Shown here: in pieces, positions 1-64,000 of the stretch
Layout of the letters: each line of letters opens with the position of its first letter
Numbering within the stretch: position 1 is the stretch's first letter
NCBI RefSeq assembly: GCF_018687515.1
Contig: NZ_CP061294.1
Coordinates: 682,001 to 746,000 of the forward strand
Reading direction: 5' to 3'
From: Polynucleobacter sp. MWH-Spelu-300-X4
GTDB taxonomy: Bacteria; Pseudomonadota; Gammaproteobacteria; Burkholderiales; Burkholderiaceae
DNA: 64,000 bases
The notes under the pieces: model-generated
Told to the model about the DNA's origin: nothing
Database searches by the model: none
What the model saw: the letters and a program-made list of their open reading frames with translations, nothing else
Program-made: the position numbers and the translations under genes

Positions 1-998
1 AAGAAGATGCTAAGAGTCATGGTGGTATGGCTGTGTTACTGATTACACATGACTTAAATATGGTGCGGCATTTTGCTTCTCGGGTAGGTGTCATGCACCA
101 AGGTAAGTTACTTGAGTGTCAGTCAACTGAGGAAATTTTTACGCATCCAGAGCATGCCTATACCGAGAGTTTAGTGAACAGTAGTCCTGCTCGAAGTGTT
201 GTGCCGGTCGTACCTATTGCACCTGTCTTATTAAAGGCTCAGGATATTTCCGTGGCATTTCCTAAAGCAGGGGGTTCTTGGGTTTCGGGAATTAAAAAAT
301 TTTTAAGGGGCTTACATGTTTCTGATTTATGGAAACGTGAGTATGACCCCATTGTTAAAAATGTTAGCTTGGAATTGCGCCAAGGTGAAACTTTGGGTGT
401 GATTGGCGAGTCAGGTTCTGGTAAATCAACTTTAGCGATGGCTTTATTGGATCTCTTAGGCCAAACAGGTGCAAAAGTGTCCGGTAGTGTCGAGGTATTG
501 GAGCATCCTTGGTTTGAGATGAGTAAGTCTCAGCAGCGTTCTTTGCGTTCGTCTTTTCAGGTCATTTTTCAGGATCCATTCGGATCCTTATCTCCTAGGA
601 TGACCGTTGGCCAGATTGTTGGGGAAGGTTTATCTTTACATCAGCCACACTTATCTTTAGATGCTAGAAAGCAGTTGGTTATTGATGCCTTGAAAGAGGT
701 TGGGTTGGATCGAACCGCATATAGTCGTTATCCCCATGAGTTTTCTGGTGGGCAGCGTCAGCGAATAGCGATTGCTCGAGCTTTGGTTTTAAAACCTCAA
801 GTTTTGGTGTTGGATGAGCCAACTTCAGCATTGGATGTCACGATTCAGAAGCAAATCTTGGCCTTATTGTCTGATTTGCAGAACAAATACAACATGGCTT
901 ATTTGTTAATTAGCCATGACTTAGAGGTTATTCATGCCATGGCGCACCGCATCATAACCTTAAAAAAAGGTAAACAAATCAAGCATCAAGAGCTCTAG
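1..998 (+). CDS. yejF: Peptide (microcin C-type) ABC transporter, duplicated ATPase, 3' part
   Basis: Cytoplasmic ATPase of an oligopeptide/microcin C-like importer that powers YejBE-type permeases. The gene is cut by the window start: codons are open from nt 3, and the ATG at 27 lies inside the first ATPase domain (a VLLITHDL switch region follows), so it is not the start. A complete second ATPase domain follows: Walker A GESGSGKST at nt 405-431, signature SGGQRQ near nt 744, Walker B VLVLDEPTSALD near nt 799, switch His in LLISHDLEVI. Two fused ATPases in one chain are typical of YejF rather than of separate DppD/DppF. The stop overlaps a small inverted repeat (997-1013). YejF is the best family; a glutathione or dipeptide transporter ATPase is the alternative. 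Confidence 0.85.
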   Translation, partial: EDAKSHGGMAVLLITHDLNMVRHFASRVGVMHQGKLLECQSTEEIFTHPEHAYTESLVNSSPARSVVPVVPIAPVLLKAQDISVAFPKAGGSWVSGIKKFLRGLHVSDLWKREYDPIVKNVSLELRQGETLGVIGESGSGKSTLAMALLDLLGQTGAKVSGSVEVLEHPWFEMSKSQQRSLRSSFQVIFQDPFGSLSPRMTVGQIVGEGLSLHQPHLSLDARKQLVIDALKEVGLDRTAYSRYPHEFSGGQRQRIAIARALVLKPQVLVLDEPTSALDVTIQKQILALLSDLQNKYNMAYLLISHDLEVIHAMAHRIITLKKGKQIKHQEL

Positions 999-1030
999 CC
1001 TAAGAATTAGGCTGATAAATGGGTTCAGGG

Positions 1031-1042
1031 TATAATGGACGG
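1031..1042 (+). promoter_or_regulatory. -10 element of a leaderless promoter for the NlpC/P60 gene
   Basis: A perfect TATAAT (1031-1036) is followed by 6 nt and then the ATG at 1043. No Shine-Dalgarno sequence fits between them, so transcription would begin on or next to the start codon. The -35 (TTAGGC, 1007-1012, 18-bp spacer) is weak. The same spacing recurs at seven other genes in this window. Confidence 0.6.
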
Positions 1043-1672
1043 ATGACTAAGATTCGTCACCAGCTTCTCGCTTTGCTAGTTGCTTACTCAGCGCTTTATG
1101 GCTCCTACGCCATGGCGCAGTCTATTGCCGAGCCTGAAATAGCTACTGAAACAGTTGGTAGCAAATTTACTAGCGCAGCTAGTCAATTAGCTAATACTGT
1201 AACTAGCTCTGTAGTGGGCGGGACAGAGGGTCTCATTGATAATGCGATGCAGTTAATTGGCGTGCGTTATCGTTGGGGTGGTAATACACCTAAGAGTGGC
1301 TTGGATTGCAGTGGATTTGTGCGTTATGTATTTAACGATACTTTTGGCTTCTTGTTGCCACGTAAGTCTGCACAAATGAGTCAAGTAGGTTTAGAGGTTA
1401 ACAAGGAACAATTAAAGCCTGGTGATTTGGTATTTTTTAATACGATGCGCCATGCTTTTTCTCACGTAGGTATTTACGTGGGCGATAACAAGTTTATCCA
1501 TGCCCCATCTAGAGGTAAGTCGATTCGTGTTGATGATATGACTAAGGCTTACTGGGTAAAACGCTATGATGGCGCTCGTCGTTTGGATGGCTCAGATGCT
1601 ATGACTGAAGAACAGCGTCAACAATTACTTTTGGATTACCAAGAGCGTATTGAGAAGAGCGGTCGCCTTTAA
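1043..1672 (+). CDS. NlpC/P60 family C40 peptidase (peptidoglycan hydrolase)
   Basis: Exported cell-wall hydrolase, expected to cleave gamma-D-glutamyl-diaminopimelate bonds in stem peptides. From the ATG at 1043 a classic signal peptide follows (MTKIRHQ, hydrophobic core, cut near AMAQ). The upstream ATG at 1019 would prepend eight polar residues and overlap the -10 hexamer, so 1043 is preferred. The NlpC/P60 core runs from about residue 70: YRWGGNTPKSGLDCSGF with catalytic Cys89, then SHVGIYVGD with the catalytic His. A second, lipoprotein paralogue lies at 35279-35833. It stands alone, closed by a bidirectional terminator at 1701-1727. Confidence 0.9.
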   Translation: MTKIRHQLLALLVAYSALYGSYAMAQSIAEPEIATETVGSKFTSAASQLANTVTSSVVGGTEGLIDNAMQLIGVRYRWGGNTPKSGLDCSGFVRYVFNDTFGFLLPRKSAQMSQVGLEVNKEQLKPGDLVFFNTMRHAFSHVGIYVGDNKFIHAPSRGKSIRVDDMTKAYWVKRYDGARRLDGSDAMTEEQRQQLLLDYQERIEKSGRL

Positions 1673-1700
1673 AAGATTTAAAGCAAAGACTTAAGAACAC

Positions 1701-1727
1701 AAAAAGCCAGGTGATGCCTGGCTTTTT
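1701..1727. terminator. Bidirectional intrinsic terminator between convergent genes
   Basis: An 11-bp stem, AAAAAGCCAGG (1701-1711) with CCTGGCTTTTT (1717-1727), around a 5-nt loop. The A-run on the left and T-run on the right let it act for both the NlpC gene and the convergent patatin gene. Confidence 0.9.
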
Positions 1728-2653
1728 TATTTCATGCCGAGTCTGTACTTAATTTGACTCATTTGAGCCATCGCAGCTTCTTCACCAGCAAGAATGGCGG
1801 CATTCCGCGATTTGAAATCGGTACCTTTCATGGTGCCTAATTGCGGGCGGACTACTACTTGAGCATTTTCTAGTTCAAAGTGGTTAATGCTTTGACCCAT
1901 GATAGAGGTGGTTTGTAATAAAACACCCAATGTGCCACTGGTATCTTGTGTGCTGGGTTCTGTTGAGATATTTACAGCAATAACAAAATCAGCCCCCATT
2001 TGTTTGGCATAACGGACTGGTACGGGCGATACCAAGCCACCATCGACATATTCACGGCCATTGATGACGCTTGGTTGGAAAACGCCTGGGACGCTGCAAG
2101 AGGCGCGTACAGCCTGACCCGTATCACCTCGTTGGAAGAGGATACCGGCACCTGTTTGTAAATCGGTTGCAACAATGCCAAGGGGTATGGGCATATTTTC
2201 AATACGTTGATTTTTAACAAGGCGATTAACAGTTGATTGCAATGCATCACCTTTGATCATTCCACCAAATTTCCCGGAAAAAGGTAGAGCCCAGTCAGTA
2301 ATCGAGGCTTCATCCAAGGTGAGTGCCATGCGATTTAATTCGGTACCAGGATTACCTGATGCGTATAAGGCTGCTATGACGCTGCCCGCGCTCGTGCCAA
2401 CCACTAGGTCAGGTTTAATGCCTTGAGCTTCAAGAGCCTTAATAACGCCAATGTGTGCAAATCCTCTGGCAGCCCCGCCACCAAGGGCTAAACCAATTTT
2501 TGGTTTTTTGCTGCCAAAGCTTGAGCAACCGCCTAAAAGTGATAGGCTTAATACACCGGTTCCCGCCATGGTTAAAAAACTTCTGCGGGAAGTGTGGTAA
2601 TCTATTTGAGAATCGTTCTCATTAATATTGTTGTGAAGGTGTTTCTTTAGCAT
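1727..2653 (-). CDS. Patatin-like phospholipase, predicted Tat-exported lipoprotein
   Basis: Serine acyl hydrolase of the patatin/RssA family, probably acting on phospholipids at the periplasmic face. The fold is visible as the oxyanion motif GGGAARG, nucleophile elbow GTSAG, and the catalytic-dyad Asp in YVDGG. The N-terminus holds SRRSFL, a twin-arginine motif, followed by a hydrophobic segment ending in the lipobox LLGGC, so export by Tat and lipidation are predicted. No alternative start keeps the RR motif, so the ATG at 2653 is taken, although its start codon overlaps that of the divergent iron-binding gene and no Shine-Dalgarno is seen. Substrate unknown. Confidence 0.85.
   Translation of the reverse strand: MLKKHLHNNINENDSQIDYHTSRRSFLTMAGTGVLSLSLLGGCSSFGSKKPKIGLALGGGAARGFAHIGVIKALEAQGIKPDLVVGTSAGSVIAALYASGNPGTELNRMALTLDEASITDWALPFSGKFGGMIKGDALQSTVNRLVKNQRIENMPIPLGIVATDLQTGAGILFQRGDTGQAVRASCSVPGVFQPSVINGREYVDGGLVSPVPVRYAKQMGADFVIAVNISTEPSTQDTSGTLGVLLQTTSIMGQSINHFELENAQVVVRPQLGTMKGTDFKSRNAAILAGEEAAMAQMSQIKYRLGMK
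2607..2621. promoter_or_regulatory. Fur box upstream of the Fe3+-binding protein gene
   Basis: TGAGAATCGTTCTCA is a 7-1-7 near-perfect inverted repeat matching the core of the Fur operator (TGATAAT-N-ATTATCA type). It lies 30 nt before the ATG at 2652 of an iron-binding protein. It also falls within codons 11-16 of the divergent patatin gene, so Fur could affect both. Confidence 0.75.
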
Positions 2654-3710
2654 GCAGTCTATTAAAAAATCAAAAGTAATGGTTGTGGCAGCTTTTTCAA
2701 TTATGAGCTGTTGTTTGTCTATGTCAGCATTATCTCAGTCTTCTCAAGTTTTGAATTTGTACTCTGCAAGGCATTACCAAACTGATGAAGCTTTATATGC
2801 AAACTTTACTAAGCAAACAGGTATCAAGATCAACCGTATTGAGGCTGATGACAATGCTCTTTTTGAGAGATTGCGTAGCGAAGGTAAGAGTAGTCCAGCG
2901 GATGTTATTTTGATGGTAGATGCCGCAAGATTGTGGCGCGCAGAAATTGAAGGCTTGTTTCAGCCTATTCAATCTAAGGTTCTAGAGACACGTATTCCTA
3001 AGAATTTGCGCTCAGGTGATGTGGGGCAAGGTAGCCAATGGTTTGGTTTCTCCACAAGAGCTCGGATGATTGTTTATAACAAAGCTGCTGTTAAACCTAC
3101 TGATGTTGATACCTATGAAAAATTAGCGGATCCAGTCAATAAAGGAAGAGTTTGTACCCGTTCAGGCTCTCATCCCTATATGTTGTCTTTGATTGGGGCT
3201 ATGGTTGAGCGAAGTGGTGAGGCTAAAGCAGAGGCTTGGGCTAAGGGTATGGTGGCCAACATGGCTAGAGCGCCTAAGGGTGGTGATACGGATCAGATTA
3301 AAGGTGTTGCTTCTGGTGAGTGCGGTGTCGCTTTGACGAATTCTTATTATTTAGCGCGCATCATGCGTTCTGATAAACCAGAAGATCGCCAAATTATTTC
3401 TAAGATAGGTTTTGTTTGGCCTAATCAGGCAGGATCTGGGACTCATATGAATGTGGCTGGTGGTGCGGTGGCGAAAAATGCCCCCAATAAGGCAGCCGCC
3501 ATTAAGTTTTTAGAGTATTTAGCAAGTGATCAAGCGCAACAATATTTTGCGGATGGCAATAATGAATGGCCAGCTGTACCTTCTGTTAAGACTAATAATG
3601 AGGCTTTGAAGCAGTGGGGTAGCTTTAAGAAAGAGAATATTTCTATAGCTGCTATTGGTAAAAATCAAATTTATGCGCAAAAAATTCTCGATAGAGTTTC
3701 CTATCGCTAG
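2652..3710 (+). CDS. fbpA: Fe3+ ABC transporter periplasmic substrate-binding protein
   Basis: Periplasmic ferric-iron-binding protein of the FbpA/FutA/IdiA family that delivers Fe3+ to an inner-membrane ABC permease. It has a signal peptide (positive KKSK start, hydrophobic core, cut near ALSQ), then NLYSARHYQTDEALY typical of the family and the paired tyrosines of SYYLAR that ligate iron. Its length of 352 residues is usual. A Fur box precedes it, and AAGGTG at 2636-2641 could serve as ribosome binding site. No permease or ATPase gene follows, so this binding protein must work with a transporter encoded elsewhere. The gene symbol is by family, not proven orthology. Confidence 0.88.
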   Translation: MQSIKKSKVMVVAAFSIMSCCLSMSALSQSSQVLNLYSARHYQTDEALYANFTKQTGIKINRIEADDNALFERLRSEGKSSPADVILMVDAARLWRAEIEGLFQPIQSKVLETRIPKNLRSGDVGQGSQWFGFSTRARMIVYNKAAVKPTDVDTYEKLADPVNKGRVCTRSGSHPYMLSLIGAMVERSGEAKAEAWAKGMVANMARAPKGGDTDQIKGVASGECGVALTNSYYLARIMRSDKPEDRQIISKIGFVWPNQAGSGTHMNVAGGAVAKNAPNKAAAIKFLEYLASDQAQQYFADGNNEWPAVPSVKTNNEALKQWGSFKKENISIAAIGKNQIYAQKILDRVSYR

Positions 3711-3737
3711 AAAGAAAGCCTAGAATCTCAGGCTTAA

Positions 3738-6215
3738 ATGAACGTATCGCCTGAGATTTCTCCTGCTATTAAAGATAACTGTTACCACTGTGGTGGCGAG
3801 TTACCTATTCATACGCCTTATAGCGCTGATCTAAAGGGTCAGCTTCGCTATTTTTGTTGTGCTGGTTGTTTGGCGATTGCGCAGACTATTCATGGTCAAG
3901 GGTTAGATGCCTTTTATGCGCGGCGAGTTCCTCTTGGCGGGAAGCCTGATAATCTTAAAGGGCTTAGCAGCGAGATTCCTGATCAGCTTTTAGCCTACGA
4001 TGACCCGCTTTTGTTGGATCGGTTTACTAGACCTGTAGCTAATCGGGATCATCAAGCGAGATGCCTTGAAACAACTTTGCGGTTGGAAAAGATTCGGTGT
4101 GCGGCTTGTGTTTGGTTAAACGAGCAGCATCTAAAAAGAATCCCCGGTGTGACAGATGTTCAAATTAATTATGTGACGCAGCGTGCCACGGTTCAGTTTG
4201 ACCCTGAAGTTGTTACGCTTTCTAAAATTTTGCATGCAGTAGAGCAGATTGGTTATGAAGCTTGGCCTTTTGAGCCATCCATGGCCGCTGATATTGCAAA
4301 GAAGGAACGACATCAGTTGTTGATGCGTTTGGGCGTTGCAATGCTAGGCATGATGCAAGTCATGATGTATGCATGGCCAACTTATACTGGCGCAGAAGAC
4401 TTGTTGGTAGAGCACTCCTTATTGTTAGGCTGGACAAGTTGGGCGTTAACAGTACCTGTGGTTGTTTATTCTGCTGGTCCGATGTTTGTGGCAGCGTGGC
4501 ATAGTATTCGATCGTTTAGGCAAACTGGTATGTTAGGCATGGATGTGCCTGTCACGCTGGCTGTGGCGCTTGCTTTTTTAGCTGGCACAATTAGTTTGGT
4601 AACAGGCCTGAGTCAAAGTTACTTTGATTCGATTACGATGTTTGTGGCATTTTTGTTAGGCGCTCGTTATTTAGAGTTATTGGCTAGACAAGATGCACAA
4701 GGTGGCGCTGAGGCGCTAGCTAAACAACTGCCCGCAACTTGTGAGCGTATTGAAGATTACCCAGGCAGCTTATCTAAGTCTATTCCGGTGATACGTTGTG
4801 CAGTGGGGGATGTTTTACGCATTTCTCCTGGAGAAATTATTCCAGTTGATGGTGAGTTGTTATCAGGGCAAGCAAGTCTTGATGAGTCTTTATTGACTGG
4901 TGAAAGCAGACCCGTTGCTAAAAAAGTTTCTGATGTCTTGTATGCCGGTAGTCACAATATTGTGAGTCCAATTCTGATGCGCGTGACAGCGATTGGTCAG
5001 GCGACAAGAATTGCAGGCATTGCCGCTTTATTAGATAAAGCACTTCACGCTAAACCTCAATTAGTAGGATTGGCTGAAAAATGGGCGGGTTATTTTGTAG
5101 TGTTTTTAATGAGCGCTGCTTTATTAACAGGAATTGCTTGGTTTTTTTTGGATGCTAGTAGAGCATGGGAGGTGGCGGTAGCCGTGTTGGTCGCCAGTTG
5201 TCCATGCGCTTTGTCTTTGGCCACTCCGGCAGCAATGGCGGCCGCGCAAGGTGCTGTAACAAGGTTAGGGTTGTTGGTGGTCAGAGGTCATGCCATGGAG
5301 GTGTTGGCTCAATCAACAGATTTGGTCTTAGATAAGACCGGCACCTTAACTATTGGAAGGCCAGAGTTAAAGGAAGTGTTGCACATCAGGGATGGTTTTA
5401 CTAAGGAAGATGTTTTAGGTATTGCTTCTGCGATGGAGGTCGGGCAAAAACATCCCCTAGCGTTGGCTATTCTGGATGCGACTGAGCGCTTATCTATCAA
5501 GCCTTTTAATTTGCCGCAAGCACCTATCAGCGAATTGGGTAAGGGTTTAGAGTCTGGTGAATATCGCTTGGGTAGTTATCGTTGGGCGGGTGTTAGTGAT
5601 GTAGCTGTTCCAAAAACTTACGAGCAAGCGAGCTTAGTTTATTTGAGTGATGCTAATGGATTATTGGCAGTGTTTGCGTTATCGGATCAGCCTCGCGATG
5701 GCGCCAAAGAATTTATTAGCGCAGCTAAGAAAAAAGGCATTCGCGTTCATTTGCTTTCTGGCGATGATGAGGCAACGGTAGCATGGTGGGCTCATTATTT
5801 TGGCATTAAAGATTTTGTTGGCGGGGCTTTGCCAGAGGATAAATATGCCTTTATTCAAAAACTACAGGTAGCAGGTAAAACTGTTTGGGCAGTAGGTGAT
5901 GGCGTGAATGATGCGCCATTTTTGGCTAAGGCAGATATTTCAATTGCCGTAGGTGGTGGGGCGCCTTTAGCTCAAGCAGGAGCTGATGCTGTATTAACTT
6001 CTGAATCTTTAAAAACTTTGTCTCAAGCACTCGTTATTTCCACTAAAGCTCAAGTTATCATGCGGCAAAATTTAATTTGGGCGTTTATTTATAACGTGGT
6101 GGCTATTCCTGTTGCCATGATGGGGTTGGTAAACCCATGGATTGCCGGTATCGGCATGTCTTTATCTTCTCTGGCTGTTACTTTGAATGCTTGGCGCCTT
6201 CGGAAAGTTAGTTGA
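3738..6215 (+). CDS. ccoI: Copper-transporting P1B-type ATPase for cbb3 oxidase assembly
   Basis: Inner-membrane Cu+ exporter (CcoI/FixI) needed to metallate the CcoN subunit of cbb3 oxidase. An N-terminal Cys-rich metal-binding region (CYHCGGELP, then FCCAGCLAIAQ) is specific to this subfamily. An HMA domain with CAAC (Cys121, Cys124), membrane metal site CPC (488-490), phosphorylation motif DKTGT with Asp532, and hinge GDGVNDAPF follow. At 825 residues the length is usual. It heads a ccoI-ccoS pair upstream of ccoNOQPG. There is no Shine-Dalgarno: TAGAAT at 3721-3726 sits 11 nt before the ATG inside a small hairpin (3716-3735), so an almost leaderless start is possible. Confidence 0.95.
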   Translation: MNVSPEISPAIKDNCYHCGGELPIHTPYSADLKGQLRYFCCAGCLAIAQTIHGQGLDAFYARRVPLGGKPDNLKGLSSEIPDQLLAYDDPLLLDRFTRPVANRDHQARCLETTLRLEKIRCAACVWLNEQHLKRIPGVTDVQINYVTQRATVQFDPEVVTLSKILHAVEQIGYEAWPFEPSMAADIAKKERHQLLMRLGVAMLGMMQVMMYAWPTYTGAEDLLVEHSLLLGWTSWALTVPVVVYSAGPMFVAAWHSIRSFRQTGMLGMDVPVTLAVALAFLAGTISLVTGLSQSYFDSITMFVAFLLGARYLELLARQDAQGGAEALAKQLPATCERIEDYPGSLSKSIPVIRCAVGDVLRISPGEIIPVDGELLSGQASLDESLLTGESRPVAKKVSDVLYAGSHNIVSPILMRVTAIGQATRIAGIAALLDKALHAKPQLVGLAEKWAGYFVVFLMSAALLTGIAWFFLDASRAWEVAVAVLVASCPCALSLATPAAMAAAQGAVTRLGLLVVRGHAMEVLAQSTDLVLDKTGTLTIGRPELKEVLHIRDGFTKEDVLGIASAMEVGQKHPLALAILDATERLSIKPFNLPQAPISELGKGLESGEYRLGSYRWAGVSDVAVPKTYEQASLVYLSDANGLLAVFALSDQPRDGAKEFISAAKKKGIRVHLLSGDDEATVAWWAHYFGIKDFVGGALPEDKYAFIQKLQVAGKTVWAVGDGVNDAPFLAKADISIAVGGGAPLAQAGADAVLTSESLKTLSQALVISTKAQVIMRQNLIWAFIYNVVAIPVAMMGLVNPWIAGIGMSLSSLAVTLNAWRLRKVS

Positions 6216-6285
6216 TTAATCAGTAAAAGATGAGCGCTGGCTGAAATTAATGTTTTTTACTAATTAATATGAGGCAATCCTAGGC

Positions 6286-6297
6286 TAGACTGTTGGT
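6286..6297 (+). promoter_or_regulatory. -10-like element 6 nt before the ccoS start
   Basis: TAGACT (6286-6291) plus exactly 6 nt leads to the ATG at 6298, with no Shine-Dalgarno in between. This suggests a leaderless ccoS transcript. No good -35 is visible. Confidence 0.45.
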
Positions 6298-6480
6298 ATG
6301 GAAAGTCTTTATCTTTTAATACCAATGTCACTTGTTGTGGTGGCATTTATCGTTTTAATTCTTTATTGGTCCGTTAAAAGCGGTCAATTTGAGGATTTAG
6401 AGGGGCCCGGTCATGCCATTTTGATGGATGATGATGCGCCAGAGTCTAAATCCACCTCAGATTCAGTCAAAAAACAGTAA
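6298..6480 (+). CDS. ccoS: cbb3-type cytochrome oxidase assembly protein CcoS
   Basis: Small membrane protein (60 aa) of the CcoS family, required in other bacteria for inserting haem and copper cofactors into cbb3 oxidase. One N-terminal transmembrane helix (about residues 5-25) is followed by WSVKSGQFEDLEGPGHAIL, the family hallmark around the conserved SGQFEDLE. The acidic, polar tail is cytoplasmic. It lies 82 nt after ccoI and just upstream of the FNR-controlled ccoN promoter, so it is transcribed separately from ccoNOQPG or reads into it. Confidence 0.93.
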   Translation: MESLYLLIPMSLVVVAFIVLILYWSVKSGQFEDLEGPGHAILMDDDAPESKSTSDSVKKQ

Positions 6481-6514
6481 TAAATCCAATAAAAACAAAC
6501 TCTCCCGAAAAAAC

Positions 6515-6528
6515 TTGACCTATGTCAA
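6515..6528 (+). promoter_or_regulatory. FNR/ANR box of the ccoNOQPG operon
   Basis: TTGACCTATGTCAA is TTGAC-N4-GTCAA, an inverted repeat of the FNR family type. Its centre (6521.5) is 41.5 nt upstream of the start predicted from GATAAT at 6551-6556, the class II activator geometry. An FNR gene is encoded at 11802-12581. Confidence 0.85.
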
Positions 6529-6550
6529 ACCCATTTCATGATGGCAGTTT

Positions 6551-6556
6551 GATAAT
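6551..6556 (+). promoter_or_regulatory. -10 hexamer of the FNR-dependent ccoN promoter
   Basis: GATAAT lies 22 nt after the FNR box. The implied transcription start near 6563 leaves a 37-nt leader containing AAGGGAGA, the ribosome binding site of ccoN. Confidence 0.7.
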
Positions 6557-6599
6557 CGTGGTGGGATAAATCGGCCAAAAGGCTAGTAAGGGAGAAACC

Positions 6600-8039
6600 A
6601 TGGGACTTACCGTGGGTAACAATGAAAACACCTTTAATTACAAGGTGGTTCGCCAATTTGCTTTAGTAACCGTGCTTTGGGGCATTGTGGGCATGTTGGT
6701 AGGTGTGATTTTGGCTGCGCAGTTAATTTGGCCTGATATCACATTTAATATTCCGTTTTTGAGCTATGGACGTTTGCGTCCGTTACACACGAATGCGGTT
6801 ATTTTCGCGTTTGGTGGTAGTGCTCTATTTGCGACTTCCTACTACATTGTGCAGCGCACGTGTCAGGTGAGGTTGTTCTGCGATAAGCTAGCAGCTTTCA
6901 CCTTTTGGGGCTGGCAGGCAGTCATTGTTGCTGCAGCTGTTACCTTGCCATTAGGTATTACAGCTTCTAAAGAGTATGCCGAGTTAGAGTGGCCGATTGA
7001 TATTTTAATTACAGTGGTATGGGTGGCTTATGCAATTGTGTTTTTTGGCACATTGATTAAGCGTAAGACAAAACATATCTACGTATCTAACTGGTTCTTT
7101 GGGGCTTATATTTTGACAATTGCGATGTTGCATATTGTTAACAATATCGAAATGCCAGCTAGTTTGTGGAAATCATATTCAGCCTATGCTGGCGCTCAAG
7201 ATGCGATGATCCAGTGGTGGTATGGACACAATGCGGTAGGTTTCTTCCTAACAACAAGCTTCTTGGGCATGATGTACTACTTCATTCCTAAACAAGCTGA
7301 GCGTCCAATTTACTCATATCGTTTATCGATTGTTCACTTCTGGGCGTTGAACTTTACATACATGTGGGCTGGTCCTCACCACTTGCAACATACTGCATTA
7401 CCTGACTGGACTCAGTCTTTAGGTATGGTGTTCTCATTGATCCTATTGGCGCCATCTTGGGGCGGTATGATTAACGGCATCATGACTTTATCTGGCGCAT
7501 GGCATAAGCTACGCCGCGATCCTATTTTGAAGTTCTTGATTACAGCATTGTCTTTCTACGGTATGTCTACGTTTGAAGGTTCGATGATGTCTATTAAGAC
7601 TGTTAACAGCTTATCTCACTACACAGACTGGACCATTGGTCACGTTCACTCAGGTGCTTTAGGTTGGGTAGCCATGATCACGATTGGTTCTATGTACTAC
7701 TTGATTCCACGCCTTGTGGGTGAAAAAGAGATGTACAGCACAAAACTCATTGAATTGCATTTCTGGATTTCTACGATTGGCGTGGTGCTTTACATCGCCG
7801 CTATGTGGATTGCCGGTGTGATGCAAGGTTTGATGTGGAGAGCATTCCAGCCTGATGGCACATTGACATACAGCTTTGTTGAGTCAGTAAAAGCAACCTA
7901 TCCGTTCTATGTGATTCGTTTGTTGGGTGGTTTCTGTTACTTCACAGGTATGTTTGTGATGGCATATAACGTTTATAAAACTGTTTGGGGTAAGACATTT
8001 ATTGAAGCTCCAATCCCTGCAGTTCAGGCAAACCACTAA
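6600..8039 (+). CDS. ccoN: cbb3-type cytochrome c oxidase subunit I
   Basis: Catalytic subunit of the high-affinity terminal oxidase: reduces O2 to water at the haem b3-CuB centre and pumps protons across the inner membrane. It has twelve hydrophobic segments. The expected metal-ligand histidines are visible in RPLHTNAV (low-spin haem), [10 protein letters not shown] and GPHHLQHT (CuB), and [12 protein letters not shown] (haems). At 479 residues the length is usual. The start at 6600 follows an AAGGGAGA Shine-Dalgarno. First gene of ccoN-ccoO-ccoQ-ccoP-ccoG under the FNR box at 6515-6528, so expression should rise at low oxygen. Confidence 0.98.
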
Positions 8040-8056
8040 GCGAAGGAGAGAAAAAC

Positions 8057-8716
8057 ATGTCTGATCAAAATCATAAATTCTTCTCCCACGCTACGCTTGA
8101 GCGTAATGCTGGTTGGTTGATTATTACCACTATTTTCGTGGTGGCAATTGCTGGATTGGTGCAAATCGTGCCATTGTTTTTCCAACACTCAACCACCGAG
8201 CCTTCTCCTGGAGTGACGCCATATTCAGCTTTACGTTTAGCTGGTCGTGACATCTATCAACGTGAAGGTTGTTTGGGTTGTCATTCACAACAAATTCGTA
8301 CTTTGCGTTCTGAAACTGAGCGTTATGGCCCTTATTCATTGGCTGGCGAATCTGTTTACGACCACCCATTTTTCTGGGGTTCAAAACGTACAGGTCCTGA
8401 TTTGGCTCGTGTAGGTGAGCGTTATTCTGATGATTGGCACCGCATTCATTTGCGTAATCCACGTGACGTGGTCCCTGAATCAAATATGCCTGCTTATTCT
8501 TGGTTGCAAAAAAATCCAGCGACTAATGTTGGGGATATTTCTGCTCACATGAGAGCTTTGCAACGTTTGGGTGTGCCATATACGGAAGAACAAATTGCTA
8601 ATGGCCCTAAAGAGTTAGAAGGTAAAACCGAAGAGGACGCGTTGATTGCTTATTTGCAAGGTTTAGGTACTAACCGTCGTGCAGTTCAACCGGCTAAAGC
8701 TGCGGCTAGCAATTAA
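8057..8716 (+). CDS. ccoO: cbb3-type cytochrome c oxidase subunit II (mono-haem)
   Basis: Membrane-anchored c-type cytochrome that passes electrons from CcoP to CcoN. One N-terminal transmembrane helix (about residues 18-38) precedes a periplasmic cytochrome domain with the haem motif CLGCH in [12 protein letters not shown] distal Met in [10 protein letters not shown] is the likely sixth ligand. It has 219 residues. AAGGAGAG lies just upstream, 17 nt after ccoN, in the same operon. Confidence 0.97.
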
Positions 8717-8733
8717 TTAATAGCAGAGGTTAT

Positions 8734-8895
8734 ATGGAAAATATTGTGCCGTATTTATCAGCAACATCGACCATTTTAGGGTTGGTGTTTTTTGTGGGGA
8801 TTGTTTGGTGGGCATGGTCCTCTAAACGTCAATCTGCTAATGATGAATCAGCTAATTTGCCATTTGATCTTCCTGACGAATATAAGAAGGACTAA
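8734..8895 (+). CDS. ccoQ: cbb3-type cytochrome c oxidase subunit IV (CcoQ/FixQ)
   Basis: A 53-residue protein read directly from the DNA. It has a single transmembrane helix (about residues 12-29, TSTILGLVFFVGIVWWAWS) followed by a cytoplasmic tail ending LPFDLPDEYKKD. CcoQ stabilises the assembled oxidase. AGAGG sits 5 nt before the ATG at 8734, and the stop at 8893-8895 is 2 nt before ccoP. Position between ccoO and ccoP, size and the LPFDLPDE-type tail all fit. Confidence 0.93.
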   Translation: MENIVPYLSATSTILGLVFFVGIVWWAWSSKRQSANDESANLPFDLPDEYKKD

Positions 8896-8897
8896 TC

Positions 8898-9824
8898 ATG
8901 AGTGACTTTTTTAATAATGGTTGGGGCGTATATATTGCCTTAGTAACAGCTGTAGGTATCGTGTGGTGCCTATATCTGTTGTTTTCACAACGTAAAACAA
9001 ACGTAACCTACAAGCCTGATGGATCTGTGGATGACACGGGTCATGTTTGGGATGAAGATTTACGTGAGTTAAATAATCCTTTGCCACGTTGGTGGATGTG
9101 GATGTTCTTGTTGTCTTGTATTTTTGGCATCGTTTATCTTGTGTTGTATCCAGGCATGGGTACCTACCAAGGTGTTTTGGGGTATACAACAACAGGCGCT
9201 CATGATGCGTCAGTAGTCCAGGCCAACCAAGAACTTAAGCCGATTTACGCTAAATACATGGAGTTGGACGTGAAGCAGGTTGCTGCTGATCCAAAAGCTC
9301 GTGAGATGGGCCAGCGTTTATTCTTGAATCATTGCGCTCAGTGTCACGGATCTGATGCTGGTGGTTCAAAAGGTTTCCCAAATTTATCCGATAGTGATTG
9401 GTTGTATGGTGGTGAACCTGAAACCATTAAGACAACTATTATGGGTGGTCGTGCTGGTGTTATGCCTCCGTTTGGCGCTGCTTTAGAAGGTGGTCAGGTA
9501 AGCGATGTGGCTAACTATGTACGTAGCTTGTCTGGTTTAGCTGCTGATCAGTTGAAGGCAGCTCGTGGTGCCGATGTATTTAAAGCTAACTGCGCAGCTT
9601 GTCACGGTGGTGACGGCAAAGGTAATGTTGCGATGGGTGCGCCTAACCTAACTGATAAAGTTTGGTTATATGGTGGGTCTGAAGCAACAATTATTGAAAC
9701 AGTTACAAAGGGTCGTAACGGTAAGATGCCTGCGCATGAAACTATTTTGACGCCTGAGAAAGTTCATTTATTGACTGCCTATGTTTGGGGGTTGTCTAAC
9801 GTTAAAGATAAAGCTGTTAAGTAA
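8898..9824 (+). CDS. ccoP: cbb3-type cytochrome c oxidase subunit III (di-haem)
   Basis: Di-haem c-type cytochrome that receives electrons from soluble cytochrome c. Two transmembrane helices near the N-terminus (about residues 9-28 and 66-86) flank HVWDEDLRELNNPLPRWW, a CcoP hallmark. The periplasmic part holds two haem sites, CAQCH near residue 146 and CAACH near residue 231, each followed by a GRxGxMP-type Met ligand loop. It has 308 residues. The stop TAA overlaps the ATG of ccoG by one base (TAATG), suggesting translational coupling. Confidence 0.97.
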   Translation: MSDFFNNGWGVYIALVTAVGIVWCLYLLFSQRKTNVTYKPDGSVDDTGHVWDEDLRELNNPLPRWWMWMFLLSCIFGIVYLVLYPGMGTYQGVLGYTTTGAHDASVVQANQELKPIYAKYMELDVKQVAADPKAREMGQRLFLNHCAQCHGSDAGGSKGFPNLSDSDWLYGGEPETIKTTIMGGRAGVMPPFGAALEGGQVSDVANYVRSLSGLAADQLKAARGADVFKANCAACHGGDGKGNVAMGAPNLTDKVWLYGGSEATIIETVTKGRNGKMPAHETILTPEKVHLLTAYVWGLSNVKDKAVK

Positions 9825-11284
9825 TGTCAAATAGTGTTCCAGAAGAAGAGGGTAACTCATCTAATACGGTTGAGTTATCCCTTTATGAAGTTAGGCGAAA
9901 AATCTACCCCCGCTCAGTGAGTGGGGTTTTTGCCAAGTGGCGTTTGATTTTGGTAGCTGCTACTCAGTTACTTTTTTACGGATTGCCTTGGATTACTTGG
10001 AACGGTCGACAGGCTGTTCTATTTGATTTGTTGTCACGTAAGTTTTATATCTTTGGCTTAGTTCTTTGGCCGCAGGATATTATTTATTTAACGCTCTTAT
10101 TAATCCTCTCGGCGTTAGCACTTTTCTTATTTACAGCTGTGGCCGGGCGTTTGTTCTGTGGTTATGCTTGCCCGCAGACGGTTTACACCGAAATTTTCAT
10201 GTGGATCGAACGCAAGGTAGAGGGAGATCGTTTTGCGCGGATTCGTTTGGATGGTGAAGATTGGCCATGGAGCTTCCGTAAATGGCGTATTAAGCTAACC
10301 AAACATGCGCTATGGATTTTGGTGGCCTTGTGGACTGGTTTCACATTTGTTGGTTATTTCACCCCAATGCAAGAGTTAAGTGCTGCGGTTATGTCAGCTA
10401 CTTTGGGGCCTTGGCAAGCATTTTGGTTGTTTTTCTATAGCTTTGCCACTTGGGGTAACGCTGGCTTTATGCGTGAGCAGGTATGTAAATACATGTGCCC
10501 CTATGCGCGCTTCCAAAGTGTGATGGTGGATAAAGACACCTTTGTTGTTACTTATGACAAAACTCGTGGTGAACCAAGAGGTAGTCGCTCAAAGTCTGCT
10601 GATCACAAAGAGTTGGGTTTGGGCGATTGCGTTGATTGCAGTATTTGTGTACAAGTTTGCCCAACAGGTATTGATATTCGTGATGGCCTTCAATACATGT
10701 GTATTGGTTGTGGCGCCTGTATTGATGCGTGTAATCAGGTGATGGATAAAGTAGGTTACCCACAAGGTTTAGTGCGTTATACATCTGAGCGTGCCATGTT
10801 GGAAAACATTGATAATAAAAAAGCACGCCACTATATTTTTAGACCGCGTGTGATGATTTATATCGGCATTATGGCTGTCTTAATGACTGCCTTTGCAGTT
10901 TCTCTTTTTATGCGTAATCCATTAAGGGTTGATGTAATGCGAGATCGTGGCGCATTAGCAAGGGAAATTGAAGGTACAAAGATTGAGAATGTTTATAGAC
11001 TTCAGATTATGAATTCATCTGAAAATCCTATGAGAGTTACTGTCGCTGCAACCGGTTTGCCTGGTATGCAGGTTTTGGATTCTCAAGGTAAAGAAGTTGG
11101 TGAGTTGGTGGTTAATTCGTCTAGCAATCTTTTAATACCCGTCAAAGTTCGCGTTTTGATTGATGATGTAAAAACAGGCAATTATCAAATTCATTTTGAT
11201 GTTCAAGCCAAAGAAGAGGGTTCTAATGCTTCAGAAGCTATTAGAGTTCGCGATGAAAAATCTAGTTTCATTGTTCCTCGTTAA
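9824..11284 (+). CDS. ccoG: cbb3 oxidase accessory iron-sulfur protein CcoG
   Basis: Membrane-bound Fe-S oxidoreductase of the CcoG/RdxA/FixG family, implicated in Cu2+ to Cu+ reduction during cbb3 assembly. The N-terminal half is membrane-embedded with CGYACPQTVYTEIFMW. A ferredoxin region follows with two four-Cys clusters (CVDCSICVQVCP and CIGCGACIDAC). An immunoglobulin-like periplasmic domain closes the protein after the last helix near residue 350. It has 486 residues. It overlaps ccoP by one base and precedes the fixH-like gene. Confidence 0.96.
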   Translation: MSNSVPEEEGNSSNTVELSLYEVRRKIYPRSVSGVFAKWRLILVAATQLLFYGLPWITWNGRQAVLFDLLSRKFYIFGLVLWPQDIIYLTLLLILSALALFLFTAVAGRLFCGYACPQTVYTEIFMWIERKVEGDRFARIRLDGEDWPWSFRKWRIKLTKHALWILVALWTGFTFVGYFTPMQELSAAVMSATLGPWQAFWLFFYSFATWGNAGFMREQVCKYMCPYARFQSVMVDKDTFVVTYDKTRGEPRGSRSKSADHKELGLGDCVDCSICVQVCPTGIDIRDGLQYMCIGCGACIDACNQVMDKVGYPQGLVRYTSERAMLENIDNKKARHYIFRPRVMIYIGIMAVLMTAFAVSLFMRNPLRVDVMRDRGALAREIEGTKIENVYRLQIMNSSENPMRVTVAATGLPGMQVLDSQGKEVGELVVNSSSNLLIPVKVRVLIDDVKTGNYQIHFDVQAKEEGSNASEAIRVRDEKSSFIVPR

Positions 11285-11308
11285 TTAGAGGAATAGAGAT
11301 AGGAGCTG

Positions 11309-11497
11309 ATGATGTCAGATACAAAAGTAAAACCTTGGTGGAAACAGTTGTGGCCTTGGCTAATCATTAGTGGTCCCGCAATTGGCGCTATCGGTTCTGC
11401 CATTACGATTTACTTGGCATTAACCAAAGATGTTGATCAGGTGGTGCGCGAGGGTGTAGTCAAGCAAGGCTTTAAAGTGGAGCAAGTGACCAAATGA
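11309..11497 (+). CDS. FixH-like small membrane protein (short CcoH form)
   Basis: A 62-residue protein with PWWKQLWPWLIISGPAIG at the N-terminus, one transmembrane helix, and VVREGVVKQGFKVEQ at the end. That order (PWW-PW, helix, Y/V-K-Q-G) matches the start of FixH/CcoH, which is usually about 150 residues or more, so the periplasmic domain is missing. FixH/CcoH assists late cbb3 assembly. AGGAG precedes the tandem ATGs at 11309 and 11312; either may be used. It overlaps the next gene through ATGA. Confidence 0.75.
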   Translation: MMSDTKVKPWWKQLWPWLIISGPAIGAIGSAITIYLALTKDVDQVVREGVVKQGFKVEQVTK

Positions 11498-11754
11498 AAA
11501 CGCGCTTATTGATGTGGATTCTGTGGCCTTCGTTTTTGGTGGCAGGTATGGCTGAAGGTTTACTTTTTACCATGATTGATCCAGATGACTTGGTGTTCTT
11601 TGGACATCATTTAGAAGCCACTCATGAGGCAGTTTATTCAGTAGGATTTTTTATCCTCTGGGGTTTGTGTGCACTTTCGAGTGCTTTAAGTATTTTTGTT
11701 CTTCCTGGAACGTTATCTGATTTAGAGGAAAAAACAGATCGTTTCATGTTTTAA
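11494..11754 (+). CDS. Small membrane protein of the cbb3 cluster, unknown function
   Basis: An 86-residue protein with two predicted membrane helices (about residues 5-25 and 45-70). A His-rich link between them (FFGHHLEATHEAVYS) could ligate metal or haem, which is inference. The charged C-terminus (LEEKTDRFMF) is probably cytoplasmic. It starts inside the stop codon of the fixH-like gene (ATGA), so the two are co-translated at the end of the ccoNOQPG operon. I do not recognise a named family. A role in oxidase assembly is suggested only by position. Confidence 0.75.
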   Translation: MKTRLLMWILWPSFLVAGMAEGLLFTMIDPDDLVFFGHHLEATHEAVYSVGFFILWGLCALSSALSIFVLPGTLSDLEEKTDRFMF

Positions 11755-11773
11755 ATGAAAAGTAAATAATCTC

Positions 11774-11807
11774 AAATAAAAAAGCAGCCTAGGCTGCTTT
11801 TTTATTT
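11774..11807. terminator. Bidirectional terminator, perfect 34-bp palindrome
   Basis: A fully symmetric palindrome: AAATAAAAAAGCAGCCT and its exact reverse complement meet at 11790/11791. As RNA it folds into a GC-centred stem with a T-run on either strand. It ends both the cco operon (+) and the convergent fnr gene (-), whose stop codon lies within it. Confidence 0.9.
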
Positions 11808-12581
11808 GGCGGTTTGATTATTTAATATGTGTACGTGATTAGGGTCGGCGCAGTGAATAGCTCGGGATTTCCCTGCAAGCTCCAATAAGCCGTCCATATC
11901 AATTAGCTTAATGTGGCGTTGTTTAATTTGAATAAGGCCTGATTCGGTAAAGCGAGAGAACAGGCGGCTAACGGTTTCCAATTGAATACCTAGGTAACTG
12001 CCAATCTCTTCACGGCTCATGCGTAAGTGATATTCAATGGGAGAGTAGCCGCGAGCGGCTAAACGGTCAGATAGATTTAATAGAAAACTAGCTAGGCGTT
12101 CTTCAGCTCTCAGAGAGCCTAGCGATAGCATGTGTCGTTGGTCTTGCGTTAATTCACGGCTGAGAATTCGATGGAATTGATGTTGTAGCGAAGGAATTTG
12201 TCTCGCTAGACTCTCAAAGTCGGAGAAACGTACCACGCAAGCTTCACTATCCTCAAGAGCAATAGCATTTGATTGGTAATGGTTTTCACCAATGCCATCA
12301 AGACCTAGCATCTCTCCAGGTAAGTGGAAACCGGTAATTTGTTCACGCCCATCTTGTAAGGCATATTCTGTTTTTAGTGTGCCGAACTTAATGCCATAAA
12401 CAGCGGTGAGGGGTTCGCCTTGTCGATAGAGCGATTCGCCTTTTTTGAGACGTACCCTTTCAGTGACAAGGGTGTCAATTTTGTTGACGTCATCTTGACT
12501 TAAGCCAACTGGCAGACAAAATTGCCCAAGCACGCATGTTGAGCATTTATTAAGTTTGTCTACAGAGGGTATATGATTCAT
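11802..12581 (-). CDS. fnr: FNR-type oxygen-sensing transcription regulator
   Basis: Crp/Fnr family regulator that binds a [4Fe-4S] cluster when oxygen is low and then activates TTGAT-N4-ATCAA promoters. Cluster ligands match E. coli FNR in spacing: Cys13, Cys16, Cys22 (CSTCVLGQFC) plus Cys115. A cyclic-nucleotide-type beta-roll spans roughly 35-150, and a winged helix carries ETVSRLFSRF, the FNR recognition helix with Glu and Arg for the TTGAT half site. It has 259 residues. Convergent with the cco operon it probably controls, with an FNR-like box just before its own start. Confidence 0.93.
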   Translation of the reverse strand: MNHIPSVDKLNKCSTCVLGQFCLPVGLSQDDVNKIDTLVTERVRLKKGESLYRQGEPLTAVYGIKFGTLKTEYALQDGREQITGFHLPGEMLGLDGIGENHYQSNAIALEDSEACVVRFSDFESLARQIPSLQHQFHRILSRELTQDQRHMLSLGSLRAEERLASFLLNLSDRLAARGYSPIEYHLRMSREEIGSYLGIQLETVSRLFSRFTESGLIQIKQRHIKLIDMDGLLELAGKSRAIHCADPNHVHILNNQTAK

Positions 12582-12589
12582 GCGTCTAT

Positions 12590-12603
12590 TTGGTTTAAAT
12601 CAA
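12590..12603. promoter_or_regulatory. FNR-like box between fnr and the TauE/SafE gene
   Basis: TTGGTTTAAATCAA is TTGGT-N4-ATCAA, one base from the FNR consensus. It ends 9 nt before the fnr start codon, a position suited to autorepression. Its centre is 41.5 nt from the start implied by TATTCT at 12626-12631, so it could also activate the divergent TauE/SafE gene. Confidence 0.6.
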
Positions 12604-12674
12604 CTACAGGGCTAATAATAGTTAGTATTCTATAGCCATTTTGTGACATTAATACTTACAAAATATACCTAATC

Positions 12675-13421
12675 ATGGTCACAAGTACCTTGTTCTTAAC
12701 TATCTTTCTGGGCGCTTTAGTCAGCGGCTGGCACTGCGCTCTGATGTGTGGTGGGATATCCGCTGCCATTGAAAAAAATGTTTCCCCAAAAAAATCTACG
12801 GTTGTCCCGTTGAGGGCTAGCACCAAACAATCCTTTATTTATGAACAAATGCTGATGCATGCTGGGCGTGTGAGCAGTTATGTTTTATTGGGCGCTTTAG
12901 CGGGGTCGTTGGGTTTTCCTATTTGGCAACAGGATTGGGTGCCTGTTCAAAGAGTCCTTTTTGCTTTAGCTTCTGGCATTTTTCTTTTACAGGGGTACCG
13001 AATTCTCCGGCAAACGAAAGGCCAAGTGAGTACTTGGGAGGTTTGGTTTAATGAAAAAACAGCCCACATATGGTCCAAATTAGCCAAAAAAGTAATTGCA
13101 GGGCACCATCATCAAGCGCGTTGGTGGAGTGGGGTTGTTTGGGGGTTGGTGCCTTGTGGCCTTATTTATAGCGTATTGCCTTTGGCATTTTTGTCGGGGG
13201 ATCCTGGATCAGGCGCTTTGTTGATGTTGGCATTTGGCTTGGGTACTTTGCCTAACTTACTACTAATTTCAGGATTGTCCGCTAGGTTAGCGGGTTGGGG
13301 GCACCTGAGTTCGGTAAGGTACTTTGTGGCACTTTTGATGTTTTCAACTGGATTGTTTGGTTTGTATAGAGCTTTGACCCTTTCAGATGCGCTTTTGAAA
13401 GGCGGTTTTTGCATTGCCTGA
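12675..13421 (+). CDS. TauE/SafE (DsbD_2-like) membrane protein linked to cbb3 oxidase
   Basis: Inner-membrane protein of 248 residues with about six helices. The first helix holds LVSGWHCALMCGG, and GVVWGLVPCGLIYSVL follows later; these paired Cys-containing helices are typical of the 'sulfite exporter TauE/SafE' PF13386 group related to the DsbD transmembrane core. Members next to ccoN/ccoI clusters are thought to help copper or haem delivery, but the substrate is not known. It is divergent from fnr and shares an FNR-like box, which supports a microaerobic role. No Shine-Dalgarno is evident. Confidence 0.8.
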   Translation: MVTSTLFLTIFLGALVSGWHCALMCGGISAAIEKNVSPKKSTVVPLRASTKQSFIYEQMLMHAGRVSSYVLLGALAGSLGFPIWQQDWVPVQRVLFALASGIFLLQGYRILRQTKGQVSTWEVWFNEKTAHIWSKLAKKVIAGHHHQARWWSGVVWGLVPCGLIYSVLPLAFLSGDPGSGALLMLAFGLGTLPNLLLISGLSARLAGWGHLSSVRYFVALLMFSTGLFGLYRALTLSDALLKGGFCIA

Positions 13422-13523
13422 ACTTTGTTACAATAATTCCCTAGTCGGTTAATAAAAATATGTCCGGTGTCTATGTGCCGGCAATCCTTAACCCTAATAT
13501 AAATATTTTCCCTTTTTAAATTT

Positions 13524-14183
13524 ATGAATCCTGAACAGCTCAAGCTGGTGCTTGAAACTGCACTCTTATGTGCATCTGAGCCTATGACGATTAATGACTT
13601 GCGTCGTTTATTTGTAGAAGAAGTGCCTGCTGAAGACATTAAAAATGTTTTAACGGAAATTCAGGCTGATTGGTCAGAAAAGGGAATGGAGCTTCTCGAG
13701 TTAGCAACAGGCTGGCGTTTCCAGAGTCGTTTGAGTATGCGAGAGTTCTTAGATCGCTTAACGCCTGAGAAGCCACCTAGGTATTCAAGAGCAGTTATGG
13801 AGACTTTGGCAATTATTGCTTATAGACAGCCTGTAACTCGTGGTGAGATTGAAGAGATTCGTGGTGTAACGGTTAGTTCAAATGTGGTTAAGCAGTTAGA
13901 AGACCGCGGTTGGATTGAGGTGGTTGGGCATAAAGAAACTGTGGGTCGTCCAGGTCTGTATGCAACAACTCGTGATTTTTTAGATGATCTCTCGTTAACA
14001 TCTTTGCAAGATTTGCCAATCCTAGAAAGCGCTGAAGCTCAGGCAGAGTCAGTTGCTCAGCGTGTGATGGAGTTTGAGGGTGATGCGGCTCAGGTGATAG
14101 ATGTCGAAGCTAAAGAGTCGGTGGAGGGTGGTTCAGAGGAATCCCCAGAAGCTTCAGATAGTAATGATCAAGATAAAGCCTAA
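13524..14183 (+). CDS. scpB: Segregation and condensation protein B
   Basis: Kleisin-associated winged-helix protein of the SMC-ScpAB condensin complex, needed for chromosome compaction and segregation. The family signature appears as [32 protein letters not shown] and [16 protein letters not shown]. The two winged-helix domains fill residues 1-175; an acidic, low-complexity tail follows. It has 219 residues. The stop TAA overlaps the rluB ATG (TAATG), so the two genes are coupled. No Shine-Dalgarno is seen before the ATG. A TACAAT at about 13429 may be the promoter -10. Confidence 0.95.
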
Positions 14184-16015
14184 TGACAACACCTGAATTT
14201 GAATCGGATAAACCTTCATCATCTGTTGTGAGTGAGGGGAAAGAATCAGCTAATACAGCTGGTGGGCAAGAAGGTGGTGAGCGTCGACCTAAACGTTTTG
14301 GCCGTGGACCTTATAACAAGGGGCGCGGTAAGCCTCGTGCAAAACCTACGGCAGAAGGTGATGCAGTAGAAGGTGCTGAGTCTGCTCCCGTGGTTGAGGG
14401 GGAAAGCGTTGTTGGTGCAGAGGGTCAGCGTCCTGAAAGACGTGGACCTAGACATCAGCGTCATGAGAGGTCTGAGCGTACGCAACGTCATCAGCAAGCA
14501 CCTAAAGCAAATCCTTTGGCAGAAGAGAGTCAAGCGCTGTTTGCTTCGGTTGTTTCCGGTGAGTTTGATGCAGCGCTTGATGCTCCTGAAGCCGAGCCGG
14601 AAGTGACGCATGAAATGGTTGCTCAAACTTTGGCAGAGATTGCTGAGGAAGATCGTGAGCACGCTGAGGATGGCGCTGAGAAAGAGTTGGCTACTGAAGA
14701 AGAGGTTATGCCGACGCTGCAATTCTCAAGCGTTGATGAGTTGCCCTTAAGCTTACGTGATGAAGTTTGGTCTGATCTTGATGACGTTGATGAAGAAGGT
14801 TTCGACGAAGATACTGTCAAGTTGCATAAAGTTCTAGCTGATGCGGGTATGGGGTCGCGCCGTGACATGGAGGACTTGATTATTCAAGGCCGTGTGTCTG
14901 TGAATGGTATGCCTGCTCATATTGGTCAGAGAGTGGGGCCGACTGATCAAGTGCGTATTAATGGCAAGATGGTGCATCGTAAGATTGCAACAAAGCCCCC
15001 TCGTGTCATCATGTATCACAAGCCTGCGGGGGAGATTGTGAGTCAATCAGACCCTGAAGGTCGACCGACGGTATTTGATCGTTTGCCTAAAGCGAAGCAG
15101 GGTAGATGGATTGCTGTAGGCCGTCTGGATTTCAATACAGAAGGGCTTTTGTTATTTACAACTTCTGGTGAGTTGGCTAATCGTTTGATGCACCCACGTT
15201 ATGGGGTTGAACGTGAGTATGCTGCTCGTATCTTAGGTGAGTTAGATCCTGAGCAAGAGAAGCAGTTAAAGACAGGTGTTCAATTAGATGATGGCGTTGC
15301 CAAATTTTTAAGATTAATTGCTGGTGGTGGCGAGGGTGCAAACCGTTGGTATCACGTGGCTCTAACTGAAGGCCGTAACCGCGAGGTTCGCCGTATGTTT
15401 GAGGCGGTAGGTCATGTTGTTTCACGCTTGATTCGTACGCGTTATGGTTTATTTGTGTTGCCTCCTCGCTTGAGAAGAGGCCGTTGGGAAGAGGTTCCTT
15501 CCGATCAAATTGTGCAATTGATGAAGATGGCTGGCCTAAAAGTTCCTCAAGGTATGGGGGATAAACCAAGGCGGGATCCTAGAGATGGCCGAGGACATCG
15601 ATCTGAATCGGGTGGTGGTCAGCCTGACCCAATGCAAACATCAGTGTCTTATTGGGGGTCGAAAGATGCTTTAAGGCAGGCTTCTAGTCGAAGTTTTGCT
15701 CAAGGGCATGGTGACGAGCGTGGTGGTTCGAAGCATAAAGGTAAAGGGCATCGCTCTAATGCTGGTGGTCGTCCGCATCAAGGTCGTTCTGGCGGTGGCC
15801 AAGGTCAGGGTCAGGGTCGTCGTTTTGATGAGGATAGTCAAGCGGGTGTTCACCATGGCAGTGGTTTTGGTTCGGCAGCTGATAAACCGCGTTCTGGACA
15901 AAAATTTGGTAAAAAAGGCCCTGGTCAGGGGGCTCATCGTTCTGGGGCTGGTAAAAATCGGGGTCAGAGTGCTAAGCCGGGCGCCAAATTTGGTAAAAAA
16001 TTCACAAAAAGCTGA
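14183..16015 (+). CDS. rluB: 23S rRNA pseudouridine(2605) synthase RluB, extended
   Basis: RsuA/RluB-type synthase that converts U2605 of 23S rRNA to pseudouridine. It has an S4 RNA-binding domain from about residue 211 ([21 protein letters not shown]) and a catalytic domain with [14 protein letters not shown], catalytic Asp near 315, and a [11 protein letters not shown] motif. The core is ordinary, but the protein has 610 residues, about twice E. coli RluB. An N-terminal extension of about 205 residues is basic then strongly acidic, and a C-terminal tail of about 150 residues is rich in Gly, Arg, Lys, His and Gln. Such tails occur in Burkholderiales RluB and probably bind RNA. Co-transcribed with scpB. 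Confidence 0.93.
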
Positions 16016-16022
16016 TTAAAAC

Positions 16023-16047
16023 AAGGGTTCCCTAAGGGGAATCCCTT
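16023..16047 (+). terminator. Hairpin after rluB, possible terminator
   Basis: AAGGG (16023-16027) and TTCCC (16028-16032) pair with GGGAA (16037-16041) and CCCTT (16043-16047), giving a 10-bp stem with one bulged T. No T-run follows. Its end overlaps the -35 of the rimP promoter, so it may serve rluB weakly. Confidence 0.45.
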
Positions 16048-16074
16048 GGCAGCTATTTGAACTTCCTATATAAT
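16046..16074 (+). promoter_or_regulatory. Strong sigma70 promoter of the rimP-nusA-infB operon leader
   Basis: TTGGCA (16046-16051), a 17-bp spacer, and a perfect TATAAT (16069-16074). The predicted start is near 16081, giving a leader of about 113 nt before rimP. Confidence 0.85.
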
Positions 16075-16080
16075 TCAAGT

Positions 16081-16169
16081 CTTTAGTAGTTCCGGCTAAA
16101 GTTGCGTTCAACGTAAGTCGGGCATGTTCTTTTTGTTTAGGAATATGGGCTCTATGCCCATTTTTTTTT
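16081..16169 (+). promoter_or_regulatory. Structured leader RNA ending in an intrinsic terminator (attenuator or sRNA)
   Basis: The transcript expected from the promoter at 16046-16074 would first form CTTTAG/CTAAAG (16081-16086 with 16096-16101), then TTGCG/CGTAA around TTCAA (about 16103-16117), and end in a strong terminator: ATGGGC/GCCCAT (16145-16161) followed by eight or more T. The terminator lies 25 nt before the rimP ATG. Either it attenuates the operon, as described for rimP leaders in enterobacteria, or an 89-nt small RNA is released. A competing antiterminator is not obvious. Confidence 0.65.
16145..16169 (+). terminator. Intrinsic terminator inside the rimP leader
   Basis: Stem ATGGGC (16145-16150) with GCCCAT (16156-16161), loop TCTAT, then a continuous T-run to 16169. 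A canonical terminator placed downstream of a strong promoter and upstream of the operon's first gene. Confidence 0.85.
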
Positions 16170-16193
16170 GGTGAAATTAAACGTAATAGCTTT

Positions 16194-16688
16194 ATGGCAA
16201 ACGAACAAGTTTTAATTGCTGATGCTTTAAAGGGCCTAGGTTACACACTCGTGGATATCGAGCGTGAAGGTCGTGGTTTGCTGCGCGTCACAATTGAAAA
16301 CATTGATTATTCACGCCCAATTGATATTACGGATTGCGAAAAAGTAAGTCGCCATTTGAATTACAGCTTGCCTGTAGATGGGGTTAACTATGAGCGATTG
16401 GAAGTTTCTTCACCAGGATTAGATCGACCTGTGAAAACAGTGGGAGACCATATCCGCTTCGCGGGTTTGGAGGCAAATGTTAAGTTGCGTGTTGCTCTAT
16501 CCGGTAGAAAGAATTATGTGGGTGTCTTACAAGGTTTGGTTAGTGGTGACGCTGACTCTGTAGATGCCAAACTAGGTTTGTTGTTTGAAGCACCTGATGG
16601 CAATGAAGCCATGCTGGAATTTACTCTAGCCGAAGTTGAAAAAACTAGGTTAGTCCCTGTCGTTGATTTCAAAGGAAGAAAATCATGA
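16194..16688 (+). CDS. rimP: Ribosome maturation factor RimP
   Basis: Assembly factor for the 30S subunit that acts on the 16S rRNA central domain. It has 164 residues with the RimP N-domain ([31 protein letters not shown]) and [17 protein letters not shown], the most conserved family stretch, then an SH3-like C-domain. It is the first gene of rimP-nusA-infB-rbfA-truB. The stop overlaps nusA by 4 nt (ATGA). No clear Shine-Dalgarno precedes it; the leader terminator at 16145-16169 is just upstream. Confidence 0.97.
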
Positions 16689-18160
16689 GTCGTGAAGTCC
16701 TCATGCTAGCTGACGCATTAGCACGCGAAAAGAATGTAGATAGAGATATCGTTTTTGAAGCTTTGGAGATGGCTTTAGCCTCTGCTAGCAAAAAGCGCTA
16801 TGAAGAAGATGTCGATATGCGTGTTGCAATTGACCGTGATAGTGGTGAATATGAAACCTATCGTCGTTGGTTGGTGGTTCCTGATGAAGCGGGCCTGCAA
16901 GAGCCGGACAAGGAAATTCTTTCTTTTGAAGCTAAAGAACAAATTCCTGATATCGAGGTAGGTGACTATATCGAAGAGCAAGTTGAATCAATTGCTTTTG
17001 GTCGTATTGGCGCACAAACAGCCAAGCAAGTTATTTTGCAGCGTATTCGTGATGCTGAACGCGAACAGATTTTGAATGATTACCTTGAGCGTGGCGAGAA
17101 TGTCATGACGGGTACGGTTAAGCGTGCTGATAAAAATGGTTTGATTGTTGAATCGGGTCGTGTTGAGGCATTGTTGCGCCGTGATCAAATGATTCCTAAA
17201 GAGAATCTACGTAGTGGCGATCGCGTGCGCGGTTTTATCGTTAAAGTTGACCGCGAAGCGCGTGGTCCTCAAATTGAGTTATCTCGTACAGCTCCACAAT
17301 TTTTAATTAAATTGTTTGAGAATGAAGTGCCAGAGATTGAGCAAGGTTTGTTAGAAATTAAAGGCGCAGCTCGCGACCCTGGTATTCGCGCAAAGATTGC
17401 TGTAGTTGCTCACGATAAACGTATTGATCCAATCGGTACTTGCGTGGGTGTACGTGGTACGCGTGTGACAGCTGTTCGTAATGAAGTCGCTGGCGAGGCG
17501 GTGGATATTGTGTTGTGGTCTGAAGATCCTGCTCAATTCGTGATTGGTGCCTTGGCACCAGCGCAAGTTCAATCGATTGTGGTTGATGAAGAAAAGCACG
17601 CCATGGATGTTGTGGTCGACGAAGAGAATTTGGCGATCGCGATTGGCCGCAGTGGCCAAAACGTTCGTTTAGCTAGCGAATTGACTGGCTGGCATATCAA
17701 CATCATGACTCCAGAAGAGTCAGCGCAAAAAACTGAGGAAGAGTCAGAAAAGGTTCGCGCATTGTTTATGGACAAGCTTGATGTCGACCAAGAAGTTGCT
17801 GATATCTTGATTGAAGAAGGTTTTAATAGCTTAGAAGAAGTGGCGTATGTGCCGTTATCAGAGATGCTTGAGATTGATGCATTCGATGAAGATACGGTTA
17901 ATGAGTTACGTACTCGTGCACGAGATTCTTTGTTGACGATGGAGTTAGCAAAAGAAGAGCTTGTGGAAGAGGTTTCTCAAGATTTACGTAGCTTAGATGG
18001 TGTTACAACAACGCTTATCGCTAAGTTGGCGGAAGGTAATGTTCATACTCGTGATGATTTGGCGGAATTGGCTGTTGATGAGTTAATCGAAATGACTGGC
18101 ATCAACGAAGAAGACGCAAAGGCTCTCATCATGAAAGCTCGCGCACACTGGTTTAACTGA
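16685..18160 (+). CDS. nusA: Transcription termination/antitermination protein NusA
   Basis: RNA polymerase-binding factor that modulates pausing, termination and rRNA antitermination. Domains in order: N-terminal RNAP-binding domain (1-130), S1 (about 135-200, [22 protein letters not shown]), two KH domains (about 230-345, [18 protein letters not shown] and [17 protein letters not shown]), and two C-terminal acidic helix-hairpin repeats. At 491 residues it is the proteobacterial long form. AAGGAAGAAA lies before the ATG. If the rimP leader terminator is an attenuator, NusA could control its own operon. Confidence 0.98.
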
Positions 18161-18176
18161 TTCATAAGGGGTTCGC

Positions 18177-20972
18177 ATGGCGACCACGACCGTAGAAGAT
18201 TTGGCAAAAGAACTGAAGCGTTCCACAGCAGAATTGTTGGGACAGCTTCAGGCTGCCGGCATTAAAAAAGAGTCAGCGGAAGATAAGCTGACTGAGAAAG
18301 ATAAAACAAAGTTGCTAGAGCATTTGCAGGCTGCGCATGGCACTGCAGAAGTGGGTGCGCGCAAGAAAATTACCTTAACTAAGCGCGAGACGACTGAGAT
18401 CCGCCAAGCGGACTCTGCTGGTAAAACTCGTACAGTTCAAGTTGAGGTACGTAAAAAGCGTGTGCTTGTTAAGCGTGATGAGTCAGCAGAAGAAGCTACA
18501 GCCCCAGTAGTTCAAGAACCTGTCGTTGAGTCTACTGCGCCGGCTAAGCCAGTGCTGGATGATGCTGAGTTGGCAAAACGTGAAGCAGAGGCTAAACGTC
18601 AAGCGGAATTGTTAGCTCGTCAAGAAGCTGATATGAAAGCTGAGATGGAGCGTCGCGCTCGTGAAGAAGCTGAGAAGGCTGAAAAAGCGGCGGCAAAAGT
18701 TAAAGCTGAGAAAGTGATCGAGTCTCCAGTTGTAGATACTGTGGAAGAAGCTCAAGCTAAAGCAGATATTGCTGAAAAAGAAAAAGTGGCTGTAGCTGCA
18801 GCAGCCAAAGTTCGCGATGATGAATTAGAAGTCATTCGAGCTCGCCGTGCTAAAGCGGAAGCTGAAGCTTTAGCGATTCGTGAAATGATGAATGCGCCAG
18901 CTCGTGTTCTAAAAGCGCCTAAGCCAGCAGAAGAGGAAAAGAAAGGCACTTTACATAAGCCTGTTAAGGCTGAGGGTGCTGATGATAAGAAGAAAGATAA
19001 AGCAGTAGTTGCTAAGCCTGGTGCTAAAACTATCAAATCTTCTGAGTCTTCTTCAACGTGGCAAGAGGATGGCAAGAAACGTCCAGGCGGCCTAAAAACT
19101 CGTGGTGATACAACGGGTGGTACAGGTAATTGGCGCGCTGGTGGTGGTCGCAAGAAAAACCAACAACAGCAAGTTAGTGAAGTGCCAACAAACTTTGTTG
19201 CGCCAACCGAACCAGTAGTTCGTGATGTGCATGTTCCTGAAACAATTACTGTTTCAGAATTAGCTCACAAGATGTCTGTGAAGGCGGCTGAGGTTATCAA
19301 GTTATTGATGGGCATGGGCCAGATGGTCACCATTAATCAAGTGCTCGATCAAGATACAGCAATGATCATTGTTGAAGAGATGGGCCACAAGGCATTCGCT
19401 GCTAAATTGGACGATCCTGACTCTGATCTAACAACAGACGCTCATGATGCGGAGTTGTTGACAAGACCACCAGTAGTAACAGTGATGGGTCACGTTGACC
19501 ACGGTAAAACGTCGTTGCTAGACTCTATTCGTCGTGCAAAAGTAGCCTCTGGTGAGGCGGGCGGTATTACTCAGCATATCGGTGCTTATCACGTTGAAAC
19601 ACCGCGCGGCATGATTACTTTCTTGGATACTCCGGGTCACGAAGCGTTTACCGCTATGCGTGCTCGTGGTGCTCAAGCAACAGATATTGTTATTTTGGTA
19701 GTTGCTGCTGACGATGGCGTGATGCCGCAAACAAAAGAGGCGATTGCTCATGCTAAGGCTGCAGGTGTACCTTTGGTTGTGGCGATTAACAAGATTGATA
19801 AGCCTGAGGCTAATCCTGAGCGAGTGAAACAAGAGTTGGTTGCTGAGGGTGTAGTGCCTGAGGAGTATGGTGGTGATTCACCATTCATTCCTGTTTCCGC
19901 TAAAGCTGGCACGGGTATTGATGATTTACTAGAGAACGTATTGTTGCAGGCTGAAGTGCTTGAGTTAAAAGCTCCAAAAGATGCGGCAGCTAAAGGTTTG
20001 GTGATTGAAGCTCGCTTGGATAAAGGTAAGGGTCCTGTGGCAACCATTCTTGTTCAGTCAGGAACGTTGAAACGTGGCGACATGATTTTGGCGGGATCGT
20101 CTTTTGGTCGTGTCCGCGCAATGTTAGATGAAAATGGTAAGTCATGTAATGAGGCTGGACCATCTATTCCAGTTGAAATTCAAGGGTTGTCAGAAGTTCC
20201 TGCTGCTGGTGAAGAAGTTATTGCTGTGGCTGATGAGCGTAAGGCTCGTGAGATTGCCTTGTTCCGTCAAGGTAAGTTCCGTGATGTGAAGTTAGCTAAA
20301 CAGCAAGCTGTGAAACTTGAGACTATGTTTGAAAACATGGGCGAGGGCAGTGTTGAAGCTAGATACTTGCCGATCATTATTAAAGCAGACGTTCAGGGTT
20401 CTCAAGAAGCGCTGTCTCAATCATTGCAAAAGCTATCAACACCTGAAGTGAAAGTGCAAATTGTTCATGCTGCCGTAGGTGGTATTAGCGAAACAGACAT
20501 TAACTTGGCTGTTGCTTCGAAGGCGGTTGTGATTGGCTTTAACTCTCGTGCAGATGCTTTAGCGCGCAAATTGGCTGAAGCCAATGGTGTCGATATTCGT
20601 TACTACAACATTATTTATGACGCTGTCGATGAAGTTAAAGCAGCGATGAGTGGCATGTTGACGCCAGAGAAGAAAGAAGAAGTCACTGGCTTAGTTGAGA
20701 TTCGTCAAGTTATTCAGGTTTCTAAGGTTGGTTCAATCGCAGGTTGTATGGTGCTTGAAGGTATTGTTAAACGCACTTCACGCGCACGTTTACTACGTAA
20801 TAACGTGGTGGTGTGGACAGGCGAACTTGACTCATTGAAACGTTATAAAGATGACGTAAAAGAAGTTAAGGGTGGTTTTGAGTGCGGTTTATCTCTCAAA
20901 AATTACAACGATATCGAAGTTGGTGATCAGCTAGAGATCTTTGAAGTGACTGAAGTGGCAAGAACGCTTTAA
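18177..20972 (+). CDS. infB: Translation initiation factor IF-2
   Basis: GTPase that recruits initiator tRNA to the 30S subunit and promotes subunit joining. An IF2-N domain at residues 1-50 is followed by an Ala/Glu/Lys-rich linker (about 90-340, predicted helical and charged), a second IF2-N domain (about 353-405), and the GTPase domain with [15 protein letters not shown] and NKID. Domains II and III and the tRNA-binding C-domain fill the rest. It has 931 residues. AAGGGG is 6 nt before the ATG. No internal start for a shorter isoform was assessed. Confidence 0.98.
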
Positions 20973-20986
20973 TTAGAGAAGAGTCT

Positions 20987-21343
20987 ATGCCTGTAAAAAA
21001 TCACCGTAACCAGCGTGTGGCTGACCAAATCCAAAGGGATTTGGCCGAGCTCATACCGCGTGAGGTGAGAGACCCTAAAGCTGGGTTGATTACTTTGCAG
21101 GCTGTTGAGCTAACGACTGATATGGCGCATGCTAAAGTTTTTTTTACGGTATTGGGTGCTGATCCTGAGTATGCGTTAGCAGTTTTGCGTGAAAAAGCAG
21201 GTTATTTACACTCGTTGTTATTTAAGCGTTTGCATATTCACACGGTGCCTACTTTGCATTTTCATCATGATGAATCTGTGGCGCGTGGTGTTGAGATGTC
21301 TCGTTTGATTGACCAAGCATTAAAAGATAGTGATAAGGCTTAA
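20987..21343 (+). CDS. rbfA: 30S ribosome-binding factor RbfA
   Basis: Small KH-fold protein (118 aa) for late 30S maturation and cold adaptation. Family hallmarks: [24 protein letters not shown] at the N-terminus, [16 protein letters not shown] in the middle, and [16 protein letters not shown] near the end. AAGAG precedes the ATG, 14 nt after infB. It sits between infB and truB as in most proteobacteria. Confidence 0.97.
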
Positions 21344-21346
21344 GTG

Positions 21347-22294
21347 ATGCCCCAAGGTATACATGGGGTAGTACTTTTGGATAAGCCAGAAGGTATTAGT
21401 TCCCAAACAGCGGTAACAATTGTTAAGCGATGTTTTGGAGCTGACAAGGCGGGGCATACTGGAACTTTAGATCCAATGGCAACTGGATTATTGCCGGTTT
21501 GCTTAGGTGAGGCGACAAAATATTCGCAAGACTTGTTGGATGCTGACAAAACTTATTTGGCAACGATCAAGTTTGGTGAAAAAACAACAACAGGTGATGC
21601 TGAAGGTGATGTTATTGAAACACGTCAGCCAAGTTTTAATGTAACTGACATAGTTACTTTGCAAAATAAACTGGGTGAGGTGTTAAAGAAGTTTACGGGT
21701 GAGATTGAGCAAATTCCACCAATGTATTCAGCATTAAAGCGTGATGGGAAACCATTGTATGAATATGCTCGTGCTGGTGAAACTTTAGAGCGAACTGCTC
21801 GTCAGGTCACGATTTACTCGTTGAAATGGGTATCTGTTGATTGGCCAGTGGCAGTGCTAGAAGTTTCTTGTAGTAAAGGTACTTATGTCAGAACTTTGGC
21901 AGAGGACATTGGGGAATATTTGGGTGTTGGTGCGCATCTAATTGGGTTGAGGCGCCAGCAAGTAGGACATTTAACCTTGGTTAAAGGTGTTACCTTGGAC
22001 AAGGTTAAAGGGACGGCTAACGATGCAAGTGAAAAAGGGCTCTATTTGTTGCCGGTAGATGCTTTAGTTCAGGAGCTTAATTCATTGGAGCTTTCTAATG
22101 AAGAGGCAGATCGTTTGCGGTTGGGGCAACGTGTACCGGTGAGTAAGCTAGGTAGTGAAGAAGAGTTGATGAGAATTTATCGTGGCTCTGTGGAGTCATG
22201 TAATTTTATGGGGACTGCAGATTGGCGTAAGGGTGTTTTACATCCGCGCCGTTTGATTGCCCAAGCTGTAGTAGTAACGAATTTAACAAATTAA
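21347..22294 (+). CDS. truB: tRNA pseudouridine(55) synthase TruB
   Basis: Makes pseudouridine at position 55 of the T-loop of tRNAs. HGVVLLDKPEGISSQT and AGHTGTLDPMATGLLP contain the catalytic Asp (Asp42 from the chosen start), and GTYVRTLAEDIGEYL is the second conserved block. A GTG at 21344 immediately precedes the ATG at 21347 in frame; the ATG is preferred because spacing to AAGG (21335-21338) is better. It has 315 residues. Last gene of the rimP operon, 3 nt from the rbfA stop. Confidence 0.96.
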   Translation: MPQGIHGVVLLDKPEGISSQTAVTIVKRCFGADKAGHTGTLDPMATGLLPVCLGEATKYSQDLLDADKTYLATIKFGEKTTTGDAEGDVIETRQPSFNVTDIVTLQNKLGEVLKKFTGEIEQIPPMYSALKRDGKPLYEYARAGETLERTARQVTIYSLKWVSVDWPVAVLEVSCSKGTYVRTLAEDIGEYLGVGAHLIGLRRQQVGHLTLVKGVTLDKVKGTANDASEKGLYLLPVDALVQELNSLELSNEEADRLRLGQRVPVSKLGSEEELMRIYRGSVESCNFMGTADWRKGVLHPRRLIAQAVVVTNLTN

Positions 22295-22313
22295 TATAAG
22301 TGAAAGCAGAACC

Positions 22314-24143
22314 ATGAGTAATATCCGCGCTTTAAGAAATATCGCCATCATTGCCCACGTTGACCACGGTAAAACTACTTTGGTTGATCAATTATTGCGT
22401 CAATCAGGCACGTTCCGTGATAACCAACAGGTTGCTGAGCGTGTAATGGACTCAAATGATATTGAAAAAGAACGTGGCATCACGATCTTGTCTAAGAACT
22501 GTGCTGTGGAATATGAAGGTACTCATATCAACATCGTTGACACCCCAGGACACGCGGACTTTGGTGGTGAAGTTGAGCGCGTTTTGTCGATGGTGGATGG
22601 TGTTTTATTGCTAGTGGATGCAGTAGAAGGCCCAATGCCTCAAACGCGTTTTGTGACTAAAAAAGCTTTAGCTCTTGGATTGAAGCCAATTGTGGTGGTT
22701 AATAAAGTAGACCGCCCGGGTGCTCGTATTGATTATGTTGTAAATGCAACATTTGAACTTTTTGACAAGTTAGGCGCAACAGAAGAGCAGTTGGATTTCC
22801 CAGTTGTTTATGCCTCTGGTTTAAGTGGTTATGCAGGTCTGACACCTGATGTTCGCGAAGGTACGATGGCGCCATTGTTTGAGACGGTATTGAAGTATGT
22901 GCCTATCCGTGATGAAGATCCCGATGGTCCTTTGCAATTCCAAATTTCATCAATTGATTACAACAGCTATGTAGGTAAGATTGGTGTGGGTCGTATTAGC
23001 CGCGGTACTGTGAAAGCTGGCCAATCTGTTATTTGCCAAAATGGTCCTGAAGGTACGCCGTTTAATGGCCGTATTAATCAAGTCTTGAAGTTCCAAGGAT
23101 TGGAGCGTGTTCAGGTTGATCAGGCAGCCTCTGGCGATATCGTATTGATTAATGGTATTGAGGATTTGGCGATTGGTACAACAGTATGTTCGCCAGATAA
23201 AGTAGAGCCATTGCCTATGTTGAAAGTGGATGAGCCAACTTTGACGATGAACTTTATGGTGAATACAAGCCCATTGGCTGGTCGTGAAGGTAAGTTCATT
23301 ACAAGTCGTCAGATTCGTGATCGCTTGCATCGCGAATTAAAGTCAAATATGGCTTTGCGTGTGAGTGATACAGATGATGATACGGTTTTTGAGGTATCTG
23401 GTCGTGGTGAGTTGCACTTAACGATTTTGATTGAAAACATGCGTCGTGAAGGTTATGAGTTAGCGGTGTCACGTCCTCGCGTGGTTTTCCATGAAGAAAA
23501 TGGCGTGAAGATGGAGCCATTTGAGAACTTAACTGTGGACGTTGAAGATACAACTCAGGGTTCAGTGATGGAAGAGTTGGGTAAGCGTAAGGGCGAATTG
23601 CAAGATATGGTTTCCGACGGTAAAGGCCGTACACGTCTTGAGTACAGAATCCCTGCGCGTGGCTTGATTGGTTTCCAGGGGGATTTCTTGACGATGACTC
23701 GCGGTACTGGTTTGATGAGTCATACGTTTGATGCTTATGGTCCAATGAAAGAGGGTATGGTTGGTGAGCGTCATAACGGTGTATTGATTTCACAAGATGA
23801 TGGCGAGGCTGTTGCGTATGCTTTGTGGAAGTTGCAAGACCGTGGACGTATGTTCGTTGTTCCCGGCGATGCGCTATACGAAGGTATGGTGATTGGTATT
23901 CATAGCCGTGATAATGATTTAATTGTGAATCCGATTAAAGGTAAGCAGTTAACTAACGTGCGTGCTTCTGGTACGGATGAAGCGGTTCGTCTAGTGCCAG
24001 CGATTCAAATGTCTTTAGAGTACGCAGTTGAATTTATTGCTGAAGATGAGTTGGTTGAAGTGACTCCGAAGAGCATTCGTATTCGTAAGCGTTATTTGAA
24101 AGAGCATGAGCGTAAAAAAGCTAGCCGTGAGACAGCTGCTTAA
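22314..24143 (+). CDS. typA: Ribosome-associated translational GTPase TypA/BipA
   Basis: Elongation-factor-like GTPase important for 50S assembly and growth at low temperature or stress. The GTPase domain has [10 protein letters not shown], the effector-loop [13 protein letters not shown] and NKVDRPGAR. Domains II, III and V follow with the TypA-specific C-domain ([33 protein letters not shown]). It has 609 residues. It lies 19 nt after truB and may be partly co-transcribed. The hairpin at 24164-24188 ends the unit. Confidence 0.97.
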
Positions 24144-24163
24144 TTTCACTCATTAAGCCAAAG

Positions 24164-24190
24164 CAAAGCCGCATTTATTGCGGCTTTGTT
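24164..24190 (+). terminator. Intrinsic terminator after typA
   Basis: A 10-bp stem, CAAAGCCGCA (24164-24173) with TGCGGCTTTG (24179-24188), loop TTTAT. The T-run (TTG) is short, so efficiency is uncertain. Confidence 0.7.
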
Positions 24191-24195
24191 GTAAC

Positions 24196-24207
24196 TAGAA
24201 TCCACTC
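24196..24207 (+). promoter_or_regulatory. -10 element of a leaderless promoter for the RluA-family gene
   Basis: TAGAAT (24196-24201), then 6 nt, then ATG at 24208. No Shine-Dalgarno exists between the typA terminator and the start codon. No clear -35. Confidence 0.55.
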
Positions 24208-25104
24208 ATGCAAACTTCATCAGGTATTTCTCCTAGTAAAGTTTTTTTGCCTCAGCAGGAACAGAGGTTCGCATTGTTATTGGATTTTTTAATTCACCAA
24301 TTTCCTGCTATTCCTGAAAAAGAATGGCTTTCTCGATTTGAAGATGGCTTGATTTCTAATGTCGATGGTGTGCCGCTAGATGCCTCTGTAGGCTATGAGG
24401 GTGGTACAGTTATTTATTACTTTAAAAGAGTTGTTTCGGAAGAGCTTATTCCTTTTCAGGAAAAAATTCTTTATGAAGATGCACATTTGTTAATAGCTGA
24501 TAAGCCCCATTTTTTACCTGTAACCCCTGGCGGACATTATTTAGAGCAAACCCTATTGGTGCGCTTAAAGAAGGCCACAGGGTTGGAGTCTTTGAGCCCG
24601 ATTCATCGTATTGATAGAGAGACTGCTGGCTTGGTGGCTTTTTCTAAGAGATCTGAAGATAGAAATGCATACCAATCTTTATTTCGAGATAAAGCAGTTA
24701 CTAAAGTTTATGAGGCTATTGCAGTCTATCGAGGCGATCTGAGACAACAATTCCCGATTCATCACCGTAGTAGGATTGAAGAGTCTGATGTATTTATGCA
24801 AATGCGTGAGGTGGTTGGAGAGCCTAATTCAGATAGTTTGGTTGAGTTGTTAGCGGTAAAAGGTGAGTGGGCAAAATACCGATTGCAATTAGGGACGGGT
24901 AAGAAACATCAGTTGAGAGTACATATGAGTGCTTTGGGTTTGCCTATTAAAAATGACCAAATTTATCCTGTTTTGAAGCCTCATGTCGTGATTAATAAAG
25001 ACTTTACCCACCCCCTTCAGTTGTTAGCTAAAGAGTTGAGTTTCACCGATCCTATTACTCAGAAGAAGCATCATTTTTTTAGCCAGCAAGCGCTTCATCT
25101 ATAA
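24208..25104 (+). CDS. RluA-family pseudouridine synthase
   Basis: RNA pseudouridine synthase of the RluA superfamily. The core motif IHRIDRETAGLVAFSK holds catalytic Asp136, and GKKHQLRVHMSALGLPIKND is the conserved substrate-loop region. The N-terminal 80 residues resemble a degenerate S4-like domain (LLDFLIHQFP, WLSRFEDGLISNVDG). It has 298 residues. Target RNA cannot be assigned; it is not a close match to RluC or RluD. It stands alone behind a possible leaderless promoter, 9 nt before dusA. Confidence 0.88.
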   Translation: MQTSSGISPSKVFLPQQEQRFALLLDFLIHQFPAIPEKEWLSRFEDGLISNVDGVPLDASVGYEGGTVIYYFKRVVSEELIPFQEKILYEDAHLLIADKPHFLPVTPGGHYLEQTLLVRLKKATGLESLSPIHRIDRETAGLVAFSKRSEDRNAYQSLFRDKAVTKVYEAIAVYRGDLRQQFPIHHRSRIEESDVFMQMREVVGEPNSDSLVELLAVKGEWAKYRLQLGTGKKHQLRVHMSALGLPIKNDQIYPVLKPHVVINKDFTHPLQLLAKELSFTDPITQKKHHFFSQQALHL

Positions 25105-25113
25105 AATCTATTT
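25102..25113 (+). promoter_or_regulatory. -10-like element 6 nt before the dusA start
   Basis: TAAAAT (25102-25107) plus 6 nt reaches the ATG at 25114 with no Shine-Dalgarno. It overlaps the stop codon of the preceding gene, so dusA may have its own leaderless transcript besides read-through. Confidence 0.45.
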
Positions 25114-26196
25114 ATGTCAGAAAATAAAAAACGTTTAGCTGTTGCGCCTATGATGGATTGGACGGATCGTCAGTGCCGTACTTTCCATAGAAGCTTAACT
25201 AAAAAAACAGTTCTTTATAGTGAGATGGTGACAACTGGAGCATTGATACATGGGGATGTTCCGCGTCATTTGGATTTTGATGAGATTCAACATCCAGTAG
25301 TTTTACAGTTAGGCGGTAGTGAGCCGGACGATTTAGCAACTTCAGCCAAATTAGCTAAAAAATGGGGCTACGACGAAATTGATTTGAACTGTGGATGTCC
25401 TTCTGAACGAGTTCAGAGAGGTTCATTTGGCGCTTGTTTGATGGCTGAACCGCGGTTAGTTGCTGATTGCGTTAAAGCGATGGTGGATGCAGTTGATATA
25501 CCTGTAACTGTTAAGCATCGTATGGGGCTTAATGAGATGGATGTCCGCTCAAATCCAAAAGATTACCAATTCACTTTGGACTTTATTTGCAAAGTGGCAG
25601 ATGCTGGTGCCAGCCAAGTAACCATTCATGCTAGAAATGCGATCCTTAAAGGTTTATCGCCTAAGGAAAATAGAACTGTTCCACCACTTCAGTATGACAT
25701 CGCAAAACAATTGAGAATCGATGCGCAAAAACATTTCCCGCATTTAAAGGTTTTGCTAAATGGGGGCTTAGAAACAAATGGCGATATCGCTAGGCATTGG
25801 CATGATTTTGATGGCTTCATGATTGGCCGTGCTGCCTATCACACCCCCGGCATCATGCTTGATTGGGATGAGATGTTGGCAACGGATGGTCAAGCTTTCG
25901 GTAGTTTTTTTGGGGTGGAGCAGTGGAATCGTATTACTGAAGAGTTAATCGGTCAGTGTGTGCGTTGGTTAAAGCATTGCCAAGCTACTGGAGATCACTT
26001 TCATATGGCGGCTATTACCCGCCATATTTTGGGTTTAGCTCACGGCAAGGGTGGTTCTAAGCATTGGCGCAGAAAGCTTTCGGACTATCGTCTATTGGGT
26101 GCAGTAAAGACGGAGCAAGACGTCCGGGCTTTTTTTGAGGATGCCAATAAAGAGTTGCGGATGTATATTGAACAAGATGAGGCAGACGAGGTATAA
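25114..26196 (+). CDS. dusA: tRNA-dihydrouridine(20/20a) synthase DusA
   Basis: FMN-dependent reductase that forms dihydrouridine in the tRNA D-loop. N-terminal APMMDWTDRQCRTFHR, the active-site block DEIDLNCGCPSERVQRGSFGACLM with the catalytic Cys, and VTVKHRMG follow the DusA pattern; the RSNP-type insertion and HARNAILKGLSPKENR are DusA features. It has 360 residues. The stop codon TAA (26194-26196) lies inside the -10 hexamer of the downstream tRNA-His promoter. Confidence 0.95.
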   Translation: MSENKKRLAVAPMMDWTDRQCRTFHRSLTKKTVLYSEMVTTGALIHGDVPRHLDFDEIQHPVVLQLGGSEPDDLATSAKLAKKWGYDEIDLNCGCPSERVQRGSFGACLMAEPRLVADCVKAMVDAVDIPVTVKHRMGLNEMDVRSNPKDYQFTLDFICKVADAGASQVTIHARNAILKGLSPKENRTVPPLQYDIAKQLRIDAQKHFPHLKVLLNGGLETNGDIARHWHDFDGFMIGRAAYHTPGIMLDWDEMLATDGQAFGSFFGVEQWNRITEELIGQCVRWLKHCQATGDHFHMAAITRHILGLAHGKGGSKHWRRKLSDYRLLGAVKTEQDVRAFFEDANKELRMYIEQDEADEV

Positions 26197-26197
26197 T
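26168..26197 (+). promoter_or_regulatory. Promoter of tRNA-His within the 3' end of dusA
   Basis: TTGAAC (26168-26173), 18-bp spacer, perfect TATAAT (26192-26197). The hexamer overlaps the dusA stop codon. The predicted start is near 26204, 7 nt before the tRNA. Confidence 0.75.
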
Positions 26198-26210
26198 CTT
26201 TTTTCTCTAC

Positions 26211-26287
26211 GGTGGCTGTAGCTCAGTTGGTAGAGTCCAGGATTGTGATTCCTGTTGTCGTGGGTTCGAGCCCCATCAGCCACCCCA
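26211..26287 (+). tRNA. tRNA-His (anticodon GTG)
   Basis: A 77-nt cloverleaf with encoded CCA. The 8-bp acceptor stem includes the extra G at position -1 paired with C73, diagnostic of tRNA-His. The anticodon loop reads TTGTGAT with GTG, and the T-arm carries GTTCGAG. The gene has its own promoter and is followed by a strong terminator at 26294-26329. Confidence 0.98.
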
Positions 26288-26293
26288 AAACAT

Positions 26294-26329
26294 AAAAGCC
26301 CCTTAGTTAATTAAGGGGCTTTTTCTTTT
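26294..26329 (+). terminator. Intrinsic terminator after tRNA-His
   Basis: A 12-bp stem, AAAAGCCCCTTA (26294-26305) with TAAGGGGCTTTT (26312-26323), loop GTTAAT, followed by a T-rich run. The A/T symmetry could also serve the convergent small gene. Confidence 0.9.
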
Positions 26330-26379
26330 TGTTCAATTGATTCATTGATTCAAGGAACAAGAGGGTAATTTATGAAGCA

Positions 26380-26754
26380 TTATGGATTTTGATGAAAATA
26401 AATCATAAGACTCACTAAGATCGCAGCTATTGTAATTTGGCTGATTAAGGTGCGATTAGTTAGCTTATCAAGAATGGAGTCTTGAAAGTTATCGATTCTT
26501 TTTTCAATATGTTTCTTAAAATCACTAAGCTCGTTACGCATATCCTTAACTTGATCCCGAACGTCTTTAACTTGTTCACGAACTTCTTTAATGTCTCCTT
26601 TTAATTCATTGCGCACCTCATGTAATTCTTCTTTTGTGGCCAAGCTTGATTGTTCTACGGAAGTATCATTGATAGCGTGACTTAGTACGCTAGCTTGAGT
26701 GCTGCTAAAGCCGTTGGCCTCTAATGACTCTTTTAATTTAAGTGTGTTGATCAT
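26380..26754 (-). CDS. Coiled-coil membrane protein, DUF1640/CCDC90-like
   Basis: A 124-residue protein with a globular N-terminus (LKLKESLEANGFSSTQASVLSHAI), a long coiled coil (about residues 40-95), and one C-terminal transmembrane helix (about 101-118) with a very short tail. This order is typical of the DUF1640/CCDC90 group, whose eukaryotic members relate to mitochondrial calcium-uniporter regulation; bacterial function is unknown. Tandem heptads VREQVKD-VRDQVKD-MRNELSD are visible. AAGGAG precedes the ATG at 26754. It is a single-gene unit between tRNA-His and the acyltransferase. Confidence 0.8.
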   Translation of the reverse strand: MINTLKLKESLEANGFSSTQASVLSHAINDTSVEQSSLATKEELHEVRNELKGDIKEVREQVKDVRDQVKDMRNELSDFKKHIEKRIDNFQDSILDKLTNRTLISQITIAAILVSLMIYFHQNP

Positions 26755-26861
26755 TCATTCTCCTTGGGTTTGGATTAATAATTTATATTTTTTATAAGCA
26801 TTTGGCAAATCAACAAAATTAATATCTAGATGGTTGTGGGGCTATTCAGATAGGGGAAGCT

Positions 26862-26888
26862 ATGTTCGTGAGAAAATCTTTTTTGTGA
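26862..26888 (+). other. Possible 8-codon leader ORF coupled to the acyltransferase gene
   Basis: ATG at 26862 follows a strong Shine-Dalgarno (AGGGGAAG, 26852-26859) and reads MFVRKSFL before TGA at 26886-26888. That stop overlaps the GTG at 26885 (GTGA), the only plausible start of the next gene, which lacks its own ribosome binding site. Termination-reinitiation is inferred. Confidence 0.4.
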
Positions 26889-27772
26889 AAACTTTATTGA
26901 ATATTCTGGCTCACGGATTTTTGTGGCTTCTAGCTTTTATCCCCTACAGATGGGCGGTAGTAGTGGGCTATGGTTTAGCTTCGATTGCGCCAACTTTTTC
27001 AAAGTCTCGCGTTAAAGTTATTAATGCTAATTTAAGAGCTTGTTTTCCAAATTTATCTTATGAAGAACGAGAGCAGCTTGCGCAAAAGCATTGGCGTTTA
27101 TTAGGTAGAAGTTTTGCTGAGCGTGGACGATTATGGTTGGGTTCAGAAAAATCAATTACTGATTTTGTGACGGTTACTTCAAGTGTGGATGTAACTGATG
27201 GTCGGCCACGTTTATATGTGGGTATGCATATGGTTGGTATTGAAGCTGGTTTGATTGCAACTTCTCTCTATTTGAAGCGCCTGCACACTAATCCAGGAAT
27301 TACCTTGTATGTGTTTATGAAGAATACTTATTTTGAGCCACGCATTAAAAAGTGGCGTGAGCGTTTCGGTGCAAGGATGTTTTTGAGAGAGAAGCACGGC
27401 AGGGAGTTGTTGAGAGAGATTCGTCGAGGAACTTTTGTTTGCTTATCGCCTGATATGGATTTAGGTAGAAAAGATTCAGAGTTCGTGCCATTTTTTGGCG
27501 TACCAACCAATACGGTATTAGCTGTTTCTAAAATGGCTAAGCTTGCGGGGGCAGAAGTATGTCCAATTTTTACAACGTTGCGTCATGATGGATCTGGTTA
27601 CGATTGTCATATTGGAGAACCTTGGCCTAACTTCCCGACAGATGATCCAGTAGCTGATACCGCACGCATGAATGAATATTTTGAAGCGGTTATTCGCCCA
27701 AGAATTCCAGAGTATTACTGGATACATAAGCGCTTTAAAAATCGGCCAGAAGGCCAGAGTTCTATCTATTAA
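26885..27772 (+). CDS. LpxL/HtrB-family lipid A acyltransferase
   Basis: Inner-membrane acyltransferase that adds a secondary acyl chain to lipid A. After an N-terminal membrane helix (LLNILAHGFLWLLAFIPYRWAVVVGY), the catalytic region shows GMHMVGIEAG in place of the usual HxxxxD/E spacing (His then Glu), and VCLSPDMDLG, VPFFGVPTNT and YYWIHKRFKNRPEG near the C-terminus are typical. No ATG exists in frame; a TTG at 26834 and the GTG at 26885 are the options. The GTG is preferred because the hydrophobic N-terminus starts there. 295 residues. LpxL versus LpxM cannot be decided. Confidence 0.85.
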   Translation: MKTLLNILAHGFLWLLAFIPYRWAVVVGYGLASIAPTFSKSRVKVINANLRACFPNLSYEEREQLAQKHWRLLGRSFAERGRLWLGSEKSITDFVTVTSSVDVTDGRPRLYVGMHMVGIEAGLIATSLYLKRLHTNPGITLYVFMKNTYFEPRIKKWRERFGARMFLREKHGRELLREIRRGTFVCLSPDMDLGRKDSEFVPFFGVPTNTVLAVSKMAKLAGAEVCPIFTTLRHDGSGYDCHIGEPWPNFPTDDPVADTARMNEYFEAVIRPRIPEYYWIHKRFKNRPEGQSSIY

Positions 27773-27793
27773 TGTATTTATTAATAGATAGAA
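27760..27793. terminator. AT-rich 14-bp hairpin between convergent lpxL-like gene and lexA
   Basis: A perfect 14-bp inverted repeat: TTCTATCTATTAAT (27760-27773) and its complement (27780-27793), loop GTATTT. It contains the stop codon of the acyltransferase gene. It is AT-rich and lacks a clear T-run, so it is a plausible but atypical convergent terminator. Confidence 0.45.
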
Positions 27794-27801
27794 AAGATAA
27801 G

Positions 27802-28461
27802 TTATAGACCGCCTGGGCGAATCAGACCTACAGCCAAACCTTCAATGGTTATCTCATCGCGACGTGGATCAACGATGATATTTTTAAAATCTGGGTTCTC
27901 GGCAATTAATTCAATTTTGATACCGTGAGGTCCTTTGGTTTGTGACCAACGCTTCACAGTTACTTCATCTTCTAGGCGAGCCACAACGATTTCACCATTG
28001 CGTACATCTGATGTTTTCTTAACGGCTAAATAGTCGCCTTCTAAGATTCCGGCATCTTTCATACTCATGCCGCGAACTTTTAATAAATAGTCTGCGCCTT
28101 TATCAAATAAAGATGGATCGCAAGGCACTTGTTTTTCAATATGCTCAACAGCAAGAATAGGTGAGCCTGCGGCGACTCGACCAATGAGAGGTAATGTTAA
28201 TTGCTGTAAAGATTGCAAAGGCAGAGTTAATTGTTTTGCTAACTTAATACCGCGTGAGGTGCCTGGTGTTAACTCAACATAACCTTTACGAGCTAGAGCA
28301 CGTAAATGTTCTTCTGCGGCATTCGCTGAGGCAAATCCTAAGCGTGTAGCAATTTCAGCTCGAGTGGGGGGTAGGCCACTTCGAGATATGGCATCAGATA
28401 TCAGGCCAAGAATTTCTTCTTGCCTAGCTGTTAGCTTGGGTTTCGCTGTATTTGTATCCAT
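27802..28461 (-). CDS. lexA: SOS repressor LexA
   Basis: Represses DNA-damage genes until RecA filaments trigger self-cleavage. An N-terminal winged-helix domain ([34 protein letters not shown]) is joined to the peptidase domain. The cleavage bond Ala98-Gly99 lies in [11 protein letters not shown], and the catalytic pair is Ser133 (GMSMKDAGI) and Lys170 (EVTVKRW), with the 37-residue spacing of E. coli LexA. It has 219 residues; extra length is in the linker. An SOS box directly abuts the start codon, so autoregulation is expected. Confidence 0.97.
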
Positions 28462-28462
28462 G

Positions 28463-28478
28463 CTGTGATTCTATACAG
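28463..28478 (-). promoter_or_regulatory. LexA (SOS) box overlapping the lexA promoter
   Basis: Reading the minus strand, CTGTATAGAATCACAG is CTG-N10-CAG with the E. coli-like TATA core. The box contains TAGAAT (28473-28468), which is 6 nt from the lexA ATG at 28461. Bound LexA would therefore cover both the -10 and the start. It also lies 38 bp before the divergent asparaginase start. Confidence 0.88.
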
Positions 28479-28504
28479 TAATTTTCCAAGAAGCAATACC
28501 CATT

Positions 28505-28516
28505 GATAATGCGCTG
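28505..28516 (+). promoter_or_regulatory. -10 element of a leaderless promoter for the asparaginase gene
   Basis: GATAAT (28505-28510), then 6 nt, then ATG 28517. No Shine-Dalgarno. The lexA SOS box covers the region where the -35 would be, so LexA could affect this gene. Confidence 0.5.
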
Positions 28517-29494
28517 ATGAATTCAGGACATATATTGCTTTTGGGTATGGGCGGAACTATTGCTGGGGTGGCAATGGACCGGGCAAAACCTATGGCCTAT
28601 CAGGCTGGTGCCATACCTGTGTCTGGGCTTGTGCAAGATTTAGAGTTGGATGAGGATTTTGGTGAGATTGAGGCTGTTCAGGTAGCGAACGTGGATAGCC
28701 GCCATATGACTGAAGAGCTTTTAATTCAGTTGGGTTGGGCTGTTAAAGATGGTCTTGAGCGCCCTGATATTGTTGGCATTGTGGTCACCCATGGCACTGA
28801 CACAATGGAGGAAACTGGTATTTTCTTGCACGCTACTTTGGGTAAGTTGGCCAGTCATTACAAGAAGGCTGTTATTTTGACTGGAGCCATGTTGCCAGCT
28901 AATGCTGATCATGCCGATGGGCCTTCTAATTTGAGAGCTGCCCTATATTTGGCTAAAGAAGCCAAGCAAACGGAACAGTTTGGTATTTTGGCGGTGATGG
29001 CTGGAAAGCTTTGTCTGGCTAGAGAGTTATCTAAGCAGCATACACACGCTTTGGATGCCTTGGTTGTAAATGCTCATGAAATCGATGGGCCTATCCATAA
29101 GCGTCAGGCTGATTTGAGTTTGCCGGGGCAGGCTCAGTGGCCTTGGGTGGAAGTCGTGACAAGTCACGGCGGAGCTTCCGGTAAATTGGTGGATTGGTTG
29201 GTTAGCGAACATGTTGACGGCATCGTGGTAGCCGGAACGGGGCAGGGCAGCATTCATGGGCGATTAGCGGATGCCTTAATTAAAGCTGCGGAATTAGGCA
29301 TTCCTGTAGTTAGGTCCTCAAGAACGGGGGCTGGGGCGGTTTTTTCAGAGATTTCTGAGCCGGATAGTGCAAGAAATTGGTTATCCGCGAGGGATTTATC
29401 CCCACCTAAGGCTAGGATCGCCCTCCAATTAGCTATTTTGGAGGCTAATTCAAGGAAAACTGACGATTGGCAGAGTATTTTTGCTACAATCTAG
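28517..29494 (+). CDS. L-asparaginase
   Basis: Hydrolyses L-asparagine to aspartate and ammonia. N-terminal LLGMGGTIAG carries the first catalytic Thr (Thr14), and VVTHGTDTMEETG carries the second Thr with the Asp of the TDT triad. VVAGTGQGSI and VRSSRTGAG mark the C-terminal domain. It has 325 residues and no signal peptide, so a cytoplasmic enzyme of the bacterial type I/II superfamily is expected. It is divergent from lexA. The start is fixed by the beta-strand leading into GGTIAG. Confidence 0.92.
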   Translation: MNSGHILLLGMGGTIAGVAMDRAKPMAYQAGAIPVSGLVQDLELDEDFGEIEAVQVANVDSRHMTEELLIQLGWAVKDGLERPDIVGIVVTHGTDTMEETGIFLHATLGKLASHYKKAVILTGAMLPANADHADGPSNLRAALYLAKEAKQTEQFGILAVMAGKLCLARELSKQHTHALDALVVNAHEIDGPIHKRQADLSLPGQAQWPWVEVVTSHGGASGKLVDWLVSEHVDGIVVAGTGQGSIHGRLADALIKAAELGIPVVRSSRTGAGAVFSEISEPDSARNWLSARDLSPPKARIALQLAILEANSRKTDDWQSIFATI

Positions 29495-29599
29495 GGCTGT
29501 AGTTTTTTTACCTTGTCACACTGGTCAATTGGCTTTTAGCAGGCAACTGCGATGGTTCATTGAGACGCCCAGGTGGCTTTTATCCATAAGGAGTAATTA
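29485..29599 (+). promoter_or_regulatory. Promoter and structured leader of the rpsF operon
   Basis: TACAAT (29485-29490), preceded by a weak -35 (TGACGA, 29461-29466), would start transcription near 29497. The leader can form TCAAT (29525-29529) with ATTGA (29559-29563), enclosing GCAG-GCAA-CTGC (29539-29550), a hairpin with a GNRA tetraloop. AAGGAG follows before the ATG. rpsF leaders in other bacteria bind S6:S18; whether this one does is inference. Confidence 0.45.
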
Positions 29600-29971
29600 A
29601 TGCGTCATTACGAAATCGTTTTTATCGTCCATCCGGACCAAAGCGAGCAAGTACCTGCCATGGTTGAAAAGTACAAGAGTACTATTACAACTCAAGGTGG
29701 CAAAGTTCACCGCGTTGAAGATTGGGGCCGTCGTCAAATGGCTTACATGATCGACAAGCTTGCTAAAGCCCATTACGTTTGCATGAATATTGAGTGTGGC
29801 CAAGCTACGCTTGATGAACTTGAGCATGGCTTCAAGTTTAACGACGCTGTTTTGCGTCATTTGGTTATCAAGGTTAAGAAAGCTGAAACAGAGCCTTCAA
29901 TCATGATGAAGCAAGTTGAACGCGAAGAAGCTCGTAAAGCTCAAGCTGCAACGGAGGCGCCTGCTGCCTAA
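29600..29971 (+). CDS. rpsF: 30S ribosomal protein bS6
   Basis: Small-subunit protein that pairs with S18 on the 16S rRNA platform. [25 protein letters not shown] and [31 protein letters not shown] are characteristic. It has 123 residues including an Ala/Glu tail. AAGGAG is 7 nt upstream. First gene of rpsF-priB-rpsR-rplI-dnaB. Confidence 0.98.
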
Positions 29972-29992
29972 TAGGCACTGAGCGGGTTTGGG

Positions 29993-30280
29993 TTGAATCA
30001 ATTCATCCTAACAGCCGCCCTAGTTGCTAAGGAAGCTCTTCGATATACCCCTGCAGGTTTACCTGTGATTGAATGCCAACTAGAGCATAGTGGCGAAGTT
30101 CAAGAAGCAGGCAATGCAAGGCAAGTCAAAATGAGTATCTCAGCGATTGCAATCGGTTCAGTTTATGAAAAATTGAATCAAATGCATTTAGGGAAGGTGG
30201 CTAGGTTTAGTGGATTTCTAACTCATAAGAGCCTGCGCAGTCAGCGACTCGTCTTTCATATTACGCATATTGAATTGTAA
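29993..30280 (+). CDS. priB: Primosomal replication protein N (PriB)
   Basis: Single-strand DNA-binding OB-fold protein that works with PriA in replication restart. It has 95 residues; NQFILTAALVAKEALRYTPAGLPVIECQLEHSG and GKVARFSGFLTHKSLRSQRLVFHITHIE match the PriB family. The start is TTG at 29993, the only one that gives the conserved N-terminus (MNQFILTA), after a G-rich stretch. Its place between rpsF and rpsR is the standard betaproteobacterial and enterobacterial order. Confidence 0.95.
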   Translation: MNQFILTAALVAKEALRYTPAGLPVIECQLEHSGEVQEAGNARQVKMSISAIAIGSVYEKLNQMHLGKVARFSGFLTHKSLRSQRLVFHITHIEL

Positions 30281-30292
30281 AAAGGAAACATC

Positions 30293-30571
30293 ATGGCATT
30301 TGTAAAAAAAGGTGATGACCGCAAGAACAAGCGTCCAGCACAAAACCCATTGTTCAAACGTAAACGTTTTTGCCGCTTCACAGCAGCTAACGTAGACCAA
30401 ATCGATTACAAAGATGTAGACACATTACGTGACTTCATCGGCGAAAACGGCAAGATCACTCCTGCTCGCTTAACTGGTACTAAAGCTTTGTACCAACGCC
30501 AATTGGAAACAGCCATCAAACGCGCACGTTTTTTAGCGTTGATGCCTTTCACTGACCAACATAAGAAATAA
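30293..30571 (+). CDS. rpsR: 30S ribosomal protein bS18
   Basis: Binds S6 on the small-subunit platform. [45 protein letters not shown] and [11 protein letters not shown] are highly conserved. It has 92 residues, with the first 20 forming a basic extension. AAAGGAAA precedes the ATG. Its single Cys lies in RFCRF, so it is not the zinc-ribbon type. Confidence 0.98.
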
Positions 30572-30583
30572 TCAGGGGTCATT

Positions 30584-31036
30584 ATGCAAATTATTCTTTT
30601 AGAAAAAGTAGCTAACCTAGGTAACTTAGGCGATGTAGTTCGCGTTAAAGACGGTTTTGCTCGTAACTTTTTGATTCCACAACGTATGGCTCGTCGTGCT
30701 ACTGCTACAGCGATTGCTGAGTTTGAAGCTAAGCGTGCTGAGTTGGAGAAGTTGGCGGCTGAAAAGCTAGCAGCTGCACAGGCAGTTGGTGCTAAGTTGA
30801 ATGGTTTAACTGTTGAAATCAAACAAAAAGCTGGTGTTGATGGCCGTTTGTTTGGTTCAGTAACGAACCATGATGTTGCTGATGCATTGAAGGCTAAAGG
30901 TTTTGCTGTTGAGAAAGCTTCTGTGCGTATGCCAACAGGTCCATTGAAGATTGTTGGTGACCATACATTGTCAGTGGCTCTTCATACAGACGTTGTAGTT
31001 GATATTACTGTTCAAGTTATTGGTGAGCAGGTTTAA
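30584..31036 (+). CDS. rplI: 50S ribosomal protein bL9
   Basis: Large-subunit protein with two globular domains joined by a long helix. The N-domain [33 protein letters not shown] is diagnostic; the helix (about residues 42-75) and C-domain ([26 protein letters not shown]) follow. It has 150 residues. It is 28 nt before dnaB. Confidence 0.98.
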
Positions 31037-31064
31037 TTCATAGCTGACATATTGAATCATCGCT

Positions 31065-33512
31065 ATGACTGATTCCGCTGTCCAAGCTTTAAAAGTACCC
31101 CCGCATTCCGTCGAGGCCGAGCAATCGGTGCTCGGCGGTTTGCTTTTGGATAACAACGCTTGGGATAAAGTCGGCGATGTTATTACTGAAAAAGATTTTT
31201 ATCGCCCTGATCATGGTTTGATTTACCGAGTTATTGGTAAGTTGGTTGGTGAGGGTATGCCTGCGGACGTTATTACAGTGTCTGAGGCAATGAAGACGCA
31301 AGGTGGTGGCGAGGCGATAGGTATTGATTACCTTAATGCTTTGGCGCAATCTACTCCAAGCGCATCGAATATTCGTGGTTATGCTGAGATTGTGCGTGAC
31401 CGTAGTGTATTGCGTCGATTGATACAAACTTCCGACACGATTGCAGGCACTGCTTTTACGCCTGAAGGCCGTTCAGTTCAAACGATTTTGGATGAGGCTG
31501 AGTCTCGTATTCTTGCGATTGGTGAAGAGGGTAGTCGCGGTAAAACGGATTATTTTGAAATTGCACCATTGCTCACCGATGTGGTGAGTCGTATTGATGA
31601 GTTGTATCACCGTCAAGGTTCTAGTGATGTGACAGGTGTTTCAACAGGCTTTGTTGATTTAGATAGACAGACTAGCGGCCTGCAAAAAGGTGATTTGATC
31701 ATCGTTGCGGGAAGACCTTCTATGGGTAAGGCGCAGCCGCTTGACGCTCAAATTAAAACCTATGATGGTTGGAAATTCATGGGGGATTTACAGGTTGGCG
31801 ATAGATTGGCGTCATTTGATGGTGAGCAGTCCTTTGTGACCGGCATTTATCCTCAGGGGTTTAAGCAAATATTTAAGGTGACACTCTCGGATGGTCGTCA
31901 GACAGAGTGTTGCGCTGAGCATTTGTGGAGAGTCATGTACCGTGATTGGTCTGAACCTCGGGTTATTAATACGGAACGCCTTATCGAGATGTTGTCTTGC
32001 GCTCGTTATAAAAATAGATTGTGGGTAGATAATATTTCTGGTGATTTTGGGCATGATCGTGAACTGCCTATTCATCCATGGGTGTTGGGCGCCTTATTGG
32101 GGGATGGTACGTTAGCGCTATCTCATAGTAGTGTGATGTTCTCCACGAAGTCGCCCGAGATGGTTGAGCTGATGAATGCCTTAATGGGCTATGAGATGGA
32201 ATTGGTTCACGCAAAAGCCTATGACTGGAGGGTTGTGTCAAAGGAGCGAATCACAGTCAATGGCCGTCGAACAGTGGTGCCCAATGCTTTTAGAGGGGCA
32301 TTAAATGATTTAGGGTTGTTGGGTACTCGAAGTCATGACAAGTACATTCCGACCGAATATTTAGAGGCCAATAAAGAATCTAGGTTAGCTCTATTGAGAG
32401 GTCTTTTAGATACGGATGGCTGGATTGAAAAGTGGGGTTCTATCCGTTTTTGTACAGTTAGCCAGCGGTTGGCTAACGATGTTGCAACTTTAGCTAGATC
32501 TTTAGGAGCATTTTGTTCGATTGCAACGAAATCAACATTCTATGTGTCAAATGGCGAACGTAAACAGGGGCAATTAGCTTATGTTTTGAACATGGCTTTT
32601 GAAGCAGGGTTAGAAGTTTTTACCTTGCCTGAGAAGAAGGCTAGATTAAGGAGTAGTTGGAGTAGGCAAAGACGTTTAACTTTTAAGAGTATTGAGTCAT
32701 CAAGAGTTGCTCAAGCCCAGTGTATTTCCGTTAGCCATCCAACTAAGACATACGTGACGGATAACTATGTAGTGACACACAACACTGCATTTTCTGTCAA
32801 TATCGCCGAAAATGTCGCGTTGAAAGAGGGCCTGCCTGTTTTAGTTTTTTCCATGGAGATGGGGGCTTCTCAGTTGGCTTCTCGTATCTTAGGCTCTGTG
32901 GGCCGTATTGATCAGTCACGCATGAGAACTGGCAAGTTACAAGACGATGAATGGCCGAAAATTACAGAAGCCATTTCTCGTTTAAATGAAACCACCATTC
33001 TGATTGATGAAACTGGTGCCTTAAGCAGTCTTGAACTAAGAGCGCGCGCTAGACGTATTGCGCGCAAGTGTGGCACGTTAGGGTTGATTGTCGTTGACTA
33101 CTTGCAGTTGATGAGTGGTAATAGTGGCGGCAATGGTGAAAACCGTGCCACTGAAATTTCTGAGATTTCAAGGTCTTTAAAGTCACTTGCTAAAGAGTTG
33201 CAGTGTCCAGTCATAGCTTTATCTCAATTAAATCGTGGTCTTGAGCAAAGGCCGAATAAGCGTCCAGTGATGTCGGATTTACGTGAATCAGGTGCTATTG
33301 AACAGGATGCCGACGTTATTTTGTTTATTTACCGTGATGAGGTATATCACCCTGATACCACTACCGATAAAGGTATTGCCGAAATTATCTGCGCAAAGCA
33401 GCGTAATGGCCCTATTGGTACCGTTAAATTGAGTTGGCAAGGTCAATTCACGAAATTTGATAACTTAGCCCTAGGGGCAGGCCAGTCTTCTGGCGGATAC
33501 GAGCCTTTTTAA
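31065..33512 (+). CDS. dnaB: Replicative DNA helicase DnaB precursor interrupted by an intein
   Basis: Hexameric 5'-3' helicase of the replication fork. The 815-codon frame encodes an N-extein (residues 1-222, with the N-terminal dimerisation domain), an intein (223-573), and a C-extein (574-815) with the RecA-like motor: VIVDYLQLM, DLRESGAIEQDADVI and RPNKRPVMSDLRESG. The exteins joined give 464 residues, normal for DnaB. The intein splits Walker A between Lys and Thr (GRPSMGK / TAFSV), so no ATPase activity is possible until splicing. Last gene of the rpsF cluster. No Shine-Dalgarno is obvious. Confidence 0.97.
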   Translation: MTDSAVQALKVPPHSVEAEQSVLGGLLLDNNAWDKVGDVITEKDFYRPDHGLIYRVIGKLVGEGMPADVITVSEAMKTQGGGEAIGIDYLNALAQSTPSASNIRGYAEIVRDRSVLRRLIQTSDTIAGTAFTPEGRSVQTILDEAESRILAIGEEGSRGKTDYFEIAPLLTDVVSRIDELYHRQGSSDVTGVSTGFVDLDRQTSGLQKGDLIIVAGRPSMGKAQPLDAQIKTYDGWKFMGDLQVGDRLASFDGEQSFVTGIYPQGFKQIFKVTLSDGRQTECCAEHLWRVMYRDWSEPRVINTERLIEMLSCARYKNRLWVDNISGDFGHDRELPIHPWVLGALLGDGTLALSHSSVMFSTKSPEMVELMNALMGYEMELVHAKAYDWRVVSKERITVNGRRTVVPNAFRGALNDLGLLGTRSHDKYIPTEYLEANKESRLALLRGLLDTDGWIEKWGSIRFCTVSQRLANDVATLARSLGAFCSIATKSTFYVSNGERKQGQLAYVLNMAFEAGLEVFTLPEKKARLRSSWSRQRRLTFKSIESSRVAQAQCISVSHPTKTYVTDNYVVTHNTAFSVNIAENVALKEGLPVLVFSMEMGASQLASRILGSVGRIDQSRMRTGKLQDDEWPKITEAISRLNETTILIDETGALSSLELRARARRIARKCGTLGLIVVDYLQLMSGNSGGNGENRATEISEISRSLKSLAKELQCPVIALSQLNRGLEQRPNKRPVMSDLRESGAIEQDADVILFIYRDEVYHPDTTTDKGIAEIICAKQRNGPIGTVKLSWQGQFTKFDNLALGAGQSSGGYEPF
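31731..32783 (+). mobile_element. Class 3 intein with LAGLIDADG homing endonuclease inside DnaB
   Basis: A self-splicing element of 351 residues. It begins with Ala (AQPLDAQ) instead of Cys or Ser, and ends with VVTHN before Thr+1. The class 3 signature is present: block B His64 and Trp66 (AEHLW), block F Cys331 (AQCISVSHP), and block G Thr349 next to His350-Asn351. The endonuclease insert has two LAGLIDADG motifs, LGALLGDGT (DnaB residues 341-349) and GLLDTDGW (446-453), with KYIPTEYL between. All catalytic residues look intact, so both splicing and homing may be active. The insertion point is the ATP-binding loop, a site known for DnaB inteins. Confidence 0.95.
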
Positions 33513-33552
33513 GTAATTTCCCCCAATAAAAATAGTTAAATAGACTAAAATG

Positions 33553-33570
33553 ATGACACTTTTATGTCAT
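33553..33570 (-). promoter_or_regulatory. Candidate Pho-box-like inverted repeat upstream of the DUF47-pit genes
   Basis: ATGACACTTTTATGTCAT contains ATGACA and TGTCAT as a 6-6-6 inverted repeat. Read on the minus strand it matches a Pho box (two CTGTCAT units) at 15 of 18 positions by my alignment, but the orientation is opposite to the genes. It lies 17 nt before the ATG at 33588. Confidence 0.3.
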
Positions 33571-33587
33571 GTCATTAAGGGAAGTTT

Positions 33588-34214
33588 ATGCTCGGTCGCT
33601 TCATGCCAAAAGAAGAAAATTTCTTCGAATTGTTTAATCAACACGCAGCACTTTGCGTTCAAGGATCTCAAGATTTGTATCAGTTGATGAGTGATTTGCC
33701 GAATGGGGCAGAGCATTCACGAGCGATTCAGTCTTCTGAGAAAAAAGCAGATAAGATTACTCACGAAACGATTGATTTATTGCATAAGACTTTTATTACG
33801 CCCTTGGATCGTGATGAAATTCATAAGCTCATCACAACGATGGATGACATCCTTGATTTGATGGAAGATGTTGCTGAAGTTATTAATCTTTACGATGTAA
33901 CCCAAGTAACAGCGGAGGCGGTAGAGTTAGCGCGTATTTGTGTCGCTTGTTGTGAGCGTGTTAGTGCGGCTGTTGGTAAATTGCACGATATGAAGAATGC
34001 AAAAGATATTCTTCGTATTGCCACAGAAATTGATATGTTGGAATCTGATGCGGACCGCGTGATGCGCGCTGCAATTTCTCAATTGTTCCGTGATGAGAAT
34101 GACTTCAAACTGTTGATGAAGTTAAAAGCAGTTTATGAATTGCTAGAAACAATTACTGATAAGTGTGAGGATGTGGCAAACATCCTTGAAGGTATCGTTC
34201 TGGAAAACGCGTAA
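33588..34214 (+). CDS. DUF47 (PhoU-like) phosphate transport regulator
   Basis: All-helical PhoU-related protein of 208 residues in the DUF47/YkaA family, which partners with Pit-type phosphate transporters. MPKEENFFELFNQHAAL at the N-terminus and EKKADKITHETIDLLHKTFITPLDREEIH-like sequence (here FITPLDRDEIHKLITTMDDILD) are diagnostic, including the Glu/Asp clusters that bind metal in PhoU proteins. AGGGAAG precedes the ATG. It overlaps pit by one base (TAATG), so the two are coupled. Confidence 0.92.
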   Translation: MLGRFMPKEENFFELFNQHAALCVQGSQDLYQLMSDLPNGAEHSRAIQSSEKKADKITHETIDLLHKTFITPLDRDEIHKLITTMDDILDLMEDVAEVINLYDVTQVTAEAVELARICVACCERVSAAVGKLHDMKNAKDILRIATEIDMLESDADRVMRAAISQLFRDENDFKLLMKLKAVYELLETITDKCEDVANILEGIVLENA

Positions 34215-35224
34215 TGACACCAGTAGAGATGAGTATTTGGGTGGTGGGCCTATTAGTAGGCCTTGCCTTGCTATTCGATTTTATGAATGGCTTTCATGAC
34301 GCAGCGAATTCAATTGCTACGGTAGTTTCAACTGGTGTTTTAAAGCCACAACATGCTGTGGCTATGGCAGCATTCTTCAATTTTGTGGCCATCATGATTT
34401 TCCAGTTAAAGGTTGCTGCTACGGTAGGTAAGGGCACCATTGATCCTACAGTTGTTGATCATTTTGTTATTTTTGGTGCTTTGGTTGGTGCTGTAGTTTG
34501 GAATATCGTCACTTGGTGGGGCGGTATCCCTTCAAGTTCTTCACATGCATTAATTGGTGGTCTAGTGGGCGCTGGTATGGCTAAGGCTGGTCCAAGCGCT
34601 TTGGTGTCCTCAGGCGTTATTAAGACGGTGGTATTTATTTTTGTTTCACCGTTTTTGGGTTTTATCTTAGGTGCATTGCTTACGTTGTTATTTTCTTGGT
34701 TATGCTTCCGCATGTCTCCTGCGCACGTTGATCGTTGGTTTCGCCGTTTTCAATTAATATCGGCTTCCATGTATAGCTTGGGCCATGGTGGTAATGATGC
34801 GCAAAAAACCATCGGTATTATTTGGTTGTTATTACTGACCGGTGGCTATGTAACTGCTGGTGATGCTTCTCCTCCTATGTGGGTAATTGTTTCTTGTTAT
34901 GTAGCTATTGGATTGGGCACTCTTTTTGGTGGTTGGAGAATTGTAAAAACCATGGGGCAAAAAATTACCAAGCTAAAACCATTTGGTGGATTTTGTGCTG
35001 AAACAGGGGGTGCGATGACCTTGTTTTTGGCAGGAGCTTTAGGTATTCCAGTATCCACGACTCACACAATTACAGGTGCTATTGTTGGTGTGGGATCTGC
35101 TCGTCGCATGTCGTCTGTGCGTTGGGGCTTGGCCGGTAGCATTGTTTGGGCTTGGGTTTTAACTATCCCAGCTTCAGGCTTGATGGCTGCAGGTGCTTGG
35201 TGGATTGGAACAAAAATCCTTTAA
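34214..35224 (+). CDS. pit: Inorganic phosphate transporter, Pit family
   Basis: Low-affinity phosphate:H+ symporter of the inner membrane, probably moving metal-phosphate complexes. Both PiT signatures are visible: FMNGFHDAANSIATVVSTGVL near the N-terminus and GGNDAQKTIGI after the cytoplasmic loop, with SSSHALIGGLVGAG and STTHTITGAIVGVG as repeat-related segments. It has 336 residues and about nine helices, a compact form. Co-translated with the DUF47 gene; terminator at 35248-35277. Confidence 0.94.
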   Translation: MTPVEMSIWVVGLLVGLALLFDFMNGFHDAANSIATVVSTGVLKPQHAVAMAAFFNFVAIMIFQLKVAATVGKGTIDPTVVDHFVIFGALVGAVVWNIVTWWGGIPSSSSHALIGGLVGAGMAKAGPSALVSSGVIKTVVFIFVSPFLGFILGALLTLLFSWLCFRMSPAHVDRWFRRFQLISASMYSLGHGGNDAQKTIGIIWLLLLTGGYVTAGDASPPMWVIVSCYVAIGLGTLFGGWRIVKTMGQKITKLKPFGGFCAETGGAMTLFLAGALGIPVSTTHTITGAIVGVGSARRMSSVRWGLAGSIVWAWVLTIPASGLMAAGAWWIGTKIL

Positions 35225-35247
35225 TAAATGGCACTTTAGTAACCAAT

Positions 35248-35277
35248 AAAAAAGCCTGAATTATTTCAGGCTTTTTT
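35248..35277. terminator. Bidirectional intrinsic terminator after pit
   Basis: A 13-bp stem, AAAAAAGCCTGAA (35248-35260) and TTCAGGCTTTTTT (35265-35277), loop TTAT. It serves pit (+) and the convergent NlpC lipoprotein gene (-). Confidence 0.92.
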
Positions 35278-35278
35278 G

Positions 35279-35833
35279 TTATCTACTGGCAACAATTCTG
35301 CGGGACTCCGTATACCGGCTGGCCCAGTATGAGGAAGTAATTTTCTCGAGTCTCACCGTGCCACCTTGTGATGGGGCATGTACAAAGCGACCCTTCCCAA
35401 CATAAATACCTACATGAGAGTGGGGGTCTCCTTGCGTATTAAAAAAAACTAAATCTCCAGGAGCTGGTGTTTGGTTTCCTAAAGAAGTGCCGATTCTCCC
35501 GATTTCTTGTGTTGTTCTTGGCAAGAGAATGTCACCAGTTTTTTTATAGACATAACCAATGAGGCCGCTACAGTCAAAGCCTCCCTTGGGGGTATTGCCA
35601 CCATAACGATAGGGTACGCCAACTAAACCAATAGCAGCGATGGAGTAATCCTCTAAACCGGCACTGACATCTTTTTCAAAGTCAGGTAATGAAGAGAATC
35701 TTGGGAGAGCAGCACAGGCGGACAGTAGTCCACAGACGAACAGCAGCCCAATCTGCCCCCTTATTTTTTTAAAGACATTTAAAAAATAGGGTTGATTAGA
35801 TTCAACCCTATTGTCAAAGTTGTTACAAAGCAT
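35279..35833 (-). CDS. NlpC/P60 family lipoprotein (C40 peptidase)
   Basis: Peptidoglycan endopeptidase, probably anchored to the outer membrane. The lipobox LLSAC ends a hydrophobic segment (QIGLLFVCGLLSAC), and the catalytic domain shows VPYRYGGNTPKGGFDCSGLIGYVY with the nucleophile Cys, then HSHVGIYVG with His. The start is uncertain: ATG at 35833 overlaps the phoH stop by 11 nt and is chosen here; ATG at 35842 and GTG at 35869 are longer alternatives. All place an intrinsic terminator (35781-35812) within the first codons. A paralogue is at 1043-1672. Confidence 0.82.
   Translation of the reverse strand: MLCNNFDNRVESNQPYFLNVFKKIRGQIGLLFVCGLLSACAALPRFSSLPDFEKDVSAGLEDYSIAAIGLVGVPYRYGGNTPKGGFDCSGLIGYVYKKTGDILLPRTTQEIGRIGTSLGNQTPAPGDLVFFNTQGDPHSHVGIYVGKGRFVHAPSQGGTVRLEKITSSYWASRYTESRRIVASR
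35781..35812 (-). terminator. Intrinsic terminator downstream of the PIN-PhoH gene
   Basis: On the minus strand, AATAGGGTTGA pairs with TCAACCCTATT around a 6-nt loop and is followed by a run of six T. It lies 11 nt after the phoH stop but inside the 5' end of the NlpC lipoprotein reading frame. Confidence 0.75.
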
Positions 35834-37511
35834 CCGCTGCATGATCTGCAAGGCGTGAGCGTTCTCCACGTGCTAATGTGACGTGACCACTATGGCGCCA
35901 ACCTTTGAATCTATCCACCACATACGTTAGGCCTGAAGAGCCTTCTGTTAAGTAAGGTGTGTCGATTTGAGCAATGTTGCCTAAACAAATAATTTTGGTT
36001 CCTGGGCCTGCTCGAGTAACCAGTGTTTTCATTTGTTTTGGCGTTAAGTTTTGAGCCTCATCGATGATGACGAACTTGCTTACAAATGTGCGACCGCGCA
36101 TAAAATTCATGCTTTTTACTTTGATGCGTGAGCGGATTAGTTCTTGAGTTGCAGCGCGACCCCATTCTCCGGCGCCATCTTCACTGCGATGAAGCACTTC
36201 TAGGTTGTCGTCAAACGCACCCATCCAAGGTTGCATTTTTTCTTCTTCTGTTCCTGGTAAGAAACCAATATCTTCTCCAACAGGCACTGTTGCTCGTGTG
36301 ATGATGATTTCGTTATAGCGTTTGCTATCTAAAACTTGTTCTAATGCGGCAGCTAGGGCTAAAAGTGTTTTACCTGTACCAGCTTGTCCTAGTAGGGTAA
36401 CAAAGTCGATATCTGGATTCATCAACAAATTCATGGCAAAGTTTTGCTCGCGGTTGCGAGCGGTGATACTCCAGACATTATTTTTTTGATGAGAGTAGTC
36501 TTTTAGTGTTTGCAATAACGCGGTTCTGCCTTGTACTTCGCGAACTTGCGCGTAGAAGGGGGTGCCGCCATCAGAATTTTCTTGATAGACGAATTGATTC
36601 ACCATCATTTGTGAGACGCTAGGGCCTGTCACGCGATAGAACATCGTCCCAGATTTAGCATCACTCCAGCTTTCCATATCTTTGCCATGCTTAGGCCAAA
36701 AATCATGAGGTAGCTGTAAGATGCCGGCGTACATCAAATCACGATCTTCTAGAACTTGGTCGTTGAAGTAGTCTTCAGCAGGTAAACCTAAAGCGCGTGC
36801 TTTGATGCGCATATTGATATCTTTTGATACCAATACAACTTGGCGATCTTTGCGGCTTTGTTGAAGTTCTCTAACCACACCTAAAATCATATTGTCGGCT
36901 TTGCCTGTTGGTAAGCCATCGGGCAGGGTGATATTGTTGAGTTCTACTTGGAAGTAAAGGTTGCCTGTGGCATCTTTGTTACCTAATTTATTTAGGGGGA
37001 TACCTTCTTCTAAAACGCCACTGGTATCAGCTACTAATTGATCTAGTGAGCGACTAACTGTACGAGCATTACGTGCAACTTCACTCATACCTTTTTTATG
37101 GTTGTCTAGTTCTTCAAGCGTCATCATTGGCAGATAGACATCATGCTCTTCGAAGCGGAAGAGTGCTGATGGATCATGCATGAGAACGTTGGTATCTAAA
37201 ACAAATAAACGAATGATGCCGTCATCAGGGATTTTTCTGACTCTAGCGGATGTTTTTGGTGTTTGAATGGCCTGAGCAAGGGCAGTCTTTTTCCCTTTAG
37301 CTGGGGTGCGCATTTTCTCAAGAGTAATTTCTGCCAAGGAGAGTGCACCTCCTGGGCTATTTAAATCTGTTTCTAAGGTTTCTGCTACTTCAAGAACTTC
37401 TTCCGTTTCCTCAACTTCAACTCTTTTAGGTCGTTTTTTTAAACTAGGTTTTGGTTGGCGACTAATGTTTACTTTGTCTGCTGCTTGAGTTGGGATAGGG
37501 GGCAAAGGCAT
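35823..37511 (-). CDS. PIN domain-PhoH family ATPase (PhoH2-like)
   Basis: A fused RNase/ATPase of 562 residues. A low-complexity Lys/Glu N-terminus (1-95) is followed by a PIN nuclease domain (about 98-240) with RLFVLDTNVLMHD, EELDNHKKG and DINMRIKA, whose acidic residues bind metal. A PhoH helicase-like domain (about 330-562) carries GQAGTGKT (Walker A) and FVIIDEAQN (Walker B). This PIN-PhoH arrangement (PhoH2/YlaK) is reported to unwind and cut RNA in mycobacteria. AGGAG precedes the ATG. The gene is followed within 11 nt by a terminator and the NlpC lipoprotein gene. Confidence 0.92.
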   Translation of the reverse strand: MPLPPIPTQAADKVNISRQPKPSLKKRPKRVEVEETEEVLEVAETLETDLNSPGGALSLAEITLEKMRTPAKGKKTALAQAIQTPKTSARVRKIPDDGIIRLFVLDTNVLMHDPSALFRFEEHDVYLPMMTLEELDNHKKGMSEVARNARTVSRSLDQLVADTSGVLEEGIPLNKLGNKDATGNLYFQVELNNITLPDGLPTGKADNMILGVVRELQQSRKDRQVVLVSKDINMRIKARALGLPAEDYFNDQVLEDRDLMYAGILQLPHDFWPKHGKDMESWSDAKSGTMFYRVTGPSVSQMMVNQFVYQENSDGGTPFYAQVREVQGRTALLQTLKDYSHQKNNVWSITARNREQNFAMNLLMNPDIDFVTLLGQAGTGKTLLALAAALEQVLDSKRYNEIIITRATVPVGEDIGFLPGTEEEKMQPWMGAFDDNLEVLHRSEDGAGEWGRAATQELIRSRIKVKSMNFMRGRTFVSKFVIIDEAQNLTPKQMKTLVTRAGPGTKIICLGNIAQIDTPYLTEGSSGLTYVVDRFKGWRHSGHVTLARGERSRLADHAADAL

Positions 37512-37532
37512 TCCGGAGGTCTCCTAACAAAG

Positions 37533-37563
37533 AAAAAACCGCCTACCTGGTGGGGCGGCGGTT
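37533..37563 (-). terminator. Intrinsic terminator between bcp and the PIN-PhoH gene
   Basis: On the minus strand, AACCGCC pairs with GGCGGTT (37557-37563 with 37537-37543) and a T-run follows. It ends bcp transcription before phoH begins. Confidence 0.8.
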
Positions 37564-37627
37564 ATTGAGGTAAATGTAATATTTAGCATCTAGGTGATAA
37601 GTTATCCTAATTTTTATGACAATGCAA

Positions 37628-38092
37628 TCATAAAGATTGGGCAGCCTTTAAAACTTCTTGAACATGCCCTGGAATCTTCAATCCTCTCCATTCATGGCGA
37701 AGGACGCCTTCTTCATCAATGAGGAAGGTACTGCGTTCAATCCCGCGAACTTGCTTGCCATACATATTTTTCATTTTCATCACATTGAACATCTGGCAAA
37801 GGACTTCTTCTGTATCCGCTGCTAGTTCAAAAGGAAGCTCTAATTTGCCTTTGAAATTATCGTGTGATTTGAGTGTGTCTCGAGAGATTCCAACAACGAG
37901 GGTATTGGCTTGAGTAAACGCATCGATGGTATCTCTAAACTCCATGGATTCGACGGTGCATCCAGGTGTTGAATCTTTAGGGTAGAAATACATAACCAAT
38001 TTTCGACCCTTACAAGCGGTTGGGTTAAATACAAGGCCACTTGTGGCTGGGATTTCGAAATAGGGAATTGGTTTGCCTAAAACAACACTCAT
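37628..38092 (-). CDS. bcp: Thioredoxin-dependent peroxiredoxin Bcp
   Basis: Reduces hydrogen and organic peroxides in the cytoplasm using thioredoxin. DSTPGCTVESMEFRD holds the peroxidatic Cys; the nearby resolving Cys of E. coli Bcp is replaced (TVESMEF has none), so this is a 1-Cys-type or atypical member. STFLIDEEGVLRHEWRG is the usual C-terminal block. It has 154 residues. GGAG is 6 nt before the ATG. Confidence 0.93.
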   Translation of the reverse strand: MSVVLGKPIPYFEIPATSGLVFNPTACKGRKLVMYFYPKDSTPGCTVESMEFRDTIDAFTQANTLVVGISRDTLKSHDNFKGKLELPFELAADTEEVLCQMFNVMKMKNMYGKQVRGIERSTFLIDEEGVLRHEWRGLKIPGHVQEVLKAAQSL

Positions 38093-38167
38093 GGAATCTC
38101 CGAAAGTAAATTTTTGTTATCAGTTCTATTTATATCAGACTTATAAGAAAGAATGCTTTTTTAGCGC

Positions 38168-38542
38168 TTATTTCTCGATAATTAGGGCAGCCAGGACGTT
38201 TCTACCCTCTGCCATTAGAACGTTGTAGGTTCGGCAGGCGGCTTGTAAATCCATGGTTTCAATGCCTATTTTTGCTTGAATCAAGGGTGCAATTAGTTCT
38301 GGTTTGGGGAATTTAATCTTTTTTCCGCTGCCTAAGATAACCAAAGCTGGTTTTTTATCGGCAATTTCTTGGAAATTAGCCGGTTTTAGTTCTTCAAACG
38401 AGGCGCAACCCCAATCTAAAACAGGCCCTTCAGGCATTAGCAGGAGGGAAGACTCATATCTAACAGCATTAATTTCGATGAAATTAACCCCATAAGCTGA
38501 TACGGTATTTAAGGTTGGTTGGTTATCCGCTTGTAGTTTCAC
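38168..38542 (-). CDS. Mth938-like domain protein (DUF498)
   Basis: A 124-residue protein of the Mth938/NDUFAF3-like fold. The family core is seen as GVNFIEINAVRYESSLLLMP, PALVILGSGKKIKFP and GIETMDLQAACRTYNVLMAEGRNVLAALI. Eukaryotic NDUFAF3 helps assemble complex I; the bacterial role is not settled. The start is GTG at 38542 with GAGG 10 nt upstream; no in-frame ATG lies before the conserved region. It is 75 nt upstream of bcp on the same strand. Confidence 0.85.
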   Translation of the reverse strand: MKLQADNQPTLNTVSAYGVNFIEINAVRYESSLLLMPEGPVLDWGCASFEELKPANFQEIADKKPALVILGSGKKIKFPKPELIAPLIQAKIGIETMDLQAACRTYNVLMAEGRNVLAALIIEK

Positions 38543-38590
38543 GTAGGATTGGCCTCAGGCTCTGTCATAATTACAAAATTATAGATAAAT

Positions 38591-38621
38591 TAAGACTTTA
38601 TAGTGTTCTTATAAGACTTTA
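38591..38621. promoter_or_regulatory. Two direct repeats of TAAGACTTTA, 21 bp apart, upstream of alaA
   Basis: Identical 10-mers at 38591-38600 and 38612-38621, start-to-start distance 21 bp, i.e. two helical turns. They end 11 nt before the GTG start of the alaA-hom-thrC operon and overlap the probable promoter. A regulator binding site is inferred; no known factor is recognised. Confidence 0.4.
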
Positions 38622-38632
38622 AGTGGATAGCT

Positions 38633-39862
38633 GTGAAAGAAATTAAAAAATCCTCCAAATTAAATAATGTTTGCTACGACATTCGTGGGCCTGTGCTTGA
38701 GCTCGCGCAGAAAATGGAGGAAGAAGGCCAAAAAATAATTAAGCTCAATATTGGTAATGTGGGCGTGTTTGGTTTTGATCCTCCTGAAGAAATTCAGTTG
38801 GACATGATTCGTAATTTGGCGAACGCTGCAGCTTATTCAGATTCAAAAGGTATTTTCGCTGCACGCAAAGCCGTGATGCACTATTGCCAAGAAAAAGGTA
38901 TCCAAGGTGTTGGTCTTGATGACATCTATATGGGTAACGGGGTATCAGAGTTAATTGTTTTAACAATGAATGCATTGTTAAACCCAGGTGATGAGGTGTT
39001 GGTTCCTGCCCCAGACTACCCATTGTGGACCGCAGCGATTAGTTTATCGACAGGTACACCTAAACATTATTTATGTGATGAATCAAAAGGCTGGTCACCA
39101 GATATGGCTGATATTAGAGCGAAGATTACGCCTAATACAAAAGCGATTGTGGTGATTAATCCTAATAACCCAACAGGTGCTTTATATAGCGATGAAGTTC
39201 TTAAGGAAATCATCGAGATTGCGCGTGAGCATCGCTTGGTTATTTTTGCTGACGAGATTTATGACAAGACATTATTTGATGGCGTGAAGCACACCTCGAT
39301 AGCTTCTTTATCAACGGATGTTTTGACGGTAACTTTTAATGGTTTATCTAAGAACTACCGTTCTTGTGGCTATCGTTCTGGCTGGATGGTGGTTTCAGGG
39401 GATAAGAGTCAAGCAAAAGATTACATCGAAGGTTTGAATATGTTGTCCTCAATGCGTCTATGCGCGAATGTGCCTGGGCAATATGCTGTTCAAACAGCCT
39501 TGGGCGGATATCAAAGTATTGATGATTTGGTGGCTGATGGTGGTCGTTTGCGTCGTCAGCGTGACCTTGCTTGGGAGTTGGTTACGAAGATCCCGGGAGT
39601 GACTTGCGTTAAGCCTAAGGCTGCGTTGTATTTATTCCCTAAGTTGGATCCTGAAATGTATCCAATTAAAAATGATCAAGAGTTCATTGCTGATTTATTG
39701 CGTGAAGAGAAGGTTCTTTTGGTGCAGGGTAGTGGCTTTAATTGGCCTAAGCCAGATCACTTTAGGATTGTTTTCTTGCCGCATGAGGATACTTTGCGCG
39801 AGGCCATTGGCCGCTTAGCTAAATTCTTGGAGCGTTATCGCGCCAAGCATGGCAAAAAATAA
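38633..39862 (+). CDS. alaA: Pyridoxal-phosphate aminotransferase, AlaA-type
   Basis: Glutamate-pyruvate (alanine) aminotransferase family enzyme. It has 409 residues of class I fold with KLNIGNVGVFGFDPP (AlaA/YfbQ-type), NPNNPTGALYS, DEIYDKTLFDG, and the PLP lysine in FNGLSKNYRSCGYRSGW. The start is GTG at 38633; no in-frame ATG lies before the conserved KLNNVCYDIRGPVLELA. It leads a seven-gene block through moaE. Placement before hom in betaproteobacteria suggests amino-acid supply as the common theme. Confidence 0.93.
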   Translation: MKEIKKSSKLNNVCYDIRGPVLELAQKMEEEGQKIIKLNIGNVGVFGFDPPEEIQLDMIRNLANAAAYSDSKGIFAARKAVMHYCQEKGIQGVGLDDIYMGNGVSELIVLTMNALLNPGDEVLVPAPDYPLWTAAISLSTGTPKHYLCDESKGWSPDMADIRAKITPNTKAIVVINPNNPTGALYSDEVLKEIIEIAREHRLVIFADEIYDKTLFDGVKHTSIASLSTDVLTVTFNGLSKNYRSCGYRSGWMVVSGDKSQAKDYIEGLNMLSSMRLCANVPGQYAVQTALGGYQSIDDLVADGGRLRRQRDLAWELVTKIPGVTCVKPKAALYLFPKLDPEMYPIKNDQEFIADLLREEKVLLVQGSGFNWPKPDHFRIVFLPHEDTLREAIGRLAKFLERYRAKHGKK

Positions 39863-39915
39863 TTAACAAAATAACTATTTCCATTTAATTCACATTTATA
39901 AGTAAGAGCATTTTC

Positions 39916-41226
39916 ATGAAACCTATTCAAGTTGGTCTTTTAGGCATCGGTACTGTTGGTGGTGGTGTATTTACTGTTTTAGATCGTAATCAAGAAGAGA
40001 TTACGCGCCGTGCTGGGCGTGGTATTCGCATTCATACCGTCGCTGATTTGGATACTAAGCGTGCTGAAGAATTGGTAAAGGGTCGCGCCAAGGTGGTGAA
40101 TGATGCTAAGTTGGTTGTGAATGACCCAGAGATTGATGTAGTTATTGAACTCATTGGTGGTTACGGAATTGCTAAAGAATTAGTGCTGGCTGCGATTAAT
40201 GCTGGTAAGCATGTAGTGACAGCTAATAAAGCGTTATTAGCTGTTCATGGCAATGAAATTTTTGCCGCTGCTCAAGCTAAAGGTGTAACAGTTGCTTTTG
40301 AGGCTGCCGTGGCTGGTGGTATTCCTATTATTAAAGCGTTGCGTGAAGGCTTAACGGCTAATCGTATTGAGTGGATTGCCGGCATCATCAATGGCACAAC
40401 CAATTTTATTTTGTCTGAGATGCGTGACAAAGGTTTAGATTTTGATGTGGTGCTAAAAGAAGCTCAGCGCTTAGGCTATGCTGAAGCAGATCCAACATTT
40501 GATATTGAAGGTATTGATGCTGCCCATAAGGCAACGATCATGAGCGCAATTGCATTTGGTATTCCAATGCAATTTGATAAGGCTTATGTGGAGGGTATTA
40601 CAAAGCTATCAGCAGTGGATATTCGTTATGCTGAGCAATTGGGCTACCGTATTAAGTTGTTGGGCATCACTAAGAAAACAGCTGATGGCGTTGAGTTGCG
40701 CGTTCACCCAACATTGATTCCGGCAAAGCGCTTGATTGCGAATGTGGAAGGTGCCATGAATGCGGTTCAAGTTCAAGGTGATGCGGTTGGCACAACTTTG
40801 TATTACGGTAAGGGTGCTGGTGCTGAACCAACTGCTTCCGCTGTTATTGCTGATTTGGTGGATGTGAGCCGTTTGATGTCCGCTGATCCAGAGCATCGTG
40901 TGCCTCATTTGGCATTCCAACCAGGTTCGGTAGTCAATACGACTATTATGCCAATGGGTGAGGTGACAACTAGCTATTACTTGCGTTTGCGTGTAGCTGA
41001 TGTGGCTGGTGTGTTGGCAGATATCACTCGTGTGCTAGCTGATAATGGCATTTCTATTGATGCTATGTTGCAGCGTGAAGCTAGTGATGGTGAGAATCAA
41101 ACTGATTTAATCATGTTGACTCATGAAACTAAGGAAAAAAATATTTTGGCAGCTATTGCTAAGATTGAAGGCCTTAAGACGGTTGAAGGTTCTGTGACAA
41201 AAATTCGTTTAGAAAACTTAAGCTAA
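39916..41226 (+). CDS. hom: Homoserine dehydrogenase
   Basis: Reduces aspartate semialdehyde to homoserine with NAD(P)H in threonine and methionine synthesis. It has 436 residues with the Rossmann motif GLLGIGTVGGGVF, the homoserine-binding region EAAVAGGIPIIKALREGLTANRIEWIAGIINGTTNFIL, and a C-terminal ACT domain (from about 350, YYLRLRVADVAGVLADITRVLADNGISI) for threonine feedback. It is monofunctional, with no aspartokinase domain. It is 7 nt before thrC. Confidence 0.98.
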   Translation: MKPIQVGLLGIGTVGGGVFTVLDRNQEEITRRAGRGIRIHTVADLDTKRAEELVKGRAKVVNDAKLVVNDPEIDVVIELIGGYGIAKELVLAAINAGKHVVTANKALLAVHGNEIFAAAQAKGVTVAFEAAVAGGIPIIKALREGLTANRIEWIAGIINGTTNFILSEMRDKGLDFDVVLKEAQRLGYAEADPTFDIEGIDAAHKATIMSAIAFGIPMQFDKAYVEGITKLSAVDIRYAEQLGYRIKLLGITKKTADGVELRVHPTLIPAKRLIANVEGAMNAVQVQGDAVGTTLYYGKGAGAEPTASAVIADLVDVSRLMSADPEHRVPHLAFQPGSVVNTTIMPMGEVTTSYYLRLRVADVAGVLADITRVLADNGISIDAMLQREASDGENQTDLIMLTHETKEKNILAAIAKIEGLKTVEGSVTKIRLENLS

Positions 41227-41233
41227 TTAAATA

Positions 41234-42679
41234 ATGCGTTACATATCAACTCGCGGACATAACGCGAATCAAAGTTTTTCAGAAATCCTTTTGGGTGGCT
41301 TGGCTGCTGATGGTGGCTTATTTTTGCCAGCGGAGTATCCGCAAATTACCAAGAAGCAGTTGGATGCTTGGCGCGGTCTTTCATATGCAGATTTGGCATT
41401 TGAAATACTTAGTTTGTATTGTGATGATATTCCTGCTGATGATTTAAGAGCTCTTATTAAAAAGACTTATACAGCGCAGGTGTATTGCAATGGTCGATCT
41501 GGTGATCGTGCGGAAGACATTACGCCGATTCATTGGCTAGGTGATGAAAAGGGTGCTCGTTTAGGTTTATTAAGTTTATCTAATGGACCAACTTTGGCAT
41601 TTAAAGATATGGCCATGCAGTTGATTGGCAATCTTTTTGAATATGCTTTGAGTAAAAAAGGTCAAGAGCTAAATATTTTGGGGGCAACATCTGGTGATAC
41701 AGGTAGTGCTGCAGAGTACGCGATGCGTGGCAAAAAGGGTGTGCGCGTATTTATGTTGTCCCCTAAGGGCAAGATGAGTCCATTCCAGGTTGCTCAGATG
41801 TATTCATTGCAAGATGAAAATATTTTCAATATTGCTATTGAAGGTGTTTTTGATGATGCTCAAGATATTGTGAAAGCGGTTAGTAATGATCATGCTTATA
41901 AAGAAAAGCATAAGATCGGTACTGTGAACTCGATTAACTGGGCGCGTGTGGTGGCTCAGGTGGTTTATTACTTCCAGGGTTATTTGTTAGCAACGAAAAA
42001 TAGCGAAGAAAAAGTTTCTTTCTGTGTGCCTTCTGGGAATTTTGGCAATGTATGTGCAGGGCATATTGCACGCATGATGGGCTTGCCTATCGAAAAATTA
42101 GTGGTGGCCACTAATGAAAATGATGTATTGGATGAGTTCTTTAAGACAGGCGTTTATAGAGCGCGCAAATCAGCGGAAACATTCCACACAACCAGCCCAT
42201 CGATGGACATTTCTAAGGCAAGTAACTTTGAGCGCTTTGTCTATGATTTGGTTGGCCGTGACGCTGCTCGTACAGCAGGTATGTTTAAAGATGTTGATGC
42301 TAAAGGTGGTTTTGATTTATCAAAAGATCCTGTGTATCAGGACATTCAAAAGTATGGGTTTGTCTCTGGCAAGAGCACGCACGCTAATCGCTTAGAAACA
42401 ATTAGAGATGTGCATGCCAAATACAGCGTATTGATTGATACGCATACAGCAGATGGCGTTAAGGTGGCTCGTGAGAATCTTGAGGCGGATATTCCTATGT
42501 TGGTATTGGAGACTGCATTGCCTATTAAATTTGCTGAAACAATTGAAGAGGCGATTGGTCGCGCCCCAGATCGCCCAGCATCATTTGTAGGTATTGAGGA
42601 TAAGCCTCAGCGTGTCACAGTCATGGCTGCTGATGTGAATCAAGTAAAAGATTTTTTAGCTCAACACACCGGTCTTTAA
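41234..42679 (+). CDS. thrC: Threonine synthase
   Basis: PLP enzyme converting O-phosphohomoserine to threonine. It has 481 residues of the long form: MRYISTRG start, PTLAFKDMAMQ with the PLP lysine, ATSGDTGSAAEYAMRGK for phosphate binding, and NSINWARVVAQVVYYF. The gene for homoserine kinase is absent here. It sits between hom and mobB with 7-nt gaps on each side. Confidence 0.98.
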   Translation: MRYISTRGHNANQSFSEILLGGLAADGGLFLPAEYPQITKKQLDAWRGLSYADLAFEILSLYCDDIPADDLRALIKKTYTAQVYCNGRSGDRAEDITPIHWLGDEKGARLGLLSLSNGPTLAFKDMAMQLIGNLFEYALSKKGQELNILGATSGDTGSAAEYAMRGKKGVRVFMLSPKGKMSPFQVAQMYSLQDENIFNIAIEGVFDDAQDIVKAVSNDHAYKEKHKIGTVNSINWARVVAQVVYYFQGYLLATKNSEEKVSFCVPSGNFGNVCAGHIARMMGLPIEKLVVATNENDVLDEFFKTGVYRARKSAETFHTTSPSMDISKASNFERFVYDLVGRDAARTAGMFKDVDAKGGFDLSKDPVYQDIQKYGFVSGKSTHANRLETIRDVHAKYSVLIDTHTADGVKVARENLEADIPMLVLETALPIKFAETIEEAIGRAPDRPASFVGIEDKPQRVTVMAADVNQVKDFLAQHTGL

Positions 42680-42686
42680 TTAGGCA

Positions 42687-43250
42687 ATGAGTTCAGTTGA
42701 TATACCAACAAAGCCAGCCATTATTGGCTTTGTTGCGTATTCGGGAACTGGTAAGACAACACTCATTGAAAAATTGATTACTTATTTAGCGGAGAAAAAA
42801 TACAAAATCTCCGTTATTAAACATACTCACCATCGTTTTGATGTAGATCGTCCTGGTAAGGATTCGTATCGTCATCGAGAGGCGGGGGCGGGTGAGGTCT
42901 TGTTAGTTTCTGATCAGCGCTGGGTGTTAATGCATGAGCAAGAAACTATTCAAGAAATGAGCATCGAAGAGCAGTTAAGCAAATTGGCGCCATGCGATTT
43001 GGTGTTTCTAGAGGGCTTTAAAGCCTCGCCAGTACCTAAAATTGAGCTGTGGCGCGCTGATCATGAAGAATGCGCCAAGAACTCCTTGAAAGCGCACACG
43101 GACCCTTATATTCAGGCGGTAGCTTATCCAGGTGGTGTGAAAGCAGTTAATAAGCCAGTATTAGATAAAGATCTACCAGTTTTGAATCTTGATAATTTAG
43201 AAGAGATGGCAAACTTTATTCTTCTGACAAGCGGCATTCAAATAAAGTAG
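42687..43250 (+). CDS. mobB: Molybdopterin-guanine dinucleotide biosynthesis protein MobB
   Basis: GTP-binding adaptor for MobA in conversion of molybdenum cofactor to its guanine dinucleotide. IIGFVAYSGTGKTTLIEKLI is the Walker A region, and ISVIKHTHHRFDVDRPGKDSYRHREAGA is the MobB signature. It has 187 residues. The presence of MobB implies that MGD-containing enzymes exist elsewhere in the genome. It is 7 nt after thrC and 14 nt before moeA. Confidence 0.95.
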   Translation: MSSVDIPTKPAIIGFVAYSGTGKTTLIEKLITYLAEKKYKISVIKHTHHRFDVDRPGKDSYRHREAGAGEVLLVSDQRWVLMHEQETIQEMSIEEQLSKLAPCDLVFLEGFKASPVPKIELWRADHEECAKNSLKAHTDPYIQAVAYPGGVKAVNKPVLDKDLPVLNLDNLEEMANFILLTSGIQIK

Positions 43251-43264
43251 ATCGCATATTTTTT

Positions 43265-44518
43265 ATGACCGCCACTCAATTATCTTCACAGCAACGACCC
43301 GCCATGAAAACGGCAGCAGAGGCTTTGTCTCTGATTTTGAGTCAAGTAAGCTCGACTCCTGTTGTCGAGATGGTCGATACGCAACATGCTTTAGGTCGAG
43401 TATTGGCTGAAGATTTATTAAGTCAGGTAGATGTTCCGCCTGCAGATAACACGCAAATGGATGGTTATGCTGTACGGACCGCTGATGTAAAAGCTGTTGG
43501 AACAATCTTAAAAGTGGCCCAGCGTATTCCGGCTGGACATGTAGGGACTTTATTGGAGTCTGGTACTGCAGCAAGAATATTCACAGGCGCAAACATTCCG
43601 CCTGGGGCTGATGCGGTTGTGATGCAAGAGCTTTCTGAATTGCAGGGTGATCAAGTAACTATTCTTGAGATGCCACAAAAAGGCCAATGGATTCGTATTC
43701 AAGGCGAAGATTTGACGGCGGGTTTGCCAGCATTAAAGCAAGGTACTTTATTGCGCCCGCAAGAATTAGGCGTGGCAGCGTCTGCTGGGTATGCGCAACT
43801 TCCAGTTTTTAGAAAAATTAAAGTAGCTACTTTTTTTACTGGTGATGAATTAACCATGCCTGGTCAGCCACTAAAGCCTGGCAGCATTTACAACTCTAAT
43901 AGAGATACTTTATTGGGTTGTATTCGTGCGATGGGTTGCGAGGCGACAGACTTGGGCATTGTTCCCGATACATTGGAGGCAACGCGGGCTGCATTAAGGC
44001 AGGCAGCAGTTGATCATGATTTAGTGATTACTTCTGGTGGCGTATCGGTTGGTGAAGAAGATCATATGAAGCCTGCCGTTACAGCAGAAGGACATTTGGA
44101 TATGTGGCAAATTGCTATTAAGCCTGGTAAGCCTTTGGCTTTCGGTACGATTAATCAGGCCACAGGTAAAAGTAATCAGCAAACTTTCTTTATGGGGTTG
44201 CCAGGTAATCCTGTGGCGAGCTATGTGACTTTTTTGTTATTTGCTAGACCGTTTATTGCGGCTTTGCAAGGGCGAGGCTTGGTAAAAACACCAGAGATGC
44301 AAGTGCGCGCTGATTTTGATTGGCCTAAAGCAGATCGTCGTAATGAATTTTTGCGTGTGCGCTTAAATGATCAGGGTGGTTTAGATTTATTCCCTAATCA
44401 AGGCTCCGGAGTCTTGACCAGCGCTTCTTGGGCTGATGGTTTGGTGGATAACCCACCCAACCAAACTATTAAGAGTGGGGATGTGGTGAAATATCTGCCA
44501 TTTTCCGGAATGCTTTAA
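43265..44518 (+). CDS. moeA: Molybdopterin molybdenumtransferase MoeA
   Basis: Inserts molybdate into adenylated molybdopterin. It has 417 residues with the four-domain order: ALGRVLAEDLLSQVDVPPADNTQMDGYAV, ARIFTGANIPPGADAVVMQE, NSNRDTLLGCIRAMGCEATDLGIVPDTLE, SGGVSVGEEDHMKPAV and MGLPGNPVASYVTFLLFARPF. No Shine-Dalgarno precedes the ATG at 43265; a T-rich stretch does. A downstream ATG (codon 14) exists, but the longer start retains the usual domain I helix. Confidence 0.96.
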   Translation: MTATQLSSQQRPAMKTAAEALSLILSQVSSTPVVEMVDTQHALGRVLAEDLLSQVDVPPADNTQMDGYAVRTADVKAVGTILKVAQRIPAGHVGTLLESGTAARIFTGANIPPGADAVVMQELSELQGDQVTILEMPQKGQWIRIQGEDLTAGLPALKQGTLLRPQELGVAASAGYAQLPVFRKIKVATFFTGDELTMPGQPLKPGSIYNSNRDTLLGCIRAMGCEATDLGIVPDTLEATRAALRQAAVDHDLVITSGGVSVGEEDHMKPAVTAEGHLDMWQIAIKPGKPLAFGTINQATGKSNQQTFFMGLPGNPVASYVTFLLFARPFIAALQGRGLVKTPEMQVRADFDWPKADRRNEFLRVRLNDQGGLDLFPNQGSGVLTSASWADGLVDNPPNQTIKSGDVVKYLPFSGML

Positions 44519-44527
44519 GCTAGCGTT

Positions 44528-44785
44528 ATGAGAGTTAAGGTTAAATTTTTTGCTTCATTGCGCGAGGTTTTAAAAACCTCGGAAGAGCTTATTGATTTAC
44601 CTCACGATATCAAGACAGTTGGGCAATTACGCCAGTACCTGACTAATCGTGGTGTTCCGTGGGCAGAAGCACTGGCAGAAGGTAGGGCGGTGAGATCAGC
44701 TATCAATCATCATATGGTTGAATTGGATGCTTTGTTAGTTGATGGCGCTGAAGTAGCTTTTTTCCCTCCAGTGACAGGGGGGTAA
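44528..44785 (+). CDS. moaD: Molybdopterin synthase sulfur carrier subunit MoaD
   Basis: Ubiquitin-like sulfur carrier whose C-terminal Gly-Gly is thiocarboxylated and donates sulfur to precursor Z in the MoaD-MoaE complex. It has 85 residues ending FFPPVTGG, with MRVKVKFFASLREVLKTSEELIDLP at the start. It lies 9 nt after moeA and 6 nt before moaE. Confidence 0.97.
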   Translation: MRVKVKFFASLREVLKTSEELIDLPHDIKTVGQLRQYLTNRGVPWAEALAEGRAVRSAINHHMVELDALLVDGAEVAFFPPVTGG

Positions 44786-44791
44786 ATCAAT

Positions 44792-45241
44792 ATGCCTGTG
44801 CATATTCAAACGGAAGATTTTGATCTTTCTACTGAGATCAAAAAATTAAGATCTGGGGATGCTCGCGTAGGGGCAGTAGCAGCTTTTGTTGGAACTGTTC
44901 GTGAACAAAATGATGGTGCGAAAGTGTCGGCTATGACGCTAGAGCACTATCCAGGAATGACAGAAAAGTCTCTGGAAGAGATTATTCAAAAAGCCAAAGC
45001 TCGTTGGGATATTTTTGATGTTTTGATTATTCACCGAGTGGGCCCTTTGCATATTGAAGATCAAATTGTTTTAGTGGCAGTAACTAGTGCGCATCGTGAA
45101 GAAGCTTTTGCCGCTTGCGAGTATGTGATGGATTATTTGAAAACCTTAGCGCCATTCTGGAAAAAAGAAGATACAGCAGATGGTTCTAGATGGGTGGATG
45201 CAAGATTAAGCGATGATGAAGCGCTTAAAAAGTGGAATTAA
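44792..45241 (+). CDS. moaE: Molybdopterin synthase catalytic subunit MoaE
   Basis: Large subunit that converts precursor Z to molybdopterin. GAVAAFVGTVREQNDG, LEHYPGMTEKSLEEI, RVGPLHIEDQIVLVAVTSAHREEAFAACEYVMDYLK with the catalytic Lys, and PFWKKEDTADGSRWVDA are diagnostic. It has 149 residues. Last gene of the block, converging on dinG with only 5 nt between stop codons and no terminator visible. Confidence 0.97.
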   Translation: MPVHIQTEDFDLSTEIKKLRSGDARVGAVAAFVGTVREQNDGAKVSAMTLEHYPGMTEKSLEEIIQKAKARWDIFDVLIIHRVGPLHIEDQIVLVAVTSAHREEAFAACEYVMDYLKTLAPFWKKEDTADGSRWVDARLSDDEALKKWN

Positions 45242-45246
45242 TACTC

Positions 45247-47343
45247 TTACATTAATTTCTTGAAAGGCGGCAAGCCCGCGATAAGTTTTTTGCCATAGGG
45301 TTTTGTTTTTAAGCGTTTATCTAAAACAATAATCTTGGCTGTATCTGTTTCGGTTCTAATACCTCGACCTACCCATTGTTGTAGTTTAAGAGCGACTGCT
45401 GGCACACTGATTTCATAAAAAGGGTTGCCCTGATTTTTTTCTAACCATTCTGATTTAGCTTCTTCAACTGGAGAGTCGGGTGGTGCGAATGGCAGTTTGG
45501 TAATGACCACCACTTCGCATAATTTTCCTGGTAAATCTAAGCCTTCACCAAAACTTTGCATACCAAATAAAATGCTCCTATGGCCATTGCTAATGCGCTG
45601 CTCATGGGATGCTAGAAGTTTGCTGCGCGGAAGATCCCCTTGCATGAAGACATCTTGAAGGAATTCGTTCGGAAGGTTGTCGTGAACTTCCTTCATTTGT
45701 TTTTTAGAGGTAAACAATACCAAGGCACCATGTTTTAAATCCGTTAGTTCTCTAGGAATGGCTTCGGCAAGTTCTGATGTGTGTCCTGATGCATTCGCGC
45801 TAGGGCATTGCTCCATGTCAGGTACTGAAAATGTACCCTGTTTTTCGTAATCAAACGGTGATTGCGCTTCAAATGTACTTGTCTTGGGAAACCAGTTAAG
45901 GCCTGTTTGACGCAGAAAATACTGGAAGTCACCCATGGTTCTTAAGGTGGCAGATGTCAAAACGGCGGCTGAGCTGGTTGACCAAAGTGCTTGAGCTAAA
46001 TTGTGGGCTGCACTGATGGGAGATGCGTGAAGTCTGAAATCGAAACTTGTTCCCAAGTCTTGCCATTCAACCCATTTGGCAATAGGCGGATCTGTCTCAG
46101 TTTGCATTAAATGCCAAGTGTTCGATAAATTTTCTGTTTTAGATTGATAGCTACCAATTTCTAAAATGGCTGGGCTAAAAGAATCTTTGTCGATACTGTT
46201 GTTTCTTTGATCGTTGAGTTGTTGCAGTATTTTTCCAACACGATTATTAAGACCAATGGCAAGTGGACTTAAGGTTTCCGCGTAGCTTGTGAACTCCTCT
46301 GAGAGACGGCCGTGTGAGAAACGTTGGATGGGTGCATCATGGGTTACAAAGTTGCTCAACCTCAGTGAATTAATCATTTGTTTGGTGTGCATGATTAAAT
46401 CTTCGACATGCTCATGAATTTCTTCTACGGTTTTGCCATTGGAGTCTGGTAGTAATGCATCCGCGCGTAACACGGCTGCCATGATTTTCTCTAACCAACG
46501 GGTGCTGGCAATCAGTCCGACAGAAGAAGCGAAGTGTTTGATGCCCACGGAGGGTAAATTGTGAGCTTCGTCAAAGATGTAAAGCGTTTCACTTGGGTCT
46601 GGCAGTATTTTTGAGCCTGAGGCGATGGTAGATATGACTAAATCATGATTGGCAACAATAATGTCAGCCTTGACCAAGTCACGTCTTGCGTTGAAATAAG
46701 GGCAAACATTAAAGCGTTGACAGTGTCTGCCAAGGCAAGAGCTACGTTCAGCCGCAATGCGTGACCACATGCCATCTGTGATTTCTGGAGGGGCGGAATC
46801 TTTCTCACCATTCCAAGAGCCATCATTGAGATTAGCTAGAGCGTCTGAGAATTTATCTTTATCTTGTTCTTTCGGTGGGCCATCCCAATTGGCATCTTCA
46901 AATAGAGCTGATTGCTTAGCTTTGCCGCTAATTTGTTCTAACCTAATATTGCATACATATCGGCCACGGCCTTTGGCTAACCCGTAATTAAATTCTATCG
47001 GAGAGATTCCAGCTAGGTTAGGTAAGTCTTTTTGAATCAGTTGTTCTTGGAGTGCAACGGTTCCTGTGCTGATGATGACGCGTCGTCCTAGGAGCTTGCT
47101 AAATACAATCGCTGGAATTAAGTAGCCTAGCGTCTTGCCTACGCCTGTTTTTCCTTCGATGACTAGAATATTGTCGCCATTTCTTTCATCTTTGAGCTCT
47201 TTTGCTAGGCTTAGCGTCTGGCAAATTTGGTCGAACATTTCTTCTTGGCCAATTCGGGTCTTAAATCCTGGCCATTGGCTTTTAACAACGCTATAAATAT
47301 CTTCAACTTGGCGTTGAATGTCCTTAAGTTCTACTTGGCTCAC
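45247..47343 (-). CDS. dinG: DinG/XPD-type ATP-dependent DNA helicase
   Basis: Superfamily 2 iron-sulfur helicase. It has Walker A EGKTGVGKTLGYLIPA, the four cysteines of an Fe-S cluster (YVCNIRLE and SCLGRHCQRFNVCPY), Walker B DEAH in YIFDEAHNLPS, and C-terminal motif VI QQWVGRGIRTETDTAKI. It has 698 residues. The start is GTG at 47343 and overlaps the stop of the GIY-YIG gene (GTGA), so the pair is coupled. It is DinG family; whether it is the damage-inducible DinG or YoaA-like cannot be decided. No SOS box is seen. Confidence 0.92.
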   Translation of the reverse strand: MSQVELKDIQRQVEDIYSVVKSQWPGFKTRIGQEEMFDQICQTLSLAKELKDERNGDNILVIEGKTGVGKTLGYLIPAIVFSKLLGRRVIISTGTVALQEQLIQKDLPNLAGISPIEFNYGLAKGRGRYVCNIRLEQISGKAKQSALFEDANWDGPPKEQDKDKFSDALANLNDGSWNGEKDSAPPEITDGMWSRIAAERSSCLGRHCQRFNVCPYFNARRDLVKADIIVANHDLVISTIASGSKILPDPSETLYIFDEAHNLPSVGIKHFASSVGLIASTRWLEKIMAAVLRADALLPDSNGKTVEEIHEHVEDLIMHTKQMINSLRLSNFVTHDAPIQRFSHGRLSEEFTSYAETLSPLAIGLNNRVGKILQQLNDQRNNSIDKDSFSPAILEIGSYQSKTENLSNTWHLMQTETDPPIAKWVEWQDLGTSFDFRLHASPISAAHNLAQALWSTSSAAVLTSATLRTMGDFQYFLRQTGLNWFPKTSTFEAQSPFDYEKQGTFSVPDMEQCPSANASGHTSELAEAIPRELTDLKHGALVLFTSKKQMKEVHDNLPNEFLQDVFMQGDLPRSKLLASHEQRISNGHRSILFGMQSFGEGLDLPGKLCEVVVITKLPFAPPDSPVEEAKSEWLEKNQGNPFYEISVPAVALKLQQWVGRGIRTETDTAKIIVLDKRLKTKPYGKKLIAGLPPFKKLM

Positions 47344-47579
47344 TGAAAGAACCCTAATTTTAGAGCTTTAGGAAGTTTTTTGACTGCTATTTCCGCTTTG
47401 CTGGCCGCAGAACGGTCCAAAAATGCCTTTTGGGCAAGTAGGGTCACCGGAGTTCGTCCTCGGGTGTATTTGGCGCCTAGGCCTTCGTTATGGGCTTTGA
47501 TACGGTTCTCCAGGTCGTTGGTGATGCCAGCGTAGTAGCTTCCATCAGAACATTCCAAGAGATATAAACACCAAGACAT
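47340..47579 (-). CDS. GIY-YIG nuclease family protein (UPF0213)
   Basis: A 79-residue single-domain GIY-YIG protein of the UPF0213/YhbQ type. Conserved CLYLLECSDGSYYAGITNDLENRIKAHNEG gives the paired Tyr, the Arg and the following helix, though the second motif is YAG rather than YIG. GLGAKYTRGRTPVTLL follows and is typical. YhbQ is a DNA endonuclease in E. coli. TATCAT (47591-47586) sits exactly 6 nt before the ATG with no Shine-Dalgarno, so a leaderless mRNA covering both this gene and dinG is likely. Confidence 0.88.
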   Translation of the reverse strand: MSWCLYLLECSDGSYYAGITNDLENRIKAHNEGLGAKYTRGRTPVTLLAQKAFLDRSAASKAEIAVKKLPKALKLGFFQ

Positions 47580-47585
47580 GTGCTA

Positions 47586-47591
47586 ATGATA
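47586..47591 (-). promoter_or_regulatory. -10-like element of a leaderless promoter for GIY-YIG-dinG
   Basis: TATCAT on the minus strand, 6 nt upstream of the ATG at 47579. No Shine-Dalgarno is present. Confidence 0.45.
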
Positions 47592-47619
47592 AAGCCAGCA
47601 ATATATTTGATCTAAATCA

Positions 47620-47647
47620 CTTGAAATTTACCTATTCATAGCCATAT
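47620..47647 (+). promoter_or_regulatory. RpoH (sigma32) heat-shock promoter of clpB
   Basis: CTTGAAA (47620-47626), a 14-bp spacer, and GCCATAT (47641-47647) match the sigma32 consensus (CTTGAAA ... CCCATNT) in both parts. The implied start near 47654 leaves a short leader with GAGGAG. Confidence 0.85.
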
Positions 47648-47675
47648 GCTGTTCATTGAATAGAGGAGAATTGTC

Positions 47676-50270
47676 TTGAGATTAGATAAATTAACCAGCA
47701 AATTCCAGGAAGCTTTGGGCGATGCCCAAAGCTTGGCTTTGAACGCAGATAATCGGTATATTGAGTCTGAACATTTATTGTTGGCCATGCTCCAGCAGTC
47801 CGATAGCACGGCTAAGTCTTTAATTAATAGAACGGGTGGCAATGCCGCAGCTTTGGAGAAAGCTGTTCAAGGTTTGGTATCTAAATTACCCCAAGTACAA
47901 GGTACAGGGGGAGATGTGCAGATTGGCCGATCTTTGTCTGCGCACCTTAACTTAACGGAAAAAGAAGCAACTAAGCGCGGTGATGATTTTATTGCCGGCG
48001 AGTTGTTTTTATTGGTATTGACTGATGATAAGGGTGAGTTAGGTAAAGCTCTTAAGTCAGTGGGGGTTACTCGTAAAACTTTAGAAGCTGCGATTGAGGC
48101 AGTGCGTGGAGGTCAGTCTGTGAATAGTGCGGATGCAGAAAATCAGCGCGAGGCGCTTAAAAAATATACGCTTGATTTAACCGAGCGTGCTCGTTTGGGT
48201 AAATTAGATCCGGTGATTGGTCGTGATGATGAGATTCGTCGCGCCATTCAGATTTTGCAACGCCGTACTAAAAATAACCCAGTTTTAATTGGTGAGCCTG
48301 GTGTTGGTAAGACTGCAATTGTTGAGGGTTTGGCTCAACGCATTGTGGATGGCGAAGTTCCTGAAACACTTAAAAATAAACGCGTATTGGTATTGGATAT
48401 GGCCTTGCTATTGGCGGGTGCTAAGTATCGTGGCGAATTTGAAGAGCGTTTGAAAGCTGTTTTAACGGATGTGGCCAAGGATGAAGGGCAAACCATTGTG
48501 TTCATCGATGAGATTCATACGATGGTTGGTGCAGGTAAAGCAGATGGCGCGATGGATGCTGGCAATATGTTGAAGCCTGCTTTGGCTCGTGGTGAGCTGC
48601 ATTGTATTGGTGCTACTACATTAGATGAATATCGCAAATATATTGAAAAAGATGCGGCGCTAGAACGTCGTTTCCAAAAAGTGATGGTGGGTGAGCCTAG
48701 TGTTGAAGACACGATTGCTATTCTGCGAGGTCTTCAAGAGAAGTATGAGCTGCACCATGGTGTTGAGATTACGGATCCAGCGATTGTTGCTGCCGCTGAG
48801 TTGTCGCATCGTTACATCACAGATCGCTTCTTACCAGATAAAGCTATTGATTTGATTGATGAAGCCGCGTCACGTATCAGAATGGAAATTGATTCGAAGC
48901 CTGAAGTGATGGATAAGTTAGATCGTCGTTTGATCCAGCTAAAGATTGAACGTGAGGCAGTTAAAAAAGAAAAGGATGAGGCCTCTCAGAAGCGTCTTGG
49001 CTTAATTGAAGAAGAAATTAAGCGCTTGGGTAAGGAGTATGCAGATTTAGAAGAAGTTTGGAAATCTGAGAAAGGTGCTGCTCAAGGTACTGCATCTATT
49101 AAAGAAGAGATCGATAAAGTTAAGTCTGAAATCGCCAAGCTTCAACGTGAAGGTAAATTGGAGAAAGTAGCTGAGTTGCAGTATGGCAAATTGCCCGAGT
49201 TGGAAGGTAAATTGAAATCTGCTGCTGTCGCCGAGGAAAAAGGCGCGGCGCAGAAAAATAAGTTATTGCGCACGCAAGTGGGTGCAGAAGAAATCGCAGA
49301 GGTGGTTTCTCGTGCCACGGGTATTCCTGTATCGAAGATGATGCAAGGTGAGCGCGATAAGTTATTGCAAATGGAAAATTATTTGCATCAACGCGTAGTC
49401 GGTCAAGAAGAGGCGATTAGCGCTGTTTCAGATGCGATTCGCCGTTCACGGGCCGGTTTGTCTGATGAAGGTAAACCTTATGGTTCATTCCTGTTCTTGG
49501 GGCCAACAGGTGTTGGTAAGACTGAGCTATGCAAAGCGCTTGCTGAATTCCTATTTGATAGTGATGAACATTTGATTCGTGTGGATATGAGCGAGTTCAT
49601 GGAAAAACACAGTGTGGCTCGTTTAATTGGCGCGCCTCCAGGTTATGTTGGCTATGAAGAGGGTGGTTATTTAACGGAATTAGTGCGCCGTAAACCATAT
49701 AGCGTGATTTTGTTGGATGAAGTGGAAAAGGCTCATCCCGATGTATTCAATGTGCTATTGCAAGTGCTTGATGATGGTCGCATGACCGATGGCCAAGGTC
49801 GCACAGTTGATTTTAAAAATACAGTGATTGTGATGACCAGCAATTTAGGTTCACATAAAATTCAGTCGATGAGTGGTAAGTCTCAAGATAAGCTGAAAGA
49901 GGCTGTGATGGAAGAAGTAAAAGGCCATTTCCGCCCAGAGTTTTTGAATCGTATTGATGAGATGGTGGTCTTTCATGGCTTGGATCAAAAGAATATTGCA
50001 TCGATTGCTAAGATTCAGTTGCAACGTTTGACCGATCGTTTGGCGAAGATGGATATGGTTCTTGAGGTGAGTGATGCAGCCTTAACAAAGGTAGCAGAAG
50101 CTGGCTACGATCCGGTATTTGGTGCTAGACCACTTAAGAGAGCTATCCAACAATATATTGAAAACCCTGTGGCTAGATTGATCCTAGAAGGCAAGTTTGC
50201 GCCGAAAGATATTGTGCCTGTGGATGTCGATAAAAAAGGGAACTTTATTTTTGACAGGGTTGTTCACTAA
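47676..50270 (+). CDS. clpB: ATP-dependent chaperone ClpB (disaggregase)
   Basis: Hexameric AAA+ protein that extracts polypeptides from aggregates with DnaK. It has 864 residues: N-domain (1-145), first ATPase with GEPGVGKTA (about 207-215), middle-domain coiled coil (about 400-520), second ATPase with GPTGVGKTE (about 608-616) and [29 protein letters not shown]. The start is TTG at 47676, giving [22 protein letters not shown] as in E. coli, with GGAG 7 nt upstream. It is a single unit behind the RpoH promoter. Confidence 0.98.
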
Positions 50271-50282
50271 GCTTGAGTGAGC

Positions 50283-50302
50283 CTTCAGCGTAATCGCTGA
50301 AG
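50283..50302 (+). terminator. Hairpin after clpB
   Basis: CTTCAGCG (50283-50290) pairs perfectly with CGCTGAAG (50295-50302) around TAAT. No T-run follows. It also covers the -35 position of the next gene's promoter. Confidence 0.5.
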
Positions 50303-50308
50303 TAGTAG

Positions 50309-50320
50309 TAAGATTGGCCG
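50309..50320 (+). promoter_or_regulatory. -10 element of a leaderless promoter for the MFS transporter
   Basis: TAAGAT (50309-50314) plus 6 nt reaches the ATG at 50321; no Shine-Dalgarno. Confidence 0.5.
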
Positions 50321-51517
50321 ATGACTATACGCAAAGACGCAGAAGTTATCGGCCTCATCAGCTTGGCCCATAGCTCATCACATTTTTATCAGCTAATCCT
50401 AGCCCCTTTATTTCCATGGTTAAAAGTTGAGTTTGGTTTAAGTTACGCAGAACTTGGTTTTTTGATGACGATATTTTTCGTTATCTCTACCTTAACTCAG
50501 GCGGCGGCGGGGTTTTGGGTTGATCATTCAGGGCCATTGAAGGTGCTATTTTTTGGCATTATTTCTTTGTGTGCCTCAGCTATTATTTTGTCTGTTTCAA
50601 ATGGCTACTTGATTTTAATTTTGGGCTCTGCTTTGGCAGGGCTTGGAAATGGGGTATTCCATCCTGCTGACTATACGTTGATTAATAGACGTGTAAGTCC
50701 TGCGCGTGTGCCACATGCTTATTCTATGCATGGCATTTCAGGAGCTTTAGGGTGGTCAGCCGCGCCTGCGTTTCTTGTGGCGATGACTTCTTTATATGGT
50801 TGGCGTTCTGCTTTATTGGGCGCAGCTATTTTGATTGCTCTTATATTCGTATTACTTCTAATCAGAAGAGATGTGCTTTTAGGCTCTGCTGAAGATCGCG
50901 CTCAAGAGAAGTTAAATAAAAAAGATCAGTCACCATTTTCAGTTGCATTCTTAAAACTTCCGGCAGTTTGGTTATGTTGGGGATTTTTCTTTTTGACATC
51001 TGTATCTTTAGCGGGGGTTCAAAGTTTCGCTTCATCTGCGCTAAAGGTTTTGTATGACTTACCTCTTGCTTTGTCCACGACTGCTTATTCAACTTATATG
51101 TTGGCTAGTGCTGGCGGCATGTTTGTGGGTGGTTTTATTGCTGCTAAAGCTAAGTTTCCTGAGCGCGTGATTATTGCTGCATTCATTTTTGCTGCGAGCA
51201 TTTCCATCTTGATTTCTTTGGCTTGGTTATCTGGCGGCACCATCATGACTTTATTTACTTTGATGGGTTTCTGCGTGGGTATCGCTGGACCATCAAGAGA
51301 TCTTATGATTCGTCAGGCAACTCCTAAAGAGGCATCTGGTCGAGTATTTGGAATTGTTTATTCCGGGCTTGATTTAGGTTTGGCACTTGGTCCGATTATG
51401 TTTGGTATGTTGATGGATTGGCACTATGAGTCATTGGTATTTGTGGTGATTGCATCATTCTTGTTAGCTGCTTTGTTCACGACAAACTATGTGGTAGCTA
51501 GTAAGCCAGCAACTTAA
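50321..51517 (+). CDS. Major facilitator superfamily transporter
   Basis: Twelve-helix inner-membrane carrier of 398 residues. AHSSSHFYQLILAPLFPWLKVEFGLSYAELGFLMTIFF and GLGNGVFHPADYTLINRRVSPAR resemble the fosmidomycin-resistance (Fsr)-like branch of MFS. The central loop (about 190-215) is charged. Substrate cannot be assigned. Single gene between clpB and rraA. Confidence 0.85.
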   Translation: MTIRKDAEVIGLISLAHSSSHFYQLILAPLFPWLKVEFGLSYAELGFLMTIFFVISTLTQAAAGFWVDHSGPLKVLFFGIISLCASAIILSVSNGYLILILGSALAGLGNGVFHPADYTLINRRVSPARVPHAYSMHGISGALGWSAAPAFLVAMTSLYGWRSALLGAAILIALIFVLLLIRRDVLLGSAEDRAQEKLNKKDQSPFSVAFLKLPAVWLCWGFFFLTSVSLAGVQSFASSALKVLYDLPLALSTTAYSTYMLASAGGMFVGGFIAAKAKFPERVIIAAFIFAASISILISLAWLSGGTIMTLFTLMGFCVGIAGPSRDLMIRQATPKEASGRVFGIVYSGLDLGLALGPIMFGMLMDWHYESLVFVVIASFLLAALFTTNYVVASKPAT

Positions 51518-51559
51518 ATTCATAAGCTCTAAAAACACTTAAGCACTAAAGGAATCACC

Positions 51560-52054
51560 ATGAAGTTTGCTACGACCGATATTTGTGATGCGCATGAAGA
51601 TTTGATTGTTAAAGGTGAATTGCGCGTAGCGACACCTATTTTTAAGTCTTATGGTGCTTTGACCCAATTTCATGGCTCGGCTGTTACTTTAAAAGTGTTT
51701 GAAGATAACACTTGGGTGAGAACTTTATTAGATGAACCAGGGCAGGGCCGTGTATTGGTCATTGATGGTGGGGGTTCACTGCGTTGCGCTTTGGTTGGAG
51801 GTAACTTGGGCGTATTGGCTGAGAAAAACGGTTGGGCTGGTATTTGGGTAAACGGTTGCGTACGCGATACAGCCGAACTCGTTCAGTCTAAGGTGGGTAT
51901 CGCTGCAATCGCCATTCATCCTCAGAAAAGCGTGAAACGTAACGTCGGTGAGCGAGATCTCGTTATTAGCATGGCGGGTATTGCGGTCAAACCGGGCGAT
52001 ATGATTTATGCCGATCAAGACGGCATTTTGGTATCAGATAAGCCATTAATTTAA
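51560..52054 (+). CDS. rraA: RraA family protein (RNase E activity regulator type)
   Basis: A 164-residue member of the RraA/HMG aldolase superfamily. [32 protein letters not shown] is the RraA N-terminus, and [41 protein letters not shown] is the core. E. coli RraA inhibits RNase E; many homologues are 4-hydroxy-4-methyl-2-oxoglutarate aldolases needing the GG-N-...-R-D residues, present here. Either activity is possible. AAGGAA precedes the ATG. Confidence 0.9.
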
Positions 52055-52097
52055 GTATTTTCTGTCATGCTGCATTGCATTGCGGCTTATGAATTAG

Positions 52098-52113
52098 TTC
52101 ACCATAATGTGAA
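52098..52113. promoter_or_regulatory. Inverted repeat TTCAC-N6-GTGAA in the aceA upstream region
   Basis: TTCAC (52098-52102) and GTGAA (52109-52113) are perfect complements around CATAAT. A dimeric regulator site is plausible. Its left part, CACCATAATGT, is repeated in the phaZ upstream region. Confidence 0.35.
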
Positions 52114-52123
52114 ATATTATAAT

Positions 52124-52146
52124 TAACCAATTGATTTTATTGGTTA
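52124..52146. promoter_or_regulatory. Inverted repeat TAACCAAT-N7-ATTGGTTA upstream of aceA
   Basis: Perfect 8-bp arms at 52124-52131 and 52139-52146. The sequence is AT-rich and lies 140 nt before the aceA start, so an operator is more likely than a terminator. Factor unknown. Confidence 0.35.
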
Positions 52147-52229
52147 TTATTAAATTTATTGGCCAAAATATTTGCTTGCATTCTGTTTCGTAAATACATA
52201 CACTCTTATATAAGACACAAGACCTGAGT

Positions 52230-52242
52230 TTTCAAATTGAAA
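52230..52242. promoter_or_regulatory. Palindrome TTTCAA-A-TTGAAA near the aceA start
   Basis: A perfect 6-1-6 palindrome about 45 nt before the aceA ATG, downstream of a TATATA (52208-52213) that could be the -10. A repressor position. Together with two other inverted repeats in this 232-nt gap it suggests complex control. Confidence 0.35.
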
Positions 52243-52286
52243 CAGTACTTGTTAATGAATTTTTAGTTTTTTATATGGAGAGTGAT

Positions 52287-53585
52287 ATGTCAACACGTCA
52301 ACAAGAAATCGATGCATTGCAAAAAGACTGGGATACCAACCCACGTTGGAAAGGTATTAAGCGCGGCTATACAGCTGCTGACGTAGTTAGACTACGCGGT
52401 TCTTTCCCAATTGAACATACTTTGGCACGTCGTGGCGCAGAGAAGCTATGGGGCTTGGTTAATAATGAACCGTACGTTAACTGCTTAGGCGCGTTAACAG
52501 GTGGTCAAGCTATGCAGCAAGTTAAAGCAGGCGTGAAAGCTATTTATTTATCAGGTTGGCAAGTTGCAGCTGATAACAATACATATTCTTCTATGTATCC
52601 TGATCAATCTTTGTATCCAGTAGATTCAGTACCTAAAGTGGTTGAGCGTATCAACAATACATTCCGTCGTGCTGATGAAATTCAATACTCAAAAGGTATT
52701 GAAAAAGGTGATAAAGGTTATATCGATTGTTTCGCACCAATCGTGGCTGATGCTGAAGCAGGTTTCGGTGGCGTATTAAATGCGTTTGAACTAATGAAGT
52801 CTATGATCAAGGCTGGTGCTGCTGGCGTTCACTGGGAAGACCAATTAGCTTCTGTTAAGAAGTGCGGTCACATGGGCGGTAAAGTACTAGTTCCAACGCA
52901 AGAAGCTTGTCAAAAGCTAATCGCAGCCCGTATGGCAGCTGACGTTTGTGGCGTTCCAACATTAGTGATTGCTCGTACAGATGCAGAAGCAGCTGACTTA
53001 TTAACATCTGATTATGATGAAAATGACAAGCCATTCTTGACTGGTGAGCGTACTGCAGAAGGTTTCTATAAGACTAAGAAGGGTCTTGATCAAGCGATTT
53101 CACGTGCGATTGCCTATGCTGATTACGCTGATTTGGTATGGTGTGAGACTGGTACGCCTGATCTTGAATTTGCTCGTAAATTTGCTGAAGCCGTTCACGC
53201 TAAGCACCCAGGCAAGATGTTGGCATACAACTGCTCACCATCATTTAACTGGAAGAAAAACTTGGATGATGCAACGATTGCTAAATTCCAGCGTGAGCTT
53301 GGCGCTATGGGTTACAAATATCAGTTCATCACTTTGGCTGGTATTCACTCTATGTGGTACAACATGTTTGACTTGGCTCAAGACTATGTTGCACGTGGTA
53401 TGTCAGCTTATGTTGAGAAAGTTCAAGAGCCTGAGTTCGCAGCTCGTGACCGTGGTTACACATTCGTGTCTCACCAACAAGAGGTTGGAACAGGTTACTT
53501 TGATGATGTAACAACTGTGATTCAAGGTGGCGCATCATCTGTAACAGCATTGACTGGTTCTACAGAAGAAGAGCAGTTCCACTAA
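52287..53585 (+). CDS. aceA: Isocitrate lyase
   Basis: Splits isocitrate to glyoxylate and succinate in the glyoxylate bypass, needed for growth on acetate or fatty acids. The signature is [16 protein letters not shown] with the catalytic Cys, and [35 protein letters not shown] binds metal and substrate. The ATG at 52287 is chosen because GGAGAG lies between the upstream in-frame ATG (52275) and this one, and [11 protein letters not shown] aligns with E. coli. It has 432 residues. Terminator at 53624-53653. Confidence 0.97.
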
Positions 53586-53623
53586 GCAAGTTATAGCTTG
53601 GGTGCATCACGCCTAAGTTAATG

Positions 53624-53653
53624 AGCCCGGCCAAAAGCCGGGCTTTTTGTTTT
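53624..53653 (+). terminator. Intrinsic terminator after aceA
   Basis: AGCCCGGC (53624-53631) with GCCGGGCT (53637-53644), loop CAAAA, followed by TTTTGTTTTT. Confidence 0.92.
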
Positions 53654-53670
53654 TGAGGGAAAATAACGCT

Positions 53671-54099
53671 ATGAATACAAATTGCCCTTTATGTAGCACT
53701 GATGGTGGAGAGCTCATTTGGAAAAATGAAGCGATGCGCGTTATCTTGGCGGCTGAACCCGAGTATCCCGGCTTTTGCCGAGTTATTTGGAATAATCATG
53801 TGTCTGAAATGACGGGGCTTGCGATTGCCGATCGTTCAAGATTGATGCAGACAGTGATGAAGGTAGAGCAGGCGATTATCGAAGTTATGCAGCCAGATAA
53901 GGTGAATTTAGCTGCCTTGGGTAATATGGTGCCACACCTGCATTGGCATGTAATTCCTAGATATGAAGAAGATCTCGCTTTTCCGGGCTCCGTTTGGTCT
54001 GCGCCTCAAAGAGATCGTGATGAGCAGCATGTAGCGCAACAATTGGCAAAAGTGCCTGCGCTTAAAAAGAAAATACAAGATATGTTGGGCGCGAATTAA
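53671..54099 (+). CDS. HIT family protein
   Basis: Histidine-triad nucleotide hydrolase/transferase-like protein of 142 residues. The active-site triad appears as VPHLHWHVIPR (H-x-H-x-H-xx). NTNCPLCSTDGGELIWKNEAMRVILAAEPEYPGFCRVIW is the usual start. ATG at 53671 is chosen with GAGGGA 10 nt upstream; a TTG at 53647 would extend into the aceA terminator. Substrate is unknown, perhaps a dinucleoside polyphosphate. It starts the HIT-nth-DUF1841 unit. Confidence 0.9.
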   Translation: MNTNCPLCSTDGGELIWKNEAMRVILAAEPEYPGFCRVIWNNHVSEMTGLAIADRSRLMQTVMKVEQAIIEVMQPDKVNLAALGNMVPHLHWHVIPRYEEDLAFPGSVWSAPQRDRDEQHVAQQLAKVPALKKKIQDMLGAN

Positions 54100-54106
54100 A
54101 TTGGCG

Positions 54107-54745
54107 ATGAATCCTGAAAAACGGCGCGCATTTTTTGAGGCGCTCAAGAGTAATAACCCTCATCCTACAACCGAGTTGGAATACTCAACACCATTTGAGT
54201 TGCTAGCTGCAGTTTTGTTATCTGCTCAAGCAACAGATGTTTCAGTTAATAAGGGAACGAGACGTTTATATCCCATCGCTAATACGCCTGAAAAAATTTA
54301 TGCTTTGGGTGAAGAGGGATTAATTCCTTATATCCAGCATATTGGTTTATATAAAACCAAAGCCAAACATTTAATTGAAACTTGTCGTTTGTTAATTGAG
54401 CGACATGGTAGTCAAGTTCCTGAAGATAGAGATGCCTTGGAGGCGCTACCTGGTGTGGGTAGGAAAACAGCCAATGTTATTTTAAATACAGCATTTGGTC
54501 ATCCAACAATGGCAGTTGATACCCATATTTTTAGAGTGTCTAATCGCACGGGCTTGGCTCCTGGTAAAGATGTATTGGCTGTTGAGATGGCATTGTTAAA
54601 ACGTGTGCCAAAAGAATATTTGATCGATGCGCACCATTGGTTAATTTTGCATGGTCGTTACACTTGCAAAGCTAGGAAACCTGATTGCGCCAAGTGTATT
54701 GTTGAACCTTTATGTGCGTTTAAAGAAAAGAATTTTTCAGAATGA
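54107..54745 (+). CDS. nth: Endonuclease III
   Basis: Base-excision repair glycosylase/AP lyase for oxidised pyrimidines. NNPHPTTELEYSTPFELLAAVLLSAQATDVSVNK, the helix-hairpin-helix LPGVGRKTA with catalytic Lys, AVDTHIFRV with Asp, and the Fe-S cluster C-x6-C-x2-C-x5-C (CKARKPDCAKCIVEPLC) are all present. ATG 54107 is used rather than the TTG at 54101. It has 212 residues. rsxB is convergent nearby; in E. coli nth follows the rsx operon. Confidence 0.97.
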   Translation: MNPEKRRAFFEALKSNNPHPTTELEYSTPFELLAAVLLSAQATDVSVNKGTRRLYPIANTPEKIYALGEEGLIPYIQHIGLYKTKAKHLIETCRLLIERHGSQVPEDRDALEALPGVGRKTANVILNTAFGHPTMAVDTHIFRVSNRTGLAPGKDVLAVEMALLKRVPKEYLIDAHHWLILHGRYTCKARKPDCAKCIVEPLCAFKEKNFSE

Positions 54746-55173
54746 GTTTATTTAATCCAAGCCGAGAGGAAGTGCGTCAGTTTTTTTGTGAAGCATGGGC
54801 TAAGCATCAGAATGCTGGTGTATTAACACCTATGGAATCAATCGCGGCTCGCTGGATGGTGGAGCATCCTGAGTACCATTCAATACTGAATCATCTCGAA
54901 GACGCTCAATCTCAAGATTACACACCAGAGAAAGGTGAGACAAATCCTTTCTTGCATTTATCCATGCACATGTCTATTAGTGAACAGGTGCAGATTGATC
55001 AGCCTCCAGGTATTCGTGATGTTAGCCGTCAGCTTATGACGAAGCTAGATTCAGAACATGAGGCTCAGCATCGCATCATGGAGTGTTTAGGTGAGGTGCT
55101 TTGGACCGCGCAACGTCAAGGTACGCCACCTGACATGCAAGCTTATGTTGAGTTAATTAAGCACTTGCTTTAA
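54742..55173 (+). CDS. DUF1841 family protein
   Basis: A 143-residue soluble protein of unknown function that matches the DUF1841 family of beta- and gammaproteobacteria. NPSREEVRQFFCEAWAKHQ, the HPEYH motif, and FLHLSMHMSISEQVQIDQPPGI with conserved His/Met are visible; the latter might bind metal (inference). It starts within the nth stop codon (ATGA), so it is co-translated with nth. Confidence 0.85.
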   Translation: MSLFNPSREEVRQFFCEAWAKHQNAGVLTPMESIAARWMVEHPEYHSILNHLEDAQSQDYTPEKGETNPFLHLSMHMSISEQVQIDQPPGIRDVSRQLMTKLDSEHEAQHRIMECLGEVLWTAQRQGTPPDMQAYVELIKHLL

Positions 55174-55182
55174 TTGATAGTC

Positions 55183-55890
55183 TTAATCGTTGGGTTCTTC
55201 TGATTCCAACTTTTGAGTTTGTTGTTTTTCTCTTGCTCTAGCCATTGCTGCTGCAATGATGGCTTTCTTTCGTTCTATTTCTAATTTCTCGGCATCGCTT
55301 TGAGCGTTATCAATGTCCAAGGCTTTTAATTTCTTCTCAGCTTTAGCTGCTAAGCGTTTATCGTTATCTGCTTCTTCACGAAGCAAACGGACGTTTCTAC
55401 TGTTGTAACGTTGACGAGATAAATCAGCGGCTTCTTGACTCCATGCAGCCCAACCAGTTTCTTTCGTCACTGGAATCATCGTGATGCAATCTACAGGGCA
55501 GGGGGGGATGCAAAGGTCGCAACCGGTACACCAGTCATTTAAAACCACGTGCATTTGCTTAGACGCGCCAACAATGGCATCAACAGGGCAAGCTTGAATA
55601 CATAAAGTACAGCCAATGCAGGCTTTGGGATCAATAAAGGCAACTGCACGGGTGCGTTCTTCCCCATTGTCCGGATTAATCGGAATAATGGGTTTATTTA
55701 AAATTTTGCTTAAGCGGGCAACACCTTCTGCGCCACCTGGTGGGCATTGATTGTGGCTAGCCTCACCATGAGCCATAGCTTTAGCGTAGGCTTGGCAATC
55801 AGGATAGCCACACTTGGTGCATTGCGTTTGAGGTAATGCATCGTATAGACGGTCAAACAGGTCATTAGGACCGTCTATCGATTTAGGCAT
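55183..55890 (-). CDS. rsxB: RsxB/RnfB-like ferredoxin subunit (orphan)
   Basis: Iron-sulfur protein of the RnfB/RsxB family. A four-Cys domain (QTQCTKCGYPDCQAYAKAM ... QCPPGG) is followed by two [4Fe-4S] ferredoxin clusters (CIGCTLCIQACPVDAIVG, CTGCDLCIPPCPVDCITM). The N-terminal membrane anchor of E. coli RsxB is missing, and a Lys/Glu/Arg-rich helical tail of about 70 residues is added (235 residues total). No other rsx/rnf subunits are nearby. It overlaps phaZ by 8 nt and converges on the nth unit, possibly a remnant of the rsxABCDGE-nth order. Confidence 0.85.
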   Translation of the reverse strand: MPKSIDGPNDLFDRLYDALPQTQCTKCGYPDCQAYAKAMAHGEASHNQCPPGGAEGVARLSKILNKPIIPINPDNGEERTRAVAFIDPKACIGCTLCIQACPVDAIVGASKQMHVVLNDWCTGCDLCIPPCPVDCITMIPVTKETGWAAWSQEAADLSRQRYNSRNVRLLREEADNDKRLAAKAEKKLKALDIDNAQSDAEKLEIERKKAIIAAAMARAREKQQTQKLESEEPND

Positions 55891-57256
55891 GCTTTTTAGC
55901 CGTAGCTCTTTTAGCAGCAGGTTTTTTACTTGCTACTTTAGTGGCCACTTTTTTTACGCTAGCTTTCTTGGTAATAGCTTGAGCTCTTGCAGTCGCTGAA
56001 CCAGACGAGCCTTTTGCAGCATGTTTACGAATAAATGCGCTAATTTCTGGGTAAACCATTTCGCGCCAACGACGGCCAGAGAAAATGCCGTAGTGACCAG
56101 CACCTTTTGCTTCGTAGTGATGCTTTTTGTTTTCAGGAATATTTTTGCAAAGGCCGTGAGCTGCGCGAGTTTGACCGCTGCCGGAAATATCATCAAGTTC
56201 GCCTTCTACAGTTAGAAGGGCAGTGCCTGTGATGTCTTGTGGCTTGACTAACTTGCCTCCAACATTCCATTTACCTGTTGGTAAGGAGAAGTCTTGGAAT
56301 ACAGTCTTGATTGTTTCTAGGTAATACGCTGCATCCATATCTAGAACAGCGTTGTATTCATCATAGAACTCAATGTGAGCTTGTGAATCACCTTTGTCAC
56401 CACGCACCAAATCTTGGAAATAATCCCAGTGTGATTGCAAATGGCGATCTGGGTTCATGGCAACGAAACCAGCATGTTGTAAGAAGCCTGGATAAACGCG
56501 GCGACCAGCACCAGCATGAGGAGGCGGTACTGTGTAAATCACATTATTTTCAAACCACTCAAATGATTTATTTGTGGCAGTTGAGTTGACCATCGTTGGG
56601 CTCTTGCGCGCATCAATAGGGCCACCCATCATCGTCATGGTTCTTGGTGTTACTTCGCCATTGGATGCCATTAACGATACAGCTGCCAATACTGGAACTG
56701 TTGGTTGGCAAACAGACACCAAGTTCAAATCTTTTGCGCCAATAGCGCGAATGAAGTCTTGCACATAATGTACATAGTCATCTAAATGGAATGTGCCATC
56801 CTCAAGAGGGACTAAGCGTGCATCTACCCAATCAGTGATATAGACCTTATGGTCTTGCAATAGGGTGCGAACTGTATCGCGTAATAGCGTTGAATGATGA
56901 CCTGATAAAGGCGCCACAATCAAAACAACAGGGTCTTGCTTTAATTTTTTAATCGTAGCCGCATCATCGGAAAAGCGTTTGAAGCGTACAAGCTTGCAAA
57001 ATGGCTTATTGACGATTGTAAATTCATTGATAGCGACTGTTTTGCCATGAGCAACGACATTCTTGATGCCAAACTCTGGCTTTTCATACTCTTTGCCTAG
57101 GCGATAGAGCAATTCATATCCAGCGGCAATACGTGTGGCGGCTGGCAATAAAGATAATGGGTTAGTTGGGTTAACAAAGGTTTTAGCTGTAGCTTGAGCC
57201 CAAGCCGTTAAGGGTTGTAAAAGGGCTTTTTGAAACTCTTGATATTGATACAGCAT
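55883..57256 (-). CDS. phaZ: Intracellular polyhydroxybutyrate depolymerase PhaZ
   Basis: Mobilises PHB from storage granules. The alpha/beta-hydrolase core has a cysteine nucleophile at Cys183 (LNLVSVCQPTVPVLA), at the same position as in Ralstonia eutropha PhaZ1. EGELDDISGSGQTRAAH holds the catalytic Asp, and AGHYGIFSGRRWREMVYPE holds the His. It has 457 residues. The last 30 or so residues form a Lys/Ala-rich tail (KKASVKKVATKVASKKPAAK...) resembling histone H1-like tails, not part of the enzyme core. GGGAG precedes the ATG. rsxB overlaps its end. Confidence 0.94.
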   Translation of the reverse strand: MLYQYQEFQKALLQPLTAWAQATAKTFVNPTNPLSLLPAATRIAAGYELLYRLGKEYEKPEFGIKNVVAHGKTVAINEFTIVNKPFCKLVRFKRFSDDAATIKKLKQDPVVLIVAPLSGHHSTLLRDTVRTLLQDHKVYITDWVDARLVPLEDGTFHLDDYVHYVQDFIRAIGAKDLNLVSVCQPTVPVLAAVSLMASNGEVTPRTMTMMGGPIDARKSPTMVNSTATNKSFEWFENNVIYTVPPPHAGAGRRVYPGFLQHAGFVAMNPDRHLQSHWDYFQDLVRGDKGDSQAHIEFYDEYNAVLDMDAAYYLETIKTVFQDFSLPTGKWNVGGKLVKPQDITGTALLTVEGELDDISGSGQTRAAHGLCKNIPENKKHHYEAKGAGHYGIFSGRRWREMVYPEISAFIRKHAAKGSSGSATARAQAITKKASVKKVATKVASKKPAAKRATAKKHA

Positions 57257-57365
57257 TGAATAATCTCCCGAAATCTAAAAAGGCTCTTAAAACAAACTTA
57301 AGAACACGTGTACCCAGAGGTACTTTTTACACTATGTTGAGATTATCCTCAAAAATTAAGATTTG

Positions 57366-57405
57366 TGCAATGCAACATTATGGTGCGCGAAGCCCCATAA
57401 TGTTG
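57366..57405. promoter_or_regulatory. TGCAATGCAA motif and 11-bp inverted repeat upstream of phaZ
   Basis: TGCAATGCAA (57366-57375), a tandem TGCAA, is followed by a perfect inverted repeat: CAACATTATGG (57373-57383) with CCATAATGTTG (57395-57405), loop of 11 nt. It lies about 110-150 nt before phaZ and just after the aminotransferase stop. It lacks a T-run, so an operator (PhaR- or NtrC-like) or a weak terminator are options. Confidence 0.4.
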
Positions 57406-57427
57406 ATTAACTAATTGAATTTATTGA

Positions 57428-58624
57428 TTAAATTACTGATGAAATGGCTTTGGCAACGACGTCAATATTCTTGCTATTGAGTGCTGCCACGCAGATACGG
57501 CCTGTAGATACTGCATAAATGCCAAACTCGGTTTTTAAGCGTTCTACTTGGTCTGCGCTAAGGCCAGAGTAGGAGAACATGCCTCTCTGAGCGTTAACGA
57601 AGCCAAAATCACGTTTAGCACCTGCTTCAGCTAGTTTTGTGACAAGCGTGTTACGCATTAATTTGATGCGGTCTCTCATCTCACCAAGTTCTTGTTCCCA
57701 CATGGCACGTAATTCAGGGCTATTAAGAACGGTGGCTACAACAGCGCCACCATGAGTAGCTGGGTTCGAGTAGTTCGTGCGAATAACACGTTTTAACTGA
57801 GACATCACGCGAGTTGCTTCATCTTTGTTTTCAGTAACAATCGATAAGGCTCCTACGCGCTCACCGTAGAGTGAGAATGATTTAGAGAATGAGCTGGAAA
57901 CAAAGAACGATAAACCTGATTCTGAGAAAAGACGAACCGCTGCACCATCTTGCTCAATGCCTTCAGCAAAACCTTGATATGCCATATCCAAGAACGGGAT
58001 CAAATCTTTAGCTTTGCAAATTTCAACCACTTTTTTCCATTGATCAATGGAAAGGTCGGCGCCAGTTGGATTGTGGCAACAAGCATGTAATACAACCGTT
58101 GTTTTGGCTGGTAGGGCTTCTAAAGACTTCACCATGCCGTCGAAATTCACGCCACGTGTATTCGGGTCGTAGTAGGTGTAGTTCACAACAGGGAAACCTG
58201 CGGCTTCGAAAAGGGCGCGATGGTTTTCCCAACTTGGGTCACTAATAGCTACGGTGCCCTGTGGGACTAAGCGCTTAATAAAGTCAGCGCCAATTTTTAA
58301 AGCCCCAGTGCCACCCACAGCTTGAGCAGTAACTACTCGACCGGCTGCTAAAAGGGCAGAATCTTTGCCAAATAGTAAATTTTGTACGCCTTGGTTATAC
58401 GCGGCGATACCTTCGATGGCTAGGTAGCCACGTGGCGATGGTTTTTCCATCATGGACTTCTCTGCGGCCTGTACGGCACGTAGCAACGGAATCTTTCCGT
58501 CATCAGTGAAATAGACGCCAACACCAAGGTTTACTTTGGTTGTACGGCTATCAGCGTTATAGGCTTCGTTAAGGCCAAGGATAGGATCGCGGGGTGCAAG
58601 TTCAACGTTTGAAAAGAGGCTCAT
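57428..58624 (-). CDS. tyrB: Aspartate/tyrosine (aromatic) aminotransferase
   Basis: PLP-dependent class I aminotransferase of the AspC/TyrB subgroup, exchanging amino groups between aspartate or aromatic amino acids and 2-oxoglutarate. MSLFSNVELAPRDPILGLNEAYNADSRTTKVNLGVGVY is the subgroup N-terminus. HACCHNPTGADLS and SSSFSKSFSLYGERVGAL with the PLP lysine are present. ATG at 58624 is preferred to the TTG at 58654. It has 398 residues. AspC or TyrB specificity cannot be decided. The uvrB start is only 10 nt away on the other strand. Confidence 0.9.
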   Translation of the reverse strand: MSLFSNVELAPRDPILGLNEAYNADSRTTKVNLGVGVYFTDDGKIPLLRAVQAAEKSMMEKPSPRGYLAIEGIAAYNQGVQNLLFGKDSALLAAGRVVTAQAVGGTGALKIGADFIKRLVPQGTVAISDPSWENHRALFEAAGFPVVNYTYYDPNTRGVNFDGMVKSLEALPAKTTVVLHACCHNPTGADLSIDQWKKVVEICKAKDLIPFLDMAYQGFAEGIEQDGAAVRLFSESGLSFFVSSSFSKSFSLYGERVGALSIVTENKDEATRVMSQLKRVIRTNYSNPATHGGAVVATVLNSPELRAMWEQELGEMRDRIKLMRNTLVTKLAEAGAKRDFGFVNAQRGMFSYSGLSADQVERLKTEFGIYAVSTGRICVAALNSKNIDVVAKAISSVI

Positions 58625-58634
58625 AGTATGAAAA

Positions 58635-60776
58635 ATGTTAGAAAGTCTAAGCAAGCCTAGAATGATAGCCGAGATGACAAAAAAGATGCCTAAAAAATTA
58701 GAAAATTCCAGTTCGGAACCCGCTGAAAATGTAATTCGTTTTCCTGGATCCCCGTTTTTGCTACATCAACCTTTCCCGCCTGCTGGAGACCAGCCAGAGG
58801 CTATTGCAGGCTTGGTGGAGGGGGTTGAAGACGGGTTGATATTCCAGACGTTATTAGGGGTAACAGGCTCCGGCAAGACCTATACGATGGCTAATACGAT
58901 TGCTCGAATGGGGCGGCCCGCCATTATTTTTGCCCCGAATAAAACTTTAGCCGCACAGTTATATAGCGAATTTAGAGAATTTTTCCCTCAAAATGCGGTG
59001 GAGTACTTCGTGAGTTACTACGATTACTATCAACCTGAGGCTTATGTGCCTACGAGGGATCTCTTTATTGAGAAAGACTCTTCAATTAATGAGCATATTG
59101 AGCAGATGCGTTTGTCGGCCACTAAAAGTCTTTTAGAGCGTCGCGACACCATCATCGTAGCAACTGTATCGGCCATTTACGGTATTGGTAACCCTGGTGA
59201 TTACCATCAAATGGTTTTAACGATTCGCCAAGGTGACAAAATCAGCCAACGCGATGTGGTGGCTCGTTTAATAGCGATGCAATACGATCGTAATGATGTA
59301 GATTTTTCGCGTGGTAGTTTTAGGGTTCGAGGCGATACGATTGATGTTTTCCCTGCTGAACATAATGAGCTGGCTGTGCGTATTGATTTATTCGATGACA
59401 CAGTTGATAGCCTGCAATTTTTTGACCCTTTAACAGGGCGTATTCGTCAAAAAATACCTCGTTTCACGATTTACCCAAGTTCGCATTATGTGACGCCACG
59501 AGAAACAGTGTTGCGTGCAATTGAAACAATTAAAACTGAATTGCGTGAAAGATTGGACTTCTTTGTTAAAGAGGGAAAGTTAGTTGAAGCGCAGCGTTTA
59601 GAGCAACGCACAAGATTTGATTTGGAGATGTTGTCTGAATTAGGTTTCTGTAAAGGGATTGAAAACTATTCGAGACATTTATCTGGGGCTAAGGCAGGAG
59701 AGGCTCCGCCAACCTTGGTTGATTATTTGCCACCGGATGCTTTGATGTTCTTGGATGAAAGCCATGTGTTGATTGGTCAACTAAATGGCATGTATAACGG
59801 TGACCGAGCGCGTAAATCAACCTTGGTAGAGTTTGGTTTTAGATTGCCGTCAGCAATGGATAATCGACCGCTCAAATTTGAAGAGTTTGAGAAAAAAATG
59901 AGGCAAGTGGTATTTGTGTCAGCAACCCCAGCTGATTATGAAAATGCCCATGCAGACAAGGTGGTTGAGCAGGTGGTAAGACCTACGGGCTTGGTGGATC
60001 CTGTGATACATGTTAGACCTGCTGCAACACAAGTGGATGACGTGATTTCTGAAATACATGAGCGCATCAAGGTGGGTGAAAGAGTTTTGGTCACGACATT
60101 GACGAAGCGTATGTCAGAACAGTTAACAGAGTTCATGTCTGATAATGGGATTAAGGTTCGTTATTTACATTCAGATATCGATACGGTCGAGCGCGTTGAA
60201 ATTTTGCGTGATTTGCGTTTGGGCGTTTTTGATGTGTTGATTGGTATCAACTTGTTAAGAGAAGGTTTGGATATTCCAGAGGTATCTCTGGTCGCTATTT
60301 TGGATGCTGACAAAGAGGGGTTTTTGCGTTCGGAGCGCAGCTTGATTCAAACGATTGGCCGCGCTGCTCGTAACGTGAATGGTACGGCGATTTTGTATGC
60401 TGACAAAATGACGGATTCAATGAAGCGGGCGATTGGTGAAACGGAGCGTCGTCGCCAAAAGCAAGTTGAATTTAATAAATTGCACGGTATTGAACCTAAG
60501 GGTGTTAAAAAGCGGATTAAAGATATTATTGATGGCGTGTACGATGTAGATGAGAAGCGCCAAGAGTTACGAGTTGAGCAAGAGAAGGCTCGCTATGAAG
60601 ATATGAGCGAGAAGCAGCTGGCTAAAGAAATTAAACAGCTTGAAAAGATGATGGTTGATCATGCTAAAAATCTTGAGTTTGAAAAAGCGGCTCAGGCAAG
60701 AGATCAATTATTGAAATTAAAGGCAATGGTTTTTGGTGCTGAGTTGCACGACAACGTTCAATTAAATGGAAATTAA
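58635..60776 (+). CDS. uvrB: UvrABC system protein B
   Basis: Damage-verification helicase subunit of nucleotide excision repair. [15 protein letters not shown] is Walker [14 protein letters not shown] the beta-hairpin start, FLDESHV the Walker B, and [24 protein letters not shown] motif VI. A C-terminal UVR motif ([30 protein letters not shown]) binds UvrC. The start is uncertain: ATG 58635 gives 713 residues, with 58662, 58674 and 58686 as in-frame options. TAGAAT at 58658-58663 would suit the ATG at 58674. No SOS box is seen. It overlaps the next gene by 11 nt. Confidence 0.96.
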
Positions 60777-62829
60777 GTGGATGCTAGGTTTTAAAGATAT
60801 CAGTCGCTTATGGCGCCGTTGGAAAGATTCAAGAAATGCCTCGTTGGCATTGGATAGTCTATTGGTTATCCCTGAGGTTCATGCAGACCTTGCCGATCGC
60901 AATCGTTGGTTGGTGGAGGTTGCTTATTGGTTAAGGCAGCCTAATAAGGATGATGTTGAAGGCGTTGTTGAGGCTTCGCATCCTGAGCATGTGCGTTTAA
61001 GGGCTTTGCTGAAGTTTTTGGATGGCCGTCCTGATGCCAAGCTTCAAATTGCTAGGGTGTTAAGAAGTATTTTGAAAGACAACGATGCTTTGTCTTTGTT
61101 GTGCGATACCGGTGTGGCTACGAGACCCAATTTTTGGGGCGAAATGAGTGAGCGCATTAGAAATAAATTTATTGCGCCGCCGCCTAACAAGCCTGAGCTA
61201 GCAGTTCTATTCGCTTTGGGTTTTGTTGGAGAACATGATGCTTCATGGGTCCATGATTTGGATCAAGATTTGTTAAAGGCTATTCATGGCTTAGTCCACT
61301 ATCAAGAGCTTGAGGGTGAGGGAAATCATTTGTTTGATGATTTATCCGAAGCCATTCATATTTTGATTAGTTACATTGGCGCAGCTGGTCTTAGTTATTC
61401 TGTGAGATCTAGGTTACGTGATGTGAGTGGTCAGCATTCACCTTTCTATAAATTAGCAAAATTAGCTGAAGAAATATTAAGGGATGAGCCGCGGTTACAA
61501 GATGCTGCTTATCAGACTTGCTTGAAAGATTTCAAGGTGGTGATTGATAGCTGTTATGTTGCTTGTGATGATGTTTATAACCATCTTGATGAAAACGGAG
61601 TTTCCGTTGATACGGTTTTCCAAGTTGAGACAATGCGCCTGCGTTTAGCGCGTGTCGAGTTATTGCTGAAGTCTTGGTTAGAGCGCGAGAATATTAAAAA
61701 TTATGCATATTTAACCGCTGATTTGATTATGACTGTTCAGGGTCATCGAAGTGTGAAGCGTTTAGCTGAGCAATCATTTGCTTTGTTGTCTCGTAAGGTG
61801 GTGGAGCGTAGTGCGGAGACTGGTGAGCACTACATTGCAAGTACGCGCGAAGAGTATTTTTCAATTCTAAAAAAATCATTAGGCGGTGGTGCCGTTGTTG
61901 CAGGAACGGTGTATTTGAAATTTTTAATTACCAACCTCAACTTAGCTAGGTTTTTTGAAAATGTGTTTTTAACGGTTAACTATGCGGGAAGTTTTTTGCT
62001 GATTCAGTTTGCTAATTTCACTTTGGCAACTAAGCAACCTGCAATGACTGCGCCTGCTTTAGCGCAATTGTTAGATCATGTTAAAAGTAAAGAAGGTTTA
62101 GATGCCTTTGTGGACCGTTCTATTTACTTAATTAGATCGCAAGCCGCTTCTGTATTTGGTAATTTGGCGATGGTTGTGCCTGCTGCTGTTTTAATTCAAG
62201 TGGCCATTATGTTCATTATTGGTACCCCAAGCATGAGTTCTGTGAAGGCTCAAGCTGTTTTGCAGACAGTCTCGCCATTCAGTGGTGCTTTGATTTTTGC
62301 AGCGTTTACTGGTGTATTGCTTTGGCTATCTAGTTTGATTGCGGGATTGGTGGATAACTGGTTTGTTTTGCATCACATGCAAGATGTGATTCGTTATAAC
62401 CGTCGTTTAAATATCGTTTTCGGTGAGGTGAGGGCTTCTCGTTGGTCAATTTGGTGGCGCGAGAATATTGCCATCGTGGCAGCTAATGTTTCTTTGGGTG
62501 TGTTGTTGGTGTTGGGCCCATCGTTAATGATTTCTTTAGGTTTTGGTTTGGATGTGCGCCATGTCACCTTATCTGCGGGTTCATTCGCTGCTGCAGCCAC
62601 GGCTCTTGGTTGGAAGGTATTTTTAACGGCAGGCTTTTGGTTGGGTATTGTCGGGGTTTTGTTAATTGGGGTTATTAATGTCCTAGTTAGTTTTTCTTTA
62701 GCCTTTCATATGGCTTTGAGATCAAGGGATTTGCCTGAGTTGGATCGTTTGAGGTTATATCTTGCTCTTAGAGATAGGATTAAGGGCAATGTCAGAGGGG
62801 TTATTCTTCCAGGTAACTCATTGAAATAA
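60766..62829 (+). CDS. Gcr-type 'site-specific recombinase' family membrane protein (PF10136)
   Basis: A 687-residue protein of the family annotated as site-specific recombinase (gonococcal cryptic recombinase, Gcr). The N-terminal 350 residues are helical and soluble-like. From about 365 to 675 there are at least six strongly hydrophobic segments (near 365-385, 395-415, 465-490, 510-530, 575-600, 615-650), so it is an integral membrane protein. I see no tyrosine- or serine-recombinase catalytic motif. The recombinase name is probably wrong; the real role is unknown. It overlaps uvrB by 11 nt and is co-transcribed. Confidence 0.85.
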
Positions 62830-62856
62830 TTATATTTTTATAAATAAATGATTGTG

Positions 62857-62885
62857 AATGGCGTCCTTTGAGGCGCCATTTTCAT
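62857..62885 (+). terminator. Intrinsic terminator after the Gcr-type gene
   Basis: AATGGCG (62857-62863) with CGCCATT (62874-62880), 10-nt loop, followed by TTCATT. A moderate stem and short T-run. Confidence 0.7.
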
Positions 62886-62918
62886 TCATTGCCCGAGCAA
62901 TTTAGTTGGGTATCTGAT

Positions 62919-62943
62919 AAACTTGAGTCCATAAGTAGGGTAT
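62919..62943 (+). promoter_or_regulatory. Type 1 IscR box upstream of iscR
   Basis: Aligned by eye, 19 of 25 positions match the type 1 [2Fe-2S]-IscR consensus, including TTGA at its left half and AGTAGGGTAT at its right. It overlaps the likely iscR promoter, which supports autorepression when Fe-S clusters are plentiful. Confidence 0.65.
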
Positions 62944-62980
62944 TGCGATTTCGTGATGCTCTTAGTAGAGGAGGAATCAG

Positions 62981-63550
62981 ATGAGACTGACAACTAAAGG
63001 ACGTTTTGCTGTAACTGCAATGATTGATTTGGCTTTGCGTGAGTCGCAGGGGCCCGTGACTTTGGCTGGTATTAGCCAAAGGCAGAATATTTCTCTTTCT
63101 TATTTAGAACAACTATTTGGTAAGTTGCGTCGCTTCGATATTGTTGAAAGCACACGTGGTCCTGGTGGCGGCTATACCCTAGCGAGAAGACCACAAGAAG
63201 TGACTGTAGCCGACATCATTATTGCTGTGGATGAACCTTTGGATGCAACTCAATGTGGTGGCAAAGGTAATTGTCACGGCGAAGATCAAAGCAAAGGTCG
63301 TTGTATGACGCATGACCTATGGACTAACTTGAATCAGAAGATGGTCGAGTATCTAAGTTCTGTGAGTTTGGCTGATTTGATGAAGCAGCAAGAGGGGCGT
63401 GTGGTCATGCAAGATTTGAGGACTTCTAAAGCAAAAATGGATGCGCCTCAAAAGCCACATAAAGCAGTCGTTGAAGCGGCCAAGAAAGAGCCTGAAACGA
63501 AGAAGCCTTTGGCTAACTCAGTGTTTACTTTTGCTCAGCAAATTAATTGA
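62981..63550 (+). CDS. iscR: Iron-sulfur cluster regulator IscR
   Basis: Rrf2-family [2Fe-2S] repressor that senses cluster status and controls the isc operon. A winged helix (MRLTTKGRFAVTAMIDLALRE ... NISLSYLEQLFGKLRR) is followed by the ligand loop with Cys92, Cys98, Cys108 and His111 (CGGKGNC ... CMTH). Spacing from the second to third Cys is four residues longer than in E. coli. A charged C-terminal extension of about 50 residues (Lys/Pro/Glu) follows the core. It has 189 residues. AGGAGGAA precedes the ATG, and it leads into iscS 44 nt away. Confidence 0.96.
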   Translation: MRLTTKGRFAVTAMIDLALRESQGPVTLAGISQRQNISLSYLEQLFGKLRRFDIVESTRGPGGGYTLARRPQEVTVADIIIAVDEPLDATQCGGKGNCHGEDQSKGRCMTHDLWTNLNQKMVEYLSSVSLADLMKQQEGRVVMQDLRTSKAKMDAPQKPHKAVVEAAKKEPETKKPLANSVFTFAQQIN

Positions 63551-63594
63551 ACCTAATAATAAAAAACTGAAGAATTTAAAAAGGATTTAAGAAT

Positions 63595-64000
63595 ATGTCG
63601 TCACCTAAACCAGTGCCAATGTTTAGCCCAGAGCATTTCCCTATTTATATGGATTACTCTGCGACTACGCCTGTGGACCCGCGAGTTGTGGATGTGATGA
63701 TTCCTTATTTACGTGAGCAATTTGGTAACCCTGCGTCACGTAGTCATGCGTATGGATGGAGTGCTGAGGAGGCAGTTGAAAATGCACGTTCTGAAGTAGC
63801 TAAGTTGGTTAATGCAGATCCTAGAGAAATTGTTTGGACTTCTGGTGCAACCGAGAGCAATAACTTGGCATTGAAGGGCGCAGCGCATTTTTACAAAGAA
63901 AAAGGCAAGCATCTTATTACCGTGAAAACTGAGCACAAGGCTGTTTTGGATACTTGCCGTGAGCTTGAGCGTGAGGGTTACGAAGTAACTTATTTGGATG
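63595..64000 (+). CDS. iscS: Cysteine desulfurase IscS, 5' part
   Basis: PLP enzyme that takes sulfur from cysteine for Fe-S clusters and thionucleosides. The window ends after 135 codons. [15 protein letters not shown] precedes [24 protein letters not shown], and [29 protein letters not shown] and [17 protein letters not shown] follow, including the His that stacks on PLP. A short N-terminal extension of about 15 residues is present relative to E. coli. AAGGAT precedes the ATG at 63595. It continues past the window end. Confidence 0.96.

Follow-up and report, generated by a model that had tools for sequence, protein, structure and literature searches.

The dnaB gene of Polynucleobacter sp. 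MWH-Spelu-300-X4 is interrupted in its P-loop by an insert that is, with high probability, a bifunctional class 3 LAGLIDADG intein at DnaB site b, able to splice and to home and repeatedly gained and lost in the genus. Polynucleobacter is a genus of free-living, freshwater bacteria. The insert was found in the window, the whole 64,000-nt stretch of contig NZ_CP061294.1 that was analysed (positions 682,001 to 746,000); coordinates below are those of the window.

Anatomy and class of the DnaB insert

The window dnaB open reading frame (31065-33512) encodes 815 aa, and DnaB without the insert would be 464 aa. The insert (31731-32783) comprises 351 codons, with K222 immediately before it and T574 immediately after it. 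The frame and the insert boundaries thus agree with the original prediction, in which the Walker A motif of an 815-codon DnaB was split between Lys222 and Thr574. The break falls between the Lys and the Thr of GRPSMGK/T, that is, at site b, the P-loop insertion point of DnaB used by M. smegmatis DnaBi1 according to PMC6195587. The features are as follows.

31065 to 31730, + strand: DnaB N-extein (222 aa), ending in ...GRPSMGK of Walker A (Pfam DnaB, 1.1e-32)
31731 to 32783, + strand: predicted class 3 intein, 351 aa (residues, Pfam, profile matches, predicted fold)
31731 to 31733, + strand: Ala1, no class 1 nucleophile (Ala in 67/67 genus inteins)
31908 to 31928, + strand: block B, C60-C61-A-E-H64-L-W66, with Cys at B:6 and B:7, His at B:10 and Trp at B:12 (WCT triad)
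32085 to 32111, + strand: LAGLIDADG motif 1, LGALLGDGT, at intein residue 119, acidic residue D125 (aligned to the PI-SceI motif)
32400 to 32423, + strand: LAGLIDADG motif 2, GLLDTDGW, at intein residue 224, acidic residue D229 (aligned to the PI-SceI motif)
32721 to 32723, + strand: Cys331 (F:4), expected initiating nucleophile (sequence, conservation)
32775 to 32783, + strand: Thr349-His350-Asn351, G:5 to G:7 (sequence, conservation)
32784 to 33512, + strand: DnaB C-extein including the stop codon; its first residue, Thr+1, is the P-loop Thr (Pfam DnaB_C, 1e-102)
31716 to 31730, + strand: putative homing-site footprint, 5' half, about 15 nt (filled versus empty allele comparison)
32784 to 32798, + strand: putative homing-site footprint, 3' half, about 15 nt (filled versus empty allele comparison)

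Class 3 inteins, as described in PMC5222942, have no nucleophile at position 1 and carry Trp B:12, Cys F:4 and Thr G:5, usually with Ser or Thr at +1. The window insert has Ala1, W66, C331 and T349, together with H64, H350, N351 and Thr+1, and these residues support its placement in class 3. Class 1 splicing, which takes Cys, Ser or Thr at position 1, had been excluded because of Ala1; this holds, and the triad, the C-terminal His-Asn and Thr+1 all lie at the positions given for them in that prediction. An unbroken homologue is present at the identical codon in 66 other dnaB genes of the genus. The triad, the block B His, the penultimate His and the terminal Asn are kept in all 67 genus sequences, and W-C-T is found in 118/118 homologues having both junctions, among the 120 homologues listed (position 1: Ala 114, Ser 3, Cys 1, Tyr 1, gap 1).

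The Pfam LAGLIDADG_3 domain matched the window intein with 34.6 bits (cut-off 22.5). The splicing half alone matched the solved gp41-1 intein (8.3e-9), and a profile of 18 relatives matched gp41-1 (1.9e-19), PI-SceI, the VMA1 intein (3.2e-16), and the M. smegmatis DnaB intein 6bs8 (7.4e-15). Of the gp41-1 intein, the N-terminal half is the nearest solved sequence; the chain has 128 residues and no endonuclease, and it is a split intein of class 1. For structure prediction the whole precursor was modelled with 63 sequences, and the fold was then compared structurally; a model of the intein alone (21 sequences) had a mean pLDDT of 50.5 and was discarded in favour of it. By profile and predicted fold, the whole intein and both LAGLIDADG motifs align with PI-SceI, although the latter sits in another host protein and the structural alignments have 17-18% identity over 313-332 residues. 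PI-SceI uses class 1 chemistry.

The closest known systems by host and chemistry are mycobacterial. The M. smegmatis DnaBi1 and M. leprae DnaB inteins, as far as PMC6195587 and PMC5222942 describe them, share with the window intein the host DnaB, Trp B:12, Cys F:4 and the block B His, and DnaBi1 is likewise inserted after the P-loop GK (PMC6195587). 6bs8 aligns at both intein ends, the second stretch weakly, and W66, C331 and T349 line up with its Trp, F-block Cys and THN, which was the comparison with known inteins originally proposed as a check. The insert is therefore of a known kind, as had been expected from known class 3 DnaB inteins: it has the class 3 residues and shares site b with DnaBi1. 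In contrast, the two mycobacterial inteins are described as endonuclease-free mini-inteins (139 and 145 aa) with Ser+1, and block B of DnaBi1 is given as DxxH; the window intein has 351 aa, an endonuclease, Thr+1 and CxxH (Cys61-x-x-His64). Among the solved DnaB inteins matched, those with Ala at position 1 and no long insert (6bs8, 6rix, 6riy) have 139-146 aa, too short to hold an endonuclease. New here are the host group and, relative to DnaBi1, the endonuclease domain, Thr+1 and Cys61-x-x-His64.

Distribution in the genus and the footprint at the insertion point

In 186 genus genomes searched, the DnaB C-extein was found in 171 and dnaB was read in 121, namely the window, 66 listed rows whose open frame spans 833-841 aa, and 54 others whose frames are short. 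The other 50 include listed rows with ambiguous frames (G139, G177, G199) and unlisted rows, as well as G042, which was read as locus L029. Among the 121 genes, 67 were filled (none broken) and 54 empty, a ratio that is not a frequency, as 50 others lie outside the set. The intein is not fixed. Its presence is polymorphic in the genus, between species, and the suggested search for empty sites in the dnaB of close relatives has thus been answered.

On the extein tree, intein presence needs 29 state changes, 21 of them forced by starred branches, against a mean of 40.6 for shuffled labels; presence is therefore clustered, yet far from a single origin, with the caveat that these are single-gene trees from a quick search and that dnaB recombination could inflate the number of changes. 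The window belongs to a clade of 14 rows (support 92, with 98 for an inner set of 13), where it is the sole filled row beside 13 empty ones. In both trees it is sister to the filled metagenome protein P0001 (extein 94%, intein 90% identity). The next nearest by extein, P0022 (85%), has a more distant intein (67%), and P0024 and P0028 have far exteins (46% and 45%) yet inteins of 61% and 57%. A common tree for intein and extein was rejected in both directions by the AU test, for which the program warns that 2000 resamplings are few, and of the 27 strong splits in the intein tree, 10 are contradicted by a strong split in the extein tree. Ten strong splits are common to both trees (the extein tree has 29), and intein and extein identities among filled rows correlate (r = 0.73), which indicates that part of the history is vertical. 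The picture suggested by these sequences is one of partial vertical descent with repeated lateral gain. The lineage of the window most likely gained its intein laterally; its state may alternatively have arisen by two losses instead of one gain. Base composition bears no sign of recent transfer, GC being 0.441 in the intein, 0.456 in the extein and 0.436 in the window as a whole.

If the endonuclease is active, its cleavage site in intein-free dnaB would span about 30 bp around the GGTAAR/ACTGCATT junction, and the intein would be copied in during repair of the cut gene. At synonymous positions, filled and empty alleles differ most there. Column tests and ten-codon windows compared 66 filled with 33 empty main-clade rows, omitting the window, its 13 empty clade rows and 8 distant empty rows. 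Among 401 variable third codon positions, those at +2 and +5, counted from the point of insertion, had the largest filled/empty differences. On average the difference was 0.313 for the 9 columns within 15 nt versus 0.110 for the 392 others (p = 3.5e-6, a statistic that ignores kinship) and was already down to 0.114 at 15-30 nt. All of the top 8 of 457 ten-codon windows overlap the insertion site; in the simple ranking of columns, 10 of the top 20 are located at distances above 30 nt. The sequence after the site begins with ACTGC in 45/66 filled versus 6/33 empty alleles. The change at +6 is non-synonymous (T in 66/66 filled and 24/33 empty alleles). The third-position signal cannot stem from protein-level selection on splicing.

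Because column counts ignore kinship, sister pairs were also used; they were drawn from the full set of 121 rows with a tree from which 60 nt on each side of the site had been excluded. In this test, positions -1 and +2 ranked first and second of 410 columns (on average 9.2 pairs agreeing vs 0.5 disagreeing, and 9.8 vs 1.7), and the nine near columns had a mean of 4.50 versus 0.76 for the other 401 (p = 6e-5). Four of the top 15 columns lie within 15 nt and 11 lie more than 30 nt away, the best far column being +647. With ACTGC taken alone, 200 pairings of 17 sister pairs had p values with a median of 0.02 (range 0.006-0.23); GGTAA before the site had no significance in sister pairs (median p 0.45). 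The footprint fits homing, through target specificity, short co-conversion or both, and would lend indirect support to site-specific cleavage of the intein-free allele, the cleavage itself being predicted. It is claimed for the genus only, because among 22 loci read outside it only Limnobacter L057 has ACTGCAT after the site.

Long co-conversion tracts were considered and rejected: over the same rows, the filled-filled/filled-empty distance ratio was 0.90-1.01 in 14 bins, with no outstanding peak or gradient and with its lowest value in the first 120 nt of the 3' flank. Among filled alleles, diversity at third positions was 0.605 at 0-15 nt, 0.405-0.459 in nine of ten other bins and 0.603 in one; since diversity at the site is not reduced, no recent sweep is seen.

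Short donor flanks co-converted during repair, rather than target specificity, would also leave such a footprint, and both would need a working endonuclease. The window itself speaks for this, as it carries GGGTAAG/ACTGCATTT at the junction and is filled-like at 7/7 diagnostic sites from -25 to +5, yet of the whole set of 219 diagnostic sites it matches its own clade at 148, the filled alleles at 45 and neither group at 26; of 14 bins, only the one covering the 60 nt that precede the insertion places it closer to filled alleles. ACTGC is missing from 12 of its 13 empty clade-mates. However, the genus-wide signal falls sharply at about 15 nt with no gradient, the filled alleles are heterogeneous at the site, and L141, an empty basal member of the clade, already has ACTGCATTT, so that the window could have retained a permissive site from its ancestors. 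Co-conversion as the whole cause has an appreciable chance of being right, though the odds are against it.

Cysteines, endonuclease integrity and splicing chemistry

Given the P-loop position and the single DnaB C-extein match in the window's own genome, which also has one intein match, replication would depend on splicing. Splicing might then act as a redox-controlled replication switch through Cys60/Cys61 and Cys331. Cys60 and Cys61 are invariant in the 67 genus inteins, B:7 is Cys in 115 and Thr in 4 of the 119 homologues (of 120 listed) in which this position is occupied, and DnaBi1 is reported in PMC6195587 to be held inactive by a Cys48-Cys118 disulfide. But cysteines may be conserved for structural or catalytic reasons, C241 and C262 show the same invariance in the genus, and the disulfide partner would sit elsewhere than in DnaBi1; we regard such a switch as unlikely.

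The endonuclease appears intact in sequence, and its activity is predicted. It has two LAGLIDADG motifs with acidic residues, a domain above the Pfam cut-off and a fold match to PI-SceI. All 67 genus inteins read are 351-352 aa with no stop; D125 is kept in 67/67 and D229 in 66/67, which extends to the genus the earlier claim that both motifs keep their acidic residues. Mean column conservation in the genus is 0.911 for the endonuclease part and 0.927 and 0.907 for the two splicing parts. The proposed dN/dS check was also made. Comparisons of the window with the 66 other filled rows were usable for 0 (N-terminal splicing part), 3 (endonuclease) and 23 (C-terminal splicing part) pairs because dS was saturated, and were replaced by pairs among the 66, of which 250 were sampled and 62, 83 and 71 were usable, with 211 for the extein. 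Median dN/dS was 0.050 for the endonuclease, 0.037 and 0.046 for the splicing parts and 0.027 for the extein, values that are rough with dS near saturation. The one genus copy of the 67 with Asn for Asp at the second acidic position (L103, genome G154) is a candidate dead endonuclease. Decay has occurred among relatives: L029, the copy from genus member G042, and L193, L194 and L195 keep the splicing residues and have lost both acidic residues. As such decayed copies exist, the intact sequence in the genus is informative.

An intein that splices with an inactive endonuclease, its distribution reflecting losses from an intein-bearing ancestor and occasional transfer by ordinary dnaB recombination, would accord with those decayed relatives, the correlated identities and the ten shared splits. 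Against it, nearly all genus copies keep acidic residues and length, the endonuclease is conserved as well as the splicing parts, and neither loss nor long recombination tracts predict a sharp flank footprint, so that we consider it improbable. We prefer a homing element repeatedly gained and lost, in which the direction of single changes is inferred.

In class 3 splicing of this precursor, Cys331 would attack the Lys222-Ala1 peptide bond and take over the N-extein, which would be handed on to Thr+1; cyclisation of Asn351 would free the intein, and an acyl shift would restore GRPSMGK-TAF and hence ATP binding. Direct attack of Thr+1 on the N-terminal junction without need of Cys331 would suit Ala1 and the +1 nucleophile, class 2 inteins also being described as without a position-1 nucleophile (PMC5222942), but can practically be dismissed, since the WCT triad is invariant in the genus and in the homologues with both junctions and is given there as the mark of class 3, with Ser/Thr instead of Cys at +1 as a further trait of that class.

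Wider relatives and meaning

The window presents a class 3 DnaB intein, its endonuclease intact in sequence, in a genus rich in closely related filled and empty alleles. Two things can now be tested: what sequence is read by the endonuclease, and whether empty alleles are protected by synonymous drift at the target. Class and site were known; the filled/empty contrast and the synonymous footprint, the latter new, are comparative evidence of mobility. We tentatively suggest, while thinking it somewhat doubtful, that the endonuclease influences which synonymous codons an essential gene uses, as dnaB alleles without the intein escape invasion through synonymous changes that flank the P-loop junction, and that the genus forms a natural population whose class 3 element stays mobile through repeated loss and renewed invasion. 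No report of a Polynucleobacter intein or a Burkholderiales DnaB intein was found in the open-access literature, subscription papers being mostly outside the search, so that one may be in print; nor did the papers listed there on inteins and DnaB mention Polaromonas.

In 399 Burkholderiales genomes drawn evenly, the window's included, 34 had some match (17 of 158 genera), 10 of them only within residues 111-326, the endonuclease part. Class 3-type inteins also occur in P-loop ATPases of phages (e.g. L209, L210, L211, L213). In the phage loci read, these share the Trp/Cys/Thr triad, insertion after GK and endonuclease motifs, but are mostly in other host proteins and have at most about 41% identity to the window intein. 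All seven phage loci and the one plasmid locus read have the insert after GK; the host in phage LucasX (L209) is an annotated DnaB and that of the plasmid locus (L215) a T2SS/T4P/T4SS family ATPase. Class 3 inteins have been proposed to move between phages and mycobacteria (PMC5050341). Viral contigs scanned with the window intein gave no relative, and those scanned with P0001 gave two loci of 29% and 25% identity. Phage matches are all below 60% identity, the best about 39-41%, as are the plasmid matches (34 records). A recent phage donor was thus not found among viral contigs and phage matches; the donor may still have been a phage.

Other inserts were seen in passing. In other Burkholderiales dnaB genes (L202-L208) there is a second DnaB insertion site, where the insert seemingly starts at a Cys after ...SDLRE (L203); its last residues, ...HN, precede SG (continuing as AIEQDAD in L207). 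Several homologues with lengths of about 1,190-1,263 aa (e.g. P0029, P0030) combine the P-loop intein with a PF14890 domain that is probably another intein. A class 3-type intein that is only distantly related (29% identity) lies after GK in a non-dnaB gene of genome G009 (L030, G009:C6:8680-9681), possibly in a prophage as guessed from the flank; the dnaB of the same genome is empty (L140).
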